From positions 1,674,001 through 1,738,000 of the forward strand of contig NZ_CP088252.1 in assembly GCF_021117385.1 (NCBI RefSeq): a stretch of 64,000 nt of DNA, given 5' to 3'. This stretch comes from Frateuria soli (lineage in GTDB: Bacteria; Pseudomonadota; Gammaproteobacteria; Xanthomonadales; Rhodanobacteraceae). Each line of letters begins with the position of its first letter. Within the stretch, counting starts at the first letter, position 1. Made by a program: the position numbers and the translations under genes. This document shows positions 1 through 64,000 of this stretch, one piece after another. The notes beneath the pieces were generated by a model. It was not told the DNA's origin and did no database searches. It saw only the letters and a program-made list of their open reading frames with translations.

Positions 1-256
1 CGACGTCAGCCAGCATCGCCCCGGACACCTCGCCGGTATAGGCGCCCTGCCCTTCGTGCTCGCTGACGTCCTGGGCGCCGAAACCGATGCCGCTGGCGGC
101 ATGGCGTGCAGCCAGCTCGGCCAGGTACGGGAACGGCGGGAATACCAGAACGTCGGCCTCCTGCGTGCGCTGCGCGGCGATTTCGGCCACCAGGGCCTCG
201 GCCATCGAGCGGCTGCCGTGCATCTTCCAGTTACCGGCGACGAGTTTCCTGCGCAT
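1..256 (-). CDS. tpiA: Triosephosphate isomerase, N-terminal part (cut by window edge)
   Basis: Triosephosphate isomerase interconverts dihydroxyacetone phosphate and glyceraldehyde 3-phosphate in cytoplasmic glycolysis and gluconeogenesis. The reading frame begins MRRKLVAGNWKMHG, which holds the family's N-terminal signature with the active-site Asn and Lys. It continues through a typical beta-alpha segment to GAQDVSEHEGQGAYTGE, another strongly conserved TIM stretch. Only about 85 residues are in the window; the catalytic Glu lies outside it. In many gammaproteobacteria tpiA directly follows glmM, but here three other genes lie between them. Identification is firm, limited only by truncation. 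Confidence 0.95.
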   Translation of the reverse strand, partial: MRRKLVAGNWKMHGSRSMAEALVAEIAAQRTQEADVLVFPPFPYLAELAARHAASGIGFGAQDVSEHEGQGAYTGEVSGAMLADV

Positions 257-379
257 GCGATGTCATCCGACGATAAACGGCAAGCATAGCGACCGCCCTG
301 CAGGCCGGCAAACGGTTGCTGGCCGAAGGCTGCGCGCTCGGCGATCATGGGCGCGACCTGTCCACGGAATCGCGCGCGC

Positions 380-1186
380 ATGCCCGACCATCGCCCCTTG
401 AGTCTGGTGACCGGCGCCTCGGCCGGCATCGGCGCCGCGTTCGCGCGTGAACTGGCTTCCCGCGGGCATGACCTGGTGCTGGTCGCCCGCCGCAGCGACC
501 GCCTGCATGCGCTGGCCGGCGAGCTGCACGAGGGCCATGGGGTGCGGGCGCACGTCCTGGCGGCCGACCTGGCCGATCCGGCCGCGCCGCGCCAACTGGT
601 CGATGCCGTGCACGCGCGGGGACTGCGGGTGGACTGGCTGATCAACAACGCCGGCTACGGCGTGCCGGGCACCTTCGAGGCCAGCGACTGGAAGGTCCAC
701 GCGGACTTTCTTCAGGTGTTGCTCACCGCGCCGACCGAGCTGGCCTGGCGGCTGTTGCCGGGCATGCGCGAGCGTGGCCACGGGCGCATCGTCAACGTCG
801 CCTCGCTGGCCGGCCTGGTGCCCGGTTCGGCCGGGCACACGCTGTACGCAGCCAGCAAGGCCTACCTGATCAAGTTCTCGCAATCGCTGTCGCTGGAAAA
901 CCGGCACAGCGGCGTGCATGTGTGCGCGCTCTGCCCGGGCTCCACCTGGTCGGAGTTCCACGACGTCACCGGCACCCGGGCACTGGTCGGCAAGCTCCCG
1001 CGCTTCATGTGGCAGGACGCGCAAGCGGTAGTGCGCGAAGGCATCGAGGCAGTCGAGCGTGGCGAGGCAGTGCACGTCACCGGGCGCGTGAACCGGGCGA
1101 TCAAGGCGCTGGCCAAGCTGACGCCCGACCGCCTCGCGCTATGGCTGTCGGCACGCGAGTCGAGGCGCTACCGCCAGCTCGATTGA
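380..1186 (+). CDS. SDR-family NAD(P)-dependent oxidoreductase
   Basis: This is a classical short-chain dehydrogenase/reductase of 268 residues, of the DltE/YqjQ-like kind that acts on an unknown carbonyl or alcohol substrate. The nucleotide-binding TGASAGIG is at residues 11-18, NNAG at 89-92, a serine before the active site (NVASLAG), and the catalytic Tyr/Lys pair YAASK at 156-160. An ATG 33 bases upstream is in frame, but the later start puts the Rossmann motif at the usual place. The gene is divergent from tpiA. The substrate cannot be inferred from the sequence. Confidence 0.88.
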   Translation: MPDHRPLSLVTGASAGIGAAFARELASRGHDLVLVARRSDRLHALAGELHEGHGVRAHVLAADLADPAAPRQLVDAVHARGLRVDWLINNAGYGVPGTFEASDWKVHADFLQVLLTAPTELAWRLLPGMRERGHGRIVNVASLAGLVPGSAGHTLYAASKAYLIKFSQSLSLENRHSGVHVCALCPGSTWSEFHDVTGTRALVGKLPRFMWQDAQAVVREGIEAVERGEAVHVTGRVNRAIKALAKLTPDRLALWLSARESRRYRQLD

Positions 1187-1240
1187 CGCGGACACCACCC
1201 GACTGCGCTAACGTCACCCGCTGCCGCTCGCGAGACGCCC

Positions 1241-1915
1241 ATGAGCCTGTTCCCGACCCAGATGCGCCAACTGCCCTACCGCAAGCCCACCGAGGGGCGC
1301 GACTACTGGGTGATCGACGATGCGCTGCCCGACCCGATGGCGGTGCGCGAACGCTGCCTGGCCCGGACCGACTGGGAGTACGGCTTTCCCACCACCGGAG
1401 AGGTCTGGCCGGGGATGCGGACGATGCCGGCCCTGCTGCCGGACGAGCTGTCGATCGTCGAGGCCCTTGTGTGCAAAGCCACGGGGGCCAGGAAGTTGTG
1501 GGTGGGGCAGACCGAGGCCGGTCAGAAGCTCAACCACAACTGCGTGCAGGTGGTCGGCGTGGTCGAAGGGGCGATCAAGCCGCACACCGACTCGCTCAAC
1601 CTGTGTCGCTATGCGGCCGTGCTCTACCTCAACCCCGCCGTGCCGGACAGCTGCGGCACCAGCTTCTTCCGCCAGCGCATGCCCAACGGCCAGTTGGGCG
1701 GCAACATGGTGGCGCCGCCGTACCGCAACCTGGTCGACGCCCTGGGCAACCGCTTCGTCATGCCAAATGCATTCGCCGAGGACGTGCGGGTGGCGCACCG
1801 ATTCAACAGGTTGCTGGTCTACAAGGCCAACATCGTGCACAGCGCCAGCGCGTACTGGGGGCTGGAAGACATGGCCAGCAAGCGGATGACCGCCGTGTTT
1901 TTCTGGATGGCATGA
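1241..1915 (+). CDS. DUF6445-like protein, putative 2-oxoglutarate/Fe(II)-type oxygenase fold
   Basis: A 224-residue cytoplasmic protein without signal peptide or membrane segment. It contains His115-x-Asp117 (KPHTDS) and a distal His200 (NIVHSAS), followed by an Arg/Lys-rich stretch and a beta strand. This is the layout of the metal triad in 2-oxoglutarate/Fe(II) oxygenases and of the DUF6445 family, which I recall for such proteins. It follows the SDR gene by 54 bases in the same direction, so the two may be co-transcribed. Substrate unknown; the oxygenase assignment is inferred from the triad. Confidence 0.6.
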   Translation: MSLFPTQMRQLPYRKPTEGRDYWVIDDALPDPMAVRERCLARTDWEYGFPTTGEVWPGMRTMPALLPDELSIVEALVCKATGARKLWVGQTEAGQKLNHNCVQVVGVVEGAIKPHTDSLNLCRYAAVLYLNPAVPDSCGTSFFRQRMPNGQLGGNMVAPPYRNLVDALGNRFVMPNAFAEDVRVAHRFNRLLVYKANIVHSASAYWGLEDMASKRMTAVFFWMA

Positions 1916-2040
1916 ACTGCGCGGTGCGGGCTTTCGCCACCGTCCATCGCAACCGGGTGCATCGCCAGCGAAGAGGCGGGATGGATCAGGGCGCGACCCC
2001 CGACCCATCCGCCCCCCCTTCCTGGAGCGCGTGGCTTGCG

Positions 2041-2973
2041 TCAGATCAGCTTGATTTCGCGCAGCCGCTGCATCAGATACTCGTGCGAGGTCAGTGAGGT
2101 GTCGTAGCGGCTCGGGTTGTCGGGCGTCACGCACTGGGGCAGCGGGTCGAGCACCACGTCGGGATTCGGGTGCAGGAAGAAGGGCACCGAATAACGCGGC
2201 TTGCGCGCGTTCGCGTTCTGCGGGTTGACCACGCGGTGCGAGGTCGACGGATACACGTGGTTGGTCAGGCGCTGCAGCATGTCGCCGATGTTGACCACGA
2301 TGGCATCGCCCTCGGTGGTGATCGGCAGCCACTGGCCCTCGCTCAGCACTTCCAGGCCCTCGGCGCTCGCCCCGACCAGCAGGGTGATGAAGTTGATGTC
2401 CTCGTGGGCTCCCGCGCGCACGTTGGGAATGTTCTCCTCGGTGATCGGCGGGTAGTGGATCGGGCGCAGGATCGAGTTGCCCTGGTCGGTCTTGTCTTCG
2501 AAGTAGTTCTCGGGCAGGCCGATGTGCAGCGCCAGCGCGCGCAGCACGCGCGTGCCGAGCTGGTCGAGCGCTTCGTAGAGGCCGTAGCCGCAGGGCTTGA
2601 ACTGCGGCACTTCCTCCGGCCACAGGTTCGGCGGCATCACGTCCGCGAACTTCGAGTCGCGCGGAATCTCGCGGCCGACGTGCCAGAACTCCTTGAGGTC
2701 CGGGAAACGGCTGTCCTTGGCCGTCTCGACCTTGAACGGCGTATAGCCGCGCGCGCCACCGGAACCGGGCACGTGGTACTTCATCTTGGTTTCGGCCGGC
2801 AGCGCGAAGAACTGCTCGAAGGCCTGGTAGGCGCCGTCCACCAGCTCGCGCGGAATGCCGTGCCCGCTGATGCAGCAGAAGCCGAACTGCCTGTAGGCAT
2901 CGCCCAGTTCGGCGACGAAGGCGTCGCGGTCGGTGCCGTAGCGGCGGATGTCGAGCGTGGGGACTTGCTTCAT
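2041..2973 (-). CDS. Isopenicillin N synthase-like 2-oxoglutarate/Fe(II) dioxygenase
   Basis: A 310-residue non-heme iron oxygenase of the isopenicillin-N-synthase/flavonol-synthase superfamily. It has the N-terminal DIOX_N domain ([12 protein letters not shown] near residue 31) and a C-terminal jelly roll with metal ligands His190, Asp192 and His246. Arg260-x-Ser262 (RYSVPFF) would bind the 2-oxoglutarate carboxylate. Its ATG overlaps the glmM stop by four bases (ATGA), so it is translationally coupled to glmM at the end of the orn-folP-glmM operon. The family acts on many small molecules; the substrate here is unknown. Carriage in a cell-wall/folate operon is unusual compared with E. coli. 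Confidence 0.88.
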
Positions 2974-4337
2974 GGGTTTTCCGTCATGTGCACATGCGCG
3001 GCGGATTTTACGGCGTCCGCCAGCCAGCCGGCCAACTGCTGCACTTCGCCCGCGTCGGCGCCCTCGATGGTCACGCGCACCAATGGCTCGGTCCCCGACG
3101 CACGCAACACGACCCGCCCGCGGCCCTGCAAGGTGCGCTCGACCTCGGTCAGCGCGTGGCGCACGGTCTCGCTCGCCAGCGCCTCGCGCGCACCGGGCGC
3201 GCGCACGTTGACCATCACCTGCGGCAGCTTCTGCAGGCCGCGGCGCGCCAGTGCGAGATCCTGGTCGGAGGCGGCCAGCGTCTCCAGAACCGCCAGCGCG
3301 GCGATGATGCCGTCGCCGGTAGTGGCGCGGTCCAGGCACAGGATGTGACCGGAGGTCTCGCCGCCGAGCATGCCGCCGTTCGCCTTCAGTTGCTGCATCA
3401 CGTAGCGGTCGCCCACGTTGGCGCGAATCAGCGGCACTTCGAGTTCCGCCAGCGCCTGCTCCAGCCCGTAGTTGCTCATCAGCGTGCCGACCACCGGTCC
3501 GCGCAGGCAGCCACGCGCGAACAGGCTGCGCGCGAGCACGTAAAGGATGTCGTCGCCATCGGCGATGGTGCCGTTGCGATCGACCAGGATCACGCGGTCA
3601 CCGTCGCCGTCGAAGGCGATGCCGACATCGGCGCGCTGCGCCAGCACCGCCTGCTGCAGGGCCTGGGGATGGGTCGAGCCGACCTCCCGGTTGATGTTGA
3701 AGCCATCGGGCCTGTCGCCAATGGCGCTGACGTCGGCGCCAAGTTCGGCGAACACCCTGGGTGCCACCTGATAGGTCGCGCCGTGCGCACAGTCGAGCAC
3801 GATCTTCATGCCGCGCAGGGTGAACTCCTCCGGCACGGTCGCCTTGCAGTACTCGGTGTAGCGCGCGACCGCATCGGCCACGCGGGTGGCCTTGCCCAGC
3901 TGTTCGGAGGCTACCGTGACGAACTCGGCGTCAAGTTCCTCCTCGATCGCCTGCTCGACCTCGTCGGAGAGTTTCTCGCCCAGCCCGGAGAAGAACTTGA
4001 TGCCGTTGTCGGTATGCGGGTTGTGCGAGGCGCTGATCACGATACCCGCGGCGGCCCGCATCGACCGCGTGAGGAAGGCCACGGCGGGCGTCGGCATCGG
4101 GCCGAGCAGACCCACGTCCACGCCGGCGGCGACCAGCCCCGCTTCCAGCGCCGACTCGAACATGTAGCCGGACACCCGCGTGTCCTTGCCGATCAGCACC
4201 ATCGGCTTGCGGGTCGATCCACGCGCCAGCACCGCGCCCGCCGCGCGACCGAGGCGCAGCATGAAGTCGGCACTGATCGGCCATTGCCCGACCTGGCCAC
4301 GAATACCATCGGTGCCGAAATACTTGCGTGTGCTCAT
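2970..4337 (-). CDS. glmM: Phosphoglucosamine mutase
   Basis: GlmM converts glucosamine 6-phosphate to glucosamine 1-phosphate for UDP-GlcNAc and peptidoglycan synthesis. The 455-residue protein has the N-terminal signature [10 protein letters not shown], the phosphoserine loop ISASHNP with the active serine near residue 104, the metal loop FDGDGDR and the C-terminal phosphate-binding [10 protein letters not shown]. Two ATG codons are in tandem; the second is chosen because AAGGAA sits about six bases before it. It follows folP by 47 bases, as in E. coli and relatives. Confidence 0.97.
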
Positions 4338-4384
4338 CATCTTTCCTTGTGGTGGCGCCACGGGGCGGGCGTCACCTAGATAGC

Positions 4385-5293
4385 TCAGTCTTCGTCTGGC
4401 CAGCGTGGAGCCGGCGGGCGCGTGTCACGGCGCGGCGGCGTGTCGCCTTCGCACACCGCTCGCCAGACAGCCAGTGCATCGACGGTGGCGGCGACGTCGT
4501 GTACACGCACCATGCGCGCGCCACGCTGTACGGCGATCAGCGCCCCGGCGGCGGAACCGGCGGCGCGCGCCTCGCCAGGAGGGCGACCGGTCAGCGCGCC
4601 GATCATCGACTTGCGCGACAGACCCACGTAGACCCCCGCGCCCAGGCCGGCGAATCGCTCCAGCTCGCGCAGCAACGCCAGGTTGTGTTCCAGCGTCTTG
4701 CCGAAACCGAAGCCCGGATCGACCATCACGCGCCGCTTGTCGATGCCGGCCAGTTCGCAGGCAAAAAGGCGGTCGGTGAGGAAGCGGTGGACTTCGCCGA
4801 CCACGTCGTCGTATCGCGGATCGTCCTGCATGCCGCGCGGCTCGCCCTGCATGTGCATCAGGCACACCGGCACGCGCAGGTCGGCGGCGGCCTCCAGCGC
4901 GCCTTCGCGACGAAGCGCGTAGACGTCGTTGATCATGCCCGCGCCGGCGGCGACCGCCGCGCGCATCACTTCCGGCTTGGACGTGTCGATGGCGATCGGC
5001 AGCGCCGTGCGCGCGGCGAGCCGTTCGATCACCGGGATGACCCGGCGCAGTTCTTCCTCGACCGGGACCTCTTCGGCCCCCGGGCGGGTGGACTCCCCGC
5101 CCACATCCAGCATGTCCGCGCCCTGCTCCGCCATCGCCAGACCATGCGCCACGGCCGCGTCGATGTCGGCGAACGCACCGCCATCGGAAAACGAGTCGGG
5201 CGTGACGTTGAGGATGCCGACCACGCGCGGCCGGTCGAGAACCAGGCTGCGGCCGGCACAATCGAGCACGGTGGCAAAGGGATGGTCGAACAT
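4385..5293 (-). CDS. folP: Dihydropteroate synthase
   Basis: FolP condenses p-aminobenzoate with hydroxymethyl-dihydropterin diphosphate to form dihydropteroate in folate synthesis; it is the sulfonamide target. The 302-residue sequence shows [14 protein letters not shown] near residue 26, GGESTRPGA, the IDTSKP strand, NDVYAL, and the phosphate-binding DPGFGFGKT and LSRKSMIG loops. The C-terminus has an Arg/Pro-rich tail beyond the usual domain. It starts seven bases after the orn stop on the same strand and precedes glmM. Confidence 0.97.
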
Positions 5294-5300
5294 CGGTTCT

Positions 5301-5861
5301 TCAGGCCTGCCCGCCGAGCGCGCCCATGTGCTGGCGGTAATAGCGCAGCTCGTCGATCGAATCGCGGATGTCCGACAGCGCGGTGTGCGCCGATTCCTTG
5401 CTCAGGCCGCGGGCGATCGTCGGCGCCCAGCGGCGCGCGAGCTCCTTGAGCGTGGAGACGTCGAGGTTGCGGTAGTGGAAATGCCGCTCCAGCCTTGGCA
5501 TCTGCCGATGCAGGAAACGCCGGTCCTGGCAGATCGAGTTGCCACACATCGGCGACTTGCCGGGCGACGTCCACGCCTTGAGGAATTCCAGCGTGGCCTG
5601 CTCGGCCTGGGCGTGGTCGGTGGTCGAATCGAGCACCTGCTGCCACAGGCCCGACCTGCTGTGCTGGTTGCGGTTCCAGGTGTCCATCGACTCCAGCCGG
5701 TCGACCTCGTGGCGGATCGCGAAGACCGGCCCCTCGGCCAGTACGTTCAGTTCCTTGTCCGTCACGATCGTGGCGATTTCGAGGATCGAATCGTTGTCCG
5801 TATCCAGGCCGGTCATTTCCAGATCGATCCAGATCAGGTTGTCGTCGTTCGCTTGGTTCAT
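5301..5861 (-). CDS. orn: Oligoribonuclease
   Basis: Orn is the 3'-5' exoribonuclease that degrades di- to pentaribonucleotides, including pGpG from cyclic-di-GMP turnover. The 186-residue protein has DEDDh motifs: Asp13/Glu15 in [10 protein letters not shown], the central LDVST strand, and [12 protein letters not shown] with the catalytic His and Asp. The start is the ATG preceded by GGAGG; an upstream in-frame codon would add 19 unconserved residues. It is the first gene of the orn-folP-glmM-dioxygenase run and is divergent from sbcB. Confidence 0.97.
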
Positions 5862-5932
5862 GCATCCTCCTTGGAGCGCGCAGTCTAGCGCAGGCGCCCG
5901 CCCGGGGGCCCTCGCCATGCGATCATCGAGGC

Positions 5933-7381
5933 ATGCAGACCTTCCTCTGGCACGACTACGAAACCTTCGGTGCCGACAGCCGGCGCGACCGGCCGGCGCA
6001 ATTCGCCGGCATCCGTACCACGGCGGAACTGGAGATCGTCGGCGAGCCGGTGATGTTCTTCGCCCGCCCGCCGCGCGACATGGCGCCGGACCCTGATGCC
6101 TGCCTGATCACCGGCATCACGCCGCAGCAGGCCGAACGCGAGGGCGTGTCGGAGGCCGGGTTCGCCGCCCGCGTGCACGAGCAACTGGCCGCACCCGGCA
6201 CCTGCGGCGTGGGCTACAACTCGCTGCGTTTCGACGACGAGTTCACCCGTCAGATGCTGTACCGCAACTTCTTCGATCCGTACGGGCGCGAATGGGAAAA
6301 CGGCAATTCCCGCTGGGACCTGATCGACCTGGTGCGCATGTGCCAGGCGCTGCGGCCCGAGGGCATCGTCTGGCCCACTCGCGACGACGGCACGCCCAGC
6401 TTCAAGCTCGAGCACCTGGCCGCGGCCAACCACCTGAAGCAGGAACGCGCGCACGACGCGCTGTCGGACGTGTACGCGCTGATCGACCTGGCGCGACTGA
6501 TCCGCGTGCGCCAGCCGCGGCTTTGGGACTGGCACTTCGAGCTGAGGCGCAAGCAGAAGGTGTTCGGGCTGCTGGACGTGGCGGGCATGACGCCGCTGGT
6601 GCACGTGTCCTCGCGCTACCCGGCCAGCCGCCATTGCCTGGCGGTGGTCGCGCCGCTGGCGCCGCATCCGTCACGGCCCGGCGAGGTGATCGTCTACGAC
6701 CTTGACGTCGACCCGTCGACCTGGCTCGACCTGGGCGAGGACGACATCGCCGACCGCATCTTCACCGCCCGTGCGGACCTGCCGGAGGGCATCGAACGCA
6801 TCCCGCTGCGCACCGTGCGCGCCAACCGCGCCCCGGCGCTGGCGCCGCTGTCGGTCCTGCGCGACCTGGACCACGGCCGGCTCAAGCTCGACCTGGAGCG
6901 CTGCCTGCGCCATCACGCCCTGCTGCGAGCCACCGAAGGGCTGGCCGACAAGTTGCGGCATGTGTTCGCCCACGCCGCCGACATGGCCGCGCCGGAGGAT
7001 CCGGAACTGGCCCTCTACAGCGGCTTCCTGCCCGATGCGGACAAGCGCCTGCTGGCGGAGGTCCGTGCCACGCCGCCGGAGCAGCTGGCCGGTCGCAGCT
7101 TTCCCTTCCGCGACCCGCGCTATGCGGAGCTGCTGTTCCGCTACCGCGCGCGCAACTGGCCCGCCAGCCTGGACGCGGACGAGCGGGCGCGCTGGGAGGG
7201 CTTCAGGCTCGCGCGCCTGACCCGCCCCACCGCGCTCACCGCGCGCACGCTGGACGAGTACTTCGCACGCATCGCCGTGCTGCGCCAGGAGCGGCCCGAC
7301 CAGATCGCCCTGCTCGACCAACTCGAGGCCTGGGGCCGGGAGCTGGCGCCCGTCCTGGCCATGGCCGCGGAGCCGCTGTAG
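5933..7381 (+). CDS. sbcB: Exodeoxyribonuclease I
   Basis: SbcB is a processive 3'-5' single-strand DNA exonuclease used in mismatch repair and recombination. The 482-residue protein starts with the DEDD exonuclease domain: [10 protein letters not shown] holds the first Asp/Glu, [11 protein letters not shown] the second Asp, and [12 protein letters not shown] the catalytic His/Asp. The C-terminal SH3-like and helical domains follow at normal length. It is divergent from orn. Its stop TAG is part of a REP-like element (see 7377-7426). Confidence 0.96.
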
Positions 7382-7426
7382 GAGCCGCGGCCCGATGGTC
7401 GTCGCACACAAGGGGCGCTCCTGCAG
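7377..7426. repeat. REP-like palindrome (GTAGGAGC family), degenerate copy
   Basis: The segment begins TGTAGGAGC and ends GCGCTCCTGCA, an imperfect inverted repeat. It is of the same type as the clean copy at 8150-8211. It lies between sbcB and the DUF2461 gene and contains the sbcB stop codon. Elements of this kind are common intergenic repeats in Pseudomonas and Xanthomonadales. Confidence 0.7.
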
Positions 7427-7436
7427 GCCAGGATGA

Positions 7437-8138
7437 ATGACGGATAATGCGCGGATGCCGCAACCCTACTTCACTCCCGCCACCTTCCGCTTCCTGCGCG
7501 CCCTGGGCCGCAACAACAGCCGCGAGTGGTTCACCGCGCACAAGGCCGACTACGAGCGTCACGTGCGCGAGCCCTTCCTGGCGCTGATCGCCGACATGGC
7601 CGCGCCACTGGCGACGATCAGCCCGCACTACCGCGCCGACGCGCGCAAGAACGGCGGCTCGCTGTTCCGCATCCACCGCGACACGCGTTTTTCCAACAAC
7701 AAGCTGCCGTACAAGACCTGGCAGGGTTCGCGCTTCTTCCACGCGCGTCGGCACGAAATCCCTGCCCCGTCGTTCTACCTGCACATCGAGCCTGGCGACT
7801 GCTTCGCCGGCGGCGGCATGTGGCATCCGGAACCGGACACGCTCAAGAACATCCGCGGCTTCCTGGCCGACAACCCGGAAGCCTGGAAGCGCGCAACCCG
7901 CGGCAAGTCCTTCGAAGGCCTGAGCTTCTGGGGCGAGAGCCTGAGCCGCCCGCCGCGCGGCTTCGATCCGGCCCACGAACTGATCGACGATCTCAAGCGC
8001 AAGGACTTCGCCGCCGGCGAGAACTTCGACGACGCCTTCGCCTGCTCGTCCGAACTGCTGCCGTGGGCGGCGGAGAGCTTCCAGCGCGTCGCGCCGATGG
8101 TCGACTACCTCTGCGCCTCGCAGGAGCTCGAGTTCTAG
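7437..8138 (+). CDS. DUF2461 / TIGR02453 family protein
   Basis: A 233-residue protein of the DUF2461 (TIGR02453) family, whose biochemical role is not established. Typical features are the N-terminal FTPATFRFLRAL and NNSREWF motifs, the central FRIHRDTRFSNNKLPYKT stretch and GGGMWHPEP. No signal peptide or membrane helix is seen. An alternative ATG at 7455 (MPQPYF) matches the usual family start equally well. It stands between two REP-like elements and faces the convergent MFS gene. Confidence 0.85.
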   Translation: MTDNARMPQPYFTPATFRFLRALGRNNSREWFTAHKADYERHVREPFLALIADMAAPLATISPHYRADARKNGGSLFRIHRDTRFSNNKLPYKTWQGSRFFHARRHEIPAPSFYLHIEPGDCFAGGGMWHPEPDTLKNIRGFLADNPEAWKRATRGKSFEGLSFWGESLSRPPRGFDPAHELIDDLKRKDFAAGENFDDAFACSSELLPWAAESFQRVAPMVDYLCASQELEF

Positions 8139-8149
8139 CCACGGCCCTC

Positions 8150-8211
8150 TGCAGGAGTGCACCTGTGCGCGACCGTGATGTCCAAGGTCGCGCACAGGTG
8201 CGCTCCTACAC
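8150..8211. repeat. REP-like inverted repeat (GTAGGAGCGCACCTGTGCG family)
   Basis: Two nearly perfect arms of about 24 bases (AGGAGTGCACCTGTGCGCGA at 8153-8172 and its reverse complement ending 8209) flank an 11-base spacer. The hairpin lies at the convergent end of the DUF2461 and MFS genes. It could also act as a transcription stop, though there is no T-run. Its TAG supplies the MFS gene stop codon. Confidence 0.85.
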
Positions 8212-9504
8212 AGCCCCTCGCTGTCGACGCAGCAGCACGAGCGCCACAGCCATCCCGAGCACCGCCGTCGCCGCCACGTAATGCGCCGGCGCCAGCACGC
8301 CGAAGCGCTTCACCAGCAGCCCGATCAGCGGCGGCGTGAGCCCTCCGAACAGTGCGTAGGCGACGTTGTACGAGGCGGAAAGTCCTGAAAACCGCACTGC
8401 CGGCGGGAATGCCTGCACCATGAGCACCGGCACCACGCCGACCACGCCCACGGCAAATCCCGCCAGCGCATACAGGGCGACGAAGCGGGTGCCGCCGGCC
8501 GCCAGGTCCAGGTACAACGCATAGCCGGCCACCAGCAGCCCGGCGGCGCCGAACAACAGCGCGCGCGCGGGCCCGATCCGGTCGGACAGGCCGCCGTAGA
8601 ACAGGCATCCCACCGCCAGCGCGAACGACGCCACGTTGTTGCCGAGGAACGCCCGTGCCGGCGTGACGCCGAACGCCGACTGCACCAGCGCGGGCGTCAT
8701 CAGGATCAGCACCACGATCGCCGCGGTGAGCATCCAGGTCACCGACATCGACAGCGCCACCGCCGGCCGATGCCGTGCCGCCACGCGCGCCAGCGGCAGC
8801 CCGGCAACCAGCTCGCGCCGCGCGTGCATCGCCTCGAACACCGGCGTCTCGCTGAGCCAGCGACGAAGCCATACGGCCAGGAAGCCGAATACGCCACCGA
8901 TCAGGAACGGCAACCGCCAGCCGTAGTCGAGCAACGCCTGCGGCGACAGCGACCGGTTGAGGCCCGCGGCAACCAGCGAGCCGATCAGGATGCCCACGGT
9001 GAGACCGGAGGTCAGGCTGGCGCAGGCAAAGCCCATCCGCCGCGGCGGCACATGCTCGGCCACGAACACCCACGCCCCCGGCACTTCGCCACCCACGGCG
9101 ATGCCCTGCATCACCCGCAACAGCAACAGCAACAACGGCGCCATCATGCCGATCTGCGCGTAGACCGGCAGCAGGCCGATGCCCAGCGTGGGCAACGCCA
9201 TCAGGAACACGCTCAGCGTGAACATCCGCTTGCGCCCGAGCTTGTCGCCGTAGTGCGCCATCACGATGCCGCCGAGCGGCCGCGCCAGGTAGCCGGCGGC
9301 GAAGATGCCGTACACCTTTACCTGTGCCAGCCAGGACACGCTGTCGGGTGGAAAGAACAGCTTGCTGAGCGGGATCGCGAAAAACACGAACACCACGAAG
9401 TCGTAGAACTCCAGCGCCCCGCCCAGGGCAGCCAGCGACAGCGTGCGCATGTCCGAACGCCCGAGGCGGCGGTCGGCATCACCGACGAGGGTCGATGCGT
9501 TCAT
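8206..9504 (-). CDS. MFS transporter, metabolite:H+ symporter (MHS) type
   Basis: A 432-residue inner-membrane transporter with about twelve hydrophobic helices. After a short cytoplasmic N-terminus comes GALEFYDFVVFVF, followed by GYLARPLGGIVMAHYGDKLGRK, the signature of the metabolite:H+ symporter family (ProP, ShiA, KgtP relatives), and later RVMQGIAVGGEVPGA. Such proteins import organic acids or osmolytes with protons; the substrate is not predictable here. The stop codon lies inside a REP-like element. It follows the small membrane gene on the other side in the opposite order of transcription. Confidence 0.87.
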   Translation of the reverse strand: MNASTLVGDADRRLGRSDMRTLSLAALGGALEFYDFVVFVFFAIPLSKLFFPPDSVSWLAQVKVYGIFAAGYLARPLGGIVMAHYGDKLGRKRMFTLSVFLMALPTLGIGLLPVYAQIGMMAPLLLLLLRVMQGIAVGGEVPGAWVFVAEHVPPRRMGFACASLTSGLTVGILIGSLVAAGLNRSLSPQALLDYGWRLPFLIGGVFGFLAVWLRRWLSETPVFEAMHARRELVAGLPLARVAARHRPAVALSMSVTWMLTAAIVVLILMTPALVQSAFGVTPARAFLGNNVASFALAVGCLFYGGLSDRIGPARALLFGAAGLLVAGYALYLDLAAGGTRFVALYALAGFAVGVVGVVPVLMVQAFPPAVRFSGLSASYNVAYALFGGLTPPLIGLLVKRFGVLAPAHYVAATAVLGMAVALVLLRRQRGAV

Positions 9505-9510
9505 CGGGCG

Positions 9511-9675
9511 TCAGCCGCGCGTGCCCTTGAACAGCATGCCGACGCCAAGGGCCACCAGTGCCAACGGCCACCAGGTGGCGAACAGTTCGCCCAGGTGCAG
9601 GTCCAGACCCAGGTTGCGCAACAGGAACAGGACGCCGATGACGATCAGCAGGATGCCGGGCACGCTCGGGCGCAT
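9511..9675 (-). CDS. Small two-helix membrane protein (LiaI/DUF5668-like)
   Basis: A 54-residue protein with two hydrophobic helices: GILLIVIGVLFLLRNLG near the N-terminus and TWWPLALVALGVGMLF. It resembles the DUF5668/LiaI-LiaF-like transmembrane segment. The start at 9675 places the first helix directly after a short basic N-terminus; earlier in-frame ATGs exist and no strong ribosome site decides. Function unknown. It sits between an MFS gene and the EpmA gene, all on the same strand. Confidence 0.6.
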   Translation of the reverse strand: MRPSVPGILLIVIGVLFLLRNLGLDLHLGELFATWWPLALVALGVGMLFKGTRG

Positions 9676-9741
9676 CGGTTTTCTCGAAGGGAAGGAAGCG
9701 GCAACTGTGCGCATGCCGCCGGCGCCCGTCAACGTCCTGGC

Positions 9742-11139
9742 TCAGGCCTCGGCGAACGGAAAGGCCAGCACCTCGGCGATGGCGTCGGTGCAGGCCAGGC
9801 ACATCAGCAGTCGCTCGATCCCCAGCGCGACACCGGCGCACCGGGGCATCGCGTCGAGCACGGCCAGCAGCCGCCCGTCGATCGGCACTTCGCGCACGCC
9901 GCGGGCGCGGCGGATGGCGTTGTCGCGTTCGAAGCGCGCACGCTGCTCGTCGGCGTCGTTGAGCTCGTGGTAGCCGTTGGCCAGCTCGTGGGGACCCAGA
10001 AAGACCTCGAAGCGCTCGGCCACCGGCGGATCGTCGCAACGGATCCGGGCCAGCGCGCACTGGCTGGCCGGGTAATCATGGACGACGGTCACCCGGTCAC
10101 GCGGAAAGTGCGGCTGCAGGCGGTGGGTGATGATCAGGTCGAGCCAGTCGTCGCGCGTCAGCCCCGCGGGATCGATGGTGGATTGATCCAGCGCCTGTTG
10201 CAGTACGTCGAGCGGCGCGGTGAGCGGGTCCAGTCCCAGACTGTCCAGGAACAACTCCCGATAGCTGCGCACCCGCACGTCGGCATGGCGGCCGACGAGG
10301 GCGAGCGCCGCCTGAACCAGTTCCACGACCTCGTCTGCCAGTCGCCGGTGGTCCCAGCCGACCCGGTACCACTCGAGCATGGTGAACTCGGGATTGTGCC
10401 GCCCGCCCGCCTCGCCATTGCGGAACACCCGGCCCAGTTCGTAGCAGTCGCCCACGCCGGCGGCGAGCAGGCGCTTCAGGGGGTATTCGGGCGACGTGCG
10501 AAGCCAGCGCTCGCGCGCGCCGGCGTCGACGTGGCCGTGGAAGGTCGTGGTGAAACTTTCGATGTTCGGTTCGGTATTGCCGGCGGACGAGAGGATGGGG
10601 GTCTCGACCTCCAATATGCCTCGTTCGGCGAAGAAAGTGCGGATACGGCGATAGAGGTCTGCTCGCAAGTGCAAGGCCGAAGCAAAGGCCTCCCCCTCTC
10701 CCCAACCCTCTCCCCCGGCAGGGCCGGGGGAGAGGGAGTTTGTGGGCCGGCTCTGGCTCTGGCATTCGCTCCCTCTCCCCCGGCGACGCCGGGGGAGAGG
10801 GTTGGGGAGAGGGGGAGGCCTTTCGCCCAGGGCACGCACGATCGCTTCGAGCACATCGCCCGTGCGCAGCAGCACCTCGTCGTTCCAGAAGCGCAGCACC
10901 TTGAACCCGGCACGCTCGAGCATGCGGGTGCGGCGGGCGTCATAGGCTTGCTGGTCGCCGTGCTGACCACCATCAAGTTCCACGATCAGGTGGTGCTCGA
11001 CGCAGCAAAAGTCCGCGTAGTAGCCGGCAACCGGATGTTGCCGCCGGAATTTGGCGCCCAGCTGGGCAGCGCGCAGACGCGACCAGAGTCTGGCTTCCGC
11101 GTCGGTCTGGTTCTTTCGCAGTAGTTTTGCGCGATCCAT
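9742..11139 (-). CDS. epmA: DUF559 endonuclease-fold domain fused in frame to EF-P beta-lysine ligase EpmA
   Basis: The C-terminal ~310 residues are EpmA (GenX/PoxA), a class II lysyl-tRNA-synthetase paralogue that attaches (R)-beta-lysine to elongation factor P. Visible are TSPEYPLKRLLAAG, RVFRNGEAGGRHNPEFTMLE and motif 3 GVALGIERLLM. Residues 1-104 are a DUF559 (Vsr/restriction-like fold) domain with NQTDAEARLWSRLR, YYADFCC, LIVELDGGQH and VLRFWNDEVL. Between them, residues about 105-153 are encoded by a REP doublet (10,687-10,821). The ATG at 11,139 has AAGGAG eight bases upstream. If EpmA is made separately its only near starts are TTG codons at 10,674 or 10,668. The frame is open throughout, so a 465-residue fusion is predicted; whether both parts function is unknown. 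Confidence 0.85.
   Translation of the reverse strand: MDRAKLLRKNQTDAEARLWSRLRAAQLGAKFRRQHPVAGYYADFCCVEHHLIVELDGGQHGDQQAYDARRTRMLERAGFKVLRFWNDEVLLRTGDVLEAIVRALGERPPPLPNPLPRRRRGRGSECQSQSRPTNSLSPGPAGGEGWGEGEAFASALHLRADLYRRIRTFFAERGILEVETPILSSAGNTEPNIESFTTTFHGHVDAGARERWLRTSPEYPLKRLLAAGVGDCYELGRVFRNGEAGGRHNPEFTMLEWYRVGWDHRRLADEVVELVQAALALVGRHADVRVRSYRELFLDSLGLDPLTAPLDVLQQALDQSTIDPAGLTRDDWLDLIITHRLQPHFPRDRVTVVHDYPASQCALARIRCDDPPVAERFEVFLGPHELANGYHELNDADEQRARFERDNAIRRARGVREVPIDGRLLAVLDAMPRCAGVALGIERLLMCLACTDAIAEVLAFPFAEA
10687..10821. repeat. REP doublet of the CCCTCTCCCC / GGGGAGAGGG family, translated inside the DUF559-EpmA frame
   Basis: The left arm (10,687-10,737) and right arm (10,769-10,821) are inverted copies. 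Each holds AGGCCTCCCCCTCTCCCC, AACCCTCTCCCCCGGC and a small internal hairpin (CCGGGGGAGAGGG). A 31-base unique spacer separates them. The match between arms is nearly perfect over about 34 bases. The doublet encodes a Pro/Arg/Gly-rich linker. Related single or paired elements are at 46,597 and 49,195. Confidence 0.9.
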
Positions 11140-11171
11140 CGCTTCGTCTCCTTGGTCGAAAGGCCTGCCGT

Positions 11172-14282
<3,111 letters not shown>

Positions 14283-14300
14283 GCGGCCACACCTGCCGGC

Positions 14301-14708
14301 TCAGCGATGCAGGTGCCCGGAGGCCTCGGGCTGGTAGTCGATCTCCATGACGCGCAGGTGTCGCGCCTGGCCGCCAGGCATCGGCCAGTCGATCTCCTGG
14401 CCGCGCGCCAGACCCAGTAGCGCACTGCCCACGGGCGCCAGGATGGACACGGTGCCGGGCTTGCCGGCCGCTCCCGGATACACCAGCGACATGGTGATGC
14501 GCTCGCCGGACCCCTCTTCGCTGAAGGTCACCGTGGAGTTCATGGTGACCACATCGGAGGGCATGTCGCCGGGCTCGCGCACTTCCGCCCGCTCCAGCTC
14601 CGCCCGCAGCGACGCATGCTGCTGCGCTTCCCCGGCCGGCAGGCGATCGAGCAGGTTCTCGATGCGTTCGACATCCAGGCGGGACAGGACGATGGTGGGC
14701 CGGCTCAT
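14301..14708 (-). CDS. rnk: Rnk-type regulator of nucleoside diphosphate kinase (GreA/GreB-fold)
   Basis: A 135-residue protein with a short N-terminal helical hairpin (SRLDVERIENLLDRLP) and a C-terminal FKBP-like GreA/GreB domain containing VVTMNSTV, ERITMSLVYPGAAG and SILAPVGSALLGLARGQ. This is the Rnk layout: RNA-polymerase-binding Gre homologues with a shortened coiled coil, so they do not stimulate RNA cleavage. The ATG is preceded by GAGAACCCC. It is convergent with the PAP2 gene. Confidence 0.87.
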   Translation of the reverse strand: MSRPTIVLSRLDVERIENLLDRLPAGEAQQHASLRAELERAEVREPGDMPSDVVTMNSTVTFSEEGSGERITMSLVYPGAAGKPGTVSILAPVGSALLGLARGQEIDWPMPGGQARHLRVMEIDYQPEASGHLHR

Positions 14709-14890
14709 GGGGTTCTCCACGGAAAAAAACCGGCAACGGGCCGGCATGAAGGGGAAAGATGGACAGCGCTGCGCCAAAAGAGTGCAGGCTCCCCGGGAAT
14801 CTGGTGTCGCCCGCGCAAAAAGGCAAGCCCAGCATGGAAGACTGCGCTCATGCACGCACCGAAGGCAGCCGGGTCGTATCATGCGCCCCC

Positions 14891-16336
14891 ATGCCGAACG
14901 ACGCCGTCACGCCCGCCCCACCCCTGCACGCGGGCGAGCCGGTCGGGGAAGCGTCGCGCGAGCGCTACCGCGGCCTGATCTGGCTGGTCTCGGCGGCCTT
15001 TTTCATGCAGGCGCTGGATTCGACCATCGTCAATACCGCGGTGCCCGCCATGGCCGGCGCACTCGGCGTCACCCCGCTGGGCATGCGCAGCGCGCTGACC
15101 AGCTACGTGCTCACCCTGGCGATCCTGATTCCGGCCAGCCCCTGGCTGTGCGACCGCTTCGGCACGCGCAAGGTGTTTGGCGCCGCCATCGCGGTGTTCG
15201 GCGTGGGTTCGTTGTTCTGCGGGGTTTCCCAGACACTGCCCCAGCTGGTGGCTGCGCGCGTGATGCAGGGTGTAGGGGGTGCCGCCTTGATGCCCGTGGG
15301 CCGCTATGTGCTGGTGCGCAGCATCGCCAGGCACGAGTTCGTCGCGGTGATGAGCACGGTGGCCACCTTCGGTCTGCTCGGCTCGGTACTCGGGCCGTTG
15401 CTGGGCGGTGCGCTGGTGGAGTTCACCTCGTGGCGGCTGATCTTCCTGATCAACGTGCCGGTGGTGATCTGCGGGTTGTGGATGAACCGGAAGGACATGC
15501 CCGAGTACCGCATGCAGCACGCCAACCGGTTCGACCTGCCGGGTTTCCTGCTTTTCGCGGCTGCATCGGCGCTGCTGCTGACTGCCTCGGAGCTGGTCGG
15601 CGCCAGGCATGTGGCGTGGGGGCGCATCGGCGAATGCACGGCGCTGGCGCTGCTGATCGGCGTGATCTACGTATGGCACAGCCGGCGGACCGCGTTCCCG
15701 GTCGCCGATCTCTCGCTGCTGAAAGTGCGCAGCGTGTGGGTGGCGCTGGCTGGCAACCTGTTCACCCGGCTGGGCATCTCGGGCATGTTCCTGCTGCTGG
15801 TGCTGTTCCTGCAGGTGGGCTGCGGCTGGTCGGCGCTGATGGCCGGCCTGATGATGGTGCCGCAGGCGCTGGGCTCGATCAGCGCCAAGTGGACGGTCAA
15901 TCGCGCGCTGGCGCGGCTGGGCTATCGCCGCCTGCTGATCGGCAACACATTGATCGTGGCGACGCTGCTGGCATCGTTCGCCACCTTCGGAAGGGACACG
16001 CCCGCGTGGCTGATCGCGGTGATGGTGTTCCTCTACGGCGGCTTCGGCGGTCTGCAATACACCGCGATGAACACACTGATCTACCACGACCTGGACATCA
16101 GGCATGCCTCGATGGCCTCGTCGATGGCCTCCACCGCGCAGTACCTGTCGATGAGCTTCGGCATCGCGCTGGCCACGCTGCTGATGGAATCGCTGCTGCA
16201 GGGGCACGCGCACTCGGACTACGTGGCCGCATTCCGCTGGACGGTACTGATCCTGGCGTTGGTCACCGCGTCGGCCAGCCGCGTGTTCAGCCGACTCGGT
16301 GCCGATCGTCCGGCGCGCAGGGAACTGCCCGCATGA
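14891..16336 (+). CDS. MFS multidrug exporter, DHA2 (EmrB/QacA-like) family
   Basis: A 481-residue inner-membrane protein with about fourteen hydrophobic segments. The first helix carries FFMQALDSTIVNTAVPAMA, the DHA2 signature with the conserved LDxTIVNxAxP motif. Motif A follows as CDRFGTRKVFG and motif C is near GSVLGPLLGGAL. Such proteins expel drugs or other amphipathic compounds by proton antiport. No EmrA-like membrane fusion partner or TetR regulator is adjacent. The start (MPNDAV) is chosen over in-frame upstream codons that add residues without family resemblance. Confidence 0.88.
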   Translation: MPNDAVTPAPPLHAGEPVGEASRERYRGLIWLVSAAFFMQALDSTIVNTAVPAMAGALGVTPLGMRSALTSYVLTLAILIPASPWLCDRFGTRKVFGAAIAVFGVGSLFCGVSQTLPQLVAARVMQGVGGAALMPVGRYVLVRSIARHEFVAVMSTVATFGLLGSVLGPLLGGALVEFTSWRLIFLINVPVVICGLWMNRKDMPEYRMQHANRFDLPGFLLFAAASALLLTASELVGARHVAWGRIGECTALALLIGVIYVWHSRRTAFPVADLSLLKVRSVWVALAGNLFTRLGISGMFLLLVLFLQVGCGWSALMAGLMMVPQALGSISAKWTVNRALARLGYRRLLIGNTLIVATLLASFATFGRDTPAWLIAVMVFLYGGFGGLQYTAMNTLIYHDLDIRHASMASSMASTAQYLSMSFGIALATLLMESLLQGHAHSDYVAAFRWTVLILALVTASASRVFSRLGADRPARRELPA

Positions 16337-16395
16337 GGCGCGGCCGGCAGGTGCGCGCCTGCTAGGCTTGTCCGGCGTTCCCCAGGAAGCGACCC

Positions 16396-17775
16396 ATGCG
16401 TTCGATCTTGCTCCTCACCCTCGTGATCGGAGGTATCCCCGCCCCGGCCCTGGCAGCCGAAACCAGCCCGAACTTCCACCTGACCGATCACCCGGTCGGC
16501 TGGCTGGCCGTGGTGCTGTTCGTGCTCGCCTACGTGGCGGTGGTGCTGGAGGAGCGCATCCGGATCGCCAAGTCCAAGCCGGTGATGCTCGCCGCGGCGC
16601 TGATCTGGGGGCTGATCGCGTGGGAAACCCGCGCCGACGGCAGCTCGGCGGCCGCGCGCGGCGCCTTCCAGGCGATGTTCCTCGAATACGCGGAGATCTT
16701 TTTCTTCCTGGTGGTGGCGATGACCTACGTCACCGCAATGGGCGAGCGCAATGTGTTCGAGGCGCTGCGCGCTCAACTGACCCGACGCCGGCTGGGCTAC
16801 CGCACGCTGTTCTGGATCACCGGCACCATCGCCTTCTTCCTTTCGCCCGTGCTGGACAATCTCACCACCGCGCTGGTGATGTCGGCAGTCGTGCTGGCCG
16901 TCGGCGGCGGGCAGATGCGCTTCGCCACGCTGTCGCTGATCAACCTGGTGGTCGCGGCCAACGCCGGTGGCGCATGGAGCGCGTTCGGCGACATCACCAC
17001 GCTGATGGTGTGGCAGGCGCACAAGGCCGAGTTCTTCGATTTCTTCCGCCTGTTCCCGTCCGCGCTGGTCAACTGGCTGGTGCCGGCGGTCGCGATGCAC
17101 TTCGCCCTGCCCAAGGGGCAACCCGAGTCCCTGCCCGGCCGCGTGCCGATCAAGCCCGGCGGCATCGGCATCTGCCTGACCTTCGCGCTGACCATTGCGA
17201 TCACCGTGATCGGCAAGCAATGGCTGGGCATGCCGGCGGCCTACGGCATGCTGACCGGACTGGCGCTGCTCAACCTGCTGGCCTCGCGCATCGATCGCAG
17301 CCAGCGACGTTACGCGCTGGCGCAGGGCGCCGAAGAGGAGCCCTATTCGATCTTCCGCATCATCGCCAACGCCGAATGGGACACGCTGCTGTTCTTCTAC
17401 GGCGTGTTCGGTTGCGTCGGCGGACTGGCCGCGCTGGGTTATCTCGAACTGGCCTCGCACACGCTCTACGGCGCACTCGGTGCGACCTGGGCCAACACCG
17501 CCATGGGCGTCCTCTCGGCGGTGATCGACAATATCCCGATCATGTACGCGGTATTGCAGATGAACCCGCCGATGGACCAGGCGCAGTGGTTGCTGATCAC
17601 GCTCACCGCCGGGGTGGGCGGCAGCCTTCTCTCGGTCGGCTCGGCCGCCGGCGTGGCGCTGATGGGGGCCTCGGGCGGACGCTACACCTTCATGTGCCAC
17701 CTGCGCTGGAGCTGGGCGATCGCCCTGGGGTATGCGGCGAGCATTGCCCTGCATCTGGCCCTCCACGGCACGTAA
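16396..17775 (+). CDS. nhaD: Na+/H+ antiporter NhaD
   Basis: A 459-residue integral membrane antiporter of the NhaD/ArsB-like ion-transporter superfamily, exchanging Na+ or Li+ for protons at the inner membrane. A cleavable-looking N-terminus (TLVIGGIPAPALA) is followed by about eleven helices. Conserved stretches include ISPVLDN-like LSPVLDNLTTALVM, NAGGAWSAFGDITTLMVW and, near the C-terminus, SAVIDNIPIMYA and GSAAGVALMG. AGGAAG precedes the ATG. It is followed 72 bases later by a second, unrelated cation/proton antiporter. Confidence 0.92.
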   Translation: MRSILLLTLVIGGIPAPALAAETSPNFHLTDHPVGWLAVVLFVLAYVAVVLEERIRIAKSKPVMLAAALIWGLIAWETRADGSSAAARGAFQAMFLEYAEIFFFLVVAMTYVTAMGERNVFEALRAQLTRRRLGYRTLFWITGTIAFFLSPVLDNLTTALVMSAVVLAVGGGQMRFATLSLINLVVAANAGGAWSAFGDITTLMVWQAHKAEFFDFFRLFPSALVNWLVPAVAMHFALPKGQPESLPGRVPIKPGGIGICLTFALTIAITVIGKQWLGMPAAYGMLTGLALLNLLASRIDRSQRRYALAQGAEEEPYSIFRIIANAEWDTLLFFYGVFGCVGGLAALGYLELASHTLYGALGATWANTAMGVLSAVIDNIPIMYAVLQMNPPMDQAQWLLITLTAGVGGSLLSVGSAAGVALMGASGGRYTFMCHLRWSWAIALGYAASIALHLALHGT

Positions 17776-17847
17776 CCTTTTACGGTAGCGCCCCAGGGCG
17801 ACCACGCCGCTACCAGCCGGCCGCGCCCGAACAGCCGAAGGAAACCC

Positions 17848-19050
17848 ATGCACCACGCCAGCGAGATCCTGCTCACCCTGTTCCTGGTCTTCGTCGCCGC
17901 GCAGATCGGCGCCGAGATCGCCCAGCGATTGAAGCTTCCGGGAGTGGTGGGCGAGATCGCCGCCGGCTGTGTGATCGGCCCCTCCCTGCTCGGCTGGATC
18001 AGTCCCGCCCAGATCCTGCCTGGTACGCCATTGGATGTGCTGGCCGAAATCGGCGTGGTCCTGTTGCTGTTCTCGGTGGGCCTGGAGACGCGACTGGAAG
18101 ACTTGAAGAGGGTCGGCAAGGTGGCCTTCCTGGTCGGCGTGCTGGGTGTGTTGATTCCCTTCGCCATGGGTGGGGCGTGGGCGCACGGCAGCGGGTTTCC
18201 GTGGAGCAACTCGCTTTTCATCGCAGCCGCGTTCGTCGCGACATCCGCAGGCATCACCGCGCGCGTGCTGCAGGAGCTGGGCGCGCTGCAGCGGGTGGAA
18301 AGCAAGGTGATCCTGGGCGCCGCGGTGATCGACGACATCCTGGCCATGCTATTGCTGGGCGTGGTGGTATCGCTGCAGGAGGGCCAGGGTTTCGAGCCTG
18401 CCAAGCTGCTTGTGGTGCTGGGCAGCGCGATCGGCTTCATCGTGCTGGTCGGACTGGGCGGGGCGCGGGTGATGCGCTGGAACTCCGGCTGGCTGGAGAA
18501 ACCGCACAGCGCCCACTCGCCGCTGGCGATCGTGTTGGCGATCTGCCTGGGTCTGGCGTGGCTCTCCACCCTGCTGGGCCTGGCGGCGATCATCGGCGCC
18601 TTCCTCGCCGGCATGATCGCCTCGGAAACGCGCCAGCAGCACACGCTGGAAACACAGACCCAGCCTCTGCTGGCCCTGCTCACGCCGTTCTTTTTCGTGA
18701 TCACCGGCAGCAAGATCGACCTGGCCCAGCTGGCCAGCCCCGAAGCGGCATGGACGCTGGCCATCGTCACCGTGATCGCCATCGTCTCGAAGTTCGCCGG
18801 AGGCTGGCTCGGTTCGCTGGCGCTGGGACGCAACGCCGCCGCCATCGTCGGCTTCGGCATGGTGCCACGCGGCGAGGTGGGCGTGGTGGTGGCCAGCCTC
18901 GGGCTGGCCGCCGGCGTTTTCAGCGACCGCATCTACGCGATCATCGTGGCCATGTCGCTGCTCACTGCGATGGTCACGCCACCGGTGCTGGCCTGGATGC
19001 TGAAGCGCTATCCGGCCGGCGGGACGGTCAACCCGCCCGCAGGCGGATGA
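17848..19050 (+). CDS. CPA2-family cation:proton antiporter (Kef/NapA-like)
   Basis: A 400-residue membrane protein of the monovalent cation:proton antiporter-2 family. It has about twelve helices with GEIAAGCVIGPSLLGW, VGLETRLEDLK, ATSAGITARVLQELG and the transport-site acidic pair in AAVIDDILAM, followed by PRGEVGVVVASLG. It lacks the C-terminal RCK/TrkA_N domain of KefB/KefC, so it resembles NapA-type Na+/H+ exchangers. AAGGAAA precedes the ATG. It probably works beside NhaD in pH and sodium homeostasis. Its 3' end overlaps a small convergent gene. Confidence 0.9.
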   Translation: MHHASEILLTLFLVFVAAQIGAEIAQRLKLPGVVGEIAAGCVIGPSLLGWISPAQILPGTPLDVLAEIGVVLLLFSVGLETRLEDLKRVGKVAFLVGVLGVLIPFAMGGAWAHGSGFPWSNSLFIAAAFVATSAGITARVLQELGALQRVESKVILGAAVIDDILAMLLLGVVVSLQEGQGFEPAKLLVVLGSAIGFIVLVGLGGARVMRWNSGWLEKPHSAHSPLAIVLAICLGLAWLSTLLGLAAIIGAFLAGMIASETRQQHTLETQTQPLLALLTPFFFVITGSKIDLAQLASPEAAWTLAIVTVIAIVSKFAGGWLGSLALGRNAAAIVGFGMVPRGEVGVVVASLGLAAGVFSDRIYAIIVAMSLLTAMVTPPVLAWMLKRYPAGGTVNPPAGG

Positions 19051-19234
19051 TCGAGTGGTGGCGGGCCAGCACCCGCTGGATGCGCTCGATGCATGCCTGA
19101 CGCAGGCGAACCGCCTTCTCCGCATCCGAATCGTCCAGGCATTCCGCCCGCACCCGTTCGCGATGCTCGATCTCCAGAGCCAAAAGGCGTTGCGCCTGGG
19201 CCAACCTTTCCTGGAGCTTCTCGTCGATGGCCAT
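19028..19234 (-). CDS. Small helical hypothetical protein
   Basis: A predicted 68-residue protein, almost entirely alpha-helical with heptad-like Leu/Ile spacing (LQERLAQAQRLLALEIEHRE) and many Arg/Glu residues. It may form a short coiled coil. No family is recognised. Its 3' end overlaps the end of the antiporter gene tail-to-tail by 23 bases. No good ribosome site precedes the ATG at 19,234. An earlier in-frame start would add 16 residues. Confidence 0.5.
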   Translation of the reverse strand: MAIDEKLQERLAQAQRLLALEIEHRERVRAECLDDSDAEKAVRLRQACIERIQRVLARHHSIIRLRAG

Positions 19235-19673
19235 GGTCAATGACACCGGGCGACCCGCGGGAACGCCCATGCTACGCCGCATTCATTACAGGAGACGGTT
19301 CGCGGCTACGGCCGGACAGCGTGTCCGGGCCCCCCTGACGCCTGGTCGGCATCCGCTCGAAGTATGAGCGGCCACCGAGCTGGCCGCCGTAGGGGAAGTC
19401 TGATTCTGGTGTGAGCGCACAGATCAGCCCCGCTCCACCGCGACTTCCGCTCACCCAGGCGTCGCCCAGACCGCGCACGCGGGCACGCCGGGCCGCACGG
19501 CAATCAGCGGGCGGTTGCCGCAGGCCCGCGAGGTGGAAAACTTCGCGGTTCGCTGCGTCACGCCCGGGACCTGGAAAGTACACGCAGCTTGCGGCAGGTT
19601 GCTCGCCCGCCGACGACAAAGACCCGGCATCGCCGAAGGGCATCCCGGTTGCGCGACGGGAGTGCACTTACCC
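19235..19673. other. 439-base stretch without a convincing gene
   Basis: Open frames on both strands here are of shadow quality and lack ribosome sites or recognisable motifs. A minus-strand frame spans 19,272-19,667 but has unusual composition and no family resemblance. A short inverted repeat, CCGGACA...TGTCCGG, occurs at about 19,312-19,329. It may be a decayed gene or a long untranslated region downstream of the regulator gene at 19,674. Confidence 0.4.
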
Positions 19674-20495
19674 TCAACCGGGCATGCGCGACCCTGGCTG
19701 CAGGTCACCGGCCCTGACCTTGATCGCGGCGCTCTCTTCTTCCACCGGATAAACGCCCCGCAATACGTCGTCGAAGTGCGAGCGCACGGCCCGGTTGCAG
19801 CCACAGGCAATGCTCTCCAGTCCTCCCGCCTGGGTCACGCGCACGCCGCCGCGGCGGGTCTCCAGGATGCCGCGGTCCTTCAACTGCTTGATCACGCGGC
19901 TGATGTAGCTGCGCCCGACACCGAGCATGGAAGCGAGTTGCTCCTGGGTGAGCGGCACGTCGTGGTCGCCCGTGCGATCCAGGGCGGCGATCAGCCACTT
20001 GGCGGTCCGCTGCTCGATGGAGTGCGCCGCATTGCAGGCCACGGACTGGAACACCTGGGCCATCAGGCAGTCGGCGTAGCGGGCGAACAGATTGCGCAGG
20101 CTGGGCGACCGCATCTTGGCCTGTTCCAGCTCCGCAGCACCTATCCGCAACACCGGACCGGGGAATTGCACGACGGTACGCGAATACGACGGCAGCCGCC
20201 CCTGGCTGACAATGCCGCCGACCGCGCCCTCCCTCCCCACGAGCGCCGTCTCGATGCCACGACCGTCTTCCAGCAGCACCATGAACGAAACCAGCGCGGG
20301 ACCGCAGGGGAAGTAGACGTGGCGTACCGGGTCGCCGGGTTCGTAGAGCACACGGCCCACCTCCATCCGCTGGGATTCGAGGTGGGGCTGCAGCGCGACC
20401 AGGTCGTCCTGGTGCAGCGCGCGCAGAAGATTGTTCGGTGGCGCGGCCTCGCTCAATTCGCCGGGTGACTGCGCGCGCTCGTACTGGCTAGCCAT
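19674..20495 (-). CDS. Crp/Fnr-family transcriptional regulator, first of a paralogous pair
   Basis: A 273-residue regulator with an N-terminal cNMP-binding-like beta barrel (VYFPCGPALVSF, ETALVGREGAVGG) and a C-terminal winged helix-turn-helix (LTQEQLASMLGVGRSYISRV). The barrel lacks an evident cAMP-binding Arg/Ser cassette and the Fe-S cysteine set of Fnr. A C-terminal CGCN motif is shared with its paralogue at 29,264. It is divergent from the first phytochrome-like kinase, with a 259-base shared control region, so it probably controls that cluster, itself, or both. AGGGG precedes the ATG. Confidence 0.9.
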   Translation of the reverse strand: MASQYERAQSPGELSEAAPPNNLLRALHQDDLVALQPHLESQRMEVGRVLYEPGDPVRHVYFPCGPALVSFMVLLEDGRGIETALVGREGAVGGIVSQGRLPSYSRTVVQFPGPVLRIGAAELEQAKMRSPSLRNLFARYADCLMAQVFQSVACNAAHSIEQRTAKWLIAALDRTGDHDVPLTQEQLASMLGVGRSYISRVIKQLKDRGILETRRGGVRVTQAGGLESIACGCNRAVRSHFDDVLRGVYPVEEESAAIKVRAGDLQPGSRMPG

Positions 20496-20552
20496 AGAAG
20501 CCCCTGATGGCCGTGGCCCTGCACGCGTCGGGGACGCCGCAGCCACGGGTTT

Positions 20553-20625
20553 GTGACGCTATCTCAAGGCGCCGCACGTGGTTTCCGTGTGAGCGTCACG
20601 TCAGGTCAATGTCCACAATTGAACA
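20553..20625. promoter_or_regulatory. Candidate operators between regulator and phytochrome cluster
   Basis: Two palindromic signals lie in the divergent spacer. GTGACGCT at 20,553-20,560 is repeated inverted as AGCGTCAC at 20,592-20,599. TGTCCACAATTGAACA at 20,610-20,625 is an imperfect dyad. Either could bind the adjacent Crp/Fnr-type protein or another regulator. No experimentally known consensus is matched, so this is a positional and symmetry argument only. Confidence 0.4.
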
Positions 20626-20754
20626 TACTTTGCGGGGGTCCTCCCCTACAGTCGGGCGGCACTTCCACGCCACGCCCGTCGTCCAGAGCACCAGGCGGAA
20701 GCGTACGTCCACACCCCACGCCGCAGACGCCAGGCGGTCCCACAGGCCGAGCCC

Positions 20755-22965
20755 ATGGGTTTTTCCCCCCAGATGCACCATCACAGCCCGGGCGAACGGG
20801 ATTCGAGCCGTTTTCCCGCCGCCATCCAGCCGCACGGCGCCTTGCTGTCGTTCGACGGCCTGGGCGTCGTTACCCACCTTGCCGGGGACACGTGCCGGGC
20901 CATCGGCGTACCCCCCGAGGCGCTGCTGGGGCAGCCCATCGGCACGCTGGTCGACCGCCAGGGCCGCGAACTGGCGCAGCTGATGGATCGTCTCGACCCG
21001 CCGCAGCACGGCTTCGTGGCCAAGTGGCATCCGCAGCCACCGGGGGGCGGTGCGTGGGACATCACGGCACATCCGGGCCGGCAGGGCACCATCGTCGAGT
21101 TCGAGCCGGCGGTGGCGGCCTCCGCGGAGGCCGCCGCCAGCATGGCGCGGCTGTCGCGGGCCATGGCCTCGCTCGATCGGCCTGGCGAGCACGATGACCT
21201 GTTCGGGACCATGGCAGCCGAGGTGCGCCGGCTTGCCGGCTTCGATCGCGTCCTCGTCTACCGCTTTCTGGAAGGCGACGCGGGCGAGGTCGTCGGAGAA
21301 GCCCGGTCCGACACCCTGCCCTCCCTGCTCGACCATCGTTTTCCGGGCTCGGGTTTTCCAGGCCAGGCGCGCAAGCCCTTCCTGCGCAATCGCTTCACCG
21401 TCGTTCCCGACGCCCACTACATCCCTGCGCCACTGCGGTCCTCCGGGCGGCGGGATGCCGCGACGCTCGACATGAGCGACTGTTCCCTGCGCAGCGTTTC
21501 GCCGCTCCAGCTGGAGAGCCTCAAGAGCATGGGCGTGGCTTCCGCGATGACCCTGTCGATCGTGGTGGGCAACGAGCTCTGGGGCCTGGTCGCCTGCCAC
21601 CACCGCGAGCCGCGGCACGTGGCCTACGAGGTGCGCGAAGCCTGCCGGCATCTGGCGCGGGTGTTCGCACATCGGATCCAGGACCGCGAGGAGGCCCGCC
21701 ACCAGCGCCAGAGCGCCCGCCTGCGCCATCTCCGCAGAGCCTGGCTGGACGACTTGCGCGAAATGCTCGAAGGCGGCCGCGCACTGGAACTGGAGCTGGG
21801 CCGACTCGCGACCATGGTTCCGTGCGACGGCGTCGCGCGCGTGTCCCAGGGACGCATCGAACTGTACGGGCACACCCCCGGCACGGTGGAAACCGCGGCC
21901 CTCGCCGATTGGCTGAAGCAGTCGTCCAACCACGAGGTATTCGCCACCCACCACCTGGCGGGTCACCTGGGCGCGGCCCGGCCCTGTGCGAGGGAGGCGG
22001 CCGGCGTATTGGCCACCTTCGTCGACGCGAACGGTCCGGACATGCTGCTGTGGTTCCGCAGCGAACAAGTCACCCGCGTGACATGGGCGGGCCATCCTGC
22101 CGATGCCTGCGCCGGCGCAGACCCGCCGCCCCTGCCGGCTCTGCAGACCTCCTTCGCCACCTGGGAACAGACCATCCACCAGACGACCCGCCCCTGGACC
22201 CGGGCCGAAGTCGATGCCGCGCGACAGTTGGGGTGTTCGCTGGCCGCCCTGTTCCAGCAACAGGCCGTGCGGAACCTCGACCAGCGCCTGCGCGAGACGC
22301 TGGCCGAACAGCAGTCCCTGGTCGCCCAGAAGCACGTGCTGATGCAGGAGGTGCATCACCGGGTGCAGAACAGCCTGCAGATCGTCAATTCGATGCTGCA
22401 GTTGCAGGCACGCCAGACACCCGACCGTGACGTACGCACCCAGTTCGAGGGCGCCGTCAACCGCCTGATGGCCGTGAGCGCCGTGCATCGTCACCTGTGG
22501 CGATCCAGCGATGCGCAGAGCGTCCAGCTCGGGCCCTACCTGGAAGAGCTCTGCGCGGACCTCATGTCGTCCTGGGGCGATGGCTGGTCCGGCCGCGTTG
22601 CGGTGGAAGCGACGGACGCGGCCATTCCCAGCCAGACTGCCGTCACGCTCGCCCTGCTGGTCACCGAGCTGCTGACCAATGCAGCCAAGTACGCCTACGC
22701 CGGCGCACCGGGTCCGGTCGAGGTTCGAGCCGACCGCACGGACGACGGGCTGCGGGTCCGTGTTCGGGATCAGGGGCTGGGCATGCACGGAAGGGTCCAG
22801 GGTGGAGGGCTTGGCTCGAAACTCATCCGGATCTTCACCGCGCAGCTTGGCGGCGACGCGCAGACCGTGACGGGCACCGACGGCACCACGGTGACCATCA
22901 CGGTTCCCCTCGGGCCAGGCGCCAACCGCGATTGCTCCGATGCGCCCGGAAAGACGACCGCGTAG
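20755..22965 (+). CDS. Phytochrome-like sensor histidine kinase with degenerate chromophore pocket
   Basis: A 736-residue kinase with PAS-GAF-PHY modules and a HisKA_2/HATPase_c output. The N-terminus aligns with bacteriophytochromes (AAIQPHGALLSFDG), the GAF domain has GFDRVLVYRF and the PHY domain LLWFRSEQVTRVTW. The biliverdin-attaching Cys is absent from the N-terminus. The usual PASDIP is PGSGFP (pyrrole-water Asp lost), and SPxHLxYL is SPLQLESL (His lost). The PHY-tongue PRxSF is LQTSF. The kinase His is in HHRVQN near residue 535, with VTELLTNAAKYAY and a G-box after it. It probably cannot bind biliverdin normally, but the kinase looks intact. Confidence 0.87.
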   Translation: MGFSPQMHHHSPGERDSSRFPAAIQPHGALLSFDGLGVVTHLAGDTCRAIGVPPEALLGQPIGTLVDRQGRELAQLMDRLDPPQHGFVAKWHPQPPGGGAWDITAHPGRQGTIVEFEPAVAASAEAAASMARLSRAMASLDRPGEHDDLFGTMAAEVRRLAGFDRVLVYRFLEGDAGEVVGEARSDTLPSLLDHRFPGSGFPGQARKPFLRNRFTVVPDAHYIPAPLRSSGRRDAATLDMSDCSLRSVSPLQLESLKSMGVASAMTLSIVVGNELWGLVACHHREPRHVAYEVREACRHLARVFAHRIQDREEARHQRQSARLRHLRRAWLDDLREMLEGGRALELELGRLATMVPCDGVARVSQGRIELYGHTPGTVETAALADWLKQSSNHEVFATHHLAGHLGAARPCAREAAGVLATFVDANGPDMLLWFRSEQVTRVTWAGHPADACAGADPPPLPALQTSFATWEQTIHQTTRPWTRAEVDAARQLGCSLAALFQQQAVRNLDQRLRETLAEQQSLVAQKHVLMQEVHHRVQNSLQIVNSMLQLQARQTPDRDVRTQFEGAVNRLMAVSAVHRHLWRSSDAQSVQLGPYLEELCADLMSSWGDGWSGRVAVEATDAAIPSQTAVTLALLVTELLTNAAKYAYAGAPGPVEVRADRTDDGLRVRVRDQGLGMHGRVQGGGLGSKLIRIFTAQLGGDAQTVTGTDGTTVTITVPLGPGANRDCSDAPGKTTA

Positions 22966-23129
22966 TGCCATGGCCGACTCCCTTGCTGCCCGGGCACTCT
23001 TCATCGGCTCGATGGCGGCCGGTAACATTCCGTGGCGCCGGTCCCATTGACGAATCCGCCGCAGGTGACGTCGCCGTCCGGATCCGCGCGTTCGGCAGTC
23101 GTTCTTCGACCCAGCCGAGAGATCAGCCA

Positions 23130-23759
23130 ATGCCCATGTCCGAGCCGGCGCCGCCCGAGCCGCCAGAGCCGTTGCGCCCGGAAGGCGCCATCCGCGCTTA
23201 CCTGCGGGATAAGACCGCGGAAGTGCATGCTCGCCTGGAGGCCCTTCCGATCTTTTTGCCGGTCCTGGCCCGCAAGGCGGGAACGATGGACCTCGTTCGG
23301 CTGCTGAGGGCCTATCACGCTTTCCACACGTCGGCTTCGCTTAATCTTGAGATTGGCTATCGGGAACTTGACGGATTGGGCGTCCACGCCCCCGCCCAGG
23401 CTCCCCTGGCCTTGCTCGCCGCGGATCTTTACGCACTGGGTGGCTTACTCCCGGCGCACCTCGCCCAGGCGCGGCCGGGCACGCGACCCGAGGCCGTGGG
23501 CTGGGTGTGGGTCGTGGAAGGCTCGGTGCTCGGATCGAGGGTGATCCACCGGGCGCTGGATTCCCTCTTCGGTCCACGCCTGGACGGACGTCGCTTCTTC
23601 CAGCCCATGCCCGACAGCGGCGTGCGGTGGAGGGCCGTCTGCTCGAGCATCGAGACGTACGGACGAGGACAAGACGCTCTCGCATGCATGGCCGAAGGTG
23701 CACGCCAAGCCTTCGCCTGCATGGAGCGCAGCCTGAAACATGCCTGCCACGAATCCTGA
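23130..23759 (+). CDS. bphO: Biliverdin-producing heme oxygenase
   Basis: A 209-residue heme oxygenase of the BphO/HemO type, which opens heme to biliverdin, CO and iron. The N-terminus is Pro/Glu-rich; the domain starts at YLRDKTAEVHARLE, where the His should be the proximal heme ligand. A distal helix follows with GWVWVVEGSVLGSRVI, the conserved GxxxG-type turn over the heme. A second ATG two codons later is equally possible. It lies between the two phytochromes and overlaps the second, so it most likely supplies biliverdin to it. Confidence 0.9.
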   Translation: MPMSEPAPPEPPEPLRPEGAIRAYLRDKTAEVHARLEALPIFLPVLARKAGTMDLVRLLRAYHAFHTSASLNLEIGYRELDGLGVHAPAQAPLALLAADLYALGGLLPAHLAQARPGTRPEAVGWVWVVEGSVLGSRVIHRALDSLFGPRLDGRRFFQPMPDSGVRWRAVCSSIETYGRGQDALACMAEGARQAFACMERSLKHACHES

Positions 23760-25992
23760 AATGATTGCTGCGAACAGTACAACCGCCCTGCTCGACCTGG
23801 ACGCGTGCGCGCGCGAACAGATCCATATCCCCGGTTTCATCCAGCCCACCGGCCTGTTGCTCGTGCTGGAGCCCGAAGACGGCACCATCGTGCAAAGCGG
23901 CGTCCCGGGCACTCCGCTGCTGCAGGACGTCGGTTGCCTGCGCGGGCAAACGCTCGAGCACGTGTTCGGAGGCGCGCTCGCCGGGCTGGCGCCGTCGGTC
24001 CTGGCCGCGCCCGATCGCGGGACCGTCCACCTCGGCATCGTCGCGTTGAAGGGGGTGACCCACCATGCGACCGCCCATCGCGCGCAGGGCATGATCCTGC
24101 TCGAACTGGAGGAAGCCAGGCCCGGCGAACTGGGGTCGCTCGAAGACCTCTACCCGCTCATCCGCGAGTTCATGGCCGACCTCGAACGGGCACCCGATAC
24201 CGCCGCGCTGTGCGACCTGGCGGCGCGGCAGCTGCGCCGGATCACCGGCCTGGACCGGGTGCTCATTTACCGCTTCGATGCCGAATGGAACGGTACGGTC
24301 ATCGCACAGTCGCGCAACGAGGCGTTGCCTTCCTACCTCGATCTGCGGTTTCCCGCATTGGACATCCCCGCTCAGGCGCGCGAGCTGTACCGCACCAGCC
24401 GCCTGCGCCTCATTGCGAACTGCGACTACACCCCGGTACCGATCGAACCGCCGATCAATCCCCTCACCGGCCAGCCGGTCGACCTGGGCCAGGCACTGCT
24501 GCGCAGCGTGTCCCCGGTGCACCTGCAGTACATGCGCAACATGGGCACCGGGACCTCCATGTCCATCTCGATCCTGCGCGAAGGCCGGTTGTGGGGCCTG
24601 GTTTCGTGCCACAACCGCGCGCCGTGCCGGGTGCCATACAACGTCCGGACTGCCTGTGATCTTCTCGGCCAGGTCCTGTCGCTGCAGGTCGCCGCCAAGG
24701 AACATGCCGCGGAAGTGGAGCAGCGCGTGGCCCGGCGCGCCATCCAGGCACGCCTGCTGGCGTTGATGGCCGCGGAAGACGATTTCCTGAAGGGGCTGGC
24801 CCGCGAGCCGGCGCAACTGCTCTCGCTCACCCGGTCCGAGGGCGCGGCGATCGTCCACCTGGGCCGCTGCGTCCTGCTGGGCCGCACGCCCGGCGAACAC
24901 ATGGTGATGGAGCTGGTCAAATGGCTCGATTCGGCCCGGCGCGACGACGCGTTCCAGAGCGATAGCCTGGCCAGCGAGTGGCCAGCGGCCCTGGACTGCA
25001 AGGACACCGCCAGCGGCCTGCTCGCCGTGCCGATTTCCCAGATGCACGCCAGCTACGTGCTGTGGTTCCGCCCGGAAATCGTCCACACCGTCCAATGGGG
25101 TGGCGATCCGCGCAAGCAGGCCGATCCAACACGACTGAGCCCACGCACGTCGTTCGAGGCCTGGAAAGAGACTGTGCGCCTGCGCTCGCTGCCATGGACC
25201 CAGGCCGACGTGGAAGGTGCGCTCGAATTGCGCACGGCGATCGTGGACATCGTGCTTCGCAAGGCCGAGGAAATGGCCGACCTCAACGAGCAGCTGGTCC
25301 GCAGCAACAAGGAGCTCGAGGCCTTCTCCTATTCGGTGAGCCACGACCTGCGCGCGCCGTTCCGCCACATCGTGGGCTACTCGGAACTGCTGCTCCAGTC
25401 GGCCGGCGAAAAACTCGGTGACCAGGAAAAGCGCTTTGTCGCCACCATCATCGAGTCGGCCAATTCCGCCGGCGCCCTGGTGGACAACCTGCTCAGCTTC
25501 TCGCAGATGGGGCGGACCACGCTTGGCAAGGTCAGGGTGAACATGCACCAGCTCCTGGAAGAGGTCCGCAGGCTGCTGGAGGTGGACACCGCCGGGCGTG
25601 ACATCGAATGGAACATCGGTTCGCTGCCGACGGTCGAGGCCGACCCGATGATGCTGCGGCTGGTGTTCCAGAATCTGCTGTCCAATGCGATCAAGTTCAC
25701 CCGCGACGTCGGCACGGCCGTCATCCAGGTCAGCGGCGAGGCGCAAGACAACGAGTACGTCTTCTGCGTGCGCGACAACGGTTGCGGTTTCGACATGCGT
25801 TACGTGCACAAGCTGTTCGGGGTGTTCCAGCGGCTGCACCACGTGGAGGAGTTCGAGGGAACCGGGATCGGATTGGCCAACGTGCGACGGATCATCGAGC
25901 GGCACGGGGGACGCACCTGGGCCGCGGGCGAGGTGGGCAAGGGCGCCAGCGTCTATTTCACGCTTCCAAAGACATCGGGTATGCAGCCATGA
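23740..25992 (+). CDS. bphP: Bacteriophytochrome sensor histidine kinase
   Basis: A 750-residue red/far-red photoreceptor with PAS, GAF, PHY, HisKA and HATPase_c domains. Cys23 in LDACAREQIHIPG is the expected biliverdin attachment site. The GAF domain keeps RFPALDIPAQAR (pyrrole-water Asp), SPVHLQYMRNMG (His) and SCHNRAP; the PHY domain keeps WGG and PRTSF in the tongue. The kinase His is about residue 535 in VSHDLRAPF, with N (NLLSNAIKF), G1 (DNGCGFD) and G2 (GTGIGL) boxes. It overlaps bphO by 20 bases; an ATG at 23,761 is an alternative start. The last codons overlap the next gene (ATGA), a likely phosphotransfer partner. Confidence 0.95.
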   Translation: MPATNPEMIAANSTTALLDLDACAREQIHIPGFIQPTGLLLVLEPEDGTIVQSGVPGTPLLQDVGCLRGQTLEHVFGGALAGLAPSVLAAPDRGTVHLGIVALKGVTHHATAHRAQGMILLELEEARPGELGSLEDLYPLIREFMADLERAPDTAALCDLAARQLRRITGLDRVLIYRFDAEWNGTVIAQSRNEALPSYLDLRFPALDIPAQARELYRTSRLRLIANCDYTPVPIEPPINPLTGQPVDLGQALLRSVSPVHLQYMRNMGTGTSMSISILREGRLWGLVSCHNRAPCRVPYNVRTACDLLGQVLSLQVAAKEHAAEVEQRVARRAIQARLLALMAAEDDFLKGLAREPAQLLSLTRSEGAAIVHLGRCVLLGRTPGEHMVMELVKWLDSARRDDAFQSDSLASEWPAALDCKDTASGLLAVPISQMHASYVLWFRPEIVHTVQWGGDPRKQADPTRLSPRTSFEAWKETVRLRSLPWTQADVEGALELRTAIVDIVLRKAEEMADLNEQLVRSNKELEAFSYSVSHDLRAPFRHIVGYSELLLQSAGEKLGDQEKRFVATIIESANSAGALVDNLLSFSQMGRTTLGKVRVNMHQLLEEVRRLLEVDTAGRDIEWNIGSLPTVEADPMMLRLVFQNLLSNAIKFTRDVGTAVIQVSGEAQDNEYVFCVRDNGCGFDMRYVHKLFGVFQRLHHVEEFEGTGIGLANVRRIIERHGGRTWAAGEVGKGASVYFTLPKTSGMQP

Positions 25993-26450
25993 AGGAATTG
26001 AGGCCGATACTGCTGGTTGAAGACAACCCCAAGGACGCCGAACTCACCCTCGCTGCGCTCAGGCGGTGCAAGCTCTGCAACGAGGTGATCCTCATGCGCG
26101 ACGGTGCCGAGGCGCTCGACTTTCTTCGCAGCGAGGGCAAGTTCGCCGGTCGCGAGGACCCCGGCCCGGTCGTGATGCTGATGGACATCAAGATGCCCAA
26201 GCTCAATGGCCTGGAGGTGCTGGAAGAAATCCGCCGTGACGAGCACCTGCGCAGTACGCCGATCGTCATGCTCACCTCCTCGCGCGAAGAGCGGGACCTG
26301 ATCCGCAGCTACGAGCTGGGCGTCAACGCCTTCGTGGTCAAGCCGGTGGACTTCCGCGAATTCTTCGAAGCCATCCAGGGGCTGGGCATGTTCTGGGGCA
26401 TCACCAACGAGCCGCCACCGCACCGTGGCAAGAGGAACCGAGCGGAATGA
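25989..26450 (+). CDS. Rcp1-like single-domain response regulator
   Basis: A 153-residue stand-alone receiver domain. Acidic pocket residues are in LLVEDNPKDAEL, the phospho-acceptor Asp is in MLMDIKMPKLNG, the Thr/Ser in MLTSSREERD, and the conserved Lys in VVKPVD. Proteins of this type (cyanobacterial Rcp1 and relatives) pair with phytochrome kinases. The ATG overlaps the bphP stop by four bases and the gene overlaps the following hybrid kinase in the same way, so all three are translationally coupled. It has no output domain, so it must act through protein contacts. Confidence 0.92.
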   Translation: MKELRPILLVEDNPKDAELTLAALRRCKLCNEVILMRDGAEALDFLRSEGKFAGREDPGPVVMLMDIKMPKLNGLEVLEEIRRDEHLRSTPIVMLTSSREERDLIRSYELGVNAFVVKPVDFREFFEAIQGLGMFWGITNEPPPHRGKRNRAE

Positions 26451-28867
26451 CGACATCGCAAGCCCAGAGCCTGGACCCCGCGTCCTGCATCCGCATCCTG
26501 CTGCTGGAAGACAGTGCGCTGGATGCGGAGCTGGTCGCCAACCAGCTTGGCGCGGCGGGCCTGCAGTTTTCCCTGGAAAGGGTGTGGACTCGCGAGCAAT
26601 TCCTGCAGGCACTCGACGACCGCCCCGACGTCATCCTCGCCGACCACGTGCTGCCTCAGTTCGACGGCGATACGGCGTTGACGCTGGCCCAGCAGCGTGC
26701 GCCGGAAATCCCGTTCATCTTCGTCTCCGGCACGCTCACCGAGGAGCTGGCCGTGCAGGCGTTGAAGCGGGGCGCGACCGACTATGTGGTGAAGCAGCGC
26801 CTGCACCGTCTGCCCGAGGCGGTGCGCCGCGCGATCGCCGAGGCGCGCAAGCGCCTGGCCTTGCGTGCGACCGAAGCGGAGCTTCACCAGAGCAGGAACC
26901 GGCTGCGCCAGATTGCCGATGCCCTGCCCGTGCTGATCGCCTACGTCGATACCGGTCAGCACTACCGCTTCGCAAACCGGGCGTACGAAGACTGGTTCGG
27001 GCTTGCACTGCCGGACATCGTCGGCCGTCACGTGAGCGAGGTGAGCGGCGAGGCCACCTACCAGCGGGTGCGTCCGGCCATCGAGCGGGTGCTGGCAGGT
27101 GAACGGCAGAGTTTCGAAACGTCGGTCCCCTACCGCAACGCCTCGTTGCGGCAGGTGCAGGTCGACTATGTCCCCGAGCGCGATGCAGACGGCAGGGTCA
27201 CGGGGTACTACGCGCTGGGCATGGACGTCAGCAAGCGCAAGGTGGCCGAGGCCGCGCTCCGGGATCTCAACGAATCACTCGAAAGCCAGGTGCGCGAGCG
27301 TACCCGTGCGTTGCTGCAGAGCCAGGCGCGGCTGCGTGCGATGTTCGAGACCAGCCTGCAGCACCATGGCCTGGTCTCCCCCGAGGGCCGGCTGCTCGAT
27401 GCCAATACGACGTCGCTCGAATCCATCCTGTCCACGCGCGAGGAGGTCGTCGGCCGCGTGTTCTGGGAGACGCCCTGGTTTTCCGGGACCCCTGGGGCGC
27501 CCGGGATTGCCCGCACGATGGTGGAGCGCGCCGCGGCAGGCGAAACCGTGCGCCAGGAGCTGACGCTCCTGCTGCCGACCGGCGAGCGCTCATTCGATTA
27601 CTCGATGCGTCCCCTGCGCGACGCCGACGACAGGCTGGTCGCCATCGTGCCCGAGGCCGTGGAGACGACCGCTCGCCGCCAGGCCGAAGAGGCGTTGCGC
27701 CAGTCGCAGAAGATGGAGGCGGTCGGGCAGCTCACCGGCGGGATCGCCCACGACTTCAACAATCTTCTGACTGTCATCGGCGGCAACATCGACATGGCCA
27801 GGTCCAGGGCCGAACGCGCCGGCCAGCTCGAGCCCCGGGTCGCGGCCGCCCTGGAGAATGCCCAACGGGGGGCCGAGCGCGCTGCTGCGCTCACCCAACG
27901 CCTGCTCGCCTTCTCCCGTCGCCAGCCGCTGCAACCGCGACCGCTGGACCTCAACAAGCTGGTCCTGGGCATGTGCGAGCTGCTGCGCCGCTCGCTCGGG
28001 GAAACCATCGAGCTGGAGGTGTCCACCGGGCCGGGACTGTGGCCGGTCGAGGCCGACCCGAACCAGCTCGAGGCGGCCATCCTCAACCTGGTCGTCAACG
28101 CGCGCGATGCGCTTGCCTCCGGCGGCCGCATGGTGATCGAAACCTCCAATGCGTACCTGGATGCCTCCTGCGTCGCTAACGACGGCGAGGCTGCACCGGG
28201 TCGCTACGCGGTGGTCTGCGTCACCGATACCGGCTGTGGCATGACCGAGGAAACGCGGGCGCGCGTGTTCGAACCGTTCTTCACCACCAAGGAAGTGGGG
28301 CGTGGCACGGGGCTGGGGCTGTCGATGGTCTATGGCTTCATCAAGCAATCCGGCGGCCACGTGCAGATCGAGTCGGAGCCCGGAAAAGGGACCTGCGTAA
28401 AGCTCTACCTTCCCCGCCTCGCGCGTGAAGCCGCGCACGAGGCAGAAGCCCCCTGCCGGGGCGAACTGCAGGGCAGTCTCCGCGAGGAGACCGTGCTGGT
28501 CGCCGAAGACGACGACGACGTGCGTGCCTACACCGTCGAGTGCCTCCGCGGCCTGGGCTACCGGGTACTTGAGGCCCACGACGGCGCATCGGCCCTGCGC
28601 CTGCTGGAGCGCCAGGAGGGGCCGGTGCAGTTGCTGCTCACCGACGTGGTCATGCCCGGCATGTCCGGTCGCGAACTGGCCGATCGCGCCCGACAGATGC
28701 ATCCGGGACTGCAGATCCTGTTCACCTCGGGCTACACGCGTGATGCGATAGCCAGTGGCGGCCGACTGGAGGCTGGCATCACCATCATCCCCAAGCCGTT
28801 TACCTACGCTGGCCTTGCAAGCAAGGTCCGCGACGTGCTCGAAGGGCGTACGACCTCTTTGCAATAG
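26447..28867 (+). CDS. Hybrid histidine kinase, REC-PAS-PAS-HisKA-HATPase-REC
   Basis: An 806-residue soluble hybrid kinase. Residues 15-135 form an N-terminal receiver (Asp in VILADHVLPQFDG). Two PAS domains follow at about 145-265 and 300-415, joined by a coiled coil (NESLESQVRERTRALL). The phospho-acceptor His435 is in GGIAHDFNNLLT, the ATPase boxes are NLVVNARDAL, DTGCGM and GTGLGLSM, and a C-terminal receiver has its Asp in LLTDVVMPGMSG. No membrane segment is present. The gene overlaps the Rcp-type regulator by ATGA, suggesting a phosphorelay in which signals from the phytochrome enter or leave. No DNA-binding domain is present. Confidence 0.92.
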   Translation: MTTSQAQSLDPASCIRILLLEDSALDAELVANQLGAAGLQFSLERVWTREQFLQALDDRPDVILADHVLPQFDGDTALTLAQQRAPEIPFIFVSGTLTEELAVQALKRGATDYVVKQRLHRLPEAVRRAIAEARKRLALRATEAELHQSRNRLRQIADALPVLIAYVDTGQHYRFANRAYEDWFGLALPDIVGRHVSEVSGEATYQRVRPAIERVLAGERQSFETSVPYRNASLRQVQVDYVPERDADGRVTGYYALGMDVSKRKVAEAALRDLNESLESQVRERTRALLQSQARLRAMFETSLQHHGLVSPEGRLLDANTTSLESILSTREEVVGRVFWETPWFSGTPGAPGIARTMVERAAAGETVRQELTLLLPTGERSFDYSMRPLRDADDRLVAIVPEAVETTARRQAEEALRQSQKMEAVGQLTGGIAHDFNNLLTVIGGNIDMARSRAERAGQLEPRVAAALENAQRGAERAAALTQRLLAFSRRQPLQPRPLDLNKLVLGMCELLRRSLGETIELEVSTGPGLWPVEADPNQLEAAILNLVVNARDALASGGRMVIETSNAYLDASCVANDGEAAPGRYAVVCVTDTGCGMTEETRARVFEPFFTTKEVGRGTGLGLSMVYGFIKQSGGHVQIESEPGKGTCVKLYLPRLAREAAHEAEAPCRGELQGSLREETVLVAEDDDDVRAYTVECLRGLGYRVLEAHDGASALRLLERQEGPVQLLLTDVVMPGMSGRELADRARQMHPGLQILFTSGYTRDAIASGGRLEAGITIIPKPFTYAGLASKVRDVLEGRTTSLQ

Positions 28868-29263
28868 GCGATGAGGCAGCCGGCCCGGGGCTGGCTCGAA
28901 GCCTCGCCAGGCGCGCGGCGGCTCTGGCCGCAGCTGCGCAGGCGAGGCTCCTGCGCCCCGCTTCAGGCATTCACAGGCACCACGTTCAACGGACCGTATG
29001 GGTTCGCGCGCACGGGCGTGGGTGTGCGCACGACGCGCCGTTCTGCGCAGCCGCGACCATCACCTGCGCACCATCTGCACGAAATCACCTGCTTGTGTTC
29101 ACAAGTGGATAGGCGCGGCGCCGCCTTGCAGGCAAGCTCCCCCGCTCATTACCTGTCGATGTCCGCAGGGGCATCGTCCATCACGGCGGCGGCGCAAGCG
29201 CCGGCATGCATGGACCGTTCTTACGGGAGGTCTCGGTAGGCACAAGAGCGGACAAGGAACACG
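28868..29263. promoter_or_regulatory. 396-base intergenic region upstream of second Crp/Fnr gene, with palindrome
   Basis: No convincing gene is visible. The clearest signal is the perfect dyad TTGTGTTCACAA at 29,093-29,104, about 160 bases before the GTG start of the second regulator. It could be its own operator or that of the paralogue at 19,674. The rest is GC-rich and featureless, and may include the end of the hybrid-kinase transcript; no clear terminator was found. Confidence 0.4.
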
Positions 29264-30058
29264 GTGGCGTTGCCCGGGAAATCAGCACCCAACTGGTCGG
29301 CAAACAGCCTGCTCGGCTCCCTGTCCCTGGAGGACATGTCGTTGCTGGCGCCGCACCTGCTGCCCTGGTACGGCGAACCCGCAGACGTGCTGTATGCACC
29401 CGGCGACAACGTGGGAACCGTCTATTTCCCCTGTGGGCCCAGCCTCGTCTCTTACCGCGTCATGCTCGACGATGGCCGGGGCGTGGAAACAGCGCTGGTC
29501 GGCCGGGAGGGCGCCGTGGGCGGCATTGTCAGCCACGGTCGGCTGCCCGCTTTCGCGCATGCCCTGGTGCAGTTTCCTGGCCTGTTCTATCGCATGAGGA
29601 CGCGCCAGCTGGAACAGGCGAAGATCAGCTCGCCTACCCTGCGACTCCAGTTCGCGCGGTATGCCGACTGCATGGTCGCGCAGGTGTTCCAGTCGGTCGC
29701 CTGCAACGCGGCCCACACCATCGAGCAGCGCGCGGCCAAATGGCTGATCGCGGCACTCGACCGTACCGGGGACGGCGACGTGCCGCTGACCCAGGAACAA
29801 CTGGCGTCGATGCTCGGGGTCGGTCGCAGCTACATCAGCCGTGTCGTCCAGAACATGCGGCTGCGCGGCGTCCTGGAAACGCGGCGAGGGACCGTGAAGG
29901 TGCATGACATGGCCGAGCTCCAGCGCATGTCCTGCCGATGCAACGATACCGTTCGCCGGCACTTCGGGGAGGTCCTCAAAGGCGTCTATCCGTCCGACGA
30001 CGGCAGCATCCGCACCGGAAAAGCCCAGTCCCCGCCCGGTACGGACACGACCCGTTGA
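29264..30058 (+). CDS. Crp/Fnr-family transcriptional regulator, second of a paralogous pair
   Basis: A 264-residue regulator with the same build as the one at 19,674: beta-barrel sensor (VYFPCGPSLVSY, ETALVGREGAVGG) and winged HTH (LTQEQLASMLGVGRSYISRV). The stretch from ARYADC to the HTH is nearly identical between the two. The C-terminus has CRCN where the paralogue has CGCN. The start is GTG with AAGGA about six bases upstream. Ligand unknown; it lacks obvious cAMP or Fe-S residues. It ends 88 bases before the island's left end. Confidence 0.9.
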   Translation: MALPGKSAPNWSANSLLGSLSLEDMSLLAPHLLPWYGEPADVLYAPGDNVGTVYFPCGPSLVSYRVMLDDGRGVETALVGREGAVGGIVSHGRLPAFAHALVQFPGLFYRMRTRQLEQAKISSPTLRLQFARYADCMVAQVFQSVACNAAHTIEQRAAKWLIAALDRTGDGDVPLTQEQLASMLGVGRSYISRVVQNMRLRGVLETRRGTVKVHDMAELQRMSCRCNDTVRRHFGEVLKGVYPSDDGSIRTGKAQSPPGTDTTR

Positions 30059-30146
30059 GCGCGGCGCCGGGCGGCTGCTCAGGCGGCATGGGGAAAGCTG
30101 AGGCCCGGGGGCCGGACCGCGCGACGACGATGCGCGGTCACTGGAT

Positions 30147-30160
30147 TGGCGGAGAGAGTG
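30147..30160. repeat. Left attachment site copy (attL core)
   Basis: TGGCGGAGAGAGTG is identical to the 3' terminus of the tRNA-Ser gene on the complementary strand (40,252-40,265). Identity ends abruptly on both sides, as expected for an integration core. A 9-base partial copy, TGGCGGAGA, recurs at 30,319-30,327 just before the integrase start, where it also serves as the ribosome site. Confidence 0.8.
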
Positions 30161-30291
30161 TCAAGGATGGAGCCATTCGCAAGGATTCGCGCCCATTCGC
30201 CAAGTATCGCCAAGCCTTTGTACGCAAAGCCTATTGCGTTCGCCCTAGTTCGTAGCGTGCGTTTGCGATGCGCCCAGAGCCGCTGTACCGT

Positions 30292-30304
30292 TGGGTAACC
30301 AAAG
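30292..30304. promoter_or_regulatory. GGTAAC-type motif before integrase (left end)
   Basis: TGGGTAACCAAAG lies about 25 bases before the integrase ATG and is followed at 30,305-30,311 by a second TGGTAAC. The same motif occurs with one mismatch before alpA (32,432-32,444, TGGGTAACCGAAG) and in shorter form near the right end (40,180-40,191, TGGTAACAAAAG). The distribution suggests arm-type integrase or excisionase sites, or a shared operator. Confidence 0.45.
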
Positions 30305-30328
30305 TGGTAACGACGGTTTGGCGGAGAC

Positions 30329-31564
30329 ATGACGAGAACGCGAAACAAGCTCACCGCGCTGAAGGTACGGTCTCTCAAGGCGCCTGGCCGCTACAGTGAC
30401 GGAGGCAACCTCTATCTGTTCATATCGAAGCATGGCGCGCGCTCCTGGGTGTTCCGATACACCGACCGGCTGACAGGTGCGGTCAGGGATAAGGGGTTGG
30501 GTCCGGCGGCAGATATCACCTTGGAACGCGCGCGCGAACGTGCGACGGCCTGCCGGCTTCAACTACTCGAAGGGGGCGACCCAATCGACGCTGCCCGCGA
30601 GCGCCGGCAGAAGGAACGCGTCGAGCACGCCAGGCGCGTTTCCTTCGGTCAATGTTGCGAGCAGTACATCGAAGCGCACCGCGTGGGCTGGCGCAACGCC
30701 AAGCACGCGGAACAGTGGGGCGCCACCTTACGCACGTATTGCGCCCTGTTGTGGCCGCTCGATGTTGCGGCGATCGATACTGGGCTGGTCATGCGGTGCC
30801 TTGAGCCGATCTGGAAGGAAAAGACCGAAACTGCCAGCCGCCTGCGCGGCCGCATTGAATCGGTGCTGGCGTGGGCCACCGTGCGCAAGTTCCGACAGGG
30901 CGAGAACCCCGCGCGCTGGCGTCATCACCTAGACCAATTGCTGCCCAAGCGCTCGAAGGTCCAGAAGGTAGAGCACCGGCCCGCCCTGCCCTATGCCGAA
31001 GCAGCCACGTTCATGGCCGAACTTCGTGCGCGGCAGGGATTGGCCGCCCGTGCACTCGAACTGCAGATTCTTACTGCCACCCGCCCGGGAGAAGCGGCTG
31101 GCGCACTGTGGGACGAATTTGACCTAGATGCCGCCATTTGGACGATCCCCGGCGAGAGGATGAAGGCTGGCAAGGAACACCGTGTGCCGCTGTCGCCCGC
31201 TGCGCTGGCGCTACTACGCACGCTGCCGCGCGTCAGCGCTGCGGTATTCCCCGGCCCGCGAGGGAAGCCGATCACCACCGCGGCAGGCATGGGACTGCTG
31301 AAGGAAATGCACCCCGGCGTAACCGCACACGGTTTCCGCTCGACCTTCCGCGACTGGGCCGCCGAGTGCACGGCCCATCCCCGCGAGGTGATCGAGGCCG
31401 CCATGGCGCATCGGCTCAAGGATGCTGCTGAGGCGGCCTATCAACGCGGGGATCTGTTGCGCCGGCGCGCGCATCTAATGGACGACTGGGGGAGCTACTG
31501 CCAGGAAGGTGCCCACGTGAAGCATTCACAGCGCACGAAAGAAGCTCAGGAGCTAGGGCTATGA
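30329..31564 (+). CDS. int: Tyrosine-type site-specific integrase
   Basis: A 411-residue P4-type phage integrase. The N-terminal DUF4102 arm-binding domain has LTALKVRSLKAPGRYSDGG and LYLFISKHGARSWVFRY; the C-terminal catalytic domain has Arg in TATRPGEAAG, the HGFRSTFRDWA box, His in AMAHRLKD and the nucleophile Tyr in EAAYQRGDLL. It should catalyse integration at, and excision from, tRNA-Ser. GGCGGAG precedes the ATG. It is the first gene of the island, at the end away from the tRNA, and its stop overlaps the next gene by ATGA. Confidence 0.96.
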   Translation: MTRTRNKLTALKVRSLKAPGRYSDGGNLYLFISKHGARSWVFRYTDRLTGAVRDKGLGPAADITLERARERATACRLQLLEGGDPIDAARERRQKERVEHARRVSFGQCCEQYIEAHRVGWRNAKHAEQWGATLRTYCALLWPLDVAAIDTGLVMRCLEPIWKEKTETASRLRGRIESVLAWATVRKFRQGENPARWRHHLDQLLPKRSKVQKVEHRPALPYAEAATFMAELRARQGLAARALELQILTATRPGEAAGALWDEFDLDAAIWTIPGERMKAGKEHRVPLSPAALALLRTLPRVSAAVFPGPRGKPITTAAGMGLLKEMHPGVTAHGFRSTFRDWAAECTAHPREVIEAAMAHRLKDAAEAAYQRGDLLRRRAHLMDDWGSYCQEGAHVKHSQRTKEAQELGL

Positions 31565-32361
31565 GCGTCGGCCGGCCGCGCGTGTTTGCTTCGCGCATCA
31601 TCGGCGGGGCGGGATCGGCATTCCTGACCCGTGAAGCGCACCGTGCGACGTGGGGGCACGTCCGCACTCTCTACGGGGACGACCCGCCCGAGGGCATCAT
31701 GGATGCTGTGTCCGCTGCCGTGGCGCGCTATCTGGCCGACGAGGCGGCGCTTGGGAGCGATGCATCATGGGGCTTGGCCGAAGTGGTCAATGATGCGCGC
31801 GCCATCGCCAAGCTGTGCCGCGACTTGGCTGCGGAAGTGCCCGCCGCTGTTGAGCGGCTCACCGAAAATGCCCGCGTGCCGTCGCGTACCGACGAGCGCT
31901 TAGTCTCGCTTGCAGACCGCACGGGAAAGGCCGTGCGCCTTCATTTCCCTTCCGAGCTTGCCGGCGTGGAAGTGGATGCTTTGTTGGAGCGCGTGCGGCC
32001 GCTGCTGTCGCGCCCGATGTTGTGGCCGCAAGCGCCAACCTTCCCTGACGACCTGCGCAGACTGGCTGACCTTTGCGAGGCGTGGGTGGTCACGGCGGCG
32101 AGAGCCGAGCAGGAGGCAGGCAGGGCGCGCACAAAGCGGCCGCTGGTGGCACGCCAATGGCTGATTCGTGCGCTGCAGGATGTTCTGGTGCGATGGCCAC
32201 CGCCCCCGCCACACAACTACCCGGCCGCGGGCGAGGGCTTCATTTGCGACGTGCTCGAGGTCGCTGGCGCGCCCGTGCCTAGAAAGCTGGAATCGGATCG
32301 CGCCGCAGACAAGGACGCGGACATAGCGGGCCGCATCAAGGCGCTTCTGAAAGGCCGCTAA
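31561..32361 (+). CDS. Island hypothetical protein, 266 residues
   Basis: No family recognised. The protein is soluble and mainly helical. Its N-terminus is basic (VGRPRVFASR). A central part carries TDERLVSLADRTGKAVRLHFPSEL-like sequence split over residues 101-125. The C-terminus has a proline run (WPPPPPHNYPAAGEGF) and a charged end. It overlaps the integrase stop by four bases and is preceded by AGGAG within the integrase gene, so it is translated from the same message. Position next to int suggests a role in island control or excision, but nothing in the sequence proves this. Confidence 0.75.
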   Translation: MSVGRPRVFASRIIGGAGSAFLTREAHRATWGHVRTLYGDDPPEGIMDAVSAAVARYLADEAALGSDASWGLAEVVNDARAIAKLCRDLAAEVPAAVERLTENARVPSRTDERLVSLADRTGKAVRLHFPSELAGVEVDALLERVRPLLSRPMLWPQAPTFPDDLRRLADLCEAWVVTAARAEQEAGRARTKRPLVARQWLIRALQDVLVRWPPPPPHNYPAAGEGFICDVLEVAGAPVPRKLESDRAADKDADIAGRIKALLKGR

Positions 32362-32431
32362 GCGTTGGGGCGCAAGGGCTGGCGAATTAACGCCGGGATA
32401 GTCGGAGCGGCCCGCAGGGCCGTGTGAAAAA

Positions 32432-32444
32432 TGGGTAACCGAAG
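32432..32444. promoter_or_regulatory. GGTAAC-type motif before alpA
   Basis: TGGGTAACCGAAG is 35 bases before the alpA start and matches 12 of 13 bases of the site before the integrase. It lies in a 117-base spacer between the 266-residue gene and alpA, the only long spacer in the left half of the island, so an internal promoter or operator is likely here. Confidence 0.45.
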
Positions 32445-32478
32445 CCGCGGGCAGTCCGCAGGCATTCGGGAGAACCCC

Positions 32479-32688
32479 ATGCAATCCGCAAAGCTCGCTG
32501 TCGCAGAGCCGGCCTTTCTTCCACTGGTCGAAGCGTGCCGCCAGCACGGTATCGGCAGGACCAAAGCGTTCGAGCTGGCCGCCGCCGGCACGCTGGAAAC
32601 CTTCACGATCGGCAGCCGCCGCTATGTCCGGCTTGACTCCCTTCGAGCACTGCCCGAGCGCCTGAAGGCGGAAGGGGGTGCGCAATGA
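32479..32688 (+). CDS. AlpA/excisionase-like helix-turn-helix protein
   Basis: A 69-residue protein with a winged-helix DNA-binding fold. FLPLVEACRQHGIGRTKAFE forms the helix-turn-helix and LETFTIGSRRYVRLDSL the wing. This matches AlpA/MerR-like excisionases of P4-type satellites, which activate integrase or excision functions. The ATG at 32,479 has GGGAG six bases upstream; a longer frame starting 48 bases earlier lacks one. It overlaps the next gene by ATGA and heads a run of coupled genes. Confidence 0.85.
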   Translation: MQSAKLAVAEPAFLPLVEACRQHGIGRTKAFELAAAGTLETFTIGSRRYVRLDSLRALPERLKAEGGAQ

Positions 32689-32963
32689 TCAAGCACCCCG
32701 ACCTGACGTCGCTCCACAACGCGGCCGACTACGCCGCCACGCTGGCGTTCGCACATATCCCTGCCGACCGCTTGCTGGCCGTCGTGCCGTCGATCCGCCT
32801 GGAACTGATCGCGCTGCGACTTGGGGCGCGAGCCGATGCGCTCGAGCTGCTACGCCTGGTCGACGGGTTGCTGGCAGACGAGAAGGCCAGCGCGGAAGCG
32901 CGCGCCGCCTTCCAGCGCCTGCGCCGGGATGCCACCGCTTTGGCCGTATGGGTGACGCCATGA
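32685..32963 (+). CDS. Island hypothetical protein, 92 residues
   Basis: A small Ala/Leu-rich helical protein with alternating charged residues (LRLGARADALELLRLVDGLL). No family or motif is recognised and no signal peptide is present. The start codon overlaps the alpA stop by four bases and its stop overlaps the next start by four bases, so translation is coupled on both sides. This coupling is the main support for it being real. Confidence 0.7.
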   Translation: MIKHPDLTSLHNAADYAATLAFAHIPADRLLAVVPSIRLELIALRLGARADALELLRLVDGLLADEKASAEARAAFQRLRRDATALAVWVTP

Positions 32964-33439
32964 CGCCGCATCTTTCGTTTGCTGAGGCTTCGGCACTGGT
33001 CTGTCGCAACGCTGGACGCGTCGAGATGCCGGAGCCGTGGCTGCTGCTTGCCGCCCATGCGCTGCAGTCCCTGCACGCAGAGCCGCTAGCCGATTCCACG
33101 GGCGAGCTTGCCAAGGTGTGGGCGGCGCCAGCATTTGGCGGCCGCGATCCCGACGACCTGCTGGCCGAAACGCTCGACGTTTTGGACGCGGCGCAGCTGC
33201 GGCGAAATGACCTGATCAAGCCGCACGCGGAAACCATCCGCCGAGAGCTGCCGCGGATCGTCTGCGGTGCCGTGGACATTCAGTCGCCCGAGGCTGGGCC
33301 GGAGACGGCCGAAGCGCTCGCGCGCTGCCTGTATCGGGCCGAACGTGCGTGTGCAGCCATCCAAGCCTTGCTTGAAGGGCTTGGGCCGGTTTTGCCCCCC
33401 GCGGTCCTGCCGCCGTCGAAGTACGGGAACCTGCCATGA
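32960..33439 (+). CDS. Island hypothetical protein, 159 residues
   Basis: A soluble helical protein that starts MTPHLSFAEASALV and contains two short helical repeats rich in Ala, Leu and Glu, with a Pro-rich C-terminus (GPVLPPAVLPPSKYG). No family recognised. Its ATG overlaps the upstream stop and its stop overlaps the next ATG (both ATGA). A much longer in-frame opening exists upstream but would run through the previous gene. Confidence 0.7.
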   Translation: MTPHLSFAEASALVCRNAGRVEMPEPWLLLAAHALQSLHAEPLADSTGELAKVWAAPAFGGRDPDDLLAETLDVLDAAQLRRNDLIKPHAETIRRELPRIVCGAVDIQSPEAGPETAEALARCLYRAERACAAIQALLEGLGPVLPPAVLPPSKYGNLP

Positions 33440-33630
33440 CCGCCGCCGACCTCGCAAAGCAGGCCGCCGATACCGCGCGTGCCATCCGGACCAACACCGC
33501 CGGCTGGACGCACTACCTACCGCCGATCGATGCCGTCCAGGGGGTTCAGCGCCTGACTACGGAACTCGCCCGTTCCCTGGCCGCGCTGGCTGCACAAAAA
33601 GGAGCTCTCTCCGATGAACTCGAAGACTGA
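33436..33630 (+). CDS. Island small hypothetical protein, 64 residues
   Basis: A short helical protein (MTAADLAKQAADTARAI at its start, ending ALSDELED). It has no recognisable domain. It is ATGA-coupled to the upstream gene and its last 17 bases overlap the primase gene. Its place directly before the primase suggests a replication-accessory role, which is inference only. Confidence 0.6.
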   Translation: MTAADLAKQAADTARAIRTNTAGWTHYLPPIDAVQGVQRLTTELARSLAALAAQKGALSDELED

Positions 33631-35719
33631 GCCGGCGATGGCCGAGGCGGCGGCTGCGCTCGCTGCGGCGGGGTGGCGGGTATTCCCGCTAAAGCCTGCG
33701 ACCAAACTGCCGGCGATCAAGGCATGGCCCACCCTCGCTACCAGTGATGCGGCGACGGTGGCGGCCTGGTGGGGTCAGTGGCCGGGTGCCGGCATCGGTA
33801 TTGCCACGGGTCGAGGCGTGGCGGTCCTGGACGTGGATTGCAAAGACGGCGCGCGCGGCTTCGAATCATTGGCCGCACTCGAAAATGCGCACGGACCGCT
33901 GCCGCCGACACTCACCGTCGAAACCCCGAGCGGGGGCCAGCACTATTACTTCGCGGCGGAAGGGCTGCGCACATCGGCCGGCCAACTTGCGGCAGGGCTC
34001 GACGTCCGCGGTGAAGGCGGTTTCGTGGTTGCGCCACCCACGGCGCTGGCCGATGGTCGCGCGTATCGGTGGGCGCATGTCACCACGACGGCGCCGGCTC
34101 CCGCGTGGATCGCCGCAGCGGCCGCGCGCGCGTCCATCGAACCGCTGCCCGCAGCTATTCCTGCCGAGGCCATGCCGGAACTCGTAGCCGACCTTCGCAG
34201 CGCGCTCGACGCCATCCCCGCAGACAACCGCACGGACTGGATTGCGGTAGGCGCCGCGTTGCGGCCGCTGGATGGCGTGGGGCGGGATCTGTGGATCACC
34301 TGGAGCGCCACTAGTTCGAAACACAATCCCGAGGCCGATCCTGACGTGTGGGAGACGATCGGCCACGACTCGACCGGCCCGGCCGCTGTGTTCGCCCGCG
34401 CGCAGCGGCACGGCTGGCAGAACCCACAAGCGTTGCGCAGGCTGGCTGAGGTGTTCAAAGGTGCTCCGGCCGTGCCTGGCTCGGCGCTACGGCCCGTGCC
34501 GATCGGAGACGTGATGACGGCGACCGTGCCGCCACCGCGCTTTATCGTCCATCCGCTTATCCCCGCCGGCCACTTGACCCTGTTCGGCTCGCACGGTGGC
34601 AGCGGCAAGTCCATCCTTGCCCTCACCATCGGCGCGCACGTCGCCGCGGGCCAGCCTTGGGCAGGTTTCGCCGTGGAGCGCCGGCCGGTTCTCTACGTCA
34701 GTCTGGAGGACGCCGGCCCGATCGCGCGGTACAGACTGCGCAAGGTCATCGAGGCATACGGCTTGGACGCGGCGGCCGTCACTGGCGGCCTTCGCATCCT
34801 GGACGGTGCGGAAGGTTCCGGAGCGCTGATGTCCGAAAACGCCGCGTTCGGAGTGCGCCAACTCGTCGAGACGGCCACGCTCGCAGAACTGCGGGCGGCG
34901 GTAGGCGATGCCGGCCTGATCGTCGTGGACAATGCCAGCGACGCGTACGACGGGCCGGAGAATGACCGGCGGCAAGTGCGGGCCTTTATCCGCGCGCTTG
35001 CGTCCCTGGGCCGCCAGAACGGCGCGGGCGTGCTGCTCTTGGCCCATATCGACAAAGCGGCCGCGCGCTTCGGTTCAAACGGGAACAGCTATAGCGGTTC
35101 CAGCGCTTGGCACAATAGCTCCAGGTCTCGGCTCTCGCTTGTAGACGAACGCCACGGGAAGGAACTGCGGCAAGAGAAGTTGAACCTCGGCAAGGCCGCG
35201 GCGCCTGTTCGTCTCGCATGGACGGATCACGGCGTGCTGGTGCCGATCACCGGGGATGCGGGGGCGAGTGAAGCGCAAGGCGAGACGGACGCCCTGGCCG
35301 TCCTGGCGGCGATCGAGGCGGCGGCCCGTGACGGGGTGAGCGTGCCGACGTCGCGCACCGGGCCGGCGACCGCACAACGGGTGCTCGAAAACTTGCCGGA
35401 CCTCCCCGCCCATCTTCGGGGCGCACGCGGCAGGGAGGATTTCTGGAATGCCGTTACCGATCTGCAGCGTTCCGGGCGAATCGCGGTCGAAAATTTCTGG
35501 GACGCCAAAAGACACGCCAAAGAAAGATTCACTGTCGCATCGCAGGTTTCGCAGGTTTCGCAGGTTTCGCAGGTTCCCGTAGCTAGCGAACAAGCTGCGA
35601 ACCGGGAAGCCTGCATCGCAGGTTTCGCAGGTTCCCTGCGCGGGGGTGTGGGGGTAATAGGTGCGAAGGAGAACATGCGAGCCGACGTTGCGACGGACGT
35701 CATGGAGTCCCTTCCATGA
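33614..35719 (+). CDS. Bifunctional primase-polymerase / RepA-like helicase
   Basis: A 701-residue replication protein. Residues 8-175 are a Prim-Pol domain with AVLDVDCKDGARG (catalytic DxD), PSGGQHYYF and RGEGGFVVAPPT. A PriCT-like linker follows at about 195-270, then a RecA-type ATPase (AAA_25/RepA) with Walker A GSHGGSGKS near residue 325 and Walker B-like LIVVDNASD. The C-terminus contains a run of VSQ repeats encoded by tandem CGCAGGTTT units. AAGGAG lies eight bases before the ATG. It would start and unwind island DNA during satellite replication. Confidence 0.93.
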   Translation: MNSKTEPAMAEAAAALAAAGWRVFPLKPATKLPAIKAWPTLATSDAATVAAWWGQWPGAGIGIATGRGVAVLDVDCKDGARGFESLAALENAHGPLPPTLTVETPSGGQHYYFAAEGLRTSAGQLAAGLDVRGEGGFVVAPPTALADGRAYRWAHVTTTAPAPAWIAAAAARASIEPLPAAIPAEAMPELVADLRSALDAIPADNRTDWIAVGAALRPLDGVGRDLWITWSATSSKHNPEADPDVWETIGHDSTGPAAVFARAQRHGWQNPQALRRLAEVFKGAPAVPGSALRPVPIGDVMTATVPPPRFIVHPLIPAGHLTLFGSHGGSGKSILALTIGAHVAAGQPWAGFAVERRPVLYVSLEDAGPIARYRLRKVIEAYGLDAAAVTGGLRILDGAEGSGALMSENAAFGVRQLVETATLAELRAAVGDAGLIVVDNASDAYDGPENDRRQVRAFIRALASLGRQNGAGVLLLAHIDKAAARFGSNGNSYSGSSAWHNSSRSRLSLVDERHGKELRQEKLNLGKAAAPVRLAWTDHGVLVPITGDAGASEAQGETDALAVLAAIEAAARDGVSVPTSRTGPATAQRVLENLPDLPAHLRGARGREDFWNAVTDLQRSGRIAVENFWDAKRHAKERFTVASQVSQVSQVSQVPVASEQAANREACIAGFAGSLRGGVGVIGAKENMRADVATDVMESLP
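35541..35634. repeat. 9-bp tandem repeat CGCAGGTTT in 3' part of primase gene
   Basis: Four head-to-tail units CGCAGGTTT (last ending TTC) occupy 35,541-35,576, and a further one and a half units occur at 35,617-35,634. In frame they encode repeated Val-Ser-Gln. The regular spacing resembles iterons that bind a replication initiator; the location in the initiator gene supports this, but a protein-level repeat is equally possible. Confidence 0.6.
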
Positions 35720-36009
35720 CTTCGCAGAAATTCCGCACCGTCGAAATTTCGGATTCTGAGGCCGTCCAAAAGTGTCTGGAAATTTTGGAGGCCGCCGCGC
35801 GCGTTTCCAATTTTTCCATTACGCCCGACGGTCGCGTCTCGGAAAGTGACGCCGCCGCCTTGCTCGGCGTCGCGCCGCTCACGCTGCGGAATTGGCGGCT
35901 CGCGACCGCGGCCATCCCCTGGCACCGAATCGGAGGGCCGGCGGGCCGCGTGACCTATCGGCTTGCTGACCTGGCCGCGCATATCGAGGCGGCCCGCGAA
36001 AGTCGCTAA
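35716..36009 (+). CDS. Island HTH protein, 97 residues
   Basis: The C-terminal half has a helix-turn-helix-like segment (AAALLGVAPLTLRNWRLATA) followed by a wing (RIGGPAGRVTYRLADLA). This is typical of AlpA/excisionase or small phage DNA-binding proteins. The N-terminal half, ISDSEAVQKCLEILEAAARV, is helical and may dimerise. The ATG overlaps the primase stop by four bases. It is likely a regulator of the structural genes that follow; target unknown. Confidence 0.75.
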   Translation: MTSQKFRTVEISDSEAVQKCLEILEAAARVSNFSITPDGRVSESDAAALLGVAPLTLRNWRLATAAIPWHRIGGPAGRVTYRLADLAAHIEAARESR

Positions 36010-36010
36010 C

Positions 36011-36040
36011 CGAACCGTACCGAACCGTACCGAATCGTAC
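36011..36040. repeat. Three 10-bp direct repeats CGAACCGTAC
   Basis: Units lie at 36,011-36,020, 36,021-36,030 and 36,031-36,040 (third unit CGAATCGTAC). They start at the last base after the HTH gene stop and lie about 90 bases before the prohead protease start. Ten-base spacing places each unit on the same helix face, as for cooperative binding of a regulator or initiator. Confidence 0.6.
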
Positions 36041-36130
36041 CTAAGCAAACTCGACGGCTCGCCGCGCGCGCGCGACGCTGCCACCGCCGCGCAACTGCTG
36101 CGCGTCGCTTTCGTTCGGGATGAACCGACC

Positions 36131-36799
36131 ATGCAAAACCTGTCCCTGAAACTCGCCGCTGATCCGTCTGCCGCAGGCACTTTCACCGGCCTGGCCAGCA
36201 CGCCGGACCTAGACCGCTCCCGCGACGTGATCCCGCCGAGCGCCTGGGCTGCCACGCTGGACGCCTGGGCCGCGCGCGGCGGTCGCATCCCGCTGCTGTA
36301 CCTGCACGACCAGCGCGAGCCTGTCGGCGCGATCACCAGCGCGCGCGCCACCGCTCACGGCCTGGAGGTTGAGGGCGCCATCGCGGTGAACACGCCGACC
36401 GGCGCCATTGTTTACGAGCTTGCCAAGCTGGGCAGCCTGTCCCTGTCCATCGGCTTCGTTGTGCCGGAAGGCGGCGCCGTGCGTGATCCGCGTACTGGCG
36501 TCCGCACGATCCACGTGGTCGACCTGTACGAGATTTCCCTGGTCCCCGTCGCGGATAACCCCGCCGCGGTTGTCCAGTCAGTAAAGCAGTTCCGCGAGTG
36601 CGCCAGCATCCGCGAGTTCGAGGCCGCAGCGCGAGAGGCGCTGGGGCTGTCCGCACGTCAAGCAAAGACCCTAGCCGCCGTTGGCTGGCCAGCCCTGCGC
36701 CGGGATGGCGCCGAGCCGCGTCGAGAAGATGCGCCGCCATCTGCTGCCCCTACCGGCCCGAGCAACGTCGAGATCCGGCGCGCGCTGGGCCTGTCCTAA
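36131..36799 (+). CDS. HK97-family prohead protease
   Basis: A 222-residue phage maturation protease (peptidase family S78). It has DRSRDVIPPSAW, the conserved LYLHDQREPVGAI with the catalytic His, the LSLSIGFV strand with the catalytic Ser, and YEISLVPVADNPAA. These enzymes cleave the N-terminal scaffold region of the major capsid protein during head assembly. No ribosome site is strong. It precedes the capsid gene by 22 bases, the usual order in HK97-like modules. Confidence 0.92.
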   Translation: MQNLSLKLAADPSAAGTFTGLASTPDLDRSRDVIPPSAWAATLDAWAARGGRIPLLYLHDQREPVGAITSARATAHGLEVEGAIAVNTPTGAIVYELAKLGSLSLSIGFVVPEGGAVRDPRTGVRTIHVVDLYEISLVPVADNPAAVVQSVKQFRECASIREFEAAAREALGLSARQAKTLAAVGWPALRRDGAEPRREDAPPSAAPTGPSNVEIRRALGLS

Positions 36800-36821
36800 A
36801 ACCCCATTCGAGGAACACCCC

Positions 36822-37982
36822 ATGAGCGAAGTCGTCACCGCCGCGCTGCGCGAGCACGCGGAAAAAATCGAACAGAAGGCCGCGGCTGACCGCGCCGAAA
36901 TCAAGAAGCTGCAGGACGAGCGCGCAGAGATGCAGACGCGCCTGGAGGGCCTGGAGCAGGAGTTCGCAGGCGTGAAGGCGCACACGGGCCGTGGCAGCTC
37001 CCTGCTGGACGCCGGCCCGTCGCCGGTCGCTGAGTTCCTGAAGTCCCCGCAGCTTCAGGCCATGCGCGATGGCGCTCCGACCACGGGCCGCCTCACCTTG
37101 AAGTCTGGCGGCCTGAAGGTGCTGACCAAGGCCATCAGTAACACCGGCGTGGGCCAAGCTGGGGACAATGCCTACAACGTTCAACCGAATCGCTGGGATG
37201 GGCTCGGCAATAATCCGCAGCGGCGTCTCTCGCTGTTCGACGTGCTCCCGAGCATCCCTGTCAGCACGGGCACCTTCGAGTACATGCAACTCAACGGCTA
37301 CTCGAACGCGGCCGCGACGCAGGCGAAGGAAGGCGACGCGAAGGCGCAGGCCGGCGTGCCGACCACCGTGCAGACGGCGAACATCGCCACCATTGCCCAC
37401 TATGTCCGGGCCTCGCAACAGGTGCTCGACGACGCGCCGGCGCTGTCGCTGCAGCTCACCAACTTGCTCACCTATGGCGTGCTCGCCAAGGGCGAGGATG
37501 AGCTCATCAACGGCCCCGGTACTGCTGGCCGCATCAAGGGCCTCGTGACGCAGGCGACCGCCTATGCGGCCACCGCGACCACTGCGGCGGACATGATCGG
37601 GCAGGCCATCACCGAGCTACAGGCGAACGGCTGGACGCCTTCGGTCGTGGTGCTCAATCCGGCCGACTGGTTCGCGATCACGAGCGCGAAGAACACCGGC
37701 AATGGTGCCTACAGCATGGGCTCGCCCCGAGACCCGGCGCCGCCCTCGCTGTGGTCCGTTCCGGTCATCACGAGCGCATCGCTGGCGGCTGGCACCGCGC
37801 TGGTGCTGGACGCCTCGCAGGCGGCCTTGCTGGACCGTCAGGAGGTCGTTGTGGCGTCGAGCCGTGAGGATGGCTCCAACTTCACGACGAACATGGTGAC
37901 GATCTTGGGTGAGGGGCGGCTGGGCCTGGCGGTGTTCTCGCCGGGCGCGGTGCTGTCCGTCGACCTGACCCCGACCACGTAA
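36822..37982 (+). CDS. HK97-fold major capsid protein
   Basis: A 386-residue capsid protein. The first 50 residues are a coiled-coil delta/scaffold domain (AEIKKLQDERAEMQTRLEGL), to be removed by the upstream protease. The rest has HK97-fold features: TKAISNTG, SLFDVLPSIPVSTGTFEYM, the VRASQQVLDDAPALS helix, an E-loop-like GEDELINGPGTAGRIKGL, and the C-terminal VPVITSASLAAGTALV and GRLGLAVFSPGAV strands. AGGAA precedes the ATG by seven bases. A terminator follows, so the structural operon probably ends here. Confidence 0.94.
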   Translation: MSEVVTAALREHAEKIEQKAAADRAEIKKLQDERAEMQTRLEGLEQEFAGVKAHTGRGSSLLDAGPSPVAEFLKSPQLQAMRDGAPTTGRLTLKSGGLKVLTKAISNTGVGQAGDNAYNVQPNRWDGLGNNPQRRLSLFDVLPSIPVSTGTFEYMQLNGYSNAAATQAKEGDAKAQAGVPTTVQTANIATIAHYVRASQQVLDDAPALSLQLTNLLTYGVLAKGEDELINGPGTAGRIKGLVTQATAYAATATTAADMIGQAITELQANGWTPSVVVLNPADWFAITSAKNTGNGAYSMGSPRDPAPPSLWSVPVITSASLAAGTALVLDASQAALLDRQEVVVASSREDGSNFTTNMVTILGEGRLGLAVFSPGAVLSVDLTPTT

Positions 37983-38123
37983 CGCGAACAGCGTAAGGGA
38001 TGCGGCCTGGGCAACTGGGCCGCCGTCGTCCAGCCGGCGGTGATGACGACTCAAGAAACAACACCGGCAGCCGTGCAACGTGCTAGCCCGAGGGCGCTCC
38101 GTCCACTGAGGCACGGCAACACC

Positions 38124-38164
38124 AGCCCCCGCGTTCGGATCATCACCGGGCCGGGGGCTTTTTC
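38124..38164 (+). terminator. Rho-independent terminator after capsid gene
   Basis: AGCCCCC at 38,124-38,130 pairs with GGGGGCT at 38,153-38,159 and is followed by TTTTT. The loop of 22 bases is longer than usual. It lies in a 298-base spacer between the capsid and small-terminase-like genes, in which no other feature is seen. Confidence 0.7.
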
Positions 38165-38280
38165 ATGGCACCACTGGCTACCCCCCGGGTAGGGCGGGTT
38201 CAAAGTTCGGCGTCGAGGCATCGATGACCGCGGCGGCAGCCAAACTTTCACGTCCGCAGTTCAGAATTTTGGAGGCAGCT

Positions 38281-38661
38281 ATGCCCGCGCACCGCAAACC
38301 GACCAACGTCCTGGAGCTTACTGGCGCATTTCGAAAAGACCCGCAGCGGCGCCGCGTCGATCCAGCCACGAACAAGCCGATCGGACGGCCACCGAAGCCC
38401 GAATCCTTGACGTTCGAGCAGGCGTGGCGCTACATCGTGAGGTGTGCACCGCGTGACGTGCTGCGCGATGACAGGGACCGGCTATGGGTGGAAGTGGCGG
38501 CGCATCTGCTTGTGCAGTTCCGAGCCGACCCGGCTGCGATGCATCCGGCCAAGCTGTCCCGCCTGACCACCATGCTCGCTGCCCTGGGCATGTCACCGGC
38601 CGATGCGTCGCGGGTGAGCGCTACCCCGCGAAAAGTCACTAATCCGTTTGACGGCTTCTAG
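38281..38661 (+). CDS. Small terminase subunit-like protein
   Basis: A 126-residue protein with a basic proline-rich start (MPAHRKPTNVLELTGAF, then PIGRPPKP) and a helical C-terminus (KLSRLTTMLAALGMSPADAS). This resembles P27-type small terminase subunits, which bind phage DNA and start packaging. The start at 38,281 has GGAGG five bases before it; a longer in-frame opening from 38,224 lacks one. Satellites often carry only this terminase subunit so that a helper phage's large subunit packages their genome. Its 3' end overlaps the opposing small cargo gene by 23 bases. Confidence 0.7.
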   Translation: MPAHRKPTNVLELTGAFRKDPQRRRVDPATNKPIGRPPKPESLTFEQAWRYIVRCAPRDVLRDDRDRLWVEVAAHLLVQFRADPAAMHPAKLSRLTTMLAALGMSPADASRVSATPRKVTNPFDGF

Positions 38662-38890
38662 CGCCCCATCCACCGGCTCTAGGGGGCTCCGCGACTTGGG
38701 TTGTGACGTGCATGCCGTGCCATGTACTTGGCACGCGGGAAGCCATGAATGACACCTTTGGCGAGAGAGAAACGGCCAAGGCAATTTGGCCATTGTCCTC
38801 TAGGCGCGTCGCGATGCTGACTTCACCCGTCGGAGCATTGATGGCGCTCGCGAGTTCGAAGGCAGCCCGGTTGACTTCCTGGCTAGACAT
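38639..38890 (-). CDS. Small cargo protein coupled to the serine protease gene
   Basis: A predicted 83-residue protein whose ATG lies eight bases inside the end of the protease gene, so translation is likely coupled. An ATG at 38,899 is an alternative start. The sequence starts MSSQEVNRAAFELASAI and continues with alternating beta strands (GEVSIATRLEDNGQIALAV, VPSTWHGMHVTT) and a basic C-terminus. No family is recognised with confidence. Small alpha/beta modules of this kind accompany trypsin-like proteases in some proteins, so it could be a regulator, inhibitor or sensor. It overlaps the terminase-like gene tail-to-tail. Confidence 0.55.
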   Translation of the reverse strand: MSSQEVNRAAFELASAINAPTGEVSIATRLEDNGQIALAVSLSPKVSFMASRVPSTWHGMHVTTQVAEPPRAGGWGARSRQTD

Positions 38891-40094
38891 TGTGGCCATG
38901 CACCAATGTAACACCGAGCACGTCAAGGATCGGTTTAAGAGGAAGCATCAATGTTTTTCTGTGACCCGGCGCACTCGAATCCGGGCCGCCAGCGAACAGC
39001 AAACCGACCGAGGTTCTGCTGCCATCAATTTTTCGACAGACTATAAGGGACCCGGAATCCCCACCATCGGAGAAAATGTCTTGGTCGCCGTGGATTACAA
39101 AAACATTAGCAAAGTAAACCTGCCCCTGAAATCCGTAACTATTGGCATTAACACCGACACGAATGGGAATTAGCTCTTGACCAACAATAACTCCAGTCGT
39201 GTGCTCCGTGGTACGCCCTACTTTCTCGACGACCATTCCCACCATGGGGTCTTCGACTTGCCCCGGAGTGTCGTAGAAAGTCCGCTGCATGGATGAAACT
39301 CGCGCTTCATCCAGAATACGAAAAATGGCGGCATCTTGGTTTTCAAAGATGTTGACGTTCCCCTGGGTTCCCACGTGCATAGGAAGCGCCGCCGCATGCA
39401 AACCGATCGTGAAAGGAAACAGTCCGCCGGGCCCCACATCAAGCACTCCGGGAGCCAAGATTGGCAAGTCGGGCTCAGAGTGGCTGCAGGAGCCCGTTAC
39501 ATGGTTATTCGATAAACCAAAAATGCCGCCGGCCTGATCCCTGACAAGTGCACCGAGAGTGCCTGCTGACTCGGTGTTCCCCGGAGACACGGAGGAACCG
39601 CAGGCATATCGCAGTGTTCCTGCACTGCTGACAACCGCATAAGTTGCAGCTTGCGCAGTCGCCGGAATCTGCGAGAGATCTTCGACATGACCCAGCGGAT
39701 ATTCAATTTCGCAGCCGTTAATGTAGTTTGGCAGGTGCTTCGCTTCGGTCTTGGTCACCTTTCGACGCGTATAAATCAAGACCTTTTTATCTGCATCATT
39801 AAAAACAATTGACGTGATGCCCTTCGTCCTAAGGAAGGCCTCTTGCGCCTCGTTAAAGACAGCAACATCAACGCCAACTAACACGGCGTTTTCAACCGCC
39901 TGAGGAAGGGCTTGGCAAATGTTCTTTTCAACAGCCCAGCGGCGCACCGAGCTTGCGACTTCGTGGGCAGTCATTGGCTGAGGCGGTGCAAACTGGGTCG
40001 CCACGATGGTGGCCTCGCCCAATGAGTCCATGCCGCCTTCGGTAGAGCCGGCCGTTGGGAGGGTGCCGGTTGCACCCGATTGCGAGCTAGTCAT
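38883..40094 (-). CDS. Trypsin-fold serine protease, island cargo
   Basis: A 403-residue protein with a chymotrypsin-like domain in its second half. The triad reads His198 in LSNNHVTG, Asp254 in NQDAAIF and Ser347 in DGGDSGSLIV. The first 150 residues contain a separate alpha/beta module (VLVGVDVAVFNEAQEAFL, SIVFNDADKKVLIYTRR) of unknown role. No signal peptide is evident, so it probably acts in the cytoplasm. The pattern recalls NAL1-like bacterial S1 peptidases. The gene is AT-richer than its surroundings and runs against the rest of the island. GGGGG lies four bases before the ATG. Substrate unknown; a defence role is only inferred. Confidence 0.85.
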   Translation of the reverse strand: MTSSQSGATGTLPTAGSTEGGMDSLGEATIVATQFAPPQPMTAHEVASSVRRWAVEKNICQALPQAVENAVLVGVDVAVFNEAQEAFLRTKGITSIVFNDADKKVLIYTRRKVTKTEAKHLPNYINGCEIEYPLGHVEDLSQIPATAQAATYAVVSSAGTLRYACGSSVSPGNTESAGTLGALVRDQAGGIFGLSNNHVTGSCSHSEPDLPILAPGVLDVGPGGLFPFTIGLHAAALPMHVGTQGNVNIFENQDAAIFRILDEARVSSMQRTFYDTPGQVEDPMVGMVVEKVGRTTEHTTGVIVGQELIPIRVGVNANSYGFQGQVYFANVFVIHGDQDIFSDGGDSGSLIVCRKIDGSRTSVGLLFAGGPDSSAPGHRKTLMLPLKPILDVLGVTLVHGHNV

Positions 40095-40142
40095 TGATCC
40101 CCCTGTTCCCTTCTAACCACCGGTCTACGCCGGCGGGTCCAT

Positions 40143-40159
40143 GTGTTCGATTAGAACAC
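40143..40159. promoter_or_regulatory. Palindromic operator candidate upstream of protease gene
   Basis: GTGTTCGATTAGAACAC is a perfect inverted repeat (GTGTTC, five-base spacer, GAACAC), 49 bases before the protease start. It looks like a repressor or activator site. Between it and the tRNA lies a 90-base AT-rich segment, including TTGATATAAT on the plus strand at 40,211-40,220, likely to hold the promoter. Confidence 0.55.
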
Positions 40160-40179
40160 TAGAGGCGACGCGCCTAAAC

Positions 40180-40191
40180 TGGTAACAAAAG
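40180..40191. promoter_or_regulatory. GGTAAC-type motif near right end of island
   Basis: TGGTAACAAAAG resembles the sites before int and alpA (TGGGTAACCAAAG, TGGGTAACCGAAG). It is about 60 bases from the right core. Together with the left-end copy it is placed as an integrase arm-type site would be. Confidence 0.4.
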
Positions 40192-40251
40192 ATGGTTCGG
40201 AGACAACCCTTTGATATAATTTGTGCACAATCAAGCACTTACGGATGTTAG

Positions 40252-40265
40252 TGGCGGAGAGAGTG
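40252..40265. repeat. Right attachment site copy (attR core) within tRNA-Ser
   Basis: TGGCGGAGAGAGTG equals the last 14 bases of the tRNA gene including CCA, and equals the sequence at 30,147-30,160. Integration at a tRNA 3' end that preserves the gene is the usual strategy of P4-type integrases. Confidence 0.8.
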
Positions 40266-40341
40266 GGATTCGAACCCACGGAAGGTTTGACCCTTCGCCG
40301 GTTTTCAAGACCGGTGCCTTAAACCGCTCGGCCATCTCTCC
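40252..40341 (-). tRNA. serT: tRNA-Ser (anticodon TGA)
   Basis: A 90-base gene with CCA encoded. The 5' end is GGAGAGATGGCCGAG, the acceptor stem pairs GGAGAGA with TCTCTCC, the anticodon stem is CCGGT/ACCGG with loop CTTGAAA (anticodon TGA at 40,307-40,305), a long variable arm GAAGGGTCAAACCTTC follows, and the T-loop is GTGGGTTCGAATCCCAC. A long variable arm is typical of tRNA-Ser. It lies 27 bases downstream of serS on the same strand. Its 3' end is the right attachment core of the island and remains intact. Confidence 0.97.
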
Positions 40342-40368
40342 GTTGGACTTGGCGATGCGTTGTGCGCC

Positions 40369-41682
<1,314 letters not shown>

Positions 41683-41766
41683 TTATCGCCGTGGAGACCA
41701 CGCGCTAGCAACGCGGACCAACTTCCGGATGCCCGCAGAAGCCCCCTGCGACGGGCGGAGGCTCGG

Positions 41767-42342
41767 TCAGGCAGGCCTGCGTTCGCGGCGCCCGATCCAC
41801 CACGCCATCGCGGCGCCGGCGAGCAGCCAACCGATCAGCTGTTCGACGAGCGCCGCCGCCGTAAAGCTGGCCGGGAACCGGTACCAGTTCCAGTACGGCA
41901 CCATGGTGCTCAGCCAGGCGAACACCGCCGCCGCACCGGCCAGGCCGAGGCGCCGGCCAAGCCCCAGGCCAGGCACGCTCATCAGGATCGCCAGCACGAG
42001 CGCGGCAAGCGTGTCGCCCACCCACTGCGTGGCCAGCTGTGGGCCCATGCGGGTCATATCGTCGCCTTGCGGCAGGTAGACCACCCAGGCGTATGGCCCG
42101 GCGCTGGCCTTGGCCCCGTAGGCCTTGACGGCGGCCTCGTCGCCCATCGCCTCCGGTTCGAGCCAGGGCAGGATGTAGACCCCCGGCTCCTTCCCCAGTC
42201 CCTCGTGCAGGCTGGCCAGAACCACGTCCTCGTGGGTCGGCGGATGGATGCCCGGGTTGCCCAGGCCGAGCGCCATGTGCGCCAGAGCGCCCCAGATGAA
42301 CATCACGATCCCGCCGATCAGTGCCGCGATCAGGATACGCAT
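41767..42342 (-). CDS. Hypothetical inner-membrane protein, 191 residues
   Basis: A protein with four likely transmembrane helices: an N-terminal one (LIAALIGGIVMFIWGALAHM), two around residues 105-150 and one near the C-terminus (LIGWLLAGAAMAWWIG). A soluble loop of about 70 residues (WLEPEAMGDEAAVKAYG) lies between the first two and is probably periplasmic. No family recognised with confidence. It lies between rarA and serS on the same strand. Confidence 0.7.
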   Translation of the reverse strand: MRILIAALIGGIVMFIWGALAHMALGLGNPGIHPPTHEDVVLASLHEGLGKEPGVYILPWLEPEAMGDEAAVKAYGAKASAGPYAWVVYLPQGDDMTRMGPQLATQWVGDTLAALVLAILMSVPGLGLGRRLGLAGAAAVFAWLSTMVPYWNWYRFPASFTAAALVEQLIGWLLAGAAMAWWIGRRERRPA

Positions 42343-42419
42343 GGTGCTCCCCTCCCCGGTGGACGGCTGACTCTAGGGAGGCAGCGGGTAAGAGATCAAG
42401 CGCCGTGGAGCCCCCGCCG

Positions 42420-43754
42420 CTACTTGTCGCGGGCCTGGCGGCGGGCCTCGCGCAGGGCGAGCAGCTTTTCGCGCAGCTTCTGCTCGAGACCGCGGTCGAC
42501 CGGCTCGTAGAACACGGTTCCGTCGAGCGCCTCCGGCAGGCATTGCTGACCCAGCGCGACGCCGCCGGCGGCATCGTGGTCGTACTGGTAGCCCTTGCCG
42601 TAGCCCAGGCCCTTCATGAGCTTGGTGGGAGCGTTGCGCAGGTGCATGGGAACCTCGAGCGTGCCGGTTTCACGCACTGCGGCCCGGGCCTTGTTGTAAG
42701 CCATGTATGCGGCGTTGCTCTTGGGCGCGATCGCCAGCCAGATGGCCAGTTGCGCCAGGCCCAGTTCGCCCTCGGGGCTGCCCAGGCGCTCATAGGTGTC
42801 CCAGGCGTCCAGCGCCATGCGCCACGCCCGCGGCTCGGCCAGCCCGACGTCCTCGACCGCCATGCGGGTCATGCGCCGTGCCAGGTAGAGCGGATCGCAG
42901 CCACCGTCGAGCATGCGGCAGAGCCAGTACACGGCCGCGTCCGGGTCGGACGAGCGCACCGATTTGTGCAGCGCCGAGATCTGGTCGTAGAACTGCTCGC
43001 CGCCCTTGTCGAAGCGGCGCGTGCGGTCGGCCAGCACCTGGGTCAGGGTGGCTTCGTCGATGCGACCGTCGTCGGCCAGCTCCGCGGCGATCTCCAGCAG
43101 CGTGAGCGCACGGCGCACGTCGCCGTCGGCGGCCTGGGCGATCAGCTTCAGGGAATCGGCGTCGATCCGCAGCTGCAGCCGGCCGAGGCCGCGCTCGTCG
43201 TCGGCGAGCGCACGCTCGAGCGCGGCCACGATGGACTCGGCCGACACCGCCTCCAGCACGTGCACGCGGCAGCGCGACAGCAGCGCGGAGTTGAGCTCGA
43301 ACGAGGGGTTCTCGGTAGTGGCGCCGACGAACACGATCACGCCCCGTTCGATGTGCGGCAAAAAAGCATCCTGCTGCGCCTTGTTGAAGCGGTGCACCTC
43401 GTCCACGAACAGCACGGTGCGACGCCCCTGGGCGAAGTTGACCTCGGCCTCGGCCAGCGCCTTGCGCACGTCCGGCAGACCGGAGAGTACGGCCGAGATG
43501 GCGCGGAAATCGGCATCCGCGTAGCGCGCCACCAATAGCGCCAGCGTGGTCTTGCCGCAGCCCGGCGGGCCCCACAGCACCATCGAATGCACCCTGCCCG
43601 CCTCCAGCGCGCGCCGCAGCGGCGAGTCGCCCGCGGTCAGGCGCGGCTGGCCGACGATCTCGTCGAAGCTGCGCGGGCGCATGCGCTCGGCCAGCGGCTT
43701 GAGCGCGTCGGAGTCGGCTTCGGGAAACAGCCCGGGGGAGCGAGGCGATGGCAT
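42420..43754 (-). CDS. rarA: Replication-associated recombination protein A (AAA+ ATPase)
   Basis: RarA (MgsA/WRNIP1 family) acts at stalled replication forks. The 444-residue protein has LAERMRPRSFDEIVGQ, Walker A LWGPPGCGKTTLA near residue 59, Walker B TVLFVDEVHRFNK, sensor GATTENPSFELN and the C-terminal helical tetramerisation domain (ISALHKSVRSSDPDAAVYWL, then NAYMAYNKA-like sequence). The start is MPSPRS at 43,754; an upstream opening is not conserved. It is divergent from the ECF sigma gene. Confidence 0.96.
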   Translation of the reverse strand: MPSPRSPGLFPEADSDALKPLAERMRPRSFDEIVGQPRLTAGDSPLRRALEAGRVHSMVLWGPPGCGKTTLALLVARYADADFRAISAVLSGLPDVRKALAEAEVNFAQGRRTVLFVDEVHRFNKAQQDAFLPHIERGVIVFVGATTENPSFELNSALLSRCRVHVLEAVSAESIVAALERALADDERGLGRLQLRIDADSLKLIAQAADGDVRRALTLLEIAAELADDGRIDEATLTQVLADRTRRFDKGGEQFYDQISALHKSVRSSDPDAAVYWLCRMLDGGCDPLYLARRMTRMAVEDVGLAEPRAWRMALDAWDTYERLGSPEGELGLAQLAIWLAIAPKSNAAYMAYNKARAAVRETGTLEVPMHLRNAPTKLMKGLGYGKGYQYDHDAAGGVALGQQCLPEALDGTVFYEPVDRGLEQKLREKLLALREARRQARDK

Positions 43755-43863
43755 CGGGGCATGATAGACAGTCGCCGGCGTCGCTGCATGGCGAGCGAAA
43801 GTTTCCGTCCGCCGCCGCAACTCTGGAGAGAGAGCCCATGCGGGCATGACTTTGAGAGGCCCG

Positions 43864-44376
43864 ATGCCGAGCCAGCACACCAGCCAACTGACGACGCGCT
43901 TCGAGGCCCTGCTGCGAGCCAACTACGGCCGCCTGCAACGGATCGCGCGCAGCTATGCGCCGCCGGGTGAGCACGAGGACCTGCTGCAGGAAATTCTGGC
44001 GCAGATGTGGCGCAGCCTGCCCGGCTTCGACGATCGCGCGCCGGCGGCGGCGTGGGTCTACCGGATCGCGCTGAACACGGCGCTGGGCCAGTTGCGCAAG
44101 CGCTACAGCCGGCCAGCCCTGCACGCGATGGACGACGAAAGGCTGCTGGTCATGGCGCCCGCAAGCATCGGCGACCCGCGCGATCCGGACGCTCTGCTGG
44201 ATGCCTTCCTGGGCCGCCTCGGTCCGATCGACCGCGCAGTACTGATGCTCGCCCTGGACGACCAGTCCTACGCCGAGATCGCCCGTATCACGGGATTGAA
44301 CCCCAATGCCGTGGGGATCCGCCTCAATCGCATCAAGCAGCGCTTCCAACACGATTACATCGAGGAATACCCGTGA
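43864..44376 (+). CDS. ECF-subfamily RNA polymerase sigma factor
   Basis: A 170-residue group 4 sigma factor. Region 2 includes YGRLQRIARSYAPPGEHEDLLQ and ILAQMWRSLPGF; region 4 includes YAEIARITGLNPNAVGIRLN, the -35-binding helix-turn-helix. GAGAGG five bases before the ATG at 43,864 favours this start over 43,846. Its stop overlaps the following membrane gene by GTGA, and that gene is a good candidate for its regulator. The signal sensed is unknown. Confidence 0.92.
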   Translation: MPSQHTSQLTTRFEALLRANYGRLQRIARSYAPPGEHEDLLQEILAQMWRSLPGFDDRAPAAAWVYRIALNTALGQLRKRYSRPALHAMDDERLLVMAPASIGDPRDPDALLDAFLGRLGPIDRAVLMLALDDQSYAEIARITGLNPNAVGIRLNRIKQRFQHDYIEEYP

Positions 44377-44990
44377 ACACCGACCGCCTGAAGCAGGCAT
44401 GGAATGCCAGCATTTCCAACCCGCCGACCGAAGCAACGCTGGATTCGTTGATCATGCAGGCGAAGACGCGCGCGCGCGGCTATCGGAGCGAGGTACTGAA
44501 AAGGACATTCTTCGGTGCAACCGTCTTTTGCCTTGCGCTGGCCATGCTGGTGATGGTCTGGTTGCTGCCGGGCCCGGAAATCTGGCTGGGCATGCGCGTC
44601 GCCATGTTGCTGTGGGGGATCGGACTGATCGCCTGCGTCGTGGGGTTGTGGCCGCTGCGCGTATCGCGCCTGAACGCAGGCGACGCGCCGCTTCAGTCCT
44701 ACCTGCAGGCGTGCCTGGAACACGTGCAACGGGAGATCGCGTACCAACGCTCGCTGCGCTGGCGATGGTGGGCACCCTTCGGCATCGGACTGGCGAGCGC
44801 GATCGCGCAGCGCCTGTCGCCGCAGCCGGACATCAGCTGGCTGTTGGGTTTGTTCGCCTTGCTGGCCAGTGGTTGGGGCTTCGTGCACGCGCCCCGCTCG
44901 TGGCCCGAACGACTGCGCGCGGAGGAAGCCGGTTTGCGGGATCTGCTCGACCGAACGCGCGCGGTGGCCCGGGAAGGCGGAGGTCCATGA
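44373..44990 (+). CDS. Membrane protein coupled to ECF sigma, putative anti-sigma factor
   Basis: A 205-residue protein with a GTG start overlapping the sigma stop by four bases. The N-terminal 45 residues are cytoplasmic and helical (RLKQAWNASI), then two close transmembrane helices (ATVFCLALAMLVMVWLL and MLLWGIGLIACVVGLW), a central linker and two more helices (WAPFGIGLASAIA, ISWLLGLFALLASG). A zinc-binding HxxxCxxC anti-sigma motif is not seen. Position and coupling suggest that it holds the sigma factor at the membrane; this is inference. Confidence 0.75.
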   Translation: MNTDRLKQAWNASISNPPTEATLDSLIMQAKTRARGYRSEVLKRTFFGATVFCLALAMLVMVWLLPGPEIWLGMRVAMLLWGIGLIACVVGLWPLRVSRLNAGDAPLQSYLQACLEHVQREIAYQRSLRWRWWAPFGIGLASAIAQRLSPQPDISWLLGLFALLASGWGFVHAPRSWPERLRAEEAGLRDLLDRTRAVAREGGGP

Positions 44991-45118
44991 GCTTGCGCGC
45001 CTTCCGGTAGCGCTGGTGCTCCTCGCGATGCCAGCCCGGTCCTGGTTGCGGTGGTCGATGATGGACCAGGTCACCGCGCGCCGAACGGGCCATGCAGGCA
45101 CGCATCGGTCCCTGATGC

Positions 45119-45805
45119 TCACGCGCTGCCGGTGGGTGCCCCATCGTTGAACTGACGGTAGAGGCCATAGCCCAGGCCACACAGTCCGGTGAGCGTGGCC
45201 GGGATCAGCAGGCTGCGTTCGCGCAGGTGTTCGAACAGCAGGGCACCGGCGACGCCGCCCAGCATGAAACTGCCGATCACCAGCAGGCAGACGCGCACGC
45301 GCAGCATGTCCACGTCGAGCCCGCGCAGGCGGTGCCCCAGGTAGATCCCCAGGTCGGTGAACATGCCCGAGACGTGGGTGGTACGGAACACGGCGCCGCT
45401 GTAGGCGCTGACCATGCCGTTCTGCAGGCCGCAGGCCATCGAGGCCAGCCACAGGCCCGTCGACCATTCCCGCTCCAGCAGCGGCACCGCCACGAACAGC
45501 AGCAGCGATTCGAGGACCAGGGCCACGCCGTAGGGCCGGCCGAGCTTGAGTGTGCTTTTCTGCACGATCGCGCCGCTGGCCATGGCGCCGACGACGAAGG
45601 CCAGCAGCGACAACGCCCAGTGCAGCGCCTCGCCGCCGTCGCCGGTACCAAGGGAGATACCCAGCAGCGTGGTCGAGCCGGTCAGGTTGCTGATCGACTG
45701 GTGGCGGAAGCCCATGTAGCCTGCGGCATTGACCAGCCCGGCGATGAACGCGAGCACGCCACCGCCCACCCACGCCCAGCGCGGCAGCTGGCGCAACACG
45801 GGCAT
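45119..45805 (-). CDS. DUF1275 (YoaK-like) membrane protein
   Basis: A 228-residue integral membrane protein with about six helices. The first helix has LAFIAGLVNAAGYMGF, followed by SISNLTGSTTLLGISLG; later GLQNGMVSAYSGAVFRTTHVSG matches the conserved second half of DUF1275. Function of the family is not established. It starts seven bases after the lolA stop on the same strand, so the two are probably co-transcribed. Confidence 0.88.
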   Translation of the reverse strand: MPVLRQLPRWAWVGGGVLAFIAGLVNAAGYMGFRHQSISNLTGSTTLLGISLGTGDGGEALHWALSLLAFVVGAMASGAIVQKSTLKLGRPYGVALVLESLLLFVAVPLLEREWSTGLWLASMACGLQNGMVSAYSGAVFRTTHVSGMFTDLGIYLGHRLRGLDVDMLRVRVCLLVIGSFMLGGVAGALLFEHLRERSLLIPATLTGLCGLGYGLYRQFNDGAPTGSA

Positions 45806-45812
45806 GGCCGGA

Positions 45813-46475
45813 TCAGTCCTTCAGCGGACGGGTGGTCATCACCGGCAGATCGCCGATCACGTCGGCGCCCGGCGGCGGAGTGAAGTTGAAGGTCGAGGGG
45901 GGCAGCTCGACGTTGCGCTGCCAGTCGGAGAAGCGGATATCGGTGATCGCGCCGAGCTGGTCGCGGAACATCATGCGCTTGAGGCCCTGCGCATCGAAAC
46001 CCAGGTCCGCGTAGTCGAACTGCGGATCCTTGGCCTTCGAACTCAGGCGCAGCCAGGCGAGGCCATCGTGTTCGCCACGCTCGGTGACGGCGAAGTCCCG
46101 GTCGAGCTGCTTGAGATCCGTGATGACGGTAAGCGGGCTGTGGGCCTCTTCCGTGCTCTGCACGCGCACGGTCACCTGTTCCAGCTCGGGGTCGTACAAC
46201 CACACGCGACTGCCATCGGCCACGATGGTCTGCCTGTACGGTTCGAGCGTATCCCAGCGGAACTGGCGCGGGGCTTCCAGCGCGAGCGTGCCCGAACTGG
46301 TCTTGGCACCGTGCCCGCTGGCGTCGGTGAGGGTCTGGGTGAAACGGCCCTTGAGCGAATGCAGGTTGGTGGCAAAGGCATCCAGGCGCTGGCGCGCGGG
46401 ACCGCTGGCGGCCTGGGCCAAACCCGCAAGGGAGAGCGCGAGCGCGACGAGAAGGGTAACGGCGAAGCGGTTCAT
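45813..46475 (-). CDS. lolA: Outer-membrane lipoprotein carrier protein LolA
   Basis: LolA carries lipoproteins across the periplasm from LolCDE to LolB. The 220-residue precursor has a signal peptide (VTLLVALALSLAGLAQA), then ATNLHSLKGRFTQTL, GTLALEAPRQFRWDTLEPY and VWLYDPELEQVTV, the usual beta-sheet sequence of LolA. It lies downstream of ftsK, the classical gammaproteobacterial order, but a 291-base spacer with a REP element separates them. Confidence 0.93.
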   Translation of the reverse strand: MNRFAVTLLVALALSLAGLAQAASGPARQRLDAFATNLHSLKGRFTQTLTDASGHGAKTSSGTLALEAPRQFRWDTLEPYRQTIVADGSRVWLYDPELEQVTVRVQSTEEAHSPLTVITDLKQLDRDFAVTERGEHDGLAWLRLSSKAKDPQFDYADLGFDAQGLKRMMFRDQLGAITDIRFSDWQRNVELPPSTFNFTPPPGADVIGDLPVMTTRPLKD

Positions 46476-46596
46476 GGAAGCCCTGTTCCTTGAGACATGC
46501 AGGGGAATTCTGGGAGGCGGCGGCTTAATCGCGCCTCAAGGTGATTGTAAGGGCGCGGGAGCATCGCGGCTGCAGAGGTGATTTGCCGCAAGAGCG

Positions 46597-46632
46597 CCCC
46601 CTCATCCGGCCTCTCCCCGGCGGGAGAGGGAG
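46597..46632. repeat. REP-like hairpin (CCTCTCCC family), single copy
   Basis: CCTCTCCCCGGCGGGAGAGGG at 46,610-46,630 forms a near-perfect stem. It belongs to the same family as the doublet at 10,687. The 291-base spacer between ftsK and lolA holds only this element and no gene. Confidence 0.75.
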
Positions 46633-46766
46633 CGGCTCGCGAGCCTGGCGCGTGCGCATCGCCTGGAGCGCTTACCACCGGAGCGAAGGGCGGGAGAGCG
46701 CATTCGCAGGGCAAGCCGCATCCGTGCGCTCGACGCCACCTTCCCATCCAGACGCAATGCAGCACG

Positions 46767-49097
46767 CTACTTCGGCGGCGGCGGCGCCAGGACCTCGCGA
46801 TTGCCGTTGTGCTGCGGCGCGCTGACCACTCCATCCTGTTCCATCTGTTCGATCAGCCGCGCGGCGCGGTTGTAGCCGATCCGCAGGTGGCGCTGCACGC
46901 CGGAAATCGAGGCGCGACGGGTCTGGGTGACCACCGCCACGGCCTTGTCATACAGCTGCGCGTCGGCGTCGCCGCCTTCCTCGCCGTCCAGTGGCAGGCC
47001 GGAATCATTGATGAACTTGCCATCGGCGGTGGCTTGCACCTCTTCCAGCACGCCCTCGATGTACTGCGGCGCACCCTGCGCCTTGAGCCAGGCAACCACG
47101 CCATGCACCTCGTGGTCGTCCACGAAGGCGCCGTGCACGCGCTCGGGCGTGGCGGTGCCGGGCGGCAGGTAGAGCATGTCGCCGTGACCCAGCAGCGCTT
47201 CGGCGCCGGACTGGTCGAGGATCGTGCGCGAGTCGATCTTGCTGGATACCTGGAACGCGATGCGGGTCGGGATGTTGGCCTTGATCAGGCCGGTGATCAC
47301 GTCCACCGACGGGCGCTGCGTGGCCAGCACCAGGTGCACGCCGGCGGCGCGCGCCTTCTGCGCCAGGCGGGCGATCAGCTCCTCCACCTTCTTGCCGACG
47401 ATCATCATCATGTCGGCGAATTCGTCGATGATGATGACGATGTAGGGCAGCGGCTCCAGCGGCTCGGCCGCCAGGTTGGGCATCTCGGGATTGGGCCGGA
47501 ACAGCGGGTCGAGCAGCGGCTGGCCGGCCGCCTCGGCGTCCTTGACCTTCTTGTTGAAGCCGCCCAGGTTGCGCACGCCTACTGCGGCCATCAGCTTGTA
47601 GCGGCGCTCCATTTCGGCCACGCACCAGCGCAGGGCGTTGGCCGCTTCCTTCATGTCGGTCACTACCGGCGCGAGCAGGTGCGGGATGCCCTCGTAGACC
47701 GAGAGCTCCAGCATCTTCGGGTCGATCATGATCATGCGCACGTCTTTCGGGCTCGCCTTGTAGAGCAGCGAGAGCACCATCGCGTTGACCGCGACGGACT
47801 TGCCCGAACCGGTGGTGCCGGCGACCAGCAGATGCGGCATCTTGGCAAGATCCGTGACCACCGGCTTGCCGCCGATGTCCTTGCCCAGTGCCAGCGCCAG
47901 CGGCGACTTCATCTGGTCGTACTTGTCCGATCGCAGGATCTCGGACAGGTAGACGATCTGCTTGCGGGTGTTGGGGATTTCCAGTCCGATCACGTTCTTG
48001 CCCGGGATCACGTCGACCACGCGCACGCTCACCACCGAGAGGCCGCGGGCGATGTCCTTGTCCAGGCTGGACACCTGCGATCCGCGTACGCCGGCGGCGG
48101 GTTCCAGTTCGAAGCGGGTGATCACCGGGCCTGGATAGACGCCGACGACCTTCGCTTCAATGCGGAAGTCCTTGAGCTTCAGCTCGACCTGGCGCGAGAG
48201 CACTTCGAGCGTCTCCTCGGAATAGCCCGGGCCCTGCTCCGGCGCCTCGTCCAGCAGCGACAGCGGCGGCAGCTCGCCGGGCTGGGAAGCGCCCACGAAC
48301 AGCGGAATCTGCGTTTCGAGTTTCGCGCGTTCGCTCTTGGCCACGGGCGCGGGCGGCGTTTCGATCCGCACCGGCTCGCGCTTGGCCTGCTTGACCGCCT
48401 CGGCCTTCTTGACCACGTCACGCTCGGCGCGCGCCTGCTGCGCCTTGGCCACTTCCGGCGCCTGCCTGAGCTTGCCGCGCAGCCAGCCGAAGGCGGCCAG
48501 CGTGCCCTGCCCGGTCCAGTCCATCACCTTGAACCAGGACAGTCCGGTGGCCAGCGTCACCGCGATCAGGAACAGGGCGAGCAGCAGGAGCGGCGCACCC
48601 TTTTCACCGAAGGCCTGCAACAGCCCGACGCCGACCCACTGCCCGATGATGCCGCCGACGCCTTGCGGCAGCACCGGCTCGTCGTGGAAGTTCAGGTACA
48701 TCAGCGCGGGCGCGGTAATGAAAAAGAACACGAAGCCGATCAGCCGCAGCGAGGACTCCCACGGATGCTCCGCCTCCTCGCCGCGCTGGCGCAGCACCTG
48801 CACGCCCAGCAGCAGGAGCAGCAGCGGAAAGCAGTAGGAGACCCAGCCGAAGATGTAGCGCAGCAGGTTGGCGATGTTGGCGCCAACGGCGCCGCCGAAA
48901 TTGCGCGCGTGATCGACGGTGCCAACGTGGCCCCAGCTGGGATCCTGGTCGTTGTAGCTGGCCAGGCAGACCAGCAGGTAGATGGCCAGCGGCAGCAGCA
49001 ACAGCGCGCCGGCTTCGCGCAGGCGGCGCTTGGCTTCCTCGCTGAGGCCGGGCGATTCGGGTGCCTTCTTTACGTTTGCTGCGCTTCGCGCCACCAA
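46767..49097 (-). CDS. ftsK: DNA translocase FtsK
   Basis: FtsK pumps chromosome dimers and terminal DNA at the septum and activates XerCD. About 776 residues: four N-terminal transmembrane helices ([16 protein letters not shown]; the second starts [13 protein letters not shown]), a short linker, then the motor with Walker A GTTGSGKS, Walker [12 protein letters not shown], and a C-terminal winged-helix gamma domain ([20 protein letters not shown]) that reads KOPS. No ATG is near: TTG at 49,097 ([11 protein letters not shown]) or GTG at 49,094 are the only likely starts, with AGGGG about 8-11 bases upstream. Confidence 0.96.
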
Positions 49098-49194
49098 AGT
49101 GGATTCCCCTCGAGACTTCGCCCCCAAGTCTACACAGGGCACGGAGGGGGTAGTAGCTTGATTTTTCTGGAAAGGCGCAGGTTTCGGGAAGCTC

Positions 49195-49294
49195 GCCTCT
49201 CCGTCGGGAGAGGGCCGGGGCGAGGGTGCGGGTAGCGCGCGACGTCGCGCCCCACCCGAACCCTCACCGCCTGTCGACGCACCCTCTCCCGGAG
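49195..49294. repeat. REP-like doublet between ftsK and ald
   Basis: GCCTCTCCGTCGGGAGAGGG followed by CCGGGGCGAGGGTG lies at about 49,195-49,227. A more degenerate inverted copy (AACCCTCACCGC ... ACCCTCTCCCGGAGG) lies at 49,258-49,294. Same family as at 10,687 and 46,597. It occupies most of the 214-base gap between ftsK and ald. Confidence 0.75.
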
Positions 49295-49311
49295 GCTTCA
49301 GGCGTCCAGGC

Positions 49312-50376
49312 TCAGACCACGCCCTGCAACGCCGGGTGCACCAGCTTGCCGCCGTCGACGTTGATGCCGCCGGCCAGCGGGGCATGCTCGCGCCACTGGT
49401 TGCCGGCCGCCAGGCGCTGCACGTAAGGCAGGATCGCGGCGGAGATCGCCACCGACGAGGTCTGCGGCACGGCGCCCGGCATGTTGGTCACGCAGAAGTG
49501 CGTCACGCCGTGGACGTCGTAGGTCGGCTCCTTCCAGGTGGTCGGCTTGGAGGTCTCGAAGCAGCCGCCCTGGTCGATCGAGATGTCGACCAGCACCGAG
49601 CCCTTCTCCATGGTCTTGACCATGTCCTCGGTGACCACGCGCGGGGCCTTGGCGCTGGGGATCAGCACCGCGCCGACGACCAGGTCGGCATCGCGCACTT
49701 CCTGCGCCACCGACGACTCGTAGGCGTACAGCGCGGTCACGTTCGGGCCCATCGCCATCATCTCGGCCAGGCGGTCCTGGCGCTTGTCGAACACCACCAC
49801 GTTGGCGCCCGCGGCGGCAGCCAGCGCGGCGGCGTTGCCACCGGCGGCGCCGGCGCCCAGCACGACGACCTTGCCGCGCGGGGTGGAGGCCATGCCGCCC
49901 AGCAGCTTGCCCTTGCCGCCCTGCGGGCGGTGCAGCAGCGTGGTGCCGATCTGCGTGGCGATGCGGCCGGCGATCACCGACATCGGCAGCAGCAGCGGCA
50001 GGCCGCCGTTCTCCTCCACCGACTCGAACGCCACACCGGTCAGGCCGATGTCCAGCAGCGACCGGGTCAGCGCCGGCTCGGCGGCCAGGTGCAGGTAGCA
50101 GAACAGCAGGTGGTGCTTCTTGAGCAGGGCCAGGTCACCGGCGATCGGCTCCTTGACCTTGACGATCAGCTCGCCCTTCTCGTACAGCGCAGCGGCGTCG
50201 GGAACGACGGTGATGCCTTCCTTGGTGTAGGCCTCGTCGGAAAAGCCGCTCTTCTCGCCGGCACCGGCCTGGATGAACACCTCGTGGCCGCGGCGGACCA
50301 GGTCGGCGGCGGCGGCAGGGACGAGGGCGACGCGCCCTTCGAGGGTCTTGGTTTCGGAAGGAATACCGATACGCAT
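49312..50376 (-). CDS. ald: Alanine dehydrogenase
   Basis: Ald interconverts L-alanine and pyruvate plus ammonia using NAD+. The 354-residue protein starts [18 protein letters not shown], with the substrate-binding Arg and Lys ([14 protein letters not shown]) of the family. It has YLHLAAEP, the NAD-binding [14 protein letters not shown] near residue 170 and the [15 protein letters not shown] loop with the catalytic Asp; the C-terminus is normal. The ATG at 50,376 agrees with the family start. It is divergent from trxB across 204 bases. Confidence 0.96.
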
Positions 50377-50385
50377 GGCAGTTAG

Positions 50386-51543
<1,158 letters not shown>

Positions 51544-51624
51544 GTCGCAGGGCGGGCGTCATCCTGCCGTTGGCGCGCGGGGCGGGCCGAAGCCCGTCCC
51601 GCATCCGTGCGGCGATCGGGAAAC

Positions 51625-51658
51625 AAAAAAAGCCCCATGCGCGAGCATGGGGCTTTTC
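51625..51658. terminator. Bidirectional Rho-independent terminator between trxB and csp
   Basis: AGCCCCATGC at 51,631-51,640 pairs perfectly with GCATGGGGCT at 51,645-51,654 around a GCGA loop. A-rich sequence lies before it (AAAAAA) and TTTT after it, so it can stop both convergent genes. Confidence 0.93.
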
Positions 51659-51684
51659 CTTTCATCAAAACGCGAGGAGTGCGA

Positions 51685-51891
51685 TCAGGCCGCCACTTCC
51701 ACGCCCGAAGCCTGGGCGCCCTTCGGGCCCTGGGTGACTTCGAACTTCACGCGCTGGCCTTCCTGAAGGCTGCGGAAACCCTTGGAGTTGATGGCCGAGA
51801 AATGGACGAACACGTCCTCCCCACCGTCCTCAGGCGCGATGAAGCCAAAGCCCTTGGCATCGTTGAACCACTTGACCGTACCGAAACGCAT
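51685..51891 (-). CDS. cspA: Cold-shock protein (CspA family)
   Basis: A 68-residue single OB-fold RNA chaperone. RNP1-type [11 protein letters not shown] and RNP2-type VFVHFSAI motifs are present, with KWFN at the N-terminus and [12 protein letters not shown] at the C-terminus. It melts RNA secondary structure in the cold or during growth changes. A 5' leader of about 90 bases follows a probable promoter, as is common in this family. Confidence 0.95.
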
Positions 51892-51979
51892 TGCGTGAAC
51901 CTCTGACTAGGACTGGATGCACCAAGGCTTGAGCTGGACCGCCGTTTCCCCTTGGTCAGCCGCCCCTGGCACGGGCAAA

Positions 51980-52009
51980 AGTATCAGCATGTTTATGGTC
52001 AAAGCGCAA
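51980..52009 (-). promoter_or_regulatory. Putative promoter of the cold-shock gene
   Basis: On the minus strand, TTGCGC (52,009-52,004) and GATACT (51,985-51,980) are separated by 18 bases and lie in a locally AT-rich stretch. This would give a leader of about 85-90 bases before the csp ATG. The match to the sigma-70 consensus is only moderate. Confidence 0.4.
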
Positions 52010-52103
52010 TATGCGGGATTAATTTTTTACACCCTGCCCTATCCGGCCTTTCCCGAACACCGGGGTAATCGGACCCTTTAGTGTCCTCGAGAGGAAAAGC
52101 TAA

Positions 52104-52853
52104 TTAGGACAGCATCGCTTTCAGCAGCACCGGGACCTGTGCCGTGGCGGCGGCCAGGTGGGCAAAGATCTCCTCGATACTGATTTCCTCCTCATCCCCG
52201 CAACCGGCGGCGAAATTGGCCACGAGCGCCAGGCAGGCGTACTGCAGATCCAGCTCCCGCGCCAGGGCGGCTTCCGGCATCCCGGTCATGCCCACCAGGT
52301 CGCATCCGTCCCGCTTCATCCGGGCAATTTCGGCCCGGGTCTCCAGCCGCGGCCCCTGCGTCGCGCCGTAGCAGCCGCCGTCGACCACCGCGACACCCGC
52401 CCTGCCCGCCGCGTCCAGCAGCGCCCGCCGCAGCGAGCCGGTATAGGGCTCGCTGAAGTCGATGTGCTTCACCTCCGCCCCCTCGACGTCGCAGAAGCTG
52501 GTGGCACGGCCGTGGGTGTAGTCGATCAGCTGGTCGGGTACCACCAGCACGCGCGGCCCCATGTCGGCGCGGATGCCGCCGACCGCGTTGACGCCGATCA
52601 CCCGCCTCACACCCAGCGCGTTCAGCGCCCACAGGTTGGCGCGGTAATTGACCCGGTGCGGTGCCAGCGTGTGGCTTTCGCCGTGGCGCGCCAGGAAGGC
52701 CAGTCGCTTGCCGGCGAAATCGCCCAGCACCACTTCACCCGAAGCCGGGCCGTAGGGCGTTTCCAGCGCGCGCCGGCTGACGTTCTCCAGGCCGGGGAAC
52801 TGGTAAAGGCCGCTGCCGCCGATGACGGCCAGGTCGATGGTCGGTTCGGTCAT
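52104..52853 (-). CDS. mtnP: S-methyl-5'-thioinosine / thioadenosine phosphorylase
   Basis: A 249-residue purine nucleoside phosphorylase family 2 enzyme that splits methylthioinosine or methylthioadenosine in methionine and purine salvage. It has LAVIGGSGLYQFPG, FLARHGESHTLAPHRVNYRAN, GVNAVGGIRADMGP and GCYGATQGPRLETRAEI. NMTGMPEAALARE (here LVGMTGMPEAALARE) is the base-recognition loop; distinguishing inosine from adenosine specificity is not certain from sequence alone. It follows hpt by 14 bases on the same strand. Confidence 0.9.
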   Translation of the reverse strand: MTEPTIDLAVIGGSGLYQFPGLENVSRRALETPYGPASGEVVLGDFAGKRLAFLARHGESHTLAPHRVNYRANLWALNALGVRRVIGVNAVGGIRADMGPRVLVVPDQLIDYTHGRATSFCDVEGAEVKHIDFSEPYTGSLRRALLDAAGRAGVAVVDGGCYGATQGPRLETRAEIARMKRDGCDLVGMTGMPEAALARELDLQYACLALVANFAAGCGDEEEISIEEIFAHLAAATAQVPVLLKAMLS

Positions 52854-52867
52854 GCCTGGCTCCCGGC

Positions 52868-53422
52868 TCACTCGGACTTCAGGGCGTAGATGGCGGGCAG
52901 GTTGCGGCCCTGCTCGTAGTAGTCCATGCCGTAGCCGAACACATAGCGGTCGGGCAGCTCCACGCCGTTGAAGTCCGGGGCGATGCCGGCCACGCAACGG
53001 TCGTGCAGCTTGCGGCAGAGGCTGGCGATCAGCACGCGCTTCGCGCCCCGTTTCATGCAGTCGTCGCGGACGGCCTTGAGGGTGTGGCCTTCGTCCAGGA
53101 TGTCGTCGACCAGCAGCACCGTGCGACCGGCCAGCGCCGCCTGCGGTTCGCGCAGCCAGCACAGGTCGCTGCCGGCGGTGGCGCCGCGGTAGCGGGTGGC
53201 GTGCACGTAGTCGAACTCCAGGTCCGTGCGGATCGAAAGCGCGAGCTGGCCGGCGAACATCAGCGCCCCGTTCATCACGGTCAGGAACACCGCCCGCTCG
53301 CCATCCAGGGCGACATCGATACGCCGGCCGAGGTCGGCGATCACGGTTTCCAGTTCTTCGCGCTCGAACAGCACCTCGGCGTTGGCCAGCGCCTGCGCCA
53401 GCGGGGGAAGCGGAGTGGTCAT
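52868..53422 (-). CDS. hpt: Hypoxanthine-guanine phosphoribosyltransferase
   Basis: A 184-residue type I phosphoribosyltransferase that salvages hypoxanthine and guanine. The PRPP loop is VLLVDDILDEGHTL near residue 100, with FLTVMNGALMFAGQL at the N-terminal part and PDRYVFGYGMDY in the hood. AAGGAAA precedes the ATG. The start overlaps the nagZ stop by four bases and it is followed by mtnP, so it belongs to a purine-salvage operon. Confidence 0.95.
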   Translation of the reverse strand: MTTPLPPLAQALANAEVLFEREELETVIADLGRRIDVALDGERAVFLTVMNGALMFAGQLALSIRTDLEFDYVHATRYRGATAGSDLCWLREPQAALAGRTVLLVDDILDEGHTLKAVRDDCMKRGAKRVLIASLCRKLHDRCVAGIAPDFNGVELPDRYVFGYGMDYYEQGRNLPAIYALKSE

Positions 53423-54435
53423 GCGTTTCCTTCGGGTTCGTGCAGCGCGGTGATGCGTGCGATGAAACGGTCGCGCTGCGGGTTGTCCAGGAGGCCCTCC
53501 CAGGTCGCACCGACGGCGCCTCGCAGCGGCGCGAGGCGTTCCATGGCGTCGGCAGGCATGGGTGGCAGTGCGGCGATCGCCTCTTCCACCACTTCCGGGA
53601 AGCAGGCCAGCACCAGGTCGCAGCCGGCGGCCAGATGCGCTTTCACCCGCGCGCCCACGCCTCCGGCGGCGCCGGCCGCGGCCATGCTGATGTCGTCGCT
53701 GATGACGACGCCGGCGAATCCCAGTTCGCCACGCAGCACGTCCTCGATCCATACGGGCGAGAAGCCGGCCGGACGGTTGTCGACCGCCGGATAGATCACG
53801 TGCGCCATCATCACCGCCTCGGCGTGCGCCTCGATGGCTTCGGTGAACGGGCGCAGATCGGCCTCGCGGATGGCCTCCAGCGGACGCGGGTCGATGGCCT
53901 GCGCCTTGTGCGTATCGGCGGCCACCGAACCGTGGCCGGGAAAATGCTTGAGCACCGCCGCCATGCCGCCCAGGTGCATGCCGCGCACGTAGGCCTGGGC
54001 CAGCTCGCCGGCGATCGCCGGATCGTCGTGGAAGGCACGCGGTCCGATCGCGGCGCTGCCGCGAGCCAGGTCCACCACCGGAGCGAAGCTGAAGTCCAGG
54101 CCGCAGGCGCGCAGTTCGCTCGCCATTACCCAGGCGTGCTCCTCGGCCAGGCGCACGGCCTCGTGCGGGTCGCGCGCATACATCGCGCCGATTCTCGACA
54201 ACGCCGGCAGACGGGTGAAACCGTCGCGGAAGCGCTGTACCGGACCGCCCTCCTGGTCGACCGCGATCAGCAGCTGCTCGCCGCCGGCGTCGCGGATCGA
54301 CTCGGCCAACGCCATCAACTGTTCGCGGTTGGCGTAGTTGCGCGCGAACAGGATCACCCCGGCGACGCCGGGGGCGACCAGCCAGTCGCGCTCGCGCGGT
54401 TCCAGTTCCAGCCCGGCCAGGCCGATCAGCAGCAT
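53419..54435 (-). CDS. nagZ: Beta-N-acetylhexosaminidase NagZ
   Basis: NagZ removes GlcNAc from anhydromuropeptides during cytoplasmic cell-wall recycling (glycoside hydrolase family 3). The 338-residue enzyme has GVILFARNYANREQL, AVDQEGGPVQRFRDGF, the catalytic loop KHFPGHGSVAADTHKAQ and nucleophile region GVVISDDISMAA. AAGGAG lies before the ATG. It overlaps the upstream CYTH gene by ten bases and the downstream hpt gene by four. Confidence 0.95.
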   Translation of the reverse strand: MLLIGLAGLELEPRERDWLVAPGVAGVILFARNYANREQLMALAESIRDAGGEQLLIAVDQEGGPVQRFRDGFTRLPALSRIGAMYARDPHEAVRLAEEHAWVMASELRACGLDFSFAPVVDLARGSAAIGPRAFHDDPAIAGELAQAYVRGMHLGGMAAVLKHFPGHGSVAADTHKAQAIDPRPLEAIREADLRPFTEAIEAHAEAVMMAHVIYPAVDNRPAGFSPVWIEDVLRGELGFAGVVISDDISMAAAGAAGGVGARVKAHLAAGCDLVLACFPEVVEEAIAALPPMPADAMERLAPLRGAVGATWEGLLDNPQRDRFIARITALHEPEGNA

Positions 54436-54971
54436 GCCTGCTCTCCTTCGGTTCGTCCGCCGTCGGCTGCGGCGCGCTCGATCTGGGTCCAGCGCGCAAA
54501 CGGATGCGCGATCAGGTTGACGTTGTAGTAGCGCGCCAGCGCGCTGACCTCCCGACCCAGCCATGGCGGGCGCGGAAACGGGGCGTCGGCGGCGGGAAGT
54601 TCCACCTCGGCGACCACCAGGCCGGCGTTGTCGCCCAGAAATTCGTCGACCTCGAACACGGTCCCGTCGACCTCGACGTAGTGCCGGATCTTTTCCAGCA
54701 CACCGTCGCAAAGCGAGTCCAGCACCGTTTCGGCATCGCCAAGCGGCATCGGGTATTCGAATTCGGCGCGCTCGATGCCCAGGGTGGCGCTCTTGATGTT
54801 GAGCCACGCCCGCTCGCCTGCGCGGCGCACCCGCACCGAGGCGCGCGCCAGGCCCTCGTGCAGCGCCTTGGCGCCGACCAGGTAGCCCTGCGCCATCCGC
54901 TCGCTGCGCACCACGGCCTGGCGCCAGCGTTCGTCGGCCAACAGGAATTTGCGTTCGATCTCGGTGGCCAT
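54426..54971 (-). CDS. CYTH-domain protein (inorganic triphosphatase-like)
   Basis: A 181-residue stand-alone CYTH (triphosphate tunnel) protein. It starts MATEIERKFLL, the signature ExExK tunnel motif, then has RVRRAGERAWLNIKSA, FEVDEFLGDNAGLVVAEVEL with the acidic metal-binding pairs, and ends in a basic, Cys-terminated tail. Relatives split tripolyphosphate or other triphosphates. It heads the run CYTH-nagZ-hpt-mtnP, with overlapping or closely spaced junctions throughout, so it is likely co-regulated with cell-wall and purine salvage. Confidence 0.88.
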   Translation of the reverse strand: MATEIERKFLLADERWRQAVVRSERMAQGYLVGAKALHEGLARASVRVRRAGERAWLNIKSATLGIERAEFEYPMPLGDAETVLDSLCDGVLEKIRHYVEVDGTVFEVDEFLGDNAGLVVAEVELPAADAPFPRPPWLGREVSALARYYNVNLIAHPFARWTQIERAAADGGRTEGEQACC

Positions 54972-55078
54972 GGCCGGATTTACCAAATGAACGGGAAGCA
55001 TAGCGTGGTCGATCGTGATCGCCGCGCCTGAAGGCGTTCCTCGCCCCCGGTTGGAAGCGGGGCCTCGTGCCGGCAGCT

Positions 55079-56392
55079 TCAGCGGCGCTCGAACAGCGCG
55101 ATCGACTCCACGTGCGCGGTGTGCGGGAACATGTCCATCACGCCGGCAGCGGTGAGCTCGAAGCCGTGGCGGTGCACCAGCAGGCCGGCGTCGCGAGCCA
55201 GCGAAGCCGGGTGGCAGGAGACGTAGACGATGCGGTCGGTGCCCTTGCGCGGCAGGTACTCCAGCACCTGCTCGGCGCCGGCGCGGGGTGGATCGAGCAG
55301 GATCTTGCCCCACGTGGCACGCGCCCAGGCGCTGCCGCGCTGGTCCTCGAACAGGTTGGCGGCGTGGAACCGCGCGTTGGCGATGCCATTGCGGGCGGCG
55401 TTGGCGCCCGCACGCTCGACCAGTCCGTGCTCGCCCTCCACGCCGGCGACCTCGGCCACGCGGCGTGCGAGCGGCAGGGTGAAGTTGCCCAGGCCGCAGA
55501 ACAGGTCGAGCACGCGATCGGTCGGCCGCGGGTCGAGCAGCTCCATCGTCCTTGCCAGCATGCGCCGGTTCATGCCGGCGTTGACCTGCACGAAGTCCAG
55601 CGGCTGGAATTCCAGTTCCACGTCGGCCATGCCCTCGCCCGCTGGCAGCCGGAAGCTCAGCCGCGGCTGCTCGGGCCACAGCGGGTGCACGCTGCTGACG
55701 CCGCCCGGCTGCAGGTAGATCGCAAGGCCATGCGCCTGGCCGAAGGCGACCAGCGCCTGGCTGTCACGCTCGCTCAGGGGCTTCAGGTGACGAAACACCA
55801 GTGCGACGGTCTCGTCGCCGGCGGCGAACTCGATCTGCGGGATGTCGTTGGCCGCGTCCATCCCGCCGATCAGCCCGGCCAGCAGGCCGATCCTGTCGCC
55901 GATGGCCGGATGGACGACGTCGCAGTGGCTGATGTCGGCCACGAAGCGCGGGTTGGACTCCTCGCGGAACCCGACCAGCACGCGGCCCTTCTTGGCCACC
56001 GCGCGCACCGACAGGCGGCCCTTGCGGCGATAGCCCCAGGGCGCATCGGCGAGCGGCTCCAGCCAGCGCCCGGGCTCGACCTTGCCGATCCGCGCGAAGT
56101 TGTCCGACAGCACGCGCTGCTTGGCCTGGATCTGCGCGGGAGCGTCCAGATGCTGCAGCGAGCAACCGCCACACTGGCCGAAGTGCGCACAGCGTGGCTC
56201 CACGCGGTGCGGGGAGCGCTCCAGCACTTCGATCGTCTCGGCTTCGTCGAAGTTGCGGTGGCGCTTGCGGATGCCGAGGCGGACCTGCTCGCCCAGCAAT
56301 GCGCCGCTGACGAATACGGTCTTGCCGTCGATGCGGGCGACGCCGCGGCCGTCGTGGGCCAAATCGGTGATGGTGGCTTCGAATTCTTTCAT
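55079..56392 (-). CDS. rlmD: 23S rRNA m5U1939 methyltransferase
   Basis: RlmD methylates U1939 of 23S rRNA using S-adenosylmethionine. The 437-residue protein has an N-terminal TRAM domain, a four-Cys Fe-S cluster (CAHFGQCGGC and a later CDVVHPA), a Rossmann methylase with VLDLFCGLGNFTL, ILLDPPRAG and the nucleophile Cys in YVSCHPASLARD, followed by MFPHTAHVESI. It is convergent with nothing nearby and precedes the CYTH gene by 107 bases. Confidence 0.95.
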   Translation of the reverse strand: MKEFEATITDLAHDGRGVARIDGKTVFVSGALLGEQVRLGIRKRHRNFDEAETIEVLERSPHRVEPRCAHFGQCGGCSLQHLDAPAQIQAKQRVLSDNFARIGKVEPGRWLEPLADAPWGYRRKGRLSVRAVAKKGRVLVGFREESNPRFVADISHCDVVHPAIGDRIGLLAGLIGGMDAANDIPQIEFAAGDETVALVFRHLKPLSERDSQALVAFGQAHGLAIYLQPGGVSSVHPLWPEQPRLSFRLPAGEGMADVELEFQPLDFVQVNAGMNRRMLARTMELLDPRPTDRVLDLFCGLGNFTLPLARRVAEVAGVEGEHGLVERAGANAARNGIANARFHAANLFEDQRGSAWARATWGKILLDPPRAGAEQVLEYLPRKGTDRIVYVSCHPASLARDAGLLVHRHGFELTAAGVMDMFPHTAHVESIALFERR

Positions 56393-56466
56393 GGCACTCG
56401 CAAAACGCCTGCGCCCGGATCGGCGACCCGGGCGCAGCGGTCAAACAGGAGAACGAGGGGCGCGGC

Positions 56467-57063
56467 TTACTTGCGCTTCCAGGCGCCCGAAGCGTCCTGA
56501 TAATACCAGCCGGCGTGGGCGCGCTCGATCCAACCCTTGGCGAAGGTCGCGCGGATCCGCGGCTCCCATTCCGGATGGCCGTTGGCGCGGGCGATCTCGC
56601 GGTAAAGCGCGTTACGGTCGCTGTTCTCGTCGGCTACCGCGGCCGTCGCCTGCGCGCGCTGGCTGAGCGGGATCTTGCCCGCATCATGCACGGCTACCAG
56701 CCCGTCGTTCGTGAATCCGACCGCCCCTGAATCGAGCAGGCCCTGGAGGATGTTCTGGAAGCGCGCCTGCATGCGGCCGCGGATCGCCTCGGTGGCCGGC
56801 GTCTGCACGCGGATGTCGGGATTGTCGGCGGCATGGGCGGCCGGCACCAGCAGATCAAGCAGCATGGCCGAAGGCTGGCCCGGTTCCTGCGGCGGCGTGG
56901 GCTTGGCCTCCTTCGCCGGCGCGTTCCCCTGGTCGATCACGGTGCCGATGAAGCGATCGGCGGCCTTCTGCGCGGCGGCCTCGGGGAAGTACACGTTTAT
57001 CGTGACGCAACCGACCAGCGCCACCATCGCGGTGGTCAGCAGGGTGTAGACGAGCTTGCGCAT
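56467..57063 (-). CDS. YdbL-like DUF1318 lipoprotein
   Basis: A 198-residue DUF1318 protein. The N-terminus has a lipobox (TTAMVALVGC) and then VTINVYFPEAAAQKAADRFI, the conserved family motif. A central Pro-rich insertion (PTPPQEPGQPS) follows, and the C-terminal half carries the rest of the domain with VADENSDRNALYREIA. In E. coli YdbL is periplasmic and pairs with YdbH/YnbE in lipid transfer to the outer membrane; here the lipobox suggests an attached form. AGGAG lies before the ATG. It follows the YdbH-like gene by 24 bases. Confidence 0.87.
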   Translation of the reverse strand: MRKLVYTLLTTAMVALVGCVTINVYFPEAAAQKAADRFIGTVIDQGNAPAKEAKPTPPQEPGQPSAMLLDLLVPAAHAADNPDIRVQTPATEAIRGRMQARFQNILQGLLDSGAVGFTNDGLVAVHDAGKIPLSQRAQATAAVADENSDRNALYREIARANGHPEWEPRIRATFAKGWIERAHAGWYYQDASGAWKRK

Positions 57064-57087
57064 GATGGGCTCCTGGGGTTGGGGACG

Positions 57088-59109
57088 TCAGCGGATCTGC
57101 GGGCCGCCGCCTTCGGTGGCCGCCTTCAGCCGGCTCACCAGGGTTGGCCAGTCGACCTCGTGCTGGTGGCCGATGACCTGGAGGCGCGGCAGGCCGCTGC
57201 CCTCGACGATAGTGTAACCGTCGCCGGTACTCTCCAGTCCGCTCATGTGGCAGACCGTGCCGACCAGCGTGCAGTTGAGGCCGATGCGCGCGTAGCCGAA
57301 CGTCTTGAAGAGCTTGAGCACCGCCCCCTGCAGGCCGGCGGCGATACCACCGCCGCCGACCGCGGTCAGGTTGTTCACCGCGCGCTGGCTGATCCGGCCA
57401 CCCTCGTCGGCAAGCAATCGCGCCTCGAACGCGACCGGCTTCCAGTCGACCAAGCGCAGGTTGCGGATGCTGCCGTGCAGTGGACCGGTGATACCGCCGA
57501 AGTCGAACACGCTGGTGATCGAACCGAGGTCCAGCTGGCGGAAGCCGACGTCCGCGGCCAGAACCGGACTGGGGCCGAACGGCTGCGTCAGCGCGAGCTG
57601 GGTGATGTCGACGAACCCGTTGAACACGTTGACCGACAGTCCGCCGGCCAGCTCCACCGTGTCGTCCACCCAGCGCAGCGAGGGGATCGCGCCACCCAGC
57701 GTGCCGGGGAATTGCGGCCAGCCCATCGCCTTGCTGAAGGCCGCCATGTCCACGCCGGTAACGGCCAGCGAGGTTTCCAGCCGCTGTCCCCGCGCCGCGG
57801 CCGGGCGCCAGTCGAGCTCGCCCACGCGCACCGTTCCGCCGAGCAACGCCAGCGCCAGCGGCTGGGCCAGCCCGAGCGTGCCGCCCCGGCTGCGCCACTG
57901 GGCACGTCCCGGCCCGAACGGCAGGCGATACAGGCGCAGCGCGCGCCAGCCGAGGCTGGTGGTCGGACGGTCGGCGTTCGCGGACCAGTCCAGACCACCG
58001 TTCAGGTCGTCGATCGCCAACCGGCCGTCGGCGGTCGCCATATCGAGGTGATCGGCGGTGAAGGCGAAGCCGCGCGGTCCCTCCCCGCGCAGGTCCAGGT
58101 TACCGCTCAAGGCGCCGGTCAGCCGCACCTGGTGCAGGCCCAGCGTATCCAGCCAGGCGGCGCCGTAGCGGTCGTACGCCGCCGGGAACCGGGCCTGGAA
58201 GCGCTCCAGGCGCAGCTTGTCCAGCTTGCCACCGGCGTCGAAGGCCAGGGCGCCGTCCAGTTGCAGCGCATCGGGATCGTTGACGCGCAGACGGTTGATT
58301 GCCAGTGCGCCGCCCTGGCCGATCGCTGACACGTTCAGCTGGACCGGGTGCTCCGGCAGCTTTGCGTAGATCGGGCCGAGCAGCAGCTCGCCGCCGCGCA
58401 GGGTGGCATCCACGGTGAAGCGGGCCGGGCCGCCCTGCGTATCGACGCCCAGCCGGCCGCTGCCGTCGACGCCCTGCCCCGCCAGCGTGCCGGCGGGAGT
58501 ATCGAACCCGACGCCATCGAGGTTGAACTCGCCGGAGGACTGGATGCCGTTGTCGTGGACGTCCAGCGCCAGCTCGGCATCCAGCGTCCCGCCGGTGGGC
58601 CGGCCCGACCATACCGTACCGAGCAGGCCGGCCAGCCATTGTGCCGGCAGGTTCTCCAGCGTGATCTGCGCGTGGCTGGTCTGGTCCAGCGGAACCCACG
58701 CGCTGGCGGTCGCCTTGGCCTGGGCGATATCCGCCTGCAGCGTATTGGCGCGCTCGTCGATGACCAGGCGCAGGTCCGAGTGGCCCAGCGCGCCGCCGGG
58801 CGCGCCGCGCAGGGCGACCGTGCCGTCCAGCAGCCAGCGCATCTGCGGGTCGCGCGACAGGACGCCTTCCAGGTCCAGTCCGACCCGGCGCCAGCCCATG
58901 GCCGCGATGTCGGCGCGCGCGGCGTGGAGCTTGAGCGCGAGCCGGCCCGTGCCGTCCTCGCCGATATGCACACTGACCTGTTGCAGCCGCACGCCCGGCA
59001 CTGCGACTACCCTGGCGGTCAGGTCGACATCCGCCCGGGCGGGCCTCGCCCACACGGCGACGAGGAGCAGACCCAGGCACAGCAGCAGGCGGTGGGAGGG
59101 AGGGAGCAT
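57088..59109 (-). CDS. YdbH-like AsmA-family protein
   Basis: A 673-residue protein with an N-terminal signal-like helix (LLLCLGLLLVAVWARPARA) and a long beta-rich body, typical of YdbH/AsmA-like bridges that carry phospholipids between the inner and outer membranes. The C-terminal third has the YdbH signature GFRQLDLGSITSVFDFGG, ITGPLHGSIRNLRLVDW and GRISQRAVNNLTAVGGGG. It precedes the DUF1318 gene on the same strand; a separate YnbE-type small lipoprotein was not found between them. It is divergent from the REC-HPt gene by 46 bases. Confidence 0.85.
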   Translation of the reverse strand: MLPPSHRLLLCLGLLLVAVWARPARADVDLTARVVAVPGVRLQQVSVHIGEDGTGRLALKLHAARADIAAMGWRRVGLDLEGVLSRDPQMRWLLDGTVALRGAPGGALGHSDLRLVIDERANTLQADIAQAKATASAWVPLDQTSHAQITLENLPAQWLAGLLGTVWSGRPTGGTLDAELALDVHDNGIQSSGEFNLDGVGFDTPAGTLAGQGVDGSGRLGVDTQGGPARFTVDATLRGGELLLGPIYAKLPEHPVQLNVSAIGQGGALAINRLRVNDPDALQLDGALAFDAGGKLDKLRLERFQARFPAAYDRYGAAWLDTLGLHQVRLTGALSGNLDLRGEGPRGFAFTADHLDMATADGRLAIDDLNGGLDWSANADRPTTSLGWRALRLYRLPFGPGRAQWRSRGGTLGLAQPLALALLGGTVRVGELDWRPAAARGQRLETSLAVTGVDMAAFSKAMGWPQFPGTLGGAIPSLRWVDDTVELAGGLSVNVFNGFVDITQLALTQPFGPSPVLAADVGFRQLDLGSITSVFDFGGITGPLHGSIRNLRLVDWKPVAFEARLLADEGGRISQRAVNNLTAVGGGGIAAGLQGAVLKLFKTFGYARIGLNCTLVGTVCHMSGLESTGDGYTIVEGSGLPRLQVIGHQHEVDWPTLVSRLKAATEGGGPQIR

Positions 59110-59155
59110 GTGCCATCATTCTGCCAAAGCCAGCTGAACGACATGGATTTCGTCA

Positions 59156-59908
59156 ATGAGCACAGCCGCCTTTCTGGGCCAACCGCCGCCCGTCAACCTT
59201 CCGCTGCCCTACGTGCTGGTGGCCGACGACGATCCGGCGAGCCGGCGGTTCCTGGGCGACGGCCTGCGCGCGTTGGGGGCCCGGGTGCACGAGTGCGCCG
59301 ACGGGCAGATCGCGCTGGCCCGCGCCGCCATCGAAACCTTCGACCTGCTTGTGCTGGATTGCCGCATGCCCGGCGCCGGTGCCCGTGAAGTGCTGGCTGC
59401 GTTGCGCGCCGATGCACAGGCCCGCTCGGCCGATGCGCCTGCCGTGGCGACCAGCGCCGAGGTAACGGGCGAAGATCGCCAGCAGTTGCTGGCCGCCGGC
59501 TTCAGCGACGTGCTGGCCAAGCCCTGCGAACTGGATGCGCTGCGCCCCCTGGTTGCTCTCGCCCGCAACAGCGGCCGCCATGCGCCCCTGCTGGACGACG
59601 CGGCCGGTCTGGTCAGCAGCGGCGATGCGGGCACCATGCAGGCGCTGCGCGGTCTGCTGCGCGAGGAACTGGCAACGCTGCTGCGGGAGCTGGAGGGCTA
59701 TCACGGCGAGCCTTCACGGCTGGTCGAACGGCTGCACCGGTTGCGTTCGGCCTGTGGTTTCTGCGGTACGGCCGCATTGGCGCTGCAGGCGGGCCACCTT
59801 CAGCGCCAGGTGGAGGCCGATGGCTGCGTGGCCGACGGTGCGCACGAGAGGTTCCGGCAAGCACTCATCGCGACACTCCAGGTGCTGGAGCGCCGGACGC
59901 CGGGCTGA
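59156..59908 (+). CDS. Response regulator with receiver and HPt-like domains
   Basis: A 250-residue protein. Residues 18-135 form a receiver (LVADDDPASRRFL, Asp in LLVLDCRMPGAG, Lys in VLAKPCELDAL). Residues about 150-245 form a four-helix HPt-like domain with the phospho-His in LHRLRSACGFCGTAAL, matching the HRLKGSAGxxG pattern. No DNA-binding part exists, so it likely relays phosphate between a hybrid kinase and another regulator. The partner is unknown; the hybrid kinase at 26,447 is far away but possible. Confidence 0.82.
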   Translation: MSTAAFLGQPPPVNLPLPYVLVADDDPASRRFLGDGLRALGARVHECADGQIALARAAIETFDLLVLDCRMPGAGAREVLAALRADAQARSADAPAVATSAEVTGEDRQQLLAAGFSDVLAKPCELDALRPLVALARNSGRHAPLLDDAAGLVSSGDAGTMQALRGLLREELATLLRELEGYHGEPSRLVERLHRLRSACGFCGTAALALQAGHLQRQVEADGCVADGAHERFRQALIATLQVLERRTPG

Positions 59909-59991
59909 GCAGACCCTGTCGTGCACGGCTCCATGCTCACCGCCCGAAGCACCGCGAACGGGGGCCCAGCCTGCGGCGCATGCCTTTCCGC

Positions 59992-60714
59992 TCAGCCGGG
60001 CTGGCGGCGACTCAAGGCGGTGGCCAGCACCCGCCAGGCGTGCAGCTCCCCGCCTCCCAGGTGGAAGCGGATGACCTCGCGCATGAGGCGGCGCAAGGCC
60101 GCCAGACCCGCGGCATCCGGGCACCGGTCCGCGGCGAGTGCCAGCAGGTCGGCGCCGCGGATTGCCCGCGGCGCACCGGCCGGGCAGGCCACCGGACCAT
60201 GCTCGACCTGGTAGCGATACCAGCCTTCGGCCACCACCGGCTCACCGCTGTCGGCGCCGGTATCCAGCTGCAGGGCGTAACCGATGGCCGTGAGCAGGTC
60301 GCGTTCGAAGCGGCGCAGTTGCCAGGCCAGCGCCCCCCCGGTCCCGGCAAGGCGCGGCAGCGTGCGTGCATAGGCCTCGAACAGATCGGGCGACGGGTCC
60401 TGGCGGACGGTCAGGCGAACCACCAGCTCGTTGAGATAGAGCCCGGCCAGGCCGGCATCGCCGGTCAGCCGCAGCGGTGCGCCGACCGGTTCGGCACCGC
60501 GCAAAGTGGCCAGTTCCCCGCGTAGCAGCAGACCCAGCGCCAGCGGCTGGAAGGGTTCCAGCTGCGCACGCTGCAACCGCGCCCGCTCGCGACGCACGCC
60601 ACGGGCGACCACGCCCAGCCGGCCGTGGTCGCGGGTGAGACATTCGAGCAGCAGCGACGTCTCCCGGTACGGCCGGGCATGCAGGACGTAGGCGGGCTGC
60701 TGGTCAAGAAGCAT
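59992..60714 (-). CDS. recO: DNA repair protein RecO
   Basis: RecO loads RecA and anneals strands in the RecFOR pathway. The 240-residue protein has an N-terminal OB fold (QQPAYVLHARPYRETSLLLE, followed by RLGVVARGVRRERARL) and a helical C-terminus (YLNELVVRLTVRQDPSPDLF, LRRLMREVIRFHLGG). The zinc-finger Cys set of some RecOs is not seen. It follows era at the end of the lepB-DUF4845-rnc-era-recO run. Confidence 0.93.
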   Translation of the reverse strand: MLLDQQPAYVLHARPYRETSLLLECLTRDHGRLGVVARGVRRERARLQRAQLEPFQPLALGLLLRGELATLRGAEPVGAPLRLTGDAGLAGLYLNELVVRLTVRQDPSPDLFEAYARTLPRLAGTGGALAWQLRRFERDLLTAIGYALQLDTGADSGEPVVAEGWYRYQVEHGPVACPAGAPRAIRGADLLALAADRCPDAAGLAALRRLMREVIRFHLGGGELHAWRVLATALSRRQPG

Positions 60715-60844
60715 GGGAGGGCCGTGATTGCGGGATTCGGGCTCTGGAGTTCTAGGATCGCAGAAACCCCTCGCCGGGGTTTCGGATCGGGCGCGCGAAG
60801 GGCTGACGCAGCCTAGGCTGCCAGCGCGCCGAATCCCGAATCCC

Positions 60845-61774
60845 CTAATCCGTATACCCCAGCTTCTTGAGCATCGCCTCGTCGTCTACCCAGCCCTCGC
60901 GCACCTTCACCCACAGCTTGAGGAAGACCTTGCGCTCGAACAGCCGTTCCATGTGGCGCCGGGCAGCGCTGCCGATGGCCTTGAGCTGGGCGCCACCCTG
61001 CCCGATCACGATCGCCTTCTGGCCATCGCGCTCCACCCAGATCACGGCATGGATTTCGGCGACACCGTCGTCGCGATCCTTGAACTGTTCGATCTCCACC
61101 GTGGTGGCGTATGGCAGCTCCTGGTCGAGTCGCAGCATGAGCTGCTCGCGCACCATTTCGGCGGCGAGGAAGCGTTCGCTGCGATCGGTGATCTCGTCCT
61201 CGCCAAACACCGGCGGGCGCACCGGGAGGCGCTCGAGGATCGCGCGTTCCAGGTCCTTCAGGCCCTGCTGCTTGAGCGCACTGACGTAATGGATCTCCCC
61301 GAACTGGTGCTTTGCGCTCAACTCGGCCACGAAGGGCAGCAGCGCGCCCTTGTCCCTGGCAAGGTCGACCTTGTTGATCGCCAGCAGGCGCGGCACGTTC
61401 TGCTCGACCAGCGCGGCGTACAGCGCCTCGTCCTCGTCGGTCCAGCGGCCGGCCTCGATCAACTGCACGGCCAGGTCCACCTCGGCCATCGCGGTGCGGG
61501 CGGCGCGGTTGAGGCTGCGGTTCATCGCACGCTTGGCACCCCGGTGCAGGCCGGGCGTGTCCACGTACATCACCTGCCCCGCCTCGCTGGTGGCGATGCC
61601 CAGGATGCGGTGTCGGGTCGTCTGCGGACGCGGGCTGACGATCGACAGGCGAAAACCGATCAGCGCGTTGAGCAGGGTCGACTTGCCCACGTTCGGGCGC
61701 CCCACCAGCGCCACGGCGCCACAGCGATAGTTTTCGTGCGGCAGGTCGCCGGTGGATACGGTTTCGTCGTTCAT
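60845..61774 (-). CDS. era: GTPase Era
   Basis: Era is a GTPase for 16S rRNA maturation and 30S assembly. The 309-residue protein has G1 GRPNVGKS, G2 region [10 protein letters not shown]3 DTPGLH, G4 NKVDL, and a C-terminal KH domain with [18 protein letters not shown]. The start (MNDETVS) has a weak ribosome site; an upstream in-frame ATG would add 12 residues. It follows rnc by 79 bases. Confidence 0.96.
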
Positions 61775-61853
61775 GGCAGAAGGTGTTCCGGCGGACAGAG
61801 GGCAGAGCATGGCGCCGCCGCGCCAACGGCGCCAGCGACGGGAAAAGAAGGGT

Positions 61854-62513
61854 TCAGGCGGGCGGCAGTGGTTCGGTCAGCTGCCCGAGCACGATCTCGG
61901 CCGCGTCCTGTTCGGCGGCCCGGCGGCTGGGGCCGCTTGCGGCGGCGCGCAGCGGCGCCGGTTCGGCGATGCTGCAGGTCACCTCGAAGACCTTGGCGTG
62001 GTCCTCGCCGTGGCTGCCGGCCAGTTCGTAGACCGGCAGCGGCAGACCCCGCGCCTGCAACCATTCCTGCAGGCGGGTCTTGGCGTCCTTGGACGACCTG
62101 GGCAGGTCGGCCACGCGCTGCGCAAAAAGCGCGCGGACGGTATCGCGGCAGGCGTCGAAGCCGCCGTCGAGATACACCGCCGCGACCAACGCCTCGAACG
62201 CATCGGCCAGGATCGAATCGCGACGGAATCCGCCACTCTTCAGCTCGCCCGAACCAAGTTTCAGTCCCTCGCCCAGTTCCAGTTCGCGCGCAACCACCGC
62301 CAGTGCCAGGCCGTTGACCAGCTGCGCCCGCAACCGCGAAAGCTCGCCCTCGCTGGCGCGTGGATGCGCCTCGAAAAGCATTTCCCCGACCACGGCCCCG
62401 AGCAGCGCATCACCCAGGAACTCCATCCTCTCGTTGTTCGGCCGCCCCGCGCTGCGGTGGGTCAAGGCCAGCTCGGCCAGCGAGGGGTCGCGGAAACGGT
62501 AATCCAGCTTCAC
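61854..62513 (-). CDS. rnc: Ribonuclease III
   Basis: RNase III cuts double-stranded RNA, including rRNA precursors. The 219-residue protein has the signature [12 protein letters not shown], with catalytic Glu and Asp, [20 protein letters not shown] with the second acidic pair, and a C-terminal dsRNA-binding domain starting at [12 protein letters not shown]. The start codon is GTG with a weak ribosome site, five bases after the DUF4845 stop, so coupling is likely. Confidence 0.96.
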
Positions 62514-62518
62514 GGGCG

Positions 62519-62899
62519 TCAGAGCGAGGACACGTTGCCCTGCAGCGGCACGCTCTTCTCGAAGTGCAGGAGGAAATCGATGTTGTAGACGAACGGGATC
62601 TGCTTGTCGTAGGCCACGTGCAGCTGATTGCCGTTGCTGCGATCGATGGTGATGTCCTGCGGCTGGATTGTGGCATCGTCCACGTACTGGAAACCCAGCT
62701 TGAACATCAGGTCGCGACGGATCTCGTCCAGTGACTTGCCATCCGCCCCTTCCGTCGAGACCTGGGTCATCGCCTTGGTTACGCCCATGAATTCGGTATA
62801 GGCCGGCACGAGCTTCATGGCCATGTAGCCGAAAAAGGCCACGACGGCCAGGACGACCAGAAACCCGATCAGGGTGATACCCGCTTGCTTGCTCTTCAT
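62519..62899 (-). CDS. DUF4845 membrane-anchored protein
   Basis: A 126-residue protein with one N-terminal hydrophobic helix (GITLIGFLVVLAVVAFFGY) and a soluble alpha/beta part. The helix resembles a type IV pilin-like membrane anchor. DUF4845 proteins occur between lepB and rnc across gammaproteobacteria; their role is not established. It starts 103 bases after lepB. Confidence 0.88.
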   Translation of the reverse strand: MKSKQAGITLIGFLVVLAVVAFFGYMAMKLVPAYTEFMGVTKAMTQVSTEGADGKSLDEIRRDLMFKLGFQYVDDATIQPQDITIDRSNGNQLHVAYDKQIPFVYNIDFLLHFEKSVPLQGNVSSL

Positions 62900-63002
62900 A
62901 GTCCCCTCGCTATGCCGCTGCGGCGGCTACCTCGTCTGCATTCTGCACGCCGCCCGGGCCCTCGGTCATGGGCGCCGCCAGTGGCGTGCGTCACGTCCTG
63001 CG

Positions 63003-63920
63003 TCAGTGGATGATCTTGCCAATACGGCCGAAATCGATCCAGCCGTCGTGGGTTCCCTTCCAGCTGAGCCAGATCAGGAATGCCTTGCCGGCCAGGTTCT
63101 GTTCCGGCAGGCAGCCCCACCAGCGGCTGTCCGTGCTGTTGTAGCGGTTGTCGCCCATCACGATGTAGCAGCCCGGCGGCACCTTGGCGGGCACCTTGTC
63201 GTTGGGTATCGACAGCGGCACCGAATAGGCCGGCATGCGGGCGATCATGTGGTCGATGCTGCCCTTGCCATCGGAACGCGGCAGGTGTTCGGTCCATACC
63301 GTGGCGCCGTAGTCGCGCATCAGCCGCGATTCATCGCCGTTGGCACGCCCCTGGAACGGCCCGATCAGATCGGCCGGCACCGGCTCGCCGTTGATCAGCA
63401 ACTGGTCCCCGTGCGAGGAGATCGTATCCCCGGGAAGTCCGATCACGCGCTTGATCCAGTTCTGGTTCGGGACCGGCGCATGCGGGTCGGAGCAGCTGAT
63501 GTCGCCGCTGCGCACCCACTGGCCGTTCTCGTCCCGGCACAGGTAGCCGGGGAAGCGGAACACCACCACGTCGCCGCGCTTGGGCTCGCCCAGGTCCAGG
63601 AACTTGTTGTTGAAGGCCGGCATGCGCAGGCCGTAGGCGAACTTGTTGACCAGGATGAAGTCGCCCACGTCGAGCGTCGGCATCATCGAGCCGGAGGGAA
63701 TGCGGAACGGCTCGGCCACGAACGAACGCAGCACCAGTACCACGAGCACCACCGGAAACAGCGATCGTGCCCAGTCCACCGGCACCGGGTCGCGGTACTC
63801 CTCGCCGGCCGCGTCGAGGCGCGCCTTGCGCTTGTTGTAGAGAAACAGCCGGTCCAGTCCCCACACCACGCCGAAGAGCACGGTAAGGGCGAGCAGGATG
63901 GCGGAAAAATCGAATTCCAT
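63003..63920 (-). CDS. lepB: Signal peptidase I
   Basis: LepB removes signal peptides from exported proteins at the outer face of the inner membrane. The 305-residue protein has two N-terminal hydrophobic helices, the catalytic Ser in RIPSGSMMPTL, the Lys in NWIKRVIGLPGD and the box GCYIVMGDNRYNSTDSR. AAGGAG precedes the ATG by five bases. It heads the lepB-DUF4845-rnc-era-recO run; lepA would normally lie just beyond the window. Confidence 0.96.
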   Translation of the reverse strand: MEFDFSAILLALTVLFGVVWGLDRLFLYNKRKARLDAAGEEYRDPVPVDWARSLFPVVLVVLVLRSFVAEPFRIPSGSMMPTLDVGDFILVNKFAYGLRMPAFNNKFLDLGEPKRGDVVVFRFPGYLCRDENGQWVRSGDISCSDPHAPVPNQNWIKRVIGLPGDTISSHGDQLLINGEPVPADLIGPFQGRANGDESRLMRDYGATVWTEHLPRSDGKGSIDHMIARMPAYSVPLSIPNDKVPAKVPPGCYIVMGDNRYNSTDSRWWGCLPEQNLAGKAFLIWLSWKGTHDGWIDFGRIGKIIH

Positions 63921-64000
63921 GGTGGCTCCTTCAAGAGCCGTGGATGGTCGATCGTCAATCGGGAAGCGCCGGCGCCAAGCCCTTTCGATTCCCGATTTAC

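Follow-up and report, generated by a model that had tools for sequence, protein, structure and literature searches.

Rice NARROW LEAF 1 (NAL1) and the prokaryotic NAL1-like proteases have a trypsin fold, a catalytic triad and an N-terminal alpha-beta module, all of which are common to the protease considered here, the module by predicted topology. Trypsin-like proteases that co-occur with a small gene are also described in the trypsin and Trypco1/Trypco2 conflict systems, and the same source describes conflict systems built on an alpha/beta hydrolase and a caspase (Kaur et al. 2020, PMC7159879), while trypsin-like peptidase activity is reported to be needed in the defence-like, CARD-NLR-like system LypABC (PMC13236601). 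By position, a further point of comparison is offered by BstA and lambda RexAB, which are described as sitting behind cI (PMC8585504, PMC12894663).

In the window (the whole 64,000-nucleotide stretch of the Frateuria soli genome that was analysed), an initial annotation had singled out two overlapping genes in a putative phage satellite as the best candidate for an undescribed system, with a conjectured role in phage defence or in the control of helper-phage capsids. No description of the pair was found in the literature, covered through titles and the starts of abstracts with few subscription papers or preprints, on the pair itself, on prokaryotic NAL1-like proteases or on defence by prophages or satellites that involves trypsin-like proteases.

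The integrated element and its two-gene cargo

The features of the element are as follows.

30147-40265, integrated satellite-like element of 10.1 kb, with empty sites in congeners G005 and G003
30147-30160, att repeat of 14 bp, integrase side
30329-31564, plus strand, tyrosine integrase (Phage_int_M 2.2e-23, Phage_integrase 8.8e-12)
33614-35719, plus strand, Prim-Pol/AAA_25 replication protein (Prim-Pol 2.1e-44)
35716-36009, plus strand, small helix-turn-helix protein, weakly assigned (HTH_17 0.0034, below cut-off)
36023-36799, plus strand, prohead serine protease (Peptidase_S78, 3.4e-16), start provisional
36822-37982, plus strand, HK97-type major capsid protein (Phage_capsid 1.5e-36)
38224-38661, plus strand, 145-aa ORF in a place that might suit a small terminase subunit, no Pfam match
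38639-38890, minus strand, small companion protein of 83 aa, NAL1_N-like (AF2 pLDDT 82.5 and profile links), predicted H-E-E-H-E
38883-38890, minus strand, stop/start overlap of 8 bases, ATGTCTAG
38883-40094, minus strand, NAL1-like trypsin-fold serine protease of 403 aa, triad H198/D254/S347
40143-40159, inverted repeat GTGTTC-N5-GAACAC upstream of the pair, candidate operator
40163-40175, second short inverted repeat AGGCG-ACG-CGCCT, seen by eye
40252-40265, att repeat of 14 bp, tRNA side, TGGCGGAGAGAGTG
40252-40341, minus strand, tRNA-Ser (TGA), insertion target

The borders of the element are shown by the empty sites: in both congeners, what corresponds to window position 30160 continues without a break into what corresponds to 40252. 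By gene content it is satellite-like, since it combines several hallmarks of (PICI-like) phage satellites, i.e. an integrase, a tRNA att site, a replication gene, an empty site in kin and an incomplete virion set; mobilisation by a helper is putative. Among the eight element ORFs scanned, the capsid and prohead protease genes are the only virion genes, with no Pfam match for portal, large terminase or tail. The product of the 145-aa ORF is 51% identical in a related element of genome G042 and might, from its place, be the small terminase subunit.

The setting of the pair agrees with the initial annotation. Both genes lie on the minus strand, against a backbone running on the plus strand from the integrase to the 145-aa ORF, and occupy the tRNA-proximal end; they are richer in A+T (54.0% G+C for the protease and 59.5% for the small gene) than the island from 30147 to 38660 (66.7%) or the window (67.6%). 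The palindrome upstream of them is the sole occurrence of its pattern in the 3.49-Mb host genome. No sigma-70-like site was found for the pair in a promoter scan. Its absence from three related capsid-bearing regions marks it as cargo and, together with the pairing described below, supports the claim of a coupled two-gene cargo.

The protease and its small companion

The larger protein is a NAL1-like protease by predicted fold and conserved triad, and would be proteolytically active. It matches Pfam Nal1_C (PF25819) at 2e-8 (34.1 bits against a cut-off of 26.1), the matches of a PDB sequence search are NAL1 (best 1.3e-7), and in a Foldseek search NAL1 fills ranks 1-32 (best E 5.1e-16, TM-scores of about 0.5-0.6). 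The AF2 model used has a pLDDT of 88.8, with low confidence for residues 1 to about 40. The triad originally read as His198, Asp254 and Ser347 is invariant in all 28 aligned rows, and the absence of a signal peptide was confirmed in so far as no hydrophobic start was seen by eye. A phage family, phrog_25502, matches the protease at 3e-72 and is annotated as of unknown function.

The N-terminal module, which had been called unassigned, indeed receives no Pfam call: PF25608 (NAL1_N) has no match in the window protease at E 10, nor in L049 at E 1. In the AF2 model, however, this part matches the NAL1_N domain in position and predicted topology, with a weak sequence link (score 20.35, E 0.005, for the N-terminal profile of the close-clade proteases against companion proteins; decoy maximum 14.4, n=60). 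Nine of 11 distant proteases scanned match PF25608 at E <=0.001, three of them above its cut-off.

The ORF, strand and eight-base overlap of the 83-residue gene are as annotated. It is found directly downstream of the protease in all 23 of the closest relatives from viral contigs, and is therefore more than a chance ORF; the overlap has the same length in 16 of these 23, as determined by a script that favoured the ATG nearest an 8-base overlap. Relatives in Thiomonas and Methylobacterium also have a small gene downstream of the protease. The dN/dS ratio of the small gene ranges from 0.009 to 0.17 in the five of ten near pairs in which dS was computable, although dS exceeded 1.8, close to saturation, in three of these and the other five pairs were saturated.

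Profile comparisons indicate that the small protein is the NAL1 N-terminal module in free form. Its profile matches small proteins encoded beside distant NAL1-like proteases (their companions; score 49.1, E 6.8e-9), which in turn match the N-terminal modules of the distant proteases themselves (score 80.5, E 2.3e-14); compared directly, small protein and N-terminal modules give a score of 30.2, E 6.6e-5 and a probability of 64% (43% in an earlier first direct comparison). Highest scores for three profiles among 60 decoys taken outside the protease module were 17.2, 14.4 and 12.1. It is only by way of the intermediate companions that the case becomes strong. Pfam, which includes Trypco models, returned no family at E 10 for the window small protein, thereby ruling out Trypco membership, and none at E 5 for the small proteins of L036, L048, L049 and L086. 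Of the two checks suggested for this protein, profile searches led to a NAL1_N-like assignment via the companions; Foldseek yielded nothing that reached E 0.001, and a hit to the pro region of alpha-lytic protease (rank 32, E 0.14) does not count as evidence.

Relatives and genomic setting of the pair

Single window proteins used as queries found no close relative in phages or viral contigs. Against 99 relatives, the window protease matched only its own genome and one distant sequence, and the small protein its own genome and two weak matches that were judged chance, L004 lying within an open frame of 504 aa and L005 being interrupted by two stops. Plasmid searches returned distant protease matches only (four records in one search, two in another). 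In the close clade, 23 of 25 relatives come from viral contigs, a share biased by the viral collection having been searched hardest. Protein distances of the two partners correlate across 22 loci (231 pairs; Pearson 0.93, Spearman 0.79). Absence of the small gene beside homologous proteases had been named as a finding that would refute the proposal: for the close clade the outcome favours the proposal, since none of the close viral relatives lacks the gene, but it is missing in sister clade B and beside several distant proteases.

The idea of a small gene restricted to the phage clade was rejected in view of the companions beside distant NAL1-like proteases. Such proteases adjoin 16 of 20 stand-alone matches to the companion profile; since the nine companions used to build it had been found beside proteases and are adjacent by construction, only the other 11 constitute a test, and seven of them adjoin a protease. 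For three stand-alone companion-like proteins, no protease was found in the stretch examined. NAL1-like proteases that have companions also occur on gammaproteobacterial contigs not recognised as mobile. By eye, the distant companions L022, L023, L026 and L027 start with a hydrophobic signal-like stretch, which is missing from the L022 protease. In the sister clade, the protease gene comes after one for an LCAT/PGAP1-like alpha/beta hydrolase; the same holds for Methylobacterium, where the copy also adjoins a class II pAgo (1e-212) and a helical REase of pAgo (5e-118).

In prophages, the pair mostly shares the place of RexAB and BstA, behind S24-type repressors with differing DNA-binding halves. 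Of 17 upstream genes scanned, 15 encode Peptidase_S24 proteins (CI-like repressors) and 11 match HTH_3. Proteases 90-96% identical follow repressors that are 51-61% identical overall and 12-34% in their first 90 residues, and pairs 72-80% identical follow repressors 26-30% identical over their whole length (e.g. L074/L079 and L074/L088, the latter with 80% for the protease and 26% for the repressor); the C-terminal halves are alike among several pair-linked repressors. The prophage copies examined adjoin a repressor or an integrase; the exceptions are L091 and L092, where inspection by eye places the pair close to genes for packaging or tail. The window copy has no directly adjoining repressor, and neither do the integrase-side copies L085-L087.

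Possible functions and comparison with known systems

The place of the pair behind a repressor gene in related prophages suggests a phage-exclusion device. We put at slightly under an even chance the reading in which it is an exclusion module built on a cytoplasmic protease that acts upon infection and that the small protein holds in check or helps to assemble. In a lysogen expressing the pair, the protease would be co-produced with the family's N-terminal module in free form, and the gene overlap would keep the two amounts matched. The small protein would most likely be a subunit that binds the protease in the quiet cell, either restraining it or serving its assembly; signs that a foreign phage is infecting the cell would alter the complex, and the protease would then cleave a host or phage protein, stopping the infection. 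For the defence role first proposed, the support is circumstantial (repressor linkage in prophages and the Argonaute neighbour in Methylobacterium), defence itself being a putative outcome. PADLOC-DB 2.0.0 gave no good match for either gene (one at 0.024). Points counted against exclusion are the lack of repressor linkage in the window copy, the lack of a sigma-70-like site and the lack of the small gene in clade B; the signal-like starts of the companions L022, L023, L026 and L027 fit poorly with a simple cytoplasmic complex there, and three companion-like proteins had no protease nearby in the stretch examined.

Repressor-linked genes may also have other functions in lysogeny, and proteins encoded beside a repressor may act on it, which counts against exclusion too. 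The pair could thus be a lysogeny switch, in which an ImmA-like anti-repressor protease cleaves a neighbouring, competitor or helper repressor and the small protein is the brake; we regard this as unlikely. ImmR-ImmA is a repressor-protease pair of this type. The linkage seen in most upstream genes is in accord with a switch, and the alike C-terminal halves mean that one protease could recognise that half. That a maize NAL1 orthologue is described as degrading a TOPLESS-like corepressor (PMC12915138) indicates that the family can act on repressors. Against this reading are the closely similar pairs (72-80%) behind such dissimilar repressors, and the copies that have no directly adjoining repressor (L085-L087 and that of the window). 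Furthermore, the linked repressors already carry an S24 domain, which is known for self-cleavage. A similarly low probability is given to housekeeping or stress proteolysis, carried as a fitness gene (moron) and not aimed at phages; it would account for the family members on contigs not recognised as mobile, but the close clade resides mainly in prophage contigs, the viral share being subject to the search bias noted above.

A toxin-antitoxin-like pair stabilising the element, with the protease as toxin and the small protein as antitoxin, is less probable again: the downstream, overlapping position of the small gene and its constant presence in the close clade agree with it, but clade B has the protease without any small gene. 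If triggered by phage, such a pair would merge with the exclusion reading. Control of the helper-phage capsid was part of the initial proposal; a role in capsid maturation, whether for the helper or for the satellite, now appears very improbable. The pair does share its element with capsid and prohead protease genes, but it lies on the opposite strand with a differing base composition, is not beside head genes among the prophage loci listed and is missing from the three capsid-bearing relatives, and next to its capsid gene the element already encodes an S78 prohead protease.

Beyond exclusion as such, it is possible, if somewhat doubtful, that this is a new anti-phage system in which a free N-terminal module controls a NAL1-family protease in trans, the logic of a chromosomal pair having been captured by prophages (with many repressors) and satellites and rewired to a lipase-like hydrolase in a sister lineage. 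If so, the small number of repressor-linked exclusion systems known would gain one based on a cytoplasmic serine protease whose regulatory domain is detached, and the NAL1 family, which in plants acts by degrading corepressors, would gain a bacterial model. Being small and constantly paired, the two genes are easy to test.

Compared with the Trypco conflict systems, the loci examined showed no vWA-MoxR partner, and the likeness to the alpha/beta hydrolase and caspase systems lies in the hydrolase that precedes the protease in the sister clade and Methylobacterium. Unlike LypABC, there are only two genes, with no ATPase or CARD called by Pfam in either. RexAB and BstA are likened by position, the relatives of the pair being likewise directly behind the prophage repressor across different repressors; here, in contrast, the candidate effector is a protease and the window copy is not repressor-linked. 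Relative to NAL1, the window protease is prokaryotic and phage-borne, its N-terminal module has diverged, and the pair has an extra copy of that module as a separate, overlapping gene.

The mobile element and its cargo

An empty site in the congeners G005 and G003, joined at the same 14-bp repeat that delimits the island in the window, shows that the island is a mobile element in its integrated form. In G005 the match to 29250-30160 joins straight onto that to 40252-41715, and in G003 the match to 29288-30160 does so onto 40252-41715, exactly the 14 repeat bases being common in each case.

30147-30160: 14-bp repeat TGGCGGAGAGAGTG, before the tyrosine integrase gene
40252-40265: 14-bp repeat TGGCGGAGAGAGTG, at the 3' end of the tRNA gene
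38883-40094, minus strand: protease ORF, 403 residues (ORF reading of the window)
38639-38890, minus strand: small ORF, 83 residues (ORF reading of the window)

Judged from gene content, the element is satellite-like. Besides the tyrosine integrase it encodes a Prim-Pol/AAA protein, a prohead protease of the S78 family and a capsid protein of HK97 type; the eight ORFs scanned gave no match to portal, large terminase or tail. At 35537-35633, where the Prim-Pol gene nears its 3' end, 9-bp units GTTTCGCAG (family D1) are repeated; they are possible replication iterons of the element. The left flank (29288-30160) resembles, at ~75% identity, a stretch in inverted orientation about 9 kb off (19849-20351), and similar second matches occur in both congeners.

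The two ORFs overlap by eight bases and sit between the phage-like gene row and tRNA-Ser, as the initial annotation had it, and they are indeed AT-richer than the island (54.0% G+C for the protease ORF and 59.5% for the small ORF, versus 66.7% for 30147-38660). The pair is cargo, as also claimed there, because related capsid regions lack it. The capsid protein was found (E 1e-20) in 6 of 147 relatives, own genome counted, and in the regions examined in three of the five other capsid-bearing genomes (G042, G465 and G049) neither protease nor small protein gave a match at E 1e-3. The nearest of the three, in G042 (capsid ~61-62% identical), keeps primase, HTH, prohead protease, capsid and the 145-aa ORF. 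This related satellite-like element (L116) lies near a tRNA-Leu; it shares the gene order from primase through HTH and prohead protease to capsid and lacks the protease pair.

A NAL1-like protease with a constant partner

The assignment of a trypsin fold with His198, Asp254 and Ser347 holds. Pfam Nal1_C matches the protease (2e-8; 34.1 bits, cut-off 26.1), the first nine of 13 matches in a PDB sequence search are NARROW LEAF 1 (NAL1; best 1.3e-7), and for an AlphaFold2 model (pLDDT 88.8) Foldseek ranks 1-32 are NAL1 chains (best E 5.1e-16, TM-scores ~0.5-0.6). The triad is invariant in 28/28 rows of an alignment made without L076 and L077 (near-copies of L075), and the protein is very probably an active enzyme. 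A PHROG cluster of unknown function (phrog_25502) covers nearly its whole length (3e-72), and PADLOC returned a single match, at 0.024.

A first search alignment (the window protease and four distant relatives) brought up 13 relatives on genome contigs and 23 on viral contigs. A second gave 30 viral loci, and the close clade is made up of 23 of them (L071-L093, with 38-57% identity over the best segment); these take in the four closest loci of the first viral search and include near-copies (L075/L076/L077/L079, L080/L081, L086/L087). An ORF of 70-78 residues lies directly 3' of the protease in all 23, with the 8-base overlap in 16. Thiomonas L036 and Methylobacterium L035 also have the small ORF (start uncertain in L035). 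At E 0.1 the small-protein profile found nothing in the other seven of the 30 loci, nor in the remaining 19 viral and 11 genome loci of the first search. The small ORFs are alignable over their length and, in pairs where this is measurable, are under purifying selection (of ten pairs, five gave dN/dS 0.009-0.17, the other five being saturated). Their divergence runs parallel to that of the proteases (22 loci, 231 pairs; Pearson 0.93, Spearman 0.79).

Of the 23 close viral loci, 17 had one upstream ORF scanned, leaving out near-copies (L076, L081), contig ends (L085, L086, L091) and L092, which has none; the near-copies L075 and L077 are both included, and at L072, where a 113-aa ORF with no Pfam match intervenes, the repressor beyond it was used. 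These ORFs carry Peptidase_S24 in 15/17 and HTH_3 in 11/17 and read as CI/LexA-type repressors on the strand of the pair, the exceptions being an integrase (L087) and an ORF without family (L093). The repressor-protease gap is as small as 1 base (L090), and in L085-L087 the pair faces an integrase. In seven locus pairs, proteases are 90-96% identical and repressors 51-61% overall, or 12-34% over the first 90 residues (a crude figure, the L075 call having a long 5' extension); for L074/L088 the identities are 80% (protease) and 26% (repressor), and in L080/L081 and L075/L077 both proteins are alike. Such near-identical proteases behind unlike repressors indicate that the pair moves between immunity types.

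At L035 (Methylobacterium sp. Leaf104) the order is hydrolase (LCAT, 1.1e-9), protease, small gene, convergent with genes for a prokaryotic Argonaute of class II (1e-212) and its helical REase (5e-118) at L035:9374-13071. The Thiomonas copy has a YgjP-like peptidase in its neighbourhood, together with ORFs that by eye resemble transposases and recombinases.

Origin of the small protein

The modelled small protein (pLDDT 82.5) has a helix-strand-strand-helix-strand order, for which Foldseek found nothing at E 0.001 or better. When 23 small proteins were combined in a profile and run against 17,984 ORFs from 120 sources, 45 rows came back: 36 known copies including duplicates, and nine rows for seven further loci (L025 5.7e-7, L026 1.9e-4, L027 0.003, L018 0.0065, L023 0.012, L016 0.033, L011 0.096), each with the match 3' of a distant NAL1-like protease, within ~300 bases. 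Profile comparison linked the small family to these companions (score 49.1, E 6.8e-9), the companions to the proteases' own N-terminal modules (80.5, 2.3e-14) and the small family to those modules directly (30.2, 6.6e-5, probability 64%); for 60 decoys from outside the module, top scores with the three profiles were 17.2, 14.4 and 12.1. Pfam names the module NAL1_N in 9/11 distant proteases scanned, at E 0.001 or better (three above cut-off). Given this profile chain and the Pfam naming, the best reading of the small gene is that it encodes the N-terminal domain of the family as a separate, free copy.

The N-terminal part of the window protease, which had been called unassigned, is so in part. 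Pfam finds no NAL1_N in either close-clade protease scanned (window, L049) and the sequence link of the close-clade part to the module is weak (score 20.35, E 0.005), but its predicted topology is the same (in the window protease helix 82-91, strands 93-99 and 104-109, helix 115-118, strand 128-131).

Among 369 genomes of the class, a nine-companion profile matched 30 times, in 21 genomes; from open frames and positions, these matches read as 10 protease N-terminal modules and 20 stand-alone proteins. Sixteen of the latter adjoin a NAL1-like protease (15 within the examined locus, including L136 with one gene between, and L144 by contig position); L134 is at a contig end, and L137, L138 and L140 have no protease within the stretch examined. 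Nine of the 20 are the profile's own sequences, picked because they adjoin proteases, and 7 of the 11 outside it do so as well. Counted from the protease, a companion was seen at 11 of 16 distant genomic loci with a readable protease end (L002, L011-L019, L022-L027), including L012 (by eye, broken by a contig end) and L015 (one gene further), and not seen at L002, L013 (where the contig ends), L014, L019 and L024; the distant viral proteases examined showed none, by eye or profile. In L013, L015 and L019 a conserved gene of ~300 residues follows the protease, with the companion module after it in L015. Companions in L022, L023, L026 and L027 start with hydrophobic, signal- or lipoprotein-like stretches, which the L022 protease lacks (by eye).

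Association with homologous proteases is thus constant in the close clade but not beyond it: several distant proteases lack the small gene, and neither the small-protein profile nor locus inspection found it in the sister clade B (L007-L010). In a tree of 67 proteases, built by a quick method with L091 and L093 missed by the motif filter, the close clade and clade B form one group (SH-aLRT 99) and L035 stands beside clade B (support 90). Since L035 has the small gene, this faintly suggests that the gene predates clade B and was lost there. The gene before the protease encodes a hydrolase in L007 (LCAT, 8.4e-11); that of L010 matches DUF7379 alone, weakly (0.0044, below cut-off), that of L008 reads similarly, and L009 has an ORF of similar size. 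The protease likewise follows an alpha/beta hydrolase, without the small gene, in L038, L043 and L044 (as in all but L007, by resemblance), and a histidine-phosphatase-like gene, with Pfam support in L008 alone, follows L008, L009, L038, L043 and L044.

Possible roles and known systems

The NAL1-like family and the PHROG cluster are already known. In the titles and abstract starts searched, neither the pair nor the prophage-repressor link was found described, and no companion was presented as a NAL1_N-like module encoded on its own, in keeping with the proposal of an undescribed two-gene module. The favoured reading of the pair is a putative exclusion cassette: its small protein, as an N-terminal module set free, would bind the protease and restrain or assemble it until infection. 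Physical interaction of the two is probable; that the small protein would restrain rather than activate the protease is slightly favoured, and a role in defence, as initially suggested, has about an even chance. Cleavage of a repressor by the protease is a fair rival, since a maize NAL1 orthologue is reported to degrade a corepressor (PMC12915138).

An exclusion cassette would have parallels. BstA is encoded downstream of prophage cI, and the paper that describes it finds this arrangement 'strikingly conserved' (PMC8585504). Lambda rexAB directly follows CI and Pseudomonas putida RexAB lies two genes further (PMC12894663). Prophages and satellites are reported to carry defence hotspots (PMC9122126), and LypABC-mediated lysis to require trypsin-like peptidase activity (PMC13236601). 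Finally, Kaur et al. describe, in conflict systems, both small domains co-occurring with trypsin-like proteases and hydrolase-caspase pairs (PMC7159879).
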